From the NCBI GenBank assembly GCA_035301805.1, contig DATGTQ010000011.1, positions 1-34,244 on the forward strand: 34,244 nucleotides of DNA. Reading direction: 5' to 3'. The notes beneath the pieces are model-generated. The model saw only the letters and a list, made by a program, of their open reading frames with translations. It did no database searches and was not told the DNA's origin. This document shows positions 1 through 34,244 of this stretch, in pieces. This DNA comes from Tissierellales bacterium (GTDB taxonomy: Bacteria; Bacillota; Clostridia; Tissierellales; DATGTQ01). The position numbers and the translations under genes were made by a program. Every line of letters begins with the position of its first letter. The stretch's first letter is position 1.

Positions 1-1
1 G

Positions 2-247
2 TTTTTAAATAATGATGATGATGGTGAGGCTTTGGAATATTTGTTTCAAGTATCTAGGAAAGCTGGTGCGGAACTAACGGTTTTAAGATCTAAAGATGTT
101 ATTAAGGCGATGGAGGATTTTGGTAGAAACAATTATATAACTCATATAATAATGGGAGCTTCGCCAGACGAAGAAGTTCAAGGAAATAAAAATATAACAC
201 TAAATTTAAAAAGTAGATTATCAGGTGTGGAATTTATTATACTATAG
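2..247 (+). CDS. C-terminal part of a KdpD-like universal stress (USP) domain protein, 5' truncated
   Basis: The frame is open from base 2 and ends at TAG 245-247, so the true start lies before the window. About 81 codons are visible. The pattern of a Gly-Ala-Glu-Leu segment, then Val-Leu-Arg-Ser-Lys-Asp-Val, then an 'ITHIIMGAS' strand-loop resembles the C-terminal half of the USP domain of KdpD sensor kinases. There it forms an ATP-binding Rossmann-like fold. The protein ends right after the domain, with no histidine kinase part. It could be a free-standing USP-like protein or the end of a KdpD fragment; the visible part cannot decide. A strong terminator follows directly. Confidence 0.6.
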   Translation, partial: FLNNDDDGEALEYLFQVSRKAGAELTVLRSKDVIKAMEDFGRNNYITHIIMGASPDEEVQGNKNITLNLKSRLSGVEFIIL

Positions 248-248
248 T

Positions 249-282
249 TACTTATTTTCCCTCCTAAAATAAGTATTTTTTT
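249..282 (+). terminator. Rho-independent terminator of the USP-domain gene
   Basis: A perfect 10-bp stem (249-258 with 266-275), a CCCTCCT loop and a run of seven T begin two bases after the stop codon. Confidence 0.85.
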
Positions 283-301
283 AAAGTTAACACACAATCT
301 A

Positions 302-331
302 TTAATAAGAAGTAATATGTTAGTATAGAAT
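302..331 (+). promoter_or_regulatory. Possible sigma-A promoter of the tandem ATPase gene
   Basis: TTAATA at 302-307 and TATAGA at 324-329 are 16 bases apart; TAGAAT at 326-331 is an alternative -10 at 18 bases. They lie between the preceding terminator and the GGAGG ribosome site of the next gene. Both boxes are imperfect. Confidence 0.35.
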
Positions 332-349
332 AGAGTTAGGAGGATAATT

Positions 350-1405
350 ATGGCTAAAATTAGAAGAATGTTTCCAGGAGGTAATACTTATAAAGGTTCA
401 TTTTCTTATCACAAATATATTTTAGGTAAAGGTGGAAAGAAACTTTATATACTTAAGGGAGTGCCAGGTGGGGGCAAATCATCTTTGATGAAAGATATTG
501 CTGATAAGATGTTAAAAAGAAATTTTTCAATAGAATATCATCATTGTCCATCAGACAAGGATTCAGTTGATGGTGTTGTCATAAAAGAATTAAACGTTGC
601 AATAGTGGATGGCACCTTCCCTCATATAATAGATCCTGTTTATCCAGGGTTGTATGAAAAAATTATTAATATAGGTGAATTTGCCTGTGAAGAAAAGCTA
701 TTACCTTACAAAGATGAAATAGTTAAGGCAAAAGTTAATAATAAGAATTGTTATAGGCGTACTTATGCTTATTTTCGTGGCGCAAAAGAAATAAGGGAAG
801 AAATTGAAAGTACAAATAGAGAAAAGACTGATTTAGCAAAAGTTTATAAATATATTGAAAAATTAGAAAAAAAACTTTTTGAGAATGTAGAGCCTAGTAC
901 CAGATTAGGAATGGATAGACATTTATTTTCATCGGCTTATACACCTGAGGGTTATATAGATTTTACAGATACTTTATTAACTGATGTAGATGAAGTTTAT
1001 TATATAGCTGGAGAAATTGGAACTGGCAAATCCATACTATTAGACTCTATTTTTGAAAAATCCCTTAGAAAAGGTTTAAATGTGGAAGTATATCATAATC
1101 CACTAATGCCTAAGGAAATAGATACACTAATAATTCCTAAATTGGGAACGGCTATTTCTGCAAGTGTTATTTGTAAAGATAAATATACTGAAATGATTGA
1201 TTTCAGTAAATATATGAAAAATTCTAAGAGAATAGATGAAGATTACGAAATGTATGAAGAATTAATATCTATAGGACTTTCTAGCTTGAAAAAAGCTAAA
1301 AACAACCATGAATTACTAGAGGAATACTACCACACTGCTATTGATTATGGCAAAATTGACGAAGTAAAAAGAAAAATTATTTCCGAAATACTATCCTTAA
1401 CTTAA
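350..1405 (+). CDS. Tandem P-loop ATPase of the PRK06851 type, function unknown
   Basis: A 351-residue soluble protein starting at ATG 350 after TTAGGAGG at good spacing. It has two Walker A motifs: GVPGGGKSS at residues 37-45 and GEIGTGKSI at 221-229. Each is preceded by a 'MF/LFSSA...' segment and a tyrosine-rich strand, and each is followed by a similar 'VEVYHNP/IEYHHCP' stretch. The halves therefore look like an internal duplication (about 1-180 and 190-351). I recognise the family as a conserved Firmicutes hypothetical ATPase (PRK06851); its substrate is not known to me. No membrane segment or DNA-binding motif is visible. The gene is monocistronic between two terminators and converges on alaX. 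ATP binding is well supported; the cellular role is not. Confidence 0.75.
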   Translation: MAKIRRMFPGGNTYKGSFSYHKYILGKGGKKLYILKGVPGGGKSSLMKDIADKMLKRNFSIEYHHCPSDKDSVDGVVIKELNVAIVDGTFPHIIDPVYPGLYEKIINIGEFACEEKLLPYKDEIVKAKVNNKNCYRRTYAYFRGAKEIREEIESTNREKTDLAKVYKYIEKLEKKLFENVEPSTRLGMDRHLFSSAYTPEGYIDFTDTLLTDVDEVYYIAGEIGTGKSILLDSIFEKSLRKGLNVEVYHNPLMPKEIDTLIIPKLGTAISASVICKDKYTEMIDFSKYMKNSKRIDEDYEMYEELISIGLSSLKKAKNNHELLEEYYHTAIDYGKIDEVKRKIISEILSLT

Positions 1406-1434
1406 GGGAATGTTGTTTTCCCTTAAGTTTTTTT
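1399..1434 (+). terminator. Terminator between two convergent genes
   Basis: A perfect 12-bp stem (1399-1410 with 1418-1429), a 7-base loop and a T run to 1434. It contains the stop codon of the ATPase gene in its left arm and the stop of the opposing alaX gene (1423-1425) in its right arm. The T run serves only the + direction. Confidence 0.85.
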
Positions 1435-2301
1435 ATTATTATTTTGATTTTTATATTTCGAAAGCTCCTTTTTTAAAAGATTATTTTCTAATTCTAATTC
1501 TTTTTTTTCATAATATAGATTCTTTATGATACTTTCTACATTTGTTTCCTCACAAGATAAAAACTCTAATATGTTTTTTATGGTATTAGTCTGTTCAGAA
1601 TAATCTTTTAAAGCTCTGCTACCACATAAAAATTCTATACGACTATTTTCTTGGTATCTTTTCCAGTTTCTTATTTTAATTAACCCAATTTCTCCTGTAC
1701 TTCTGTGATGAGTACCACAGCAAGGAGAAAAGTCAATACCATCAATTTCAACTATACGAATATCTGAATCATTATCAGGTATTTTACTAAGAGGCAGTTT
1801 GTCAATATGGCTTCTGCTTATAACATAAGTTTTTATATCAAAATTTGAGAAAATAATTTTGTTTGTAAATTCCTCTACTCTCTTTATAATTTCACAATTA
1901 ATTTTTTTAAGGGTAATATCTATATATACATAGTCATGGCTAATGTAAAATCCAATAGTTTTAGCACCATATAATTTATAAAAAACAGAAGATAAAAGAT
2001 GTTGTCCAGTATGTTGTTGCATAAGATCAAATCTATTATTCCAATCGATAGATAAATGTACTTTATCACTATAAATATTATCATTTAATACATGTATGAT
2101 TTCACCATTTTCTTCAAAAACCTCTACAACTTCTATTCCATTTATAGTACCTTTATCCCTAGGCTGTCCTCCTACTAAATTGGGATAAAAGATAGTTCTA
2201 TTCAAAGTTATATAATATTTATTATTTACGTATTTTTTGTTAACTACTCTTCCATCTATTTCTCTTAGGTAGGGATTTTTAAGAAAGATTTTTTCGGTCA
2301 T
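1423..2301 (-). CDS. Free-standing alanyl-tRNA editing protein (AlaX family)
   Basis: A 292-residue homologue of the editing domain of alanyl-tRNA synthetase. It would hydrolyse mischarged Ser- or Gly-tRNA(Ala) in the cytoplasm. Zinc ligands of the family are visible: HTGQH (His97, His101) and a CxxxH (Cys194, His198) inside PCCGTHHRSTGEIG. The N-terminal part (about 1-85) is the beta-barrel that precedes the editing fold, which together with the coiled-coil-like lysine/glutamate-rich tail fits the long AlaX type. An earlier ATG at 2316 exists, but its first codons are themselves the GGGAGG ribosome site, which sits correctly before ATG 2299-2301. I therefore start at 2301. It is the only gene in its transcript. 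Confidence 0.88.
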   Translation of the reverse strand: MTEKIFLKNPYLREIDGRVVNKKYVNNKYYITLNRTIFYPNLVGGQPRDKGTINGIEVVEVFEENGEIIHVLNDNIYSDKVHLSIDWNNRFDLMQQHTGQHLLSSVFYKLYGAKTIGFYISHDYVYIDITLKKINCEIIKRVEEFTNKIIFSNFDIKTYVISRSHIDKLPLSKIPDNDSDIRIVEIDGIDFSPCCGTHHRSTGEIGLIKIRNWKRYQENSRIEFLCGSRALKDYSEQTNTIKNILEFLSCEETNVESIIKNLYYEKKELELENNLLKKELSKYKNQNNNKKT

Positions 2302-2335
2302 CTTGTAACCTCCCATTATTGATTATCTAACTTTT

Positions 2336-2364
2336 ATTGTATCAATTGCAGATAATTAACTCAA
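2336..2364 (-). promoter_or_regulatory. Sigma-A promoter of alaX
   Basis: On the minus strand, TTGAGT (2364-2359), 17 bases, then TACAAT (2341-2336). It lies about 35 bases upstream of the alaX start. Confidence 0.6.
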
Positions 2365-2477
2365 TAGAAATATATTAAAATACTTTTCCAACACTAGCCT
2401 TTTAGGTTTATATACGATATAATTTTGTATGAGCAAGGATGAAGTATAATAAAAATTCTATGAAAGGAAAGAATTTT

Positions 2478-4937
2478 ATGGAAAAACCTTTTGTATTTGT
2501 CACTGTTCCTTTAGCTTTAGGAATAGTATACTATTTTTTTGTAAAGGTAAATCCAACTTTTTTATTTATAACTTTAATGATCATACTTGCCATATATATA
2601 TTGTCAATAATATTTAAATCTAATAATAACTATATTTATATTATCCTTACATTTTTTATTTTAGGAATTTTTATCACTTATATTCAAGGGACTAGTAGCA
2701 GGTTGCAGAATTTTATAAACAAGAATGTAATAGTAGAGGGTATAGTAATAAAAGGTAGAAATGAGGAAAATGGATTAAATAAATATATAATATTAGCAGA
2801 CAACATAAACCTTGATAATAAAAGCTATATAGTAAAAGAGAAATTAGTATTAACAATTGTAGGGGAAACAAATATTAAGGTTGGTGAAAGGATTACCTTT
2901 AATGGAATCTTAGAAGAACCAAAAAAGAATACTAATCCTAAAATGTTTAATTATAAACTTCACCTTTTATCCCATAAAATACATACCACATCTATAATAA
3001 AGGATTACTCTATATTGAAAATTGAAAGTCAAGAATTACCTTGGTATTTAAGAGTAAAACTGATGTTTATAGAAAAAGTAGATAAAACTTTTGATGATTA
3101 TTTATCAATAGAAAACAGTCTATTAATGAAGTCTATTGTATTAGGAGATTATTCTTACTTAGATGGAAATATTGCAGAAAAATATAGAGAATTAGGGCTT
3201 TCACATATAATGGCTATATCGGGACTTCATATTGGTATAATATCTATGTTTTTAATAAGGCTTATGGGTTATGCAGGCCTAGATAGAAGAATAAATTATT
3301 CAATTACTATATTAGTAATATGGATTTATGGATATTTTGTGGATTTTCCACCATCTGTAATAAGATCAAATATTATGTTTACTATATTATTCTGCTCTAA
3401 AATTACAGCTGAAAAATTTGATTCTATAAATACCCTTTTATTTTCCATGTTTGTGGTCTTAATTTGGAATCCTTTTTGGCTTTTTAATATTGGTTTTCAA
3501 TTATCCTTTATGGTAACACTGTCCATAATAATATTGACCCCAGCTATAAAAAATAAATTCTACCCCTATAAAAATAGTATTATAAATTCTCTTTCTGGGA
3601 TTATAGCAGCCCAACTTGGTTCATTACCTATAATAGCTTATTATTTTAATACTATATCTTTAGTAAGTATTTTTGCTAATTTAGTAGTTGTACCGGTACT
3701 AAGTTTGTGCCTTATATTAAGCTTTTTACTGATTTTTCTTTCGGTAATAAGTGAAGTTCTTGCAAGTTCTTTAGGTATTATATTGAACTTTTTATTGTAT
3801 ATACAAAATATAGTTACAGATTTTATACAAAGTCTTCCTTTTGTTTCTATGAAAGTAGTTTCCCCCAAATTTATAAATATTTTGTTATATTATTTTATAA
3901 TTTTATGTATTTTTAATATTATAGATTTATACAGAGTTAATAGAGAGGTTAAGAGAATTATAGTATATTATTTAGTAATATTTGTAGTTGGAACAAGTTT
4001 TATTCACTTATCAGATGATACCTTAGCCGTTAATTTTGTTGATGTAGGCCAGGGAGATTGTATATTAATAGAAAAAGATAATAGAGCTTTTTTAGTTGAT
4101 ACAGGAGGAAGTTTTTTTAATGATTCTAGTATAGGAAAAAATATAGTTCTACCTTATTTAATGAAAAAGGGAATTTTTAAAATAGATGGTATGTTTATTT
4201 CGCATTTTCATTTAGATCATTGTGAAAGTCTTCCCTATCTAATGGAACATTTAAAAATTGAGGAAATTTATATAAGCTATGAAGAGGAAAATAATAGTTT
4301 ATACAATGATATTCTTATGAAAGGTAGAGAACAGGATATTCCAATTGTAAAGTTACTGGTAGGAGATAAATATTATGTTGATAAAAATACATATTTTGAA
4401 GTTATAAGCCCAGATAATCTGGTTATTGAAAAGGAAAAGCTAAATGAAAACAATAAATCTATGGTTTTAATGTTAAACAGTCATAATCAAAGGGTATTAT
4501 TTACAGGAGATATTGAGGAAGAGGTTGAAATGTATCTTAGCAATAAAATAGATTATACTATTGATTTTTTAAAAGTTCCCCATCATGGAAGTGATACATC
4601 TTCGTCTTCTATATTTATTGATAGGGTAAAACCTAAATATGCATTTATTCAAGTGGGAAAGAATAATTTTGGACATCCTAGTGAAGAAGTTTTAAAAAAC
4701 TATAAAGATAGGGGAATTATCGTATATAGGAATGATTTATATGGGCATATAGAAGTTTTAATAAATAAAGATGATTATTTAATTAATCCCTATAATAAAG
4801 AGAAATTTAGTATAATAGAGTTAATAGTTTCCTATAGTTTTATTATTAGTTATAATATAGTTTATTTAATAATATCTTATACAATGATCAAAAAATATAC
4901 TGTTGTAATGGAAAGGTTGAAAATAATTGACTTATAA
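2478..4937 (+). CDS. comEC: ComEC/Rec2 DNA-uptake channel with metallo-beta-lactamase domain
   Basis: A polytopic membrane protein of 819 residues that would carry single-stranded DNA across the membrane during transformation. In order: two or three N-terminal membrane helices, an OB-like outer domain (about 70-190), the 'competence' core (about 210-490) containing the phrase MAISGLHIGI, and a metallo-beta-lactamase-like domain starting at FVDVGQGDC (near residue 519). That domain has the metal motif HFHLDHC near 575, LFTGD and KVPHHGSD. The longest frame starts at 2439, but only ATG 2478 has a spaced site (GAAAGGAAAG). A TATAAT at 2418-2423 may be its -10, with no good -35. The last 43 residues form a hydrophobic tail beyond the usual end (see findings). 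The 3' end overlaps holA by 11 bases. Confidence 0.92.
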   Translation: MEKPFVFVTVPLALGIVYYFFVKVNPTFLFITLMIILAIYILSIIFKSNNNYIYIILTFFILGIFITYIQGTSSRLQNFINKNVIVEGIVIKGRNEENGLNKYIILADNINLDNKSYIVKEKLVLTIVGETNIKVGERITFNGILEEPKKNTNPKMFNYKLHLLSHKIHTTSIIKDYSILKIESQELPWYLRVKLMFIEKVDKTFDDYLSIENSLLMKSIVLGDYSYLDGNIAEKYRELGLSHIMAISGLHIGIISMFLIRLMGYAGLDRRINYSITILVIWIYGYFVDFPPSVIRSNIMFTILFCSKITAEKFDSINTLLFSMFVVLIWNPFWLFNIGFQLSFMVTLSIIILTPAIKNKFYPYKNSIINSLSGIIAAQLGSLPIIAYYFNTISLVSIFANLVVVPVLSLCLILSFLLIFLSVISEVLASSLGIILNFLLYIQNIVTDFIQSLPFVSMKVVSPKFINILLYYFIILCIFNIIDLYRVNREVKRIIVYYLVIFVVGTSFIHLSDDTLAVNFVDVGQGDCILIEKDNRAFLVDTGGSFFNDSSIGKNIVLPYLMKKGIFKIDGMFISHFHLDHCESLPYLMEHLKIEEIYISYEEENNSLYNDILMKGREQDIPIVKLLVGDKYYVDKNTYFEVISPDNLVIEKEKLNENNKSMVLMLNSHNQRVLFTGDIEEEVEMYLSNKIDYTIDFLKVPHHGSDTSSSSIFIDRVKPKYAFIQVGKNNFGHPSEEVLKNYKDRGIIVYRNDLYGHIEVLINKDDYLINPYNKEKFSIIELIVSYSFIISYNIVYLIISYTMIKKYTVVMERLKIIDL

Positions 4938-5991
4938 AATACTTAATAAGCAGATAACGAATAAAAATATTGCATCGGTCTATCTTTTTTATGGAGAAGA
5001 GGAATATTTAATAGATTATTATATACAGAAAATAAAAGATACCTTTATTCCTAAAGAAATAGAAAGTTTAAACTTTATAACATTAGATGGTAATAATGTT
5101 GATTTAGAAACTATATATAATGCTTGTGAAACTTTGCCCTTTATGTCTGAAAAAAGAATTATAGTAATTAAGGATTTAAATATTTTTTCAAGACAATCTA
5201 AGAAGTCCAAAAAAGAAAAGTATTTTGATGAGGATGATAGAAAGAAATTAGAAGAGTATATATGTTGTTTATCAGATGATATTTGTGTAGTTTTTGTTGA
5301 AAAAGGGAAAAAGGCTGATAAATCAAGAAAAATAGTGAAAAACATAAATAAGATAGGTGGATTAGTAGAGTTTAGTAAATTAAAAGGTAATGATTTAGAT
5401 AACTGGATTGAAAAAGCATTTAAAGAAGAAAATAAAAAAATTTCTAGGGCAAATATAAATTATTTTATTCAATCTTCAGCTTATTTTGATAGGGATAATC
5501 ATAAGACTCTTTATAATTTAAGAAATGAAATAATTAAGTTATCTAATTATATTGGAAGCAGAAAAGAAGTTAAAAAGGAAGATATAGATGATATTGTTGC
5601 AAAGTCTCTTGAAAGAAATATTTTTAGATTATTAAATAGTATAAGTGAAAGAAACATTGATAGTTCCTTAAAGATATTTAATGAAATGTATTTACTAAAT
5701 GAGCCTCTACAATTGATTTTACATATGATTATTAGGCAACTTAGATTAATGTTAATGTATAAAATATTAAGTGAAAAAGGATATTACGAAAATAATATTT
5801 CTAAAAAAATGAAGGTGAAACTTTATGAATTTAATAAGGTTAAAAATTATAGTAGAAACTTTTCTACTATTCAATTAGAGAAATCCTTAAATTATTGTTT
5901 AGAAGTAGATAAATGTATAAAGACCAGTTCAATAAATGAAAAACTTATAATGGAAATGTTGTTGATAAATCTATGTAAATTAAGTGCATAA
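4927..5991 (+). CDS. holA: DNA polymerase III delta subunit (clamp loader)
   Basis: A 354-residue HolA (B. subtilis YqeN) homologue. It opens the beta sliding clamp as part of the clamp-loader complex. The N-terminal signature SVYLFYGEEEYLID (about residues 17-30) is typical, followed by an AAA+-like core without an intact Walker A, as expected for delta. The C-terminal helical collar contains the LLNSISERN and LHMIIRQLR segments. The start is TTG 4927, preceded in frame by a TAA at 4924 and by AAAGG at about nine bases. It overlaps the 3' end of comEC, so the two are translationally coupled. The neighbour order comEC-holA-rpsT is conserved in Firmicutes. Confidence 0.9.
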   Translation: MTYKILNKQITNKNIASVYLFYGEEEYLIDYYIQKIKDTFIPKEIESLNFITLDGNNVDLETIYNACETLPFMSEKRIIVIKDLNIFSRQSKKSKKEKYFDEDDRKKLEEYICCLSDDICVVFVEKGKKADKSRKIVKNINKIGGLVEFSKLKGNDLDNWIEKAFKEENKKISRANINYFIQSSAYFDRDNHKTLYNLRNEIIKLSNYIGSRKEVKKEDIDDIVAKSLERNIFRLLNSISERNIDSSLKIFNEMYLLNEPLQLILHMIIRQLRLMLMYKILSEKGYYENNISKKMKVKLYEFNKVKNYSRNFSTIQLEKSLNYCLEVDKCIKTSSINEKLIMEMLLINLCKLSA

Positions 5992-6059
5992 TAAATAAAG
6001 AAACGAGGAAGTCTACAATAACAGATTTTCTCGTTTCTTTATTTACTTATACATAGATT
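5968..6059. repeat. Two-tier inverted repeat at the end of holA
   Basis: An outer 10-bp inverted pair (5968-5977 with 6050-6059) encloses the perfect 15-bp pair 5993-6007/6030-6044. The outer left arm is inside the holA coding end. Total span is 92 bases. Confidence 0.7.
5993..6044 (+). terminator. Hairpin terminator after holA
   Basis: A perfect 15-bp stem (5993-6007 with 6030-6044) around a 22-base loop begins two bases after the holA stop. There is no long T run after the stem, but the right arm itself is T-rich. It lies between convergent holA and rpsT. Confidence 0.6.
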
Positions 6060-6060
6060 A

Positions 6061-6087
6061 ATAAAAACTTCGGTTTCTCCGAAGTTT
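6061..6087 (-). terminator. Terminator of rpsT
   Basis: Read on the minus strand, the arms 6086-6079 and 6073-6066 (CCGAAGTT/AACTTCGG, five-base loop) are followed by TTTTATT. It is four bases beyond the rpsT stop. Confidence 0.8.
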
Positions 6088-6090
6088 CTA

Positions 6091-6366
6091 CTAAATAGCT
6101 TTATTGATTTCTAAGTTAAGTTTTTTGTGTAACTTACTAACTTTTCTTTGTGCAGTATTTTTGTGAACAGTATTTTTAATAACTGCTTTCTTTAGCTTTT
6201 TATCAATAATTACAAGTAACTTTTGAGCTTTTTCAAGATTTTCATTTTCTAAAGCGTCATCAAAGTCTTTTATATATGTTTTAATTTCTGATACTCTCTT
6301 TTTATTAGTAACAGTTTTTCTTTCAGCTACTCCTATACGTTTTTTAGCAGATTTAATATTTGCCAC
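6091..6366 (-). CDS. rpsT: Small ribosomal subunit protein bS20
   Basis: A 91-residue, lysine-rich, all-helical protein that binds 16S rRNA early in 30S assembly. The start MANIKSAKKRI and the HKNTAQRKVSKLHKKLN end are diagnostic. The start codon is GTG (6366-6364) with AAGGAGGTG at ideal spacing. It has its own promoter and terminator and runs opposite to its neighbours. Position between holA and gpr is the usual one in Firmicutes. The normal length and full motif set make this call near certain. Confidence 0.96.
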   Translation of the reverse strand: MANIKSAKKRIGVAERKTVTNKKRVSEIKTYIKDFDDALENENLEKAQKLLVIIDKKLKKAVIKNTVHKNTAQRKVSKLHKKLNLEINKAI

Positions 6367-6396
6367 AATTTCACCTCCTTATATCTAACAAGGTAC

Positions 6397-6425
6397 ATTT
6401 TATCATAAAAAAAATGAATTATCAA
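6397..6425 (-). promoter_or_regulatory. Sigma-A promoter of rpsT
   Basis: On the minus strand TTGATA (6425-6420), 17 bases, TAAAAT (6402-6397), about 30 bases before the GTG start. Confidence 0.7.
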
Positions 6426-6496
6426 CTTTGTATACATAAAAAAGGTTAAAATACTAAAGATAATGTAAAGTGGTGATAAAAAGGAGGAGACATGTA

Positions 6497-7447
6497 ATGT
6501 TTCAAGTAAGAACAGATTTGGCAATTGAGAATAGGGAATTGTATCAAGAAGAAAACGAAAGGGAGGTACCGGGGGTAAAAGTAGAGCAAGAGGATGAAAA
6601 AAACTATATAGTAACAAGAGTTAAGGTCCTAGACGAAACAGGCGCAAAGATAATGGGGAAACCAATAGGTAGTTACATAACAATAGAGATACCTCAACTA
6701 AAAAGCGCCGATGAAGAATTAAGAGATAAGGCAAGTAAAATATTAGCAAAAGAAATTAAAGTTCTTGCCAAAAATGATAAAAGGACTAAAACATTAATTG
6801 TAGGTTTAGGAAATTGGAATGTGACTCCAGATGCTTTAGGTCCAAAGGTTATAGAAAATGTTATAGTGACTCGACAATACTTTCTAGCCTATCAAAAAGA
6901 AGATGATGATTCTGTTAGTAATGTGTCCGCTATATCTCCAGGAGTTATGGGATTAACAGGGATAGAAACAGGTGAAATTATAAAAGGGATAGTAGAAAAA
7001 ACTAGCCCAGATATAGTAATTGCTATAGATGCTTTAGCTTCCAGAAACATGAACAGGGTAAGTACTACTATCCAAATCTCGGATACTGGTATTAATCCAG
7101 GTAGTGGAGTAGGAAATAAAAGAATAGCTTTGAATGAAGAATATTTAGGAGTACCTGTAATATCTATAGGTATACCTACTGTTGTAGATGCTGCTACAAT
7201 GGTTAATGATACTATGGATTTAATTATTGATTCTTTACAAAAAGAAGCAAAAGTGGGAACTGAATTTTATTCAATGTTAAATGAAGTTTCTAAAGAAGAA
7301 AAACATGCACTGATTAAAGAAGTGTTAGAACCATTTATGCCTAATGTAGTAGTAACACCGAAGGAAATTGATGAGCTAATTGATAATTTATCTGAAGTAA
7401 TAGGTACAGGGTTAAACCGATGCTTCCATCATAGTATTAATGTTTAA
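6497..7447 (+). CDS. gpr: Spore germination protease GPR
   Basis: A 316-residue peptidase of family A25, which degrades the small acid-soluble DNA-binding proteins when spores germinate. It begins MFQVRTDLAIENRE, the usual zymogen start with an N-terminal propeptide, and contains GLGNWNVTPDALGP, the SPGVMGLTGIETGEI stretch and AIDALASR, all typical of GPR. The family is made in the forespore as an inactive precursor that cleaves itself. Longer in-frame starts from 6470 were rejected because AAGGAGGAGA sits correctly before ATG 6497. Family knowledge predicts sigma-G control. A GTATA box at 6430-6434 with AATACTA at 6450-6456 is only a weak match and the spacing is short. It precedes spoIIP with a 68-base gap. 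Confidence 0.95.
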   Translation: MFQVRTDLAIENRELYQEENEREVPGVKVEQEDEKNYIVTRVKVLDETGAKIMGKPIGSYITIEIPQLKSADEELRDKASKILAKEIKVLAKNDKRTKTLIVGLGNWNVTPDALGPKVIENVIVTRQYFLAYQKEDDDSVSNVSAISPGVMGLTGIETGEIIKGIVEKTSPDIVIAIDALASRNMNRVSTTIQISDTGINPGSGVGNKRIALNEEYLGVPVISIGIPTVVDAATMVNDTMDLIIDSLQKEAKVGTEFYSMLNEVSKEEKHALIKEVLEPFMPNVVVTPKEIDELIDNLSEVIGTGLNRCFHHSINV

Positions 7448-7515
7448 TCATAATAGGCCTTGTATTAGAATATAATATTTATATTGCAAGAAATGTAACT
7501 AAGGGGTGTTTGAAT

Positions 7516-8694
7516 ATGCAATTGAAAAAGACAAGGCTAATTTACATCTTATTTGCAATGTTTTGCATGTTGGTTTTCTTTGTTGGTTCATTTTTAGTAA
7601 TAAGAAATGGAGAAATTCAATACTATAGTGCATCTAATGATGAAAATACTATAGAGGTATTTAAACAGGATGAGAAAAGGAATAGAAATAACAATTTTAT
7701 TTTGTTGGAAATGCTAGGTAAATCTAATTCCCATATAAAAATGTTTATGAAAGAAAAGTCTGAGAATTATGTTGGATATTTCCGTTATTTAAGAGATAAT
7801 TTTAATTTTTCTTTTGGGGTAAAAGAATTAATCAGGTCTCAATTTCCTACTATTTTATCTTTTAATAACGCTTCTATAGATTTAAGGAAAGATAAATCCA
7901 CTTCTTCACGAAAAAAAGAAGATTTTGAAGTATTAGAGGACTTAATATTAATAGACGAGTTAATGGAAGATGAAGAAGGAGAATTATTAGAACTTAATAA
8001 GAACAAAAATATAGCAGAAGGGGAAATTCCCAAACCTAAAGGTATTACCCCTATAAAAATAGATAAGAAAAAGCCATATATTTTAATATACCATACCCAT
8101 GGAACAGAATCTTATTTGCCAATAAAAGATGACAATTATCATACAACGGATAAAGCTTACAATGTATTGATGGTGGGAGAAATAATGGAAAAGGTTTTGA
8201 CAGATAGAGGGCATAAAGTGCGACATATTGAAACCTATCATGATTATCCATCTTATACAGGCTCTTATTCAAGATCTTTAACAACGGCAAATACAAAGCT
8301 AAAGGAAGAACCAAATTTAAAGGTAGTTTTTGATGTCCATAGAGATGGGATTCCAGAGAATGCTAGTTATAAGAGCAAGGCTATAGCGCAAGCTAAAACA
8401 AATATAAATGGAAAAGAAGTAGCTACTTTTTCTATGGTAATAGGACCAGAAACACCGAATAAAGATGAAGTATTAAATTTTGCAAAATATATAAAAGAAG
8501 TATCAGATTCTATGTACCCAGGACTCTGTGTTGGAATTGTTGAAAAACCAAAGGGGAAATTTAATCAATTCGTTTCGAATCATTATGCATTAATAGAAAT
8601 GGGAAGTAATTTTAATACTATTGAGGAAGCAAAGGAAACAGCGGTATTGTTGGGAGAAGTAATAGACGTTGTTATAAATAATATTCAAGAGTAA
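7516..8694 (+). CDS. spoIIP: Stage II sporulation protein P, peptidoglycan amidase
   Basis: A 392-residue membrane-anchored N-acetylmuramoyl-L-alanine amidase. With SpoIID and SpoIIM it thins septal peptidoglycan during engulfment. One N-terminal membrane segment (about residues 8-28) is followed by a variable acidic linker (to about 170) and the amidase domain. Zinc-site motifs are visible: ILIYHTHGTES near 188-198, the VFDVHRDGI strand, and EMGSNFNTIEEA near the end. The start is ATG 7516 behind AAGGGGTG; a TTG two codons earlier is too close to the site. Order gpr-spoIIP is conserved. In model species it is transcribed in the mother cell; no convincing sigma-E promoter was found here. Confidence 0.95.
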   Translation: MQLKKTRLIYILFAMFCMLVFFVGSFLVIRNGEIQYYSASNDENTIEVFKQDEKRNRNNNFILLEMLGKSNSHIKMFMKEKSENYVGYFRYLRDNFNFSFGVKELIRSQFPTILSFNNASIDLRKDKSTSSRKKEDFEVLEDLILIDELMEDEEGELLELNKNKNIAEGEIPKPKGITPIKIDKKKPYILIYHTHGTESYLPIKDDNYHTTDKAYNVLMVGEIMEKVLTDRGHKVRHIETYHDYPSYTGSYSRSLTTANTKLKEEPNLKVVFDVHRDGIPENASYKSKAIAQAKTNINGKEVATFSMVIGPETPNKDEVLNFAKYIKEVSDSMYPGLCVGIVEKPKGKFNQFVSNHYALIEMGSNFNTIEEAKETAVLLGEVIDVVINNIQE

Positions 8695-8699
8695 AAGAC

Positions 8700-8728
8700 T
8701 TTTTAAAAAGTTAAAAATGTAGTATAAT
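8700..8728 (+). promoter_or_regulatory. Possible promoter of lepB
   Basis: A perfect TATAAT at 8723-8728, but the matching -35 at 17 bases is only TTTTTA. A 12-base palindrome (8699-8710) overlaps the -35. Confidence 0.4.
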
Positions 8729-8760
8729 ATTATTTAACCTTTTAGAGTGGAGGGATACTA

Positions 8761-9300
8761 ATGGAAAAAGATAAGATGAAAAGTGAAATAATCGATTGGA
8801 CAAAAAGTATTTTACTAGCTATAGTTATAGCACTTTTTATCAAAACTTTTATATTTAATACTACCTATGTTCTTGGAATCTCTATGAACCCGACTCTTTA
8901 TGAAAAAGATAGGTTATTTACTAATAAGGTTTCCATGAAATTATTTGGTGTTAAAAGAGGAGATATTATAGTTTTAGAGGCACCAGATGCACCGGAAAAA
9001 GACTATATAAAGCGTGTAATAGCCGTAGAGGGAGATACAGTAGAAATAAAAGATGGAAAGGTATATTTGAATGGTAAAATACTAGACGAAAATTATTTAG
9101 AAGATAATATATATACTCATACCTATGAACAAAGCTATTGGGAAGTACCGGAAGACCATGTTTTTGTTTTAGGGGATAATAGACATGAAGGGGCTAGTGT
9201 AGATAGTAGAATTTTTGACTCTGTGCCCATTGAATCTGTAAAGGGTGTATCTAATTTTAGGTATTTTCCTTTTAATAAGAAATTTGGAAAGCTAGAGTAA
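8761..9300 (+). CDS. lepB: Type I signal peptidase
   Basis: A 179-residue, Sip-type signal peptidase I, which removes signal peptides at the outer face of the membrane. One N-terminal membrane helix (about 16-33) is followed by the catalytic fold. The Ser-Lys dyad is Ser41 (GISMNPT) and Lys84 (YIKRVIA); GDNR at 138-141 and SVDSR at 146-150 complete the boxes. GTGGAGGG precedes ATG 8761. In B. subtilis no signal peptidase sits between spoIIP and lepA, so this is a lineage-specific insertion in a conserved block. The frame ends in the ribosome site (AAGGTGA) of the next small frame, suggesting coupling. Confidence 0.95.
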   Translation: MEKDKMKSEIIDWTKSILLAIVIALFIKTFIFNTTYVLGISMNPTLYEKDRLFTNKVSMKLFGVKRGDIIVLEAPDAPEKDYIKRVIAVEGDTVEIKDGKVYLNGKILDENYLEDNIYTHTYEQSYWEVPEDHVFVLGDNRHEGASVDSRIFDSVPIESVKGVSNFRYFPFNKKFGKLE

Positions 9301-9311
9301 GGTGATTTGTT

Positions 9312-9524
9312 ATAGAAACTAGGGAAAGAGAAACTAGAGTAAAAAAGCTTAAAAAAAGAAAAAAGGCAGGAAGAAGAAAATTATTTAGACATATCCTATT
9401 ATTTTTTACTATAATAACTTTTATATTAGCCTTAAATCAGGTAAAAATTTCCATGGAAGAATTAATGCTAATTGAAAGTAAAAGTATTTTAAAAATAAAC
9501 AATTATTTAAGGCCGGATAGTTAG
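9312..9524 (+). CDS. Small basic single-span membrane protein, apparent ATA start
   Basis: A 70-codon frame, open from 9306 to TAG 9522-9524. It encodes a strongly basic N-terminus (KKLKKRKKAGRRK, about residues 11-23), one hydrophobic segment (about residues 27-43, HILLFFTIITFILALNQ) and a short charged tail. This composition, and the way the frame fills the lepB-lepA gap, look like a real gene. No ATG, GTG or TTG precedes the membrane segment in this frame; an in-frame TGA is at 9303-9305. AAGGTGA (9299-9305) lies six bases before ATA 9312, where I place the start. B. subtilis has yqxA at this position; I cannot show homology. A sequencing error removing the start is possible. I do not recognise the family. 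Confidence 0.5.
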   Translation: METRERETRVKKLKKRKKAGRRKLFRHILLFFTIITFILALNQVKISMEELMLIESKSILKINNYLRPDS

Positions 9525-9534
9525 GCCTTTTTAA
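9507..9534 (+). terminator. Terminator before lepA
   Basis: Arms AAGGCC (9509-9514) and GGCCTT (9524-9529) with a nine-base loop, then TTTTT overlapping the right arm, then AATTT. It overlaps the stop of the small membrane-protein frame, which supports that frame being a transcribed gene end. Confidence 0.75.
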
Positions 9535-9563
9535 TTTACTTATGTAAGAATTTTTGCTATAAT
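9535..9563 (+). promoter_or_regulatory. Sigma-A promoter of lepA
   Basis: TTTACT (9535-9540), 17 bases, TGC-TATAAT (9558-9563), an extended -10. It lies just after the preceding terminator. Confidence 0.75.
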
Positions 9564-9602
9564 TGTTGAAGATTGTGTTCATACTTCTTAAGGAGGATAT
9601 TT

Positions 9603-11414
9603 ATGCAAGATAAGCAAAAGAGAACGAGAAATTTTTCAATTATTGCTCATATTGATCATGGAAAGTCAACTTTGGCAGATAGGCTTATTGAAAAGACAGG
9701 CCTGTTTACCCATAGAGAAATGCAAGAACAGGTATTAGACAATATGGATTTAGAAAAAGAGAGAGGTATCACTATTAAGTTAAAGACTGTGAGGCTTAAG
9801 TACAAAGCAAAAGATAATGAAGAATATATTTTAAATCTTATAGACACCCCTGGCCATGTAGATTTTAATTATGAAGTATCTAGAAGTTTAGCTGCTTGTG
9901 AAGGTGCTTTATTAATAGTAGATGCAACTCAGGGCATTGAGGCTCAAACTTTGGCTAATGTATATTTGGCATTGGAACAGGATTTAGAAATTATACCTAT
10001 AATTAATAAAATAGATTTGCCAAGTGCAAGACCAGAGGAAGTTAAAAAAGAAATTGAGGAAGTTATAGGAATAGATTGTACCGATGCACCTTTAATTTCT
10101 GCAAAAGATGGTATAAATATAGAAGCAGTATTAGAAGAAATTGTGGAAAAGGTACCTGCACCAACAGGGGATATAGAAGCACCCTTAAAGGCTTTAATAT
10201 TTGATTCTTATTATGATAGTTATAAAGGTGTAGTGGCCTTTATTCGTGTTACTGAGGGAAATGTAAAACCGGGAATGAAAATAAGAATGATGTCTACTGG
10301 TAAGGATTTTGAAGTCACAGAAGTTGGAATTAGTACATCGAAACATGAAGGGGTAGATGTATTAAAGGCAGGGGATGTAGGCTATTTAACTGCCAGTATA
10401 AAAAATGTAAAAGATGCTCAGGTAGGGGATACTATTACTAATACAAATAATCCTACAAGGGAACCTTTACCTGGATATAAAGAGGTTACACCGATGGTTT
10501 ATTGTGGGTTATATCCAGCAGAGGGGGAAGATTTTAATTCAGTTAGGGATGCATTGGAAAAACTTCAAGTTAATGATGCAAGTTTAGTTTTTGAACCAGA
10601 GACTTCTATAGCATTAGGCTATGGATTTAGATGTGGATTTTTAGGATTATTACATTTAGAAATTGTGCAGGAAAGATTAGAAAGGGAGTTTGATCTTAAT
10701 ATAATTGCGACGGCCCCTAGTGTTATATATAAAATAGTAAAAAATAATGGAGAGATTTTATGGATTCAAAATCCAACAAATATGCCAGAGCAAACTGAAA
10801 TTATGCAAATGGAAGAACCTATAGTGGATGCATCTATTATGGTTCCTGTAGATTATATAGGGCCTATAATGGAACTTAGTCAAGATAGAAGAGGTATATT
10901 TAAAAACATGGAGTATTTAGAAGAAACTAGAGTAGTTATGCATTATGAAATACCTTTAAATGAAGTAATATATGACTTTTTTGATGTTTTAAAATCCAGA
11001 ACCAGGGGTTTTGCATCCTTAGACTATGAATTTAAAGGTTACCAACCAGCAAAGCTGGTTAAATTAGATGTATTAATAAATGAAGAAATAGTAGATGCTT
11101 TTTCTATAATAGTTCATGAAGATAAGGCTTATGAAAGAGGTAGAAGTATTGCAGAACGGTTAAAAGATGCAGTGCCAAGACATCAATTTGCCGTACCTAT
11201 ACAGGCTGCTATAGGTTCTAGAATAATAGCTAGGGAAACTGTTAGAGCATTAAGAAAAGATGTTTTAGCAAAATGTTATGGTGGAGATATAAGTAGAAAG
11301 AAGAAACTTCTTGAAAAACAAAAAGAAGGTAAAAAAAGAATGAGACAAGTAGGTTCAGTTGAAATACCTCAAGAAGCTTTCTTATCTGTATTAAAATATG
11401 ATGAAAAGAAATAA
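9603..11414 (+). CDS. lepA: Elongation factor 4 (LepA) GTPase
   Basis: A 603-residue translational GTPase, associated with back-translocation and 30S assembly, acting in the cytoplasm or at the membrane. GTPase motifs in order: AHIDHGKST (about residues 15-23), DTPGHVDF (near 82) and NKIDLP (near 136). EF-G-like domains follow, and then the LepA-specific C-terminal domain with [24 protein letters not shown] at 9573 is in frame, but AAGGAGG lies correctly before ATG 9603. It has its own promoter and is followed by a hairpin and hemW, the usual order in Firmicutes. Confidence 0.96.
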
Positions 11415-11440
11415 TGCACACTTAAAGTGTGCATTATTAT
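11411..11440 (+). terminator. Hairpin between lepA and hemW (partial terminator or mRNA-processing site)
   Basis: A perfect 11-bp stem (ATAATGCACAC 11411-11421 with 11427-11437, loop TTAAA). It overlaps the lepA stop. The following bases are TATTGGGAGG, so there is no proper T run. It may attenuate read-through or stabilise the upstream message. Confidence 0.5.
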
Positions 11441-11455
11441 TGGGAGGAAAAGATT

Positions 11456-12601
11456 TTGGAACCATTAGGATTATATATCCATATACCATTCTGCAAGAGT
11501 AAATGTTATTATTGTGATTTTTTATCTTACTCTCATAAGGATTCTTTTATGGATAAATATATAAAATATCTAAATAGAGAAATTGATTTATATTCTGATA
11601 TCCTTAAAGATTCTATAATAGAAACAATTTTTATAGGAGGTGGAACACCTTCTCACATTAGTGAAGTATACATTTCTAGAATCCTTAAAAATATAAACCA
11701 AAAACTGGATATTTCAAAAGTTAATGAAATTACACTAGAGGCAAATCCTTGCACCTTAAATGAAAAGAAACTTAATGTATATAATAAGTTAGGAGTAAAT
11801 CGTATTAGTTTAGGGGTACAATCAATGGATAATAAGATTCTTAAAAAAATAGGAAGGATTCATACAGAAGAAGATATTTATAAAAGTTATAACCTAATTA
11901 AAAAAACTGGGTTTGAAAATGTAAATATTGATTTAATATTTGGGTTACCAGACCAAAAATTAGAAGATATATTAGAAACTTTAAAAAAAGTTGTTGATCT
12001 TAATGTAGAACATATTTCTTTTTATAGCCTAATTATAGAAGAAGGGACTAAATACTACACTTGGCTAGATGAAGGTAAAATATCTTTGCCAGAAGAAAAA
12101 TTAGAAAGACAAATGTATCATAAGGGGAAAGAGTATCTAATAGAGAATGGTTATGAACATTATGAAATATCAAACTTTGCAAAAAAAGGTTTTGAATCAA
12201 AACATAATGTATTATATTGGACTGTAAAACCCTATGTAGGTCTAGGTATAGGAGCACATTCTAATTTAAATAATATAAGGTATTGGAACTGGGAAGATTT
12301 CGAAAGTTATTTTAAATATATAGATGAAAAGAGATTACCTATTGAAGGCAACGAGAGTATAAACAAAGAAATGGAAATAGCCGAATATGCAATGTTAGGA
12401 CTTAGATTGACTAAAGGTATTAGTAAGAGGGATTTTTTTAATAGATTCCATAAGAATATAGAAGAGATATATGGGGATGTATTAAAAAAACATGAAAGAA
12501 ATAATTTGCTTAAAATTGGTAAAGACAGGATTAAACTAACAAATAAAGGATTAGATTTAGCAAATATTGTATTTATTGACCTATTTCCTAATAAGAAATA
12601 A
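11456..12601 (+). CDS. hemW: HemW radical SAM haem chaperone
   Basis: A 381-residue radical SAM protein related to oxygen-independent coproporphyrinogen oxidase. HemW-type members bind haem and an iron-sulphur cluster and insert haem into targets; they are not porphyrinogen oxidases. The cluster motif is CKSKCYYC (Cys13, 17, 20), in the short IHIPFCKSKCYYCDF context of HemW. IFIGGGTPS and LEANPC are further family landmarks. The C-terminal HemN-like domain is present (EYAMLGLRLTKGI). The start is TTG 11456 behind GGGAGG at nine bases; a GTG at 11429 lies inside the preceding hairpin and has no ribosome site. Gene order lepA-hemW-hrcA is conserved. Confidence 0.9.
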   Translation: MEPLGLYIHIPFCKSKCYYCDFLSYSHKDSFMDKYIKYLNREIDLYSDILKDSIIETIFIGGGTPSHISEVYISRILKNINQKLDISKVNEITLEANPCTLNEKKLNVYNKLGVNRISLGVQSMDNKILKKIGRIHTEEDIYKSYNLIKKTGFENVNIDLIFGLPDQKLEDILETLKKVVDLNVEHISFYSLIIEEGTKYYTWLDEGKISLPEEKLERQMYHKGKEYLIENGYEHYEISNFAKKGFESKHNVLYWTVKPYVGLGIGAHSNLNNIRYWNWEDFESYFKYIDEKRLPIEGNESINKEMEIAEYAMLGLRLTKGISKRDFFNRFHKNIEEIYGDVLKKHERNNLLKIGKDRIKLTNKGLDLANIVFIDLFPNKK

Positions 12602-12620
12602 GGTTTTTTGGTAAAAGGTA

Positions 12621-12649
12621 TTGACAAAAAGGAAGAGTAATGGTAACTT
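12621..12649 (+). promoter_or_regulatory. Heat-shock operon promoter (sigma-A type)
   Basis: A perfect TTGACA (12621-12626), 17 bases, then TAACTT (12644-12649) with a TGG extension immediately before it. The start of transcription would fall just before the CIRCE element. Confidence 0.7.
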
Positions 12650-12662
12650 TAAATCGTAAGCG

Positions 12663-12689
12663 TTAGCACTCATGTCAATAGAGTGCTAA
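12663..12689 (+). promoter_or_regulatory. CIRCE operator (HrcA binding site)
   Basis: A perfect match to the family consensus: TTAGCACTC (12663-12671), nine bases, GAGTGCTAA (12681-12689). It lies between the promoter and the hrcA start, so HrcA represses its own operon here. Confidence 0.97.
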
Positions 12690-12733
12690 CAAGCCCATCT
12701 ATTAACATTTTAAAATTTTATGGGGTGGTAAAA

Positions 12734-13774
12734 ATGCTTGATGACAGAAAAATGAAAGTGCTCCATGCTATAATAAATAGTTACATTATTAGTGCAGAGC
12801 CTATAGGCTCAAGAACTATTTCAAAAGAATATAATATTGGAGTAAGTTCAGCTACTATTAGAAATGAGATGTCAGATTTAGAAGAATTGGGCTATTTAAA
12901 TAAACCCCATACATCTGCAGGTAGGATTCCATCTGATAAAGCTTATAGACTATATGTAGATGCAATTTTAAATCAATCTAAAAACTTGAAGCATGGAAAT
13001 TCAGTTAGTAAAAATTTGAAAAAAATTCTTCTAAAAGAAGTTAGGGAAATGGAAGAATTAATACAAAATGCAACAAAAATATTGGCTGGGATTACTAATT
13101 ATACTGCTTTAGCAATGACCCCCCAATTAAAAGAGAGCACTTTAAAGCATATACAACTTGTATCTATAAATGAAAATAAAATTCTGATTGTTATAGTAAA
13201 TGACTCTGGCATAGTTAAAAATACTGCATTTAGGGTTGATAAATCTATTTCTGAAGAGCAACTGAACCTGATCTCTAATTTTTTAAATAAGAAATTAAAA
13301 GGTTTAACCCTTGAAGAAATTAGTGAAGAAATAAAAACAGGTTTACTAGATCAACTATACGATTACAAAACAATTGTAGAAAATATAATTCCAATAATAA
13401 GCCATTCCCTTAATAGGGCAGAGGATGTAGATGTTATTTCAGATGGAGTTACTAATATTTTTAATTTTCCGGAGTATAAAGATATAGCTAGAGCAAGAAC
13501 ATTTATATCTTTCTTAGAAGAAAAAGATTTAGTAGTGGAGCTTCTATTAAATAATAGCAACGATGATATAGATATAGTTATTGGAAATGAGAATTCATAT
13601 GATGAAATTAAAGATTGTAGTTTAATAATCGCAACTTATAAATTTGCTGGAGAGACAATAGGAAAGATTGGAGTAATTGGGCCAACGCGAATGGATTACT
13701 ATAGAGTCATTGATGCAGTTAAAATGCTTTCTGTAAATTTAACAGAGGTATTAGATAAATACTTTGCTAAATGA
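12734..13774 (+). CDS. hrcA: Heat-inducible transcription repressor HrcA
   Basis: A 346-residue repressor of CIRCE-controlled chaperone genes. The N-terminal winged helix contains SSATIRNEMSDLEELGYL and KPHTSAGRIPSDKAYR (about residues 40-75), both hallmark segments. A GAF-like regulatory domain follows, ending with VIGPTRMDYYRVI. The start is ATG 12734 behind TGGGGTGG; a longer frame from 12683 would start inside the CIRCE element and has no ribosome site. It is the first gene of the operon, so it is autoregulated. A hairpin separates it from grpE. Confidence 0.95.
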   Translation: MLDDRKMKVLHAIINSYIISAEPIGSRTISKEYNIGVSSATIRNEMSDLEELGYLNKPHTSAGRIPSDKAYRLYVDAILNQSKNLKHGNSVSKNLKKILLKEVREMEELIQNATKILAGITNYTALAMTPQLKESTLKHIQLVSINENKILIVIVNDSGIVKNTAFRVDKSISEEQLNLISNFLNKKLKGLTLEEISEEIKTGLLDQLYDYKTIVENIIPIISHSLNRAEDVDVISDGVTNIFNFPEYKDIARARTFISFLEEKDLVVELLLNNSNDDIDIVIGNENSYDEIKDCSLIIATYKFAGETIGKIGVIGPTRMDYYRVIDAVKMLSVNLTEVLDKYFAK

Positions 13775-13804
13775 TAGAGTGTAAGTAATCCTTACACTCT
13801 ATTT
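13775..13804 (+). terminator. Hairpin between hrcA and grpE
   Basis: A perfect 11-bp stem (TAGAGTGTAAG 13775-13785 with 13791-13801, loop TAATC), followed by TTTAAAG, so only three T. It may be a partial terminator or a processing and stability hairpin; B. subtilis cuts the dnaK operon message after hrcA. Confidence 0.6.
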
Positions 13805-13838
13805 AAAGTTTACTACTTCACAATAAAGAGGTGATATA

Positions 13839-14462
13839 ATGGGGAAGCTAGAAGACTCAGAAGAAAATGAAATAAAGGATGAAAAGGTAAATGTAAAATT
13901 AGATGATGAAAAAAATGAAAATTTAAAAGATGAAAGTGAAGAATTAAAGGATGAAGAAGTAAAGGAAAAAGAAAATAGCGAAAATGAAACAACTGAGGAA
14001 ACAAAGTTATTGGAGCTGGAAGAAGAATTAAAAAGTAAAGACCAGGAAATTGAAAATTTAAATGACAGTTTTCTGCGTTTGCAAGCTGATTTTATGAATT
14101 ATAAAAAGAGGGCAGAAAAAGATAAAATCGATACTATAGCTTATGCAAATGAGAAGTTAATATGTGATTTATTGCCTGTCATTGATAATCTTGAAAGAGC
14201 TTTAAAAACTAGTGAAGATGGAGAAAATAGCTTTTGGGAGGGAACAAAACTTATTCGTGATCAATTAGTTAAGATCCTTGTGGATAATGGCCTTGAAGAA
14301 ATTGAAGCCTTAGGAAAAGACTTTGATCCTAATTATCATCATGCTGCCTTAATGGAAGAAAGCGAAGATAAAGATGAAGGGGTAATTTTAGAAATTTTTC
14401 AAAAAGGCTATATGCTTAAAGATAAAGTTATTAGACCTAGTATGGTAAAGGTTGCTAAATAA
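13839..14462 (+). CDS. grpE: GrpE nucleotide exchange factor
   Basis: A 207-residue GrpE, which releases ADP from DnaK. The first 60 residues are a very acidic and lysine-rich disordered tail. A long coiled coil follows (about 55-105, [16 protein letters not shown]), then [11 protein letters not shown] and the beta-wing domain ending [15 protein letters not shown] 13839 follows AGAGGTGATATA. It is read with hrcA and dnaK, and the conserved order supports the call. Confidence 0.95.
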
Positions 14463-14496
14463 AAGAACAATGTAAAATGTAAGGAGGATTAGCATT

Positions 14497-16326
14497 ATGG
14501 GAAAAATAATTGGAATTGATTTAGGAACAACAAACTCATGTGTTGCTGTAATGGAAGGTGGAGAACCTGTAATATTACCTAATACTGAAGGAAATAGAAC
14601 TACACCATCAGTAGTAGCTTTTACAAAGGATGGTGAAAGATTAGTAGGTGAAACAGCAAAAAGACAAGCAGTTACAAATCCTGACAAAACTATAATGTCA
14701 ATAAAAAGAGAAATGGGTAGTAATTTTAAAGTAAATATAGATGGAAAAGATAATACACCAGAGGAAATATCTGCAATGGTACTTCAAAAGATAAAGGCAG
14801 ATGCAGAAAACTATTTAGGAGAAGAAATAAAGGATGCTGTAATAACAGTACCTGCATATTTTACAGATAGTCAAAGACAAGCGACAAAAGATGCAGGACA
14901 AATTGCAGGACTTAATGTAAAAAGGATAATAAATGAACCTACTGCTGCGGCATTGGCTTATGGGATGGATAAGGAAGATTCTAACCATAAGATAATGGTA
15001 TTTGACTTAGGTGGAGGAACTTTTGACGTTTCAATTCTTGAATTAGGCGATGGAGTATTTGAAGTTATTGCTACTAGAGGAAACAATAAACTAGGTGGAG
15101 ACGATTTTGATGAGGCCTTAATTGATTATATAGCAGAAGAATTTAAAAAAGAAAAAGGTGTTGATTTAAGACAAGATAGTATGGCTTTACAAAGACTTAA
15201 AGAAGCTGCAGAAAAGGCTAAAAAAGAATTGTCTACTGTTAAGACTACTAATGTAAATTTACCTTTTGTTACAGCTACTCAATCAGGTCCTATCCACTTA
15301 AATATGGATATATCAAGAGCTAAATTTGAAGACTTAATTTCAGATTTAGTGGGAAAAACATTGGACCCTGTAAAAAAGGCATTGAAAGATGGAGGATTAG
15401 AACCAGCAGATATTGATAAAGTAATATTAGTTGGAGGTTCAACTAGAGTACCTGCTGTACAAAAAGCAGTTAAAGATCTTATTAAAAAAGAACCTCAAAA
15501 AGATATTAATCCTGATGAATGTGTAGCTATGGGTGCAGCTATACAAGGTGGAGTACTTAGTGGAGATGTTAAAGACATATTACTATTGGATGTTACTCCG
15601 TTATCCCTAGGTATAGAAACTGTAGGAAATATTGCTACAAAATTAATTGAAAGAAACACTACTATACCGACAAAGAAAACTCAAATATTTAGTAATGCAG
15701 AAGACAATCAAACAGCAGCAGAAATTCATGTAGTCCAAGGCGAAAGGACTATGGCATCAGATAATGTTACATTGGGCAGATTTCAATTAACAGGAATACC
15801 ACCAGCACCAAAAGGAGCAGCACAAATAGAAATTACCTATGATATAGATGCTAATGGAATTTTAAATGTAAGTGCAAAAGATTTAGGGACTGGAAAAGAA
15901 CAGAGCATCACTATAACAGGCTCTACTACTTTATCTGATGAAGAAATTGACAAGAAGGTAAAAGAAGCAGAAAAATATGCGGAAGAAGATAAAAAGAAAC
16001 AAGAAGAAGTTGAAGTTAGAAATAATGCAGACTCACTAGTATATCAAACAGAAAAGGCTCTTAAGGATTTAGGGGATAAGGTTACAGATGCAGAAAAAGA
16101 GAAGGTTGAAGGTAAACTTGACGAATTGAAAAAAGCTATAGAAGAAGATGATGTAGAAAAAATGAAAGTCAAGACAGAAGAATTAACTACAGAATTTCAT
16201 ACATTATCACAAAAGTTATATGAACAAGCAGCACAAGAAAATGCACAAAATGAACAAGGTAGTAATGGGGATGACGAAGATGATGTAGTTGATGCTGACT
16301 ATGAAGTTATGGATGATGAAGAATAG
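14497..16326 (+). CDS. dnaK: Hsp70 chaperone DnaK
   Basis: A 609-residue Hsp70. The ATPase domain starts [11 protein letters not shown]-like ([17 protein letters not shown], residues 5-21), with [17 protein letters not shown] and the phosphate motif [10 protein letters not shown]. The substrate domain ([12 protein letters not shown]) and a helical lid follow, and the acidic tail ends [20 protein letters not shown] precedes ATG 14497 at good spacing. The protein is complete and of normal length. It is controlled with hrcA by CIRCE. A strong terminator directly after it limits read-through into dnaJ. Confidence 0.97.
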
Positions 16327-16342
16327 AAAATGTTAAAAAGAA

Positions 16343-16382
16343 AAAAATCAAAGCTAAATAATTTTATTTAGCTTTGATTTTT
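16343..16382 (+). terminator. Strong terminator between dnaK and dnaJ
   Basis: A 17-bp perfect stem (16343-16359 with 16366-16382) with a six-base AT loop; the right arm ends in TTTTT. It is an intra-operon terminator, unusual for its strength. Confidence 0.8.
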
Positions 16383-16424
16383 GATACAATAGGTTTAGTA
16401 TGTTCATGAAAGTTGGTGAAAGTA

Positions 16425-17537
16425 TTGAGTAAGCGAGATTATTATGAAGTATTGAATATATCAAAGGATGCAACAAAAGATGAAATAAAAAAGGCTTATA
16501 GAAATATGGCTAAAAAGTACCATCCAGATTTAAATCCTGATGATGATGAGGCAGAACAAAAATTAAAAGAAATAAATGAAGCTTATGAGGTTTTAAGTGA
16601 TTCTGATAAAAAGACTATGTATGATCGCTTTGGTCATGCGGGAGTAGATGGGCAAGCTGGAGGATATGGTCAAGGATTTGGTGGATTTGGGGATATATTT
16701 GATGATATATTTGATGCATTTGGAGGAGGCTCAAGAAAGTCTGGCCCCAGAAGAGGTGTAGATCTTAGGTATGATCTGTATATAGAGTTTGAAGACGCTT
16801 ATTTTGGAGCAGAAAAAGAAATAAAAGTAAATAAAATGGAAAGTTGCAGTAATTGTGAAGGCTCTGGGGTAAAACCGGGAAGTAGTAAAGAGACATGTCA
16901 TAAATGTAATGGCGCTGGAGAAGTTAGATATGCACAAAATACCCCCTTTGGTCAGTTTGTACGGGTAGGTACTTGTGATGAATGTAATGGTACTGGCGAA
17001 ATAATAAAAGAAAAATGTTCTGTATGCCATGGAACTGGTAAGGAATCAAAAACTAAAAAGATTAAAGTTAAAATTCCAGCAGGAGTAAAAACAGGCTCTA
17101 TAATATCTATCAAAGGAGAAGGGGAAGCTGGTGAAAAAGGTGGACCTTCAGGAGATTTATTTATTTATATTTCAGTAAATAATCATAAAATTTTTGAAAG
17201 AGTGGAAAATGATATATATTGTGAAATACCTATCAGTTTTCCGGAGGCAACTTTAGGTGCTGAGATAATAGTACCTACATTAGAAGGGAAGGAAAAGTAT
17301 AATATACCTGAAGGAACTCAAACTGGAACAAAATTTAAACTTAAAAATAAAGGTTTTCCAAATGTAAGAGGCTATGGTAGTGGAGATTTGATTTTTAAGG
17401 TGGAGGTACAAGTACCGAAAAAACTTACACAAAAGCAGAAGGATTTATTATTAGATTTTGCTGAAGAAAGTGGAGACAAATTAAATCACGGAAAAAAAGG
17501 TTTTTTTGATAAGATGAAAGATGCTTTTGGAGGTTAG
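16425..17537 (+). CDS. dnaJ: Hsp40 co-chaperone DnaJ
   Basis: A 370-residue class I J-protein that stimulates DnaK ATPase. J domain with HPD at KKYHPDLNPD (about residues 29-38), a G/F region with GGFGDIFDDIF, and four zinc motifs: CSNCEGSG, CHKCNGAG, CDECNGTG, CSVCHGTG. Two C-terminal substrate-binding domains follow. In-frame TTG 16413 and GTG 16416 exist, but GGTGA (16415-16419) is spaced for TTG 16425, giving the classic MSKRDYYEVL start. Because of the terminator before it, it may use a weak promoter of its own: TACAAT at 16385-16390 with a poor -35 (TTTTAT, 16362-16367). No CIRCE lies near it. Confidence 0.95.
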   Translation: MSKRDYYEVLNISKDATKDEIKKAYRNMAKKYHPDLNPDDDEAEQKLKEINEAYEVLSDSDKKTMYDRFGHAGVDGQAGGYGQGFGGFGDIFDDIFDAFGGGSRKSGPRRGVDLRYDLYIEFEDAYFGAEKEIKVNKMESCSNCEGSGVKPGSSKETCHKCNGAGEVRYAQNTPFGQFVRVGTCDECNGTGEIIKEKCSVCHGTGKESKTKKIKVKIPAGVKTGSIISIKGEGEAGEKGGPSGDLFIYISVNNHKIFERVENDIYCEIPISFPEATLGAEIIVPTLEGKEKYNIPEGTQTGTKFKLKNKGFPNVRGYGSGDLIFKVEVQVPKKLTQKQKDLLLDFAEESGDKLNHGKKGFFDKMKDAFGG

Positions 17538-17570
17538 AAACAATCACTCTAAAATGGGTGGTTGTTTTAT
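17538..17570 (+). terminator. Terminator of dnaJ
   Basis: A 12-bp stem with three G-T pairs (17538-17549 with 17556-17567), followed by TTATT. It starts right after the dnaJ stop. Confidence 0.75.
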
Positions 17571-17620
17571 TATTATAATTAGGTCTTACTTATTATATTA
17601 TTTTTAAGGATATAGAGTTA

Positions 17621-17648
17621 TTGATAGTACAAAAGTTTTATATATAAA
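17621..17648 (+). promoter_or_regulatory. Sigma-A promoter of the prmA operon
   Basis: TTGATA (17621-17626), 16 bases, TATAAA (17643-17648), a good pair after the dnaJ terminator. Confidence 0.6.
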
Positions 17649-17673
17649 TATATTTTAGAAAGGAGAAAATAGA

Positions 17674-17730
17674 ATTTATCGCATTACTTTTATGGCTAAG
17701 ATAGTAGCTTTTTGCGACCGAGTTCTGTGA
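17674..17730 (+). other. Possible leader reading frame upstream of prmA
   Basis: AAAGGAG (17659-17665) is eight bases before ATT 17674, which opens an 18-codon frame ending at TGA 17728-17730. It contains an internal ATG at 17692 (MAKIVAFCDRVL). The stop is in the same frame as prmA and six bases before its ATG. It may be a leader peptide or chance. Confidence 0.25.
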
Positions 17731-17736
17731 AAACTA

Positions 17737-18666
17737 ATGAAATGGACAGAAGTTCAAGTAAGAACAAAAACTGAAAATGAGGAGATAGTTACAAATGCTT
17801 TATATGACCTAGGGGTTCAGGGTTTGGCTATTGAAGACCCGAAAGATATATTAGATCTGGTTGAAGTGAGAGAAGACTGGGATTTAATAGATGAAAAATT
17901 AATAAATCAGGGCTTTAATACAATAATTATTAAATGTTATCTTGGAGAAAGTGAGGATTTAATTAAGAAGATTCAGGCTATAAAAAAATCTATAAAAGGA
18001 TTAGGGCAGGTCGTTGTGTCTGAAATATATGAACAAGATTGGTCAGAGAAGTGGAAAACTTATTATAAACCGATAAAGATAGGTAAAAATATAGTTATAA
18101 AACCTTCCTGGGAAGATTATAAATCTAGGGTTGAGGATGTAGTAATTGAATTAGACCCAGGGATGGCCTTTGGCACTGGAACTCATGAGACCACAATTTT
18201 ATGTATTGAAGATATAGAAAAATATATGAAAACAGGTGATAAAGTTTTTGATATAGGTTGTGGTAGTGGTATACTAAGTATTGTGGCAGCAAAACTCGGG
18301 GCTAAAAAAGTTATAAGTGTAGATTTAGACGATTTAGCCGTAAAGGTGGCTAAGGAAAATATAGAAAAGAATAATGTAGATAATATTGTAAATATAGAGA
18401 AAGGCAATTTATTGGATGTTGTTGAAGAAAAAGCAGATCTAATTGTATCAAATATTTTAGCTGAGGTAATAGTAAAACTATCTAATTCTATAAAAAATTA
18501 TTTAAATGATGAAGGTTTATTCATTTCTTCTGGTATAATTAAAGAAAAGAAGAATATAGTTGAAGAGGCCCTTAAAGAAAATAATTTTACTATATTGGAA
18601 ACAAAAACTATGGATGGTTGGGTATCCATAGTAGCAAAATATAAAAAGGATGGACATTATGAATAG
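17737..18666 (+). CDS. prmA: Ribosomal protein L11 methyltransferase PrmA
   Basis: A 309-residue SAM-dependent enzyme that trimethylates ribosomal protein uL11. The N-terminal ferredoxin-like domain starts MKWTEVQVRT. The methyltransferase domain has DPGMAFGTGTHETT (about residues 140-153), the SAM loop FDIGCGSGILS (171-181), an acidic VISVDLDDL strand end and the SNILAEVI substrate motif. ATG 17737 agrees with the family start, but only a weak GTGA lies before it, and a TGA nine bases upstream closes a leader frame. The gene overlaps rsmE by eight bases. Order dnaJ-prmA-rsmE-mtaB is conserved (yqeT-yqeU-yqeV in B. subtilis). Confidence 0.94.
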   Translation: MKWTEVQVRTKTENEEIVTNALYDLGVQGLAIEDPKDILDLVEVREDWDLIDEKLINQGFNTIIIKCYLGESEDLIKKIQAIKKSIKGLGQVVVSEIYEQDWSEKWKTYYKPIKIGKNIVIKPSWEDYKSRVEDVVIELDPGMAFGTGTHETTILCIEDIEKYMKTGDKVFDIGCGSGILSIVAAKLGAKKVISVDLDDLAVKVAKENIEKNNVDNIVNIEKGNLLDVVEEKADLIVSNILAEVIVKLSNSIKNYLNDEGLFISSGIIKEKKNIVEEALKENNFTILETKTMDGWVSIVAKYKKDGHYE

Positions 18667-19405
18667 ATTTTTTGTTCCTTTAGAACAAATAAAGGATGAA
18701 AAAATTGTTATTAAAGGAGAAGACGTTAATCACATAAAGTATGTACTTAGGCTTAAAATAAATGATAAAATAGAAGTGGTTTGTAATGGTGTGGTTTATC
18801 TATCAACTATTTCATTTATTAAGAATAATGAAATAGTTGTAGATATACTAGAAACTAAAGTGGGGGATAATGAACCCCCAATAGACATATACTTGTATCA
18901 AGGGTTACCTAAGAGTAGTAAAATGGACTTTATTATACAGAAAGCTACTGAAATAGGAGTTAAAAAAATTTATCCTATAATAACTGAGCGAACAGTAGTT
19001 AAAATAAAAAACAGTAAAAAGGAAGAAAATAAGGTTAATAGATGGAATAAAATATGTACAGAGGCAGCTAAACAATCTAAGAGGGATAATATACCTAAAG
19101 TTAACAATATATTAAAGTTTAATGAAATAATAGAATTGTTGAGAGAAGAAGAAAATATTTTAGTACCTTATGAATCAGAGGAGAATAATGGATTAAAAAA
19201 TATTTTAAATAAAAGTAAAAGTAAAAAAATTCATTTAATAATAGGACCAGAAGGTGGTTTCGAAGCAGAGGAGATTATGAAATTAAAAAGTGTAGATGGA
19301 AAAATAGTTTCTTTGGGTCCCAGAATATTAAGGACAGAAACTGCTGGTTTAGCGACAATGGCTATTCTCATGTATGAACTTGGGGATATGGGAGTGATAA
19401 GATGA
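18659..19405 (+). CDS. rsmE: 16S rRNA m3U1498 methyltransferase RsmE
   Basis: A 248-residue SPOUT-class enzyme that methylates U1498 in the decoding region of 16S rRNA. PUA-like N-terminal domain (MNRFFVPLEQ) and SPOUT knot with IIGPEGGF (about residues 194-201) and LGPRILRTETAGLA near 224-237. ATG 18650 is also in frame, but the AAAAAGG site fits ATG 18659, which still overlaps the prmA end. The stop shares four bases (ATGA) with the mtaB start, so translation is coupled. Confidence 0.94.
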   Translation: MNRFFVPLEQIKDEKIVIKGEDVNHIKYVLRLKINDKIEVVCNGVVYLSTISFIKNNEIVVDILETKVGDNEPPIDIYLYQGLPKSSKMDFIIQKATEIGVKKIYPIITERTVVKIKNSKKEENKVNRWNKICTEAAKQSKRDNIPKVNNILKFNEIIELLREEENILVPYESEENNGLKNILNKSKSKKIHLIIGPEGGFEAEEIMKLKSVDGKIVSLGPRILRTETAGLATMAILMYELGDMGVIR

Positions 19406-20715
19406 ATAAAGTAGCTTTTTATACTCTAGGATGTAAAGTTAATCAATATGAAACTGAGGCTATGGAGGAATTGTTTGAAAAAGAAGGTTATGAAATAGTT
19501 GATATTGATACTTATGCAGATATTTATGTAATCAATACTTGCACAGTAACTAATTTAAGTGATAGAAAGTCTAGACAATTTATACGTAGATCTAAAAGAA
19601 TAAACAAGGAGTCTATCATAGCAGTAGTAGGATGTTATTCTCAAGTAGCGCCAGAGGAAATAGTGGAAATTGAGGGAGTAGATGTAATAATTGGTACTAC
19701 TGAAAGACATAGAATATTAGAGCTTTGTGAAAAGGCAAAAGAAAATAACGAAATATTAAATATTGTACAAGATATTAAAGGAATGAAAAATTTTGAAGAA
19801 TTAAATATAGATGAGGTTAAATCAAAAACTAGAGCTTTTGTAAAAATACAAGATGGCTGTAATCAATTTTGTAGTTATTGTATTATTCCTTATGCTAGAG
19901 GTCCTATTAGAAGTAGGTCTTTAAAAAGTATTGTTAAAGAGTGTGAAAGATTAGCTGGAAGTGGATTTAAGGAAGTAGTCCTTACAGGCATTCATGTAGC
20001 ATCCTATGGAAAGGATTTAATTAATGATAATATAACATTATTAGATGTAATAGAAGAAATTAATAATGTAAAAGGGATAGATAGAATTAGACTTAGTTCT
20101 ATTGAACCAACATTAATTGATGATGAATTTATGAAAAGATATGCAAAACTGTCTAAGGCTTGTGCTCATTTTCATTTATCATTGCAAAGTGGCTCTGATA
20201 CAGTTCTTAAAAAAATGAATAGAAAATATACAACAAACCAATATAGAGAAACAGTTTCAATAATAAGGAAGTATTTGCCTGATGCTGGGATTACTACAGA
20301 TATAATTGTAGGTTTTCCAGGTGAAACCGATGAAAATTTTAATGAAACCTTAGATTTTGTAAAGGATATTGGGTTTTCTAGAATTCATGTATTTAAGTAT
20401 TCACCTAGAAAAGGAACTCCGGCAAGTAAGTATAAAAATCAAGTAGATGGAAATGTGAAACATAAAAGAAGTGAAAGGCTAATAAATCTATCTGAAGAGG
20501 AAATGGCTAAATTCCATTCAAAATTTATTGGCGAAACTATGGAGATTTTATTTGAGAAAAAAATGAAAAATCATGAAGAATACATGGAAGGATATACTAA
20601 CAATTATATAAGGGTCGCGGCAAAAACTAATTCAGATATAGGAGGGCAGATACTGCCTGTAAAAATATTGGCTAGAAAAAAAGAATATTTAATTGGTAAA
20701 ATAGAGGATTTTTAA
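19402..20715 (+). CDS. mtaB: tRNA (t6A37) methylthiotransferase MtaB
   Basis: A 437-residue radical SAM enzyme that converts t6A37 to ms2t6A37 in ANN-reading tRNAs. The N-terminal UPF0004 domain carries three cluster cysteines (Cys11, 47, 78). The radical SAM motif CNQFCSYC (Cys153, 157, 160) comes next, with IIVGFPGETDENF later. A C-terminal TRAM-like RNA-binding domain follows (ending LIGKIEDF). The family start MNKVAFYTLGCKVNQYET matches YqeV, the B. subtilis MtaB, rather than MiaB or RimO. It is the third gene of a coupled run. Confidence 0.93.
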   Translation: MNKVAFYTLGCKVNQYETEAMEELFEKEGYEIVDIDTYADIYVINTCTVTNLSDRKSRQFIRRSKRINKESIIAVVGCYSQVAPEEIVEIEGVDVIIGTTERHRILELCEKAKENNEILNIVQDIKGMKNFEELNIDEVKSKTRAFVKIQDGCNQFCSYCIIPYARGPIRSRSLKSIVKECERLAGSGFKEVVLTGIHVASYGKDLINDNITLLDVIEEINNVKGIDRIRLSSIEPTLIDDEFMKRYAKLSKACAHFHLSLQSGSDTVLKKMNRKYTTNQYRETVSIIRKYLPDAGITTDIIVGFPGETDENFNETLDFVKDIGFSRIHVFKYSPRKGTPASKYKNQVDGNVKHKRSERLINLSEEEMAKFHSKFIGETMEILFEKKMKNHEEYMEGYTNNYIRVAAKTNSDIGGQILPVKILARKKEYLIGKIEDF

Positions 20716-20761
20716 TTTGTATGTAGAATATATAAATTAGACACTAAGGAGGTGTAAAAGG

Positions 20762-21106
20762 GTGGATAGTTGCATTTTTTGTAAAATAGCAGAAAAAGAA
20801 ATGCCTAGTGATATTATATATGAAGATGATAAAGTGGTTGCATTTAATGATGTTAACCCTCAATCTCCTATTCATTTTTTAATTATACCTAAGGAACATA
20901 TTCCTTCAGCAGATTATTTAAATGAAGAAAATGTATCAATAATTAGCCATATCTTTTTAGTTATTAATAAAATTGTGAAAGAAAAAGACTTAAATGGAAA
21001 AGGTTATAGAATTGTAAATAATTGTGGTGAGCTTGGAGGGCAAACAGTAGCTCATATTCATTTTCATGTATTAAGTGGTAGACAATTAGGCTGGCCTCCA
21101 GGCTAA
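20762..21106 (+). CDS. HIT-family (HinT-like) nucleotide hydrolase
   Basis: A 114-residue histidine-triad protein. HinT enzymes hydrolyse adenosine phosphoramidates such as aminoacyl-AMP by-products; the true substrate here is unknown. The catalytic triad is HIHFH (His98, 100, 102) in TVAHIHFHVLSGR, and CIFC at 4-7 is the zinc site found in many bacterial members. It starts at GTG 20762 after AAGGAGGTG. The 46-base gap to mtaB shows no terminator, so it may be read with that operon. Confidence 0.92.
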   Translation: MDSCIFCKIAEKEMPSDIIYEDDKVVAFNDVNPQSPIHFLIIPKEHIPSADYLNEENVSIISHIFLVINKIVKEKDLNGKGYRIVNNCGELGGQTVAHIHFHVLSGRQLGWPPG

Positions 21107-21113
21107 ATAATAG

Positions 21114-21142
21114 TTGCAGAAACTTTTCTAATAATGTAAAAT
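21114..21142 (+). promoter_or_regulatory. Promoter of rpsU-yqeY
   Basis: TTGCAG (21114-21119), 17 bases, TAAAAT (21137-21142). It is in the gap between the HIT gene and rpsU. Confidence 0.5.
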
Positions 21143-21181
21143 AATAAACGCTCTTGTTATGAATGAGGGGAGGGAAAATTA

Positions 21182-21364
21182 ATGGCAGAAATAAAAGTTG
21201 GAGAAAACGAATCACTTGATAATGCCCTTAGAAGATTTAAAAAGCAATGTGCACGTACAGGTGTAATGAAAGAATATAGAAAAAGAACTTATTATGAAAA
21301 ACCAAGTGTAAAACGTAAGAAAAAATCAGAGGCTGCTAGAAAAAAGAATAAAAGAAGGTATTAA
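21182..21364 (+). CDS. rpsU: Small ribosomal subunit protein bS21
   Basis: A 60-residue, very basic protein of the 30S platform near the anti-Shine-Dalgarno end of 16S rRNA. The sequence [19 protein letters not shown] and the KNKRRY end are diagnostic. GAGGGGAGGG precedes ATG 21182. It is twelve bases before yqeY, the same pair as in B. subtilis. Confidence 0.97.
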
Positions 21365-21376
21365 GAAGGTGAATTT

Positions 21377-21820
21377 ATGTCGCTTAAAAATAAGCTAATG
21401 GAAGATTTTAAAACGTCCATGAAAAATAGAGATACTATAAGAAAAAATACAATTACTATGGTTAGGTCTAGTATAAAACAAAAAGAAGTAGATGAAAAAA
21501 TAGAAGTTAGTGATGAAGAAGTATTAGATATAATATCTAAACAAGTTAAGGAAAGAAAAAATTCTATTGAAGAATTTAAAAAAGGAAATAGGGAAGATTT
21601 AGTAGAGCTTACAAGGAAAGAAATGGATGTACTTTTAGAGTATTTACCAGAGCAACTTACTGAAGAAGAAATAGAAGAAATAGTTAAAGATATTATAGAA
21701 GAAGTAAAAGCAAATTCAATGAAAGATATGGGGCTAGTAATGCAAAATGTTATGCCAAAAGTAAAAGGTAGGGCTGATGGAAGTTTAGTAAATAAAATTG
21801 TAAAAAAACACTTAAATTAA
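21377..21820 (+). CDS. yqeY: GatB/YqeY domain protein
   Basis: A 147-residue helical protein of the YqeY family, related to the tail domain of GatB, the tRNA amidotransferase subunit. The stand-alone protein is presumed to bind tRNA, but its role is not established. Typical segments: MVRSSIKQKEVD, LEYLPEQLTEEE near residues 91-103 and MGLVMQNVMPKVKGRADGS towards the end. GAAGGTGA precedes ATG 21377. It is co-transcribed with rpsU and followed by a strong terminator. Confidence 0.93.
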   Translation: MSLKNKLMEDFKTSMKNRDTIRKNTITMVRSSIKQKEVDEKIEVSDEEVLDIISKQVKERKNSIEEFKKGNREDLVELTRKEMDVLLEYLPEQLTEEEIEEIVKDIIEEVKANSMKDMGLVMQNVMPKVKGRADGSLVNKIVKKHLN

Positions 21821-21850
21821 AAACCTAGGTTACATAGCCTAGGTTTTTTT
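21821..21850 (+). terminator. Terminator of rpsU-yqeY
   Basis: AAACCTAGG (21821-21829) and CCTAGGTTT (21838-21846) with an eight-base loop, and seven T in a row to 21850. Confidence 0.9.
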
Positions 21851-21868
21851 AAATATTGGGAATATGAA

Positions 21869-21897
21869 TTGTATTTTTATCCAGATAGTAATATAAT
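21869..21897 (+). promoter_or_regulatory. Sigma-A promoter of nfeD-floA
   Basis: TTGTAT (21869-21874), 17 bases, a perfect TATAAT (21892-21897), about 28 bases before the TTG start. Confidence 0.75.
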
Positions 21898-21925
21898 ATA
21901 GTGTGATAGGGGAGGAGGCGCTAAA

Positions 21926-23209
21926 TTGAATGGGAAAAAAATCATTATTTGTATTTTAACATTGCTTTTTTTAATAAATGGAATTGTTTTTGGTAAAGAC
22001 AATGGAAAAGTTTATGTAGTTCCCATAAAAGGCGAAATAAATAAAGCGACATATCAATTCCTGAAAAGTACTATAGATGATATATTGAAGGAAAACCCTA
22101 AAGCAATTATATTTGAGATAGATACTTATGGTGGCCTAATAGATCAAACTGAAAAGATTAAAAATTTAATTTATGGCCTAGATATACCAACTATTTCTTA
22201 TGTAAATAACAAAGCGGAATCTGCTGGAGTCCTTATTACAATTTCTAGTGAAAAAGTTGTTATGGCTGAAAGTTCTACCATAGGGTCAGCAGAAACTATA
22301 CCTGATACTGAAAAAGTTATGTCTATGTGGAAAAGTTTTTTACGAGATATGGCTGAAGAAAGAGGCAGGGATTCAGAAATAATAGAAGCTATGGCTGATA
22401 GAGATATAGATATAGAAGGTATAACAGTTAAGGGAAAATTATTAAATTTAACGTCTCGGGAAGCTTTGAAATATAATATTGCTGATTATATTTCAAATGA
22501 TTATAAGGATATGTTAAATCATTTTAATATAAATTATTCAAGTATAGTCACTATAAATGAAGGAATAGAAGTAAAGTTTGCTAAATTTGTCTCCAATCCT
22601 TATATGAGTACTTTATTACTAACAATTGGTTTCATAGGTTTATTAATAGAGATATTTACTCCAGGTTTTGGGATTGGTGGAACACTAAGTATTTTAGCTT
22701 TTAGTATATTTTTTGGGGGCAACTTATTAGCAGGAAGTTCTGAGACGTCTTCTATAATACTTTTTGTAACTGGTCTTATTTTGTTAATAATTGAAGGTAT
22801 GATACCTGGATTTGGTTTACCAGGCATTGGTGGCATTATACTATTGATAGCTGGAGTTATTTTAGCTGTTAACTCTGTAACAAATGCAATTATATCTTTA
22901 GGTATTGCAATAGTAATTACTGCAATTATTGCAATAATTTTAGTGAAGCTAGGTAAAAGAAGTCCAATGTTTAATAAAATTGTGTTGGAAACTGAGCTAA
23001 AAGATGATAAAGGTTATTTAAGTTCTTCTAGGAAAGATGAATACTTAAATAAAGAAGGTATTACTATTACAGAACTTCGCCCTTCAGGCATAATAGAAAT
23101 AGATGGAAAAAGAATAGATGCTTTGTCAGAAGGGAGTTATATAAATAAAAATGTTTCTATTAAAGTTGTAAGGGTTGAGGGATCAAAAATATTTGTAAGG
23201 AGGGTTTAA
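21926..23209 (+). CDS. NfeD-type membrane protein with ClpP-like protease domain
   Basis: A 427-residue long NfeD (YqeZ/NfeD1b) protein. A signal peptide (residues 1-23) leads to a ClpP-class domain (about 28-200) with EIDTYGG, the likely nucleophile Ser99 in AESAGVL and a candidate general-base lysine near 130. Four or more membrane helices (about 220-345) and an OB-fold NfeD tail (360-427) follow. The start is TTG 21926 behind GGGGAGGAGG; no ATG is in frame nearby. NfeD proteins act with flotillins in membrane microdomains, and here floA follows after one base. Protease activity is inferred from the motif only. Confidence 0.92.
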
Positions 23210-23210
23210 T

Positions 23211-24194
23211 ATGTCAGGTGCTGGTTTTTCAATTGGTTTGGCTATACTAATAATTATATTAGTTATATTATTTTTTACATTTATTCCTGTTGGTTTATGG
23301 ATAACATCTTATTTTTCGGGTGCTAAAGTAGGAATAGGTAATTTAATAGGTATGAGACTTAGGAGAGTAGTTCCTTCAAGGATTGTTAATCCAATGATTA
23401 AGGCTACAAAAGCTGGATTAAGTATTGGAGTGGATGAATTAGAGGCCCATTACTTAGCAGGTGGAAATGTAAATACTTTAGTAGATGCTCTTATTGCAGC
23501 TCAAAGAGCTAACATTCCTTTGGAGCTAGAGAGAGCAGCAGCTATAGATTTAGCTGGAAGGGATGTTTTAGAAGCAGTTCAAGTAAGTGTAAATCCAAAA
23601 GTAATAGAAACACCTCAAATTGCAGCGGTATCTAAAAATGGTATTGAAGTGATTGTAAAGGCTAGAGTTACTGTGAGAGCAAATATAGAAAGATTGGTAG
23701 GAGGAGCAGGAGAAGAAACTATAATAGCAAGAGTAGGAGAAGGTATAGTAACTACTGTTGGTAGTTCAGAGGCTCATAAAGAAGTTTTAGAAAATCCAGA
23801 CAGTATATCTAAAACAGTACTTGAGAAAGGGTTAGATTCTGGAACAGCTTTTGAAATATTATCTATTGATATAGCTGATGTAGATGTAGGTAGAAATATA
23901 GGAGCAAAACTTCAAACAGATCAAGCGGAGGCGGATAAGAGAATAGCTCAAGCAAAAGCAGAAGAGAGAAGGGCTATGGCAGTAGCAAGAGAACAAGAAA
24001 TGAGAGCAGAAGTTGGGGCTATGAAGGCCAAAGTAGTAGAGGCAGAATCAAAAGTACCATTAGCTTTAGCCAAAGCATTAACAGAAGGAGATGTAGGGTA
24101 TATGGACTATGTTAATATGAAGAATATAGTGGCGGATACAGAAATGAGAAGCTCTATAGGTAAGATGAGTGATGATGAAAAACATGACAAATAG
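23211..24194 (+). CDS. floA: Flotillin-like protein FloA
   Basis: A 327-residue FloA (B. subtilis YqfA) homologue, a scaffold of functional membrane microdomains. A membrane-inserted segment (about residues 7-35) is followed by the PHB/SPFH domain and an Ala-Glu-rich coiled region ([19 protein letters not shown], about 243-261). ATG 23211 follows AAGGAGGG, one base after the nfeD stop, so the pair is coupled. Sequences such as [20 protein letters not shown] are strongly conserved in FloA. Confidence 0.95.
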
Positions 24195-24210
24195 TAGGGT
24201 GTGATATAAC

Positions 24211-24699
24211 ATGTTTGAGATTTTATTAATATTTCTGTTTATTATTTTGCCCGCTATAATGAAGAGTAAAAAAGATAAGAAAAAGATTGAAAAACAGAAA
24301 AGAAGACGGGCTGTAAGAATCCCAACTTCTCCAGAACCCTTAAAATCTGAAAGGGCAGAAGACTTTGACGAAAAGGTAGAAGAATATGAGGAAATGACGG
24401 AAAGATATGATCAAAAGGTAGAGGAATATGGGAGACCTATAACCACGAATTATGATGAGGTTGAAACATTTTTTAGCGAAGATGATGATAATAAAAAGGA
24501 TAGATATTACGAAAATATCTTTGAAGATGTGAAAGACGGCTATGGTGAAGATTATGATATTCAGATTGAAATATTAGATAAAGAAAAGGGAAGAACTGGT
24601 CATAATTATAAAGGGAATAAAGAAGATATTCTTAAAGGAATAATTTTTTCTGAAATATTATCTGAGCCTAGAAGTTTAAAAAATAGAAAAAATTTTTAG
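24211..24699 (+). CDS. Membrane-anchored acidic protein of unknown function
   Basis: A 162-residue protein with an N-terminal membrane segment (about residues 1-17), then a very basic patch (KKDKKKIEKQKRRR, 20-33) and a long acidic, glutamate-rich region (45-135). It ends with a more conserved-looking helix (DILKGIIFSEILSEPRSLKN). I do not recognise a named family. B. subtilis has a short unrelated-looking gene (yqfB) at this place. It is 16 bases after floA and before the terminator, so it is probably part of the nfeD-floA transcript. A microdomain-linked role is a guess from position only. The layout suggests one inward-facing anchor with a disordered tail. Confidence 0.8.
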   Translation: MFEILLIFLFIILPAIMKSKKDKKKIEKQKRRRAVRIPTSPEPLKSERAEDFDEKVEEYEEMTERYDQKVEEYGRPITTNYDEVETFFSEDDDNKKDRYYENIFEDVKDGYGEDYDIQIEILDKEKGRTGHNYKGNKEDILKGIIFSEILSEPRSLKNRKNF

Positions 24700-24729
24700 A
24701 AAAAGTGCGTATTTATACGCACTTTTTTT
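24700..24729 (+). terminator. Terminator of the nfeD-floA transcript
   Basis: AAAAGTGCGTA (24701-24711) pairs with TACGCACTTTT (24716-24726) around a four-base loop; seven T follow the GC core. Confidence 0.9.
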
Positions 24730-24730
24730 G

Positions 24731-24759
24731 TAATACCTACTATCATAAAGGCATAAATT
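24731..24759 (+). promoter_or_regulatory. Possible sigma-E promoter of yqfC-yqfD
   Basis: TAATACC (24731-24737), 14 bases, CATAAATT (24752-24759), six of eight matches to the sigma-E -10 CATACAAT. In B. subtilis yqfCD is made in the mother cell under sigma-E. Confidence 0.4.
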
Positions 24760-24777
24760 AAAGAGAGGGAGGCTTTT

Positions 24778-25056
24778 ATGATGGATAATATGGATAATAT
24801 TAAATATAATATTTCAGAGATATTTGAATTACCTAAAGATATAGTTATGGATTTAGCAAAAATTACAGTAATAGGAAATATTCAAGTGTATGTCTCCAAT
24901 CATAAGGGAATTATTGAATATAGCTTAGATACTGTTAGGATAAATACGAATAATGGAGTCATTAAAATAACAGGAGAAAATCTGCATATAAAAACTATTA
25001 TGGCTGAAGAAATAATTGTATTAGGATATATTGAAAAGATAGAATTATTAAGCTAA
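24778..25056 (+). CDS. yqfC: Sporulation protein YqfC
   Basis: A 92-residue YabP/YqfC-family protein. Phrases typical of it: FELPKDIVMDLAKITVIGN and 'VYVSNHKGIIEYS', then 'TNNGVIKITGENLHIKTI'. No membrane segment is evident; the fold is mostly beta strands. Members are needed for late sporulation, though the molecular job is not settled. ATG 24778 follows GGGAGG. It is 11 bases before yqfD, with which it is always paired. Confidence 0.92.
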   Translation: MMDNMDNIKYNISEIFELPKDIVMDLAKITVIGNIQVYVSNHKGIIEYSLDTVRINTNNGVIKITGENLHIKTIMAEEIIVLGYIEKIELLS

Positions 25057-25067
25057 GGGGTGCAGAT

Positions 25068-26261
25068 ATGTTAGCCATAAAATTATGGAATTATTTTAAA
25101 GGATATGTTATTATTAAAGTTGAAGGTTTAACCTTGGAAAAGTTTTTAAACCTTGCAGCTAACAGTAATATATACATTTGGGATATTAAAAGAATGGATT
25201 ATACATTGTTAGAAATGAAGGTATCTATTAAAGGATTCAGAGAATTAAAAAAGATTGCCAATAAAGGAGCTTGTAGAGTATATATAAAAGAGAAAATAGG
25301 ATTTCCTTTTTTTATGAATAAACTTAAAAAAAGAAAAATGTTAGGTTTTGGATTTATAATTTTCCTAGGGCTTATATTTTTTTTAACTTCATTTATTTGG
25401 GAGATAGAAGTAAGCGGCAATGAGATTACTTCTAATGAAGATATTTTGGAATTATTGGAAAATATAGATGTTAAATGTGGTACAATGAAATATAATGTAA
25501 ATAAAGACCAAATTAAGGATATTATATTAGATGAGATTGATGCTTTATCTTTTGTAAATGTAGAGGTTAAAGGAACAAAATTAATAATAGAAATAAAAGA
25601 ACAGGATCTACCCCCAAAAGCAATTGGTAAGGATACACCTTGTCATATAGTTGCTAAGAAGAAAGGGGTAGTTGTTAAAATTGTAGCTAAAAATGGAAAA
25701 GGTCTTGTAAAAGAAGGAGATATAGTAAAGGAAGGTCAAACGTTAATTTCGGGAATAATAGAAGATGAGGAAGGTGAAAATAGCTATTCAGTTCACTCTG
25801 AAGGAGAAGTACTTGCTATTACACGATATTCTCATCAGATGGAGGAGCCTTATATAAAGGTGGTAGAGGAAGAGACAGGAAGGGTGCACGCCGAAAAGGA
25901 AATTAAGATTGGTGAAAAAAATTTTCGACTATCCAAAGGAGAAATACCTTTTGATAAATATGTAGAGGATATAGAAGAAAAAAAGTTAATAAATAAAGAT
26001 ATAAATTTACCTATTAAATTAATCGTTCATAATTACAAAGAAGTTAGAAGTAATGAAATCAAACGAAATTTAGAAGGATTAAAAGAATCTACTCAAATTA
26101 AAGGGGTAGAGGAAATAAATAAAAAATTATCTAAAGATGCAGAAACAGTATCAAAGGATGTAAAATACTTTGCTGAAGATGACAAACTTATAACTATAGT
26201 AGTATTAGAGGTTATGGAGGATATTGGGAAAAAACAAATTATAACAAATGGGGAGGACTAG
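25068..26261 (+). CDS. yqfD: Sporulation protein YqfD
   Basis: A 397-residue membrane protein. An N-terminal domain (1-88) leads to one membrane helix (about 91-111) and a large outer region that begins with a POTRA-like stretch (VSGNEITSNEDILELL). YqfD is a mother-cell sporulation membrane protein whose exact role is unclear. AAGGGGTG precedes ATG 25068. It overlaps nothing but lies two bases before phoH, suggesting shared transcription of the whole run to recO. Confidence 0.93.
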   Translation: MLAIKLWNYFKGYVIIKVEGLTLEKFLNLAANSNIYIWDIKRMDYTLLEMKVSIKGFRELKKIANKGACRVYIKEKIGFPFFMNKLKKRKMLGFGFIIFLGLIFFLTSFIWEIEVSGNEITSNEDILELLENIDVKCGTMKYNVNKDQIKDIILDEIDALSFVNVEVKGTKLIIEIKEQDLPPKAIGKDTPCHIVAKKKGVVVKIVAKNGKGLVKEGDIVKEGQTLISGIIEDEEGENSYSVHSEGEVLAITRYSHQMEEPYIKVVEEETGRVHAEKEIKIGEKNFRLSKGEIPFDKYVEDIEEKKLINKDINLPIKLIVHNYKEVRSNEIKRNLEGLKESTQIKGVEEINKKLSKDAETVSKDVKYFAEDDKLITIVVLEVMEDIGKKQIITNGED

Positions 26262-26263
26262 GT

Positions 26264-27226
26264 TTGAGTAAAGATATACAAGAGATAAATATTCCAATTG
26301 AAAATAGCAATCTTATATTAGAACTTTTTGGTGAATTTGATGAAAATATAAAAATAATTGAAAAGGAATTTAATGTAGATATTGTTTTAAGAGAAGGAGA
26401 AATTAGAATATTAGGTGAAGAATTATCTGCAATCTTAGCAGAAAGATTAATATTGAAATTGATAGATATATTAAAAAGGGAAAAAAGATTGACAAAGCAA
26501 GAGTTAATGTATACTATTCAATTAATACATCGGGGAAAAGAAGATAAAGTAAAAGATTTGCTAGATGAAACAATATGTGTAACCGATTTAGGAAAAAGTA
26601 TAAAGCCTAAAACTTTAGGACAAAAAAGATACGTAGATGCTATCAAAAATAATGATATAGTTTTTGGTATTGGGCCAGCAGGTACTGGTAAAACTTATAT
26701 AGCCATGGCAATGGCTGTAGATGCATTTAAAAAGAAAAAGGTAAATAGAATAATTCTTACTAGACCTGCTGTAGAGGCGGGAGAAAGCCTAGGATTTTTA
26801 CCAGGTGATTTACAAGAAAAAGTAGATCCATATTTAAGGCCTATTTACGATGCGTTGTTTGATATATTAGGATTTGACACTTTTATTAAATATATGGAAA
26901 GGGATTTAATAGAAGTAGCACCACTGGCCTATATGAGGGGAAGAAATTTAGATTCCTCCTATGTAATATTAGATGAAGCACAAAATACTACAAATGAGCA
27001 AATGAAAATGTTTTTAACAAGGTTAGGCTTTGGTTCTAAGGCTATTATTACAGGGGATATAACGCAAATTGATTTACCTAAAGGCCAATCTTCAGGTTTA
27101 AAGACTATAACAAAGATTCTTTCAGATATTGATGGAATAGAGTTTATTAATTTAAATAAGCTAGATATTGTTAGACATCCTTTAGTACAAAAGATAATTG
27201 AAGCTTATGAAACATACGACAATTAG
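26264..27226 (+). CDS. PhoH-family ATPase
   Basis: A 320-residue PhoH-like ATPase. An N-terminal KH-like region (about 12-100) is followed by Walker A GPAGTGKT (137-144), TRPAVEAGESLGFLPGD and Walker B with DEAQN near 234. Proteins of this type are thought to be RNA helicase or RNase partners; in many genomes they sit beside ybeY, as here, which suggests a role in RNA processing. The start is TTG 26264 behind GGGAGG. The assignment to PhoH is firm; the substrate is not. Confidence 0.93.
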   Translation: MSKDIQEINIPIENSNLILELFGEFDENIKIIEKEFNVDIVLREGEIRILGEELSAILAERLILKLIDILKREKRLTKQELMYTIQLIHRGKEDKVKDLLDETICVTDLGKSIKPKTLGQKRYVDAIKNNDIVFGIGPAGTGKTYIAMAMAVDAFKKKKVNRIILTRPAVEAGESLGFLPGDLQEKVDPYLRPIYDALFDILGFDTFIKYMERDLIEVAPLAYMRGRNLDSSYVILDEAQNTTNEQMKMFLTRLGFGSKAIITGDITQIDLPKGQSSGLKTITKILSDIDGIEFINLNKLDIVRHPLVQKIIEAYETYDN

Positions 27227-27250
27227 GAAGATAAAATAGGGGGTTGTCCC

Positions 27251-29341
27251 ATGGGAAACAAAAAGGTAACTAATAAAAGAAGAAAAAAGAAAAGGTTTAA
27301 AATTCTAAGGGAAAATAAAAAAATGAGGAACAGTTTAATTTTAATAATCTTTACACTAATTCTTTTTTTTATTGTTATTGATAATATTCAACCTAAAAAA
27401 ATAAGTGTAAAACCAGGAGATTTTGCTCCTTATGAAATAAGGGCAACTAGAGAATTAGTAGATGAAAGAGGAACAGAGAAGCTAAAAGAACAGGTTATGA
27501 ATAGAGTGGAGCCTAGATATAGAATTGCCCCTTCTATTCAAATGAAAATGAAAAATGACATTAAAGACTTTTTTAATATAGTAAGAGATGTGAAGGCCAA
27601 TGATAATATAAGTGTAAATAAAAGGATCTCATTATTGGAAGAGCAATCTAATATTCAATTGACTAAGAAAGAATATAATATGGCTATTCAGCTAGAATAT
27701 AAGACCTTAAACAATTTAGAAAATTCTATATATGATATAATGAATCAAATAATGAGTACAGGAATAAAAGAAGAAGAGCTAGATTATGAAAAAGAAAATG
27801 TGAGAAATGTTTTTGAATCCTTAGAAATGTCTACAAGTGAGCGAGAGCTAGGCATAAGCCTTATTAATTCTACTATACAGCCTAACAAATTTGTAGATGC
27901 TGAAGCAACCCAGAGAAAAAAAATAGAAGAGGCAGAAAAAGTGGAACCGGTTGTAGTAAAAGAACATCAAGTTATAGTAAGAAAAGGAGACAGAATAGAT
28001 GAAAATACTTTGGAACTTGTTAGAGATTCTGGTCTATTAAAGGAAAAGGAAGGCTTTGAAATAAGTACTGTAGCAGGAACTATTATTTTGGTTATTTTAA
28101 TAGAGTTGACTATCTTTTTATACCTATATTTTTTTAATAGGGAAATATTTGATAGTTCAAAGATATTAATTTTAACAATAATGATTATAGCAATAATAAT
28201 AATATCTAAAGCAGTATATAATATTTCTCCTTATGTAATGCCACTGGCTTCTGTAGCTATGTTGTTATCAATACTTATTGACCCAAAACTTGCATTAGTA
28301 ATTAATTTTATGCTTTCATTTTTGTTAGGAGTTATGTTAAACCTAGATGAAAGTATTATTGCAATGTTTTTTATAGGAGGAAGTGCTGCTGCTTTTAGTG
28401 TAATTAATTCTTCCCAAAGATATAATATATTTTTTAACGGACTGATAGCTGGAGTAGTTAATGTTTTGACCATTCTTGCCTTTGGATTAATAAAAAAGAC
28501 CGAAATAATTGATACATTAATGAGAAGTGGTTATGGAATTATAAATGGAGCATTCTCTGCAATTTTAACTATTGGAACACTGCCACTATGGGAAAATGTT
28601 TTTGAGGTAATAACTCCACTAAAATTATTGGAGTTATCTAATCCTAATCAACCTTTATTAAAAAGATTACTTTTAGAAGCCCCTGGAACTTATCATCATA
28701 GTGTAATTGTAGGGAATTTAAGTGAAGCTGCAGCAGAGGCAATAGGTGCAGATCCTTTAATAGCTAGAGCTGGTTCTTATTATCATGATATAGGTAAATT
28801 AAATAGACCATATTTTTTTAAGGAGAATCAATTTGGTATAGATAATCCTCATAATAAATTAAATCCTACATTAAGTACCTTAATTATAACAAATCATACA
28901 AAAGATGGACTAACTTTTGCAGAAGAATACAGTTTACCAAAGGAAATAAAAGATATTATAGTTCAGCATCATGGAGATACTTTTGTAGCTTATTTCTATC
29001 ATAAGGCTTTAAAAGAAAAGAATTCAGAAGAAGTTAAGGTTGAGGATTTTAGGTATAAAGGACCTAAACCTCAAACTAGGGAAGCTGCATTAGTTATGTT
29101 GGCAGACTCAGTTGAAGCAGCTGTTAGGTCTATAAAAGAGCCTAACAAGGGAAAAATAGAAGAAATGATAAGAAGTGTAATACAGGGTAAGTTGAAGGAC
29201 AATCAGTTAGATGAATGTGATTTGACTTTAAAGGATTTAAATACAATTGCTAACGCTTTTTCCAATGTAATGTTAGGTATTTTACATGAGAGAATAGAAT
29301 ATCCTAACATTAAGGCTGAAGAAATAAAAGGAGAGAATTAA
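27251..29341 (+). CDS. pgpH: 7TM-HD phosphodiesterase for cyclic di-AMP (PgpH)
   Basis: A 696-residue membrane protein. One N-terminal helix (about 27-44), an extracellular 7TMR-HDED domain (about 50-270), seven membrane helices (about 275-460) and a cytoplasmic HD domain (from about 475). The HD motif SYYHDIGKLN is near 509-518, with the preceding TYHHSVIVGNLSEAAAEAIG and IVQHHGDT supplying metal ligands. Characterised members (YqfF, Listeria PgpH) cleave c-di-AMP to pApA, which affects osmolyte transport and wall stress. GGGGG lies before ATG 27251. Its stop abuts ybeY. Confidence 0.93.
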   Translation: MGNKKVTNKRRKKKRFKILRENKKMRNSLILIIFTLILFFIVIDNIQPKKISVKPGDFAPYEIRATRELVDERGTEKLKEQVMNRVEPRYRIAPSIQMKMKNDIKDFFNIVRDVKANDNISVNKRISLLEEQSNIQLTKKEYNMAIQLEYKTLNNLENSIYDIMNQIMSTGIKEEELDYEKENVRNVFESLEMSTSERELGISLINSTIQPNKFVDAEATQRKKIEEAEKVEPVVVKEHQVIVRKGDRIDENTLELVRDSGLLKEKEGFEISTVAGTIILVILIELTIFLYLYFFNREIFDSSKILILTIMIIAIIIISKAVYNISPYVMPLASVAMLLSILIDPKLALVINFMLSFLLGVMLNLDESIIAMFFIGGSAAAFSVINSSQRYNIFFNGLIAGVVNVLTILAFGLIKKTEIIDTLMRSGYGIINGAFSAILTIGTLPLWENVFEVITPLKLLELSNPNQPLLKRLLLEAPGTYHHSVIVGNLSEAAAEAIGADPLIARAGSYYHDIGKLNRPYFFKENQFGIDNPHNKLNPTLSTLIITNHTKDGLTFAEEYSLPKEIKDIIVQHHGDTFVAYFYHKALKEKNSEEVKVEDFRYKGPKPQTREAALVMLADSVEAAVRSIKEPNKGKIEEMIRSVIQGKLKDNQLDECDLTLKDLNTIANAFSNVMLGILHERIEYPNIKAEEIKGEN

Positions 29342-29800
29342 ATGGAAATCTACATTGAAAATAGGCAAACAAAATTAGATATAAATGAGGAAATGTATGA
29401 AGTAGTAGAAAACGTGGTAAAAGAATGTTTATTAGAAGAAAAAAAAGATTTAAATATAGAGGTTAGTGTATCTTTTGTAGACAATGAGCAGATCCAATTA
29501 TTAAACAAAAATTATAGAAATGTAGATTCAAAAACAGATGTTTTATCTTTTCCAATGAAGAACCAATTAAATATTCCAATAGTTCCTTTAGGTGATATAA
29601 TTATTTCCCTGGAAAAAGCTTCAGAGCAAGCTAAAGATTTTGGTCATTCCTTTATAAGGGAAGTTGCTTATTTAACGGCTCATAGTATGTTTCACCTATT
29701 AGGCTATGATCATGAATTAGGTATGGAAGAGAGAAACATAATGAGAGAAAAGGAAAAAAGGGTAATGAAGAAGCTGAAAATATTTAAAGATGATGACTAA
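29342..29800 (+). CDS. ybeY: Endoribonuclease YbeY
   Basis: A 152-residue zinc protein for 16S rRNA 3' end maturation and ribosome quality control. The metal motif HSMFHLLGYDH (His114, 118, 124) is intact. KTDVLSFPM is a further landmark (about 64-72). AAAGGAGAGA precedes ATG 29342, directly after the pgpH stop. It is between pgpH and a dgkA-type gene, as in B. subtilis (yqfF-yqfG-dgkA). Confidence 0.95.
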   Translation: MEIYIENRQTKLDINEEMYEVVENVVKECLLEEKKDLNIEVSVSFVDNEQIQLLNKNYRNVDSKTDVLSFPMKNQLNIPIVPLGDIIISLEKASEQAKDFGHSFIREVAYLTAHSMFHLLGYDHELGMEERNIMREKEKRVMKKLKIFKDDD

Positions 29801-29816
29801 AAATAGGTGATAGTAT

Positions 29817-30515
29817 ATGAAAAATAAAAATTTAATTGAAAGTTTTAACCATGCTGTTGAAGGTATTATATATGCATTAAAAACTCAAAGAAATATGAAA
29901 ATTCATTTTGCAGCAGCTTTTTTAGTCCTTTTCGGAAGTTTGTTTTTTGATTTTACTAGAATTGAATTACTAGTTATATTTTTTGCTATTTCTTTTGTTA
30001 TAGTAGCAGAACTTATTAATACTTCTATTGAAAAGACTATAGATCTTATTACAGATGAATACCATCCACTTGCCAAGATAGCAAAGAATGTAGCAGCAGG
30101 TGGAGTTTTAATATCAGCAATAAATGCTCTTGTAGTGGGATATTTATTGTTTTTTGATAGATTAAATCCTTTTGCGAATGTAGTTTTGTTTAAAATAAAA
30201 CATTCACCAGTCCACCTTACTTTTATAGCTTTGGCTTTAGTGATAATTATTACTGTTGTTATAAAAACTATATTTCAAAGTGGAACACCATTTCAAGGTG
30301 GGGTTGTAAGTGGCCATGCGGCTGTAGCTTTTGTGTTGGCAAGTTCTATAGCCTTTATGGCTGAAAATATTTTAATCTCTACATTAGCATTTATAATATC
30401 AATAATGGTTGCTGCAAGTAGAGTAGAAGGCAAAATTCACTCACCTGTTGAAGTGATAACTGGGGCAGTTTTAGGTATACTAACTAGTATAATTATATTT
30501 CAGATTATTGGATAA
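29817..30515 (+). CDS. Fusion of DgkA-type lipid kinase with a PAP2 phosphatase domain
   Basis: A 232-residue membrane protein. Residues 1-120 form a DgkA domain with AELINTSIEKTIDL (64-77), in Gram-positives typically an undecaprenol kinase. Residues 125-232 are a PAP2-like domain: GGVVSGHA (161-168) and SRxxxxxH with His208. The usual KxxxxxxRP motif is degenerate (Lys150 but Thr157 in place of Arg), and the last Asp of SRxxxxxHxxxD is Glu212. So kinase and phosphatase partners for the same lipid may sit in one chain; activity of the second domain is uncertain. AGGTGAT precedes ATG 29817. The stop overlaps an upstream ATG of the next gene's longer frame. Confidence 0.9.
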   Translation: MKNKNLIESFNHAVEGIIYALKTQRNMKIHFAAAFLVLFGSLFFDFTRIELLVIFFAISFVIVAELINTSIEKTIDLITDEYHPLAKIAKNVAAGGVLISAINALVVGYLLFFDRLNPFANVVLFKIKHSPVHLTFIALALVIIITVVIKTIFQSGTPFQGGVVSGHAAVAFVLASSIAFMAENILISTLAFIISIMVAASRVEGKIHSPVEVITGAVLGILTSIIIFQIIG

Positions 30516-30526
30516 TGAGGGATGCT

Positions 30527-31534
30527 ATGAAAAAAATATTTCTTATCTTAGGTTTAGTATTGTCTATGTTTTTGTTATCTAGTTGTACTAAATTAGATAA
30601 TATAACTGAATCAGAAGAAGAGGAAGAAATACTGGAACATGTCTTTTCATCTTTAAGTGGTTTAAAAACTAGTGAAGATAGAATAAAGGAAAGACCAGTA
30701 GCAATTATGTTTGATAATCATCCTAATGCCAGGTGGCAATCAGGTTTAAGTGATGCTGAATTAGTCTATGAGTTTAAGGTGGAACATCCTTATACAAGGT
30801 ATATGGGGATATACTTAATTGGGGAACCAGAATTATTAGGGCCTATAAGAAGCTCTAGACCTTATTTTGTAACTACTTTATTAGAATATGATTCTATTTA
30901 TGTAAGGGCAGGTGGAAGCCAAGAAGCAGAAAAGAAGATTAAAGAATTAAATATATCAGACATTAATGGTGTTTCTGATTCTATGGAATATTTTTGGAGA
31001 GAGTCTAGCACTGGTAAAGAAAGTCCCCATAATTTGTATACTAGTATGGAATTTATAAGGAAAGCTGAAAAGGAAAAGGGATATAATAAACAAAATAATT
31101 TTCAAGGATTTAGATTTAATGAAGAAATTATAGCTATAGATGGTTTTGATGTAAATAATATTGAAATTAAATATAATAAAAGCAATACAACCAAATATGT
31201 ATTCGATAAAGGTAAAGGTAATTATACTAGGTATAAAGATGGAGAACTCCATATAGATGAGTCTAATGAAGAACCTATAATTGCAACTAATATAATAATT
31301 CAACAAGTAAATTCTAATGTAACAGATGAAGAGGGAAGACTTGATATGACATTAATTGGTGAAGGAAATGGTATTTTTATTACTCAGGGAAAAGGTATGT
31401 TTATAACCTGGGAAAAAGAATCAATTTCAGAAAAAACTTATTTTTATGATGATTTAGGAGAAGAACTAAAACTAAATCCAGGTACTACTTGGATACAGGT
31501 AACAGATATTGACCCCGATTTAATAATTAACTAG
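30527..31534 (+). CDS. DUF3048 (YerB-like) lipoprotein
   Basis: A 335-residue secreted lipoprotein. The signal peptide ends in a lipobox LLSSC (Cys19). Two DUF3048 lobes follow: 'RPVAIMFDNHPNARWQSGLSDAELVYE' style segment near 50-80 and a second after about 215. The family function is unknown. The frame is open from ATG 30515, but GAGGG suits ATG 30527, which gives the normal MKKIFLIL signal start. It lies between the lipid kinase fusion and cdd; position alone does not suggest a role. Confidence 0.88.
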   Translation: MKKIFLILGLVLSMFLLSSCTKLDNITESEEEEEILEHVFSSLSGLKTSEDRIKERPVAIMFDNHPNARWQSGLSDAELVYEFKVEHPYTRYMGIYLIGEPELLGPIRSSRPYFVTTLLEYDSIYVRAGGSQEAEKKIKELNISDINGVSDSMEYFWRESSTGKESPHNLYTSMEFIRKAEKEKGYNKQNNFQGFRFNEEIIAIDGFDVNNIEIKYNKSNTTKYVFDKGKGNYTRYKDGELHIDESNEEPIIATNIIIQQVNSNVTDEEGRLDMTLIGEGNGIFITQGKGMFITWEKESISEKTYFYDDLGEELKLNPGTTWIQVTDIDPDLIIN

Positions 31535-31544
31535 AGGTGATTAC

Positions 31545-31946
31545 ATGGACAAAAAGAAACTAATAAAAAAGGCTTTAGAGGCAAAAGAAAAAGCATATGT
31601 TCCTTACTCTAAATTTCATGTAGGAGCGGCTGTTCTTACGGACAAAAATGAAATATATACTGGATGTAATATTGAAATAGTTTCATATTCTCCAACATTA
31701 TGTGCAGAGCGTACAGCTATATTTAAAGCAATTTCAGAAGGTGAGTTAAAAATAAAAGCCATTGCAGTAGTAGGAGATTCTGAATATACTTATCCTTGTG
31801 GAGTTTGTAGGCAGGTTATTAGGGAATTTGGAAAAGATGCACTAATAATAATAGCAGATTCAGAAGATGATTATAAAGAATATTCCTTAGATGAATTATT
31901 ACCCTATAGCTTTGGACCAGAAGATTTAGAAAAAGATGAGAAATAG
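31545..31946 (+). CDS. cdd: Cytidine deaminase
   Basis: A 133-residue tetrameric-type zinc deaminase converting cytidine and deoxycytidine to uridines for salvage. The zinc and catalytic motifs CAE (Cys53, Glu55) and PCGVC (Cys85, Cys88) are intact. AGAGGTGA precedes ATG 31545. It ends eleven bases before the chosen era start and probably shares its message; cdd-era is a conserved pair. Confidence 0.95.
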   Translation: MDKKKLIKKALEAKEKAYVPYSKFHVGAAVLTDKNEIYTGCNIEIVSYSPTLCAERTAIFKAISEGELKIKAIAVVGDSEYTYPCGVCRQVIREFGKDALIIIADSEDDYKEYSLDELLPYSFGPEDLEKDEK

Positions 31947-31956
31947 GAGTGAAACA

Positions 31957-32841
31957 ATGTACAGGTCAGGTTTTATAACAGTAATTGGTAGAGCAAATGT
32001 AGGAAAATCTACTTTATTGAATAGTATAATAGGTGAGAAAATATCAATAATTTCTGATAAACCTCAAACTACAAGAAATAAGATACAATGTGTTTATACA
32101 GAGGAAGATTATCAAATAGTATTTTTAGATACCCCAGGAATACAAAAACCAAAAAATCAACTGGGAAAATATATGCTAAAAGTATCAAAAAGTACTTTGG
32201 AAGAAGTAGATCTTATAACAGTGTTAGTAGATGAAAGCTTGAGAACGGGACCAATTGATAAGTATATATTTGAAGAAATGAAATATATAAGTACTACTAA
32301 AATACTTTTAATTAATAAAATCGACAAATTAGAAGATAAAGATATTCTTAATTTAATAGATAAATATAGAGGATTGAACATATTTGATGAAATTATTCCT
32401 ATATCGGCTATGGAAAATATAAATATAAATGAATATTTAACCATATTAAAAGAATATTTACCAGAAGGACCAAAATATTTTCCAGAGGATATGATTACTG
32501 ATCAACCACAAAGCTTTATTATAGCAGAGATTATTAGGGAAAAAGCTTTGTTTTATTTAAAAGAGGAAATTCCCCATGGGATTTTTGTATCTATAGACAA
32601 TATAGAGAAAAGAGAAAGTCAAGATATAGTAGATGTAGACGCAACTATTTATTGTGAAAAAGGTTCTCACAAGGGTATTATTATTGGAAAAGGTGGAAAG
32701 ATGCTTAAAAAAATTGGAACTGATGCTAGAAAGGATATAGAAAAACTTTTAGGCAGTCAGATTAATTTACAACTGTGGGTAAAAGTAGAAAAGAATTGGC
32801 GAGATAAAAAAAACAAGCTAAAATATTTTGGTTATCAATAG
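31957..32841 (+). CDS. era: GTPase Era
   Basis: A 294-residue essential GTPase for 16S rRNA processing and 30S maturation. G1 is GRANVGKST (11-19; Ala replaces the usual Pro), G3 DTPGIQ, G4 NKID. The KH domain holds GIIIGKGGKMLKKIG in the last 50 residues, where it binds the 3' end of 16S rRNA. A longer frame overlaps cdd, but AGGAG before ATG 31957 decides the start. ybeY, era and PhoH in one run fit a common rRNA maturation theme. Confidence 0.96.
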   Translation: MYRSGFITVIGRANVGKSTLLNSIIGEKISIISDKPQTTRNKIQCVYTEEDYQIVFLDTPGIQKPKNQLGKYMLKVSKSTLEEVDLITVLVDESLRTGPIDKYIFEEMKYISTTKILLINKIDKLEDKDILNLIDKYRGLNIFDEIIPISAMENININEYLTILKEYLPEGPKYFPEDMITDQPQSFIIAEIIREKALFYLKEEIPHGIFVSIDNIEKRESQDIVDVDATIYCEKGSHKGIIIGKGGKMLKKIGTDARKDIEKLLGSQINLQLWVKVEKNWRDKKNKLKYFGYQ

Positions 32842-32856
32842 ATTGGATGTGACTTA

Positions 32857-33615
32857 ATGCTTGTTAAATCAGAAGGAATAGTACTAAAAGAGATACGTTT
32901 TAAAGATACTAGTAAAATACTTACTATTTTTTCTAAAGATTTTGGAAAAATTCATGCTATGGCCAAAGGAGCCTATAGGCCTAAAAGTCAATTAACTGGA
33001 TGTACTCAAGTATTTGGTTATAGCGATTTTACATTTTTTAAAGGGAGAAATTTTTATCATATAAATCAGGGAGATATAATAAATTCCTTCTATGATTTAC
33101 GAGAAAATATGGAAAGACTTATGTATGGTTCTTATATATTAGAATTAGTAGAATATTCTATAGTAGAGGAAGAGCCAAATGAAAAACTTTTTTTGCTTTT
33201 AGTAAAAGGATTAAAAGTACTATCTAGATTAGAAAAGGATTTTTTAAAGTTTGTAATAGCTTTTGAATTAAAGTATATTTCTTTTTTAGGATATAGGCCT
33301 TATTTAGATAAGTGTGTAATATGTGGAAATAATAATTACAATAGAGTAAAATTTAGTTATCATCAAGGTGGTATAATATGTGATAAATGTTTTGAGACAG
33401 AGCCATATTGTAAAAATATTGATAGAAATGTAATTATGCATTTAAAACAATTGTTGTATTCGCCTTTAGATAAGCTAGAATCCATTAAAATTCCTAAAGA
33501 TGTCATGAGTAACTTACATGAAATCATGGTAAAATATATATTAATAAATATTGAAAAAGATAACTTTAATTCATTGAACTTAATCGAAACTATTACAAAA
33601 AATGGAGGAATATAA
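32857..33615 (+). CDS. recO: DNA repair protein RecO
   Basis: A 252-residue RecFOR-pathway protein that loads RecA and anneals SSB-coated strands. The N-terminal OB fold (1-80) starts MLVKSEGIVLKEIRFKDTSK. A helical domain follows, and a four-cysteine zinc site is visible: CVIC (153, 156) and CDKC (175, 178). ATG 32857 follows only a weak site (GGATGTGA). It is the last broadly conserved gene of the run; B. subtilis also has recO directly before glyQS. Confidence 0.95.
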   Translation: MLVKSEGIVLKEIRFKDTSKILTIFSKDFGKIHAMAKGAYRPKSQLTGCTQVFGYSDFTFFKGRNFYHINQGDIINSFYDLRENMERLMYGSYILELVEYSIVEEEPNEKLFLLLVKGLKVLSRLEKDFLKFVIAFELKYISFLGYRPYLDKCVICGNNNYNRVKFSYHQGGIICDKCFETEPYCKNIDRNVIMHLKQLLYSPLDKLESIKIPKDVMSNLHEIMVKYILINIEKDNFNSLNLIETITKNGGI

Positions 33616-33616
33616 T

Positions 33617-34030
33617 ATGGATATATCTCTTGAGGATATTGATAAAGTAGTAAAAAGAACAAACGTAAGCTATGGAGAGGCAAAAGAGGCTTTAGTGGGA
33701 AATGATGGGGATGTGATAAAGACAATTATTTATATAGAACAACAACAAAAAACTTGGGGCGAAAATTTGACTAATAAAGGGGAAGAAATAACCGATAAAG
33801 TTAAAGAGATTCTTAGAAAAGGAAATGTAACCAAAATAATAGTAAAAAAAGATAATGAAATAATTATGAATATTCCAATAACAGCAGGAGTAATAGGAAG
33901 TATAGTGGCAGCACCAGCGGCCTTATTAGGATTGGGTGCAGCGATGCTTTCAAAATGCGAAATTGAAATAATGAAAGAAGATGGGAAAATAATTAATGTA
34001 AATGAAACTCTAGAAAAAGATAATAAGTGA
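33617..34030 (+). CDS. DUF4342 protein with N-terminal UBA-like domain
   Basis: A 137-residue protein. Residues 3-40 resemble a UBA/TS-N three-helix motif (LEDIDKVVKRTNVSYGEAKEAL), residues 45-70 are a charged linker, and 75-130 contain a glycine/alanine-rich hydrophobic pair of segments (ITAGVIGSIVAAPAALLGLGAA) within DUF4342. No function is established. A longer frame from 33602 uses an ATG inside the recO end, but GGAGG fits ATG 33617, two bases after the recO stop. It is the final gene before the T-box leader. Confidence 0.85.
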   Translation: MDISLEDIDKVVKRTNVSYGEAKEALVGNDGDVIKTIIYIEQQQKTWGENLTNKGEEITDKVKEILRKGNVTKIIVKKDNEIIMNIPITAGVIGSIVAAPAALLGLGAAMLSKCEIEIMKEDGKIINVNETLEKDNK

Positions 34031-34045
34031 AAAGGTATATGGCTA

Positions 34046-34074
34046 TTGACAATAAGCTTGTTTTTTGCTAAATT
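34046..34074 (+). promoter_or_regulatory. Promoter of the T-box-controlled gene
   Basis: A perfect TTGACA (34046-34051), 17 bases, TGC-TAAATT (34069-34074), an extended -10. Transcription would start near 34081. Confidence 0.75.
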
Positions 34075-34080
34075 ATATTC

Positions 34081-34193
34081 TATAGACAAATTTTTATAAA
34101 GTCACAATGAGAGAATACCTATTTAAGGGTATTAAATAGGGTGGAATCGCGGAAGAAACCTTTCGTCCCTATATAGGGATGTAAAGGTTTTTT
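34081..34193 (+). promoter_or_regulatory. T-box riboswitch (decision module), apparently without room for stem I
   Basis: A stem III-like hairpin (34114-34119 with 34128-34133) precedes the T-box AGGGTGGAATCGCG at 34138-34151. Antiterminator pairing: AGGG (34138-34141) with CCCT (34167-34170), then GCG (34149-34151) with CGT (34164-34166), leaving the seven-base bulge TGGAATC. The competing terminator is 34156-34169 with 34176-34190, followed by T to 34193. TGGA in the bulge pairs with an NCCA end whose discriminator base is U, as in tRNA(Gly). The usual bulge is TGGNACC, so one C is T here. No stem I or specifier codon could be placed in the roughly 30 bases upstream. Confidence 0.85.
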
Positions 34194-34237
34194 GTGCTAC
34201 ATAGTACTAAATGGTATAAATTAGGGAGGAAGATAAA

Positions 34238-34244
34238 ATGTTTT
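34238..34244 (+). CDS. Start of a T-box-regulated gene, probably glycyl-tRNA synthetase
   Basis: Only ATG TTT T is present, behind TTAGGGAGG at good spacing. The T-box discriminator match (U73) and the conserved order recO-glyQS suggest a glycyl-tRNA synthetase. Seven bases cannot prove it; other T-box genes remain possible. Confidence 0.55.

Follow-up and report, generated by a model that had tools for sequence, protein, structure and literature searches.

The leader that closes the stretch of DNA analysed here (the window, 34,244 nucleotides, which makes up all of contig C11 in a draft genome of 2.6 Mb) is probably a decapitated class II glycine T-box that now acts as a fixed attenuator with basal read-through and is heading towards a terminator-only leader. 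Exactly Stem I is gone and the rest is kept, which makes the leader a ready-made test of the discriminator acting alone, and it is notable because Stem I is described as an obligate part of every T-box (so called in a passage of the review PMC7583486). Across its relatives, one riboswitch at one locus has been lost about eight times independently, giving a graded series in which the terminator outlasts the sensor; the series shows by which steps an essential gene loses an RNA switch and which parts stay. The features of the locus are as follows.

33602–34030, + strand: DUF4342 gene, the conserved upstream neighbour (from the sequence and relatives)
34046–34074, + strand: promoter TTGACA-17-TAAATT with an extended -10 TG, in the same place in 40 of 44 glyQ leaders
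34081–34108, + strand: short 5′ leader in place of Stem I, from the predicted start, with the deletion junction at about 34092/34093 (from the alignment)
34109–34113, + strand: GAGAG purine motif (RRRxG), 5′ of Stem III (from the sequence)
34114–34133, + strand: Stem III hairpin, 7 bp, −6.2 kcal/mol, followed by AA at 34134–34135 (from the fold and relatives)
34136–34172, + strand: antiterminator, helix A1 34136–34141/34167–34172 and helix A2 34149–34155/34160–34166 (from the fold)
34138–34152, + strand: T-box sequence AGGGTGGAATCGCGG (from the sequence)
34142–34148, + strand: T-box bulge UGGAAUC, with UGGA (34142–34145) complementary to the UCCA of tRNA-Gly
34158–34193, + strand: intrinsic terminator, hairpin 34158–34188 and six T at 34188–34193 (from the fold)
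34224–34229, + strand: Shine-Dalgarno GGGAGG of glyQ, outside the terminator (from the sequence)
34238–34244, + strand: first 7 bases of glyQ (glycyl-tRNA synthetase alpha), truncated where the contig stops and resuming on contig C179 from residue 31

The contig ends with recO, the DUF4342 gene, the leader and the first 7 bases of the next gene; the DUF4342 stop lies at 34030 and the T-box motif begins 107 bases downstream. In relatives, the DUF4342 gene is followed by glyQ or glyS, and the genome of the window yielded a single glyQ, located at one end of contig C179 and beginning there at GlyQ residue 31. A scan of genome contigs with the DUF4342 protein returned a single distant locus only. 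Synteny indicates that the gene downstream of the leader is glyQ and that C11 and C179 are adjacent, with the junction in an assembly gap which, given that residues 1–30 are missing on C179 and 7 bases of the gene lie on C11, would span about 85 bases. By synteny and contig C179, the leader thus stands before a glycyl-tRNA synthetase gene, as a class II glycine T-box does.

Stem III and its flanking motif complete the 3′ discriminator domain. The hairpin has the RRRxG motif on its 5′ side, as described in a section of PMC7583486, and AA on its 3′ side, the flanks it has in RF00230. The T-box, seven-base bulge, antiterminator and competing terminator that the original prediction had read from the letters are borne out by folding: the antiterminator comes out as the lowest-energy fold and leaves the 7-base bulge unpaired, and the overlapping terminator is the stronger of these two mutually exclusive folds (−13.1 against −16.2 kcal/mol, the latter with z −5.5). 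Stem III and its flanks were absent from the list in the original prediction, and loss or decay was not among its options. The fold of the whole leader has a z of −4.2. As the Shine-Dalgarno sequence lies outside the terminator, the output would be transcriptional. The T-box keeps 14 of its 15 bases, the only change being the U at 34147, which is C in glyQ relatives. This C-to-U change was considered as proof of a dead T-box and rejected, as five full T-boxes of the order, with scores of 115–121 bits, have the UGGNAUC bulge too.

The tRNA genes, as read by RF00005 and ARAGORN, cover part of those in the draft genome. All three tRNA-Gly isoacceptors end in UCCA, the complement of the UGGA of the bulge, in keeping with the RF00230 pairing of a UGGN bulge with the NCCA end of the tRNA; among the tRNA genes read, only those for Gly, Thr and Cys have a UCCA end. 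The search with the Rfam T-box model that the original prediction had proposed gave a match to RF00230 at 34043–34173 (49.2 bits, E 1.1e-9), but this lies below the gathering cut-off of 93 bits and the Stem I portion of its alignment is mostly deletion; no T-box reaches the cut-off anywhere in the whole window. In an Rfam scan of 20 intact relatives, 16 were over the cut-off (93.5–112.6 bits, against 49 for the window).

The promoter directly follows the DUF4342 gene, with TTGACA-17-TANATT immediately after the stop in 40 of the 44 glyQ leaders. A consensus promoter scan alone gave a count of promoter-like sites near the shuffled expectation, and the promoter is better supported because its position is conserved in these leaders, far beyond what the scan provides. 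From this conserved promoter, placed at the same coordinates in the original prediction, transcription is predicted to start at about 34081, some 57 bases before the T-box; that distance and the 107 bases from the preceding gene had been given earlier and were confirmed on the sequence. The 33 nt before Stem III (GAGAG included) give a folding energy of −0.8 kcal/mol and are free of GGN triplets, so a glycine specifier cannot be present. A Stem I whose specifier codon reads the cognate tRNA belongs to RF00230 and is missing here, as first reported from the letters alone. Five intact leaders that were checked gave 128–130 nt, −21 to −26 kcal/mol and a GGC or GGA candidate specifier.

Alignment with the orthologous leaders leaves one gap in the window, spanning Stem I and its 5′ flank, and the distance from the -10 element to the T-box is 146–165 bases in 30 intact relatives, against 63 in the window and 52 in the leader L025. 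By this comparison of sequences, Stem I is removed almost exactly, through a deletion of about 95 bases between promoter and Stem III; no close relative that would date the deletion was found among the genomes searched. Stem III is readable by eye in 31 of 31 intact leaders, and its arms, also read by eye, differ yet match across relatives (AATACC/GGTATT, GATGCC/GGCATC, GTACA/TGTAC). When the Stem III stretch of L024 or L026 is folded in isolation, a competing hairpin has the lowest energy. In L020 and several glyS leaders (e.g. L051 and L054), the specifier region reads GGGAGC, not GGCAC, which suggests a GGA rather than a GGC specifier.

In thirteen of the 44 glyQ leaders of the order, either Stem I or any recognisable T-box is missing. 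Mapped on a 44-row tree built from RecO, DUF4342 and GlyQ, these 13 need 8 changes (7–9 over bootstraps), at least 6 of which are forced by well-supported branches. The window and L045 could share one loss event, as the tree leaves the window's place beside L045 unfixed. The window is the only leader missing Stem I alone, and its branch is long (0.3 changes per site in three proteins). Measured against shuffled leaders, 10 of the 13 have a T-box motif at chance level, with L025 keeping 13 of the 15 bases, L028 keeping 11 and the window 14, and Rfam found no T-box in the 12 other lost leaders when these were scanned with the window as positive control. A terminator-like hairpin is present in all 13, representing about eight lineages, and one or both arms of the ancestral terminator do better than shuffled sequence in each of them. 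Eight of the 13 have an interrupted or shorter U tract, against 2 of 28 intact leaders; shorter U tracts as a compensation for the loss were set aside, the kinship-corrected sign test being not significant. A base common to terminator and antiterminator has changed from G to A or T in L022, L028, L034 and L043 (read as CATCCC or CACCTC) and in L069 (CTTCCC), and in none of 31 intact leaders. This restriction of the shared-base change to lost leaders is as expected with one of the two constraints remaining.

Several of these leaders have features of their own. In L022, L034, L043, L072 and L076, the glyQ leader is terminator-only, with the hairpin shortly before glyQ and the T-box vanished. An open frame of about 22 codons in L072 and L076 runs from the foot of the terminator hairpin through the hairpin and ends in the glyQ Shine-Dalgarno sequence; it is possibly due to chance and possibly a sign of ribosome-coupled antitermination, and the corresponding frames in other lost leaders are interrupted or different. 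The first 450 bases past the DUF4342 frame in L065 contain a repeat of about 200 bases with a palindromic core, present in several copies before glyS and occupying the place of the relatives' T-box.

A general loss of T-boxes was ruled out, as each of the 249 genomes of the order that were searched (249/249) has a T-box match, most of them at least 8, the glycine-loss lineages included. The window's genome has 15 other T-boxes, which precede aspS, leuS, ileS, asnS, valS, trpB, argS, cysK, trpS, proS, metS, hisZ, serS, thrS and tyrS (genes named by eye from their proteins). Because these other T-boxes are retained, the loss is specific to the glycine locus. One further T-box, L015 (G000:C139:3439-3601, before a tyrS-like gene), is 163 bases long, scores 77 bits, below the cut-off, and may have a shortened Stem I.

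We propose that the ancestor was an ordinary glycine-specific, class II transcriptional T-box before glyQ, from which one internal deletion of about 95 bases would have taken Stem I with its specifier, K-turn and elbow-binding tip, leaving the 3′ discriminator and terminator in place. An ordinary T-box of this kind switches glyQ on when tRNA-Gly is uncharged and, with charged tRNA-Gly, ends transcription by default; losing Stem I would therefore leave the operon fixed in that basal state. Nascent RNA without Stem I would be unable to select tRNA-Gly, the terminator would form by default, and glyQ would be expressed at a basal read-through level with little response to glycine starvation, a state that could be tolerable if glycine is rarely limiting. 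The related lineages appear to display later steps, in which the T-box decays to chance level together with Stem III, the hairpin is retained and, in several cases, the U tract becomes interrupted; the interruptions (8 of 13) could raise the basal level, although this trend is not significant after correction for kinship.

The loss is probably recent on its branch, and since the window was chosen for a T-box that is still recognisable, a recent loss is the expected catch. Some observations speak against decapitation. The discriminator is undamaged on a long branch, a state compatible with continued selection no less than with a recent loss, and the C-to-U change at 34147 is shared with the five full T-boxes of the order. 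The U tract still has six T, so that permanent termination in front of a gene that is essential and single-copy would carry a high cost unless the basal level of read-through is enough.

A rival reading is a working T-box without Stem I, in which the discriminator alone would bind the UCCA end of uncharged U73 tRNAs (Gly, Thr and Cys here) and stabilise the antiterminator, giving a low-affinity and less specific sensor of deacylation. RRRxG, Stem III, AA, bulge, A1 and A2 are indeed all intact and preserved on the long branch, UGGA matches all three tRNA-Gly and, of the other tRNAs read, only those for Thr and Cys, and part of PMC7583486 describes the discriminator as necessary and sufficient for sensing aminoacylation; we nevertheless consider such a sensor unlikely, given that it would be unique to the window's genome, that the other loss events have left the T-box motif partly or completely eroded and that, according to the same review, disrupting the elbow-binding tip of Stem I, and with it the elbow contact alone, lowers affinity by up to 60-fold and abolishes read-through in vivo. 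It is likewise doubtful that the leader is a natural discriminator-only T-box sensing the deacylation of all UCCA tRNAs (Gly, Thr and Cys) with no anticodon reading. The ultra-short sensor of the acceptor end suggested in the original prediction has the intact discriminator in its favour, but the relatives indicate a deletion in lineages that repeatedly lose the riboswitch.

Fixed attenuation and message protection are candidate roles for the persisting hairpin. An independent function for the terminator hairpin that is left, for instance shielding the 5′ end of the glyQ transcript or holding attenuation at a fixed level, overlaps the reading of a decapitated T-box and would account for the hairpin outliving the T-box; as a separate explanation we think it improbable, with the hairpins of all 13 lost leaders in about eight lineages and the antiterminator-shared base changes in five of these leaders, set against 0 of 31 intact leaders, on one side, and the U-tract shortening (8 of 13 against 2 of 28), not significant after kinship, on the other. 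We give equally little credence to an assembly or strain-mixture artefact, whereby Stem I would be missing only in a contig that ends about 50 bases past the terminator: the source assembly is a draft of 282 contigs with a contamination estimate of 4%, the contig end is nearby and glyQ is split over two contigs, but promoter, Stem III and terminator stand in the expected order and independent genomes of the order have lost the same region, L025 having an even shorter leader. A full T-box with Stem I further upstream and a promoter in or before the DUF4342 gene, a suggestion of the original prediction alone, is refuted and merits almost no weight, as Rfam gives no other match in 33500–34244, the upstream sequence is the conserved DUF4342 gene and the relatives have Stem I after the same promoter, just past DUF4342.

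With the class II glycine transcriptional T-box (Bacillus subtilis glyQS type; RF00230), the window shares the position before glyQ, Stem III with RRRxG and AA, the UGGA bulge and the antiterminator with competing terminator, whereas it is without Stem I, specifier, K-turn and elbow-binding tip and scores 49 bits, against 93–113 for the orthologues passing the cut-off. Class III T-boxes have a short Stem I with a specifier and a Stem II, and act on translation. The window resembles these ultrashort Stem I forms (actinobacterial ileS) in its reduced 5′ domain, but has no Stem I or Stem II at all, and its output is a terminator with the Shine-Dalgarno sequence outside it. The literature searched (titles, abstracts and passages of a few papers, with subscription papers outside) yielded no report of a natural T-box that lies before a gene and lacks Stem I. 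The degenerated T-boxes in the relevant part of Wels et al. 2008 (PMC2494555) are similar in that T-box parts were lost before a gene whose relatives are T-box regulated, but it is one transporter group that is marked there as degenerate, and the 40 of 40 T-box motifs without any upstream motif reported in that part lay away from genes and were discarded.
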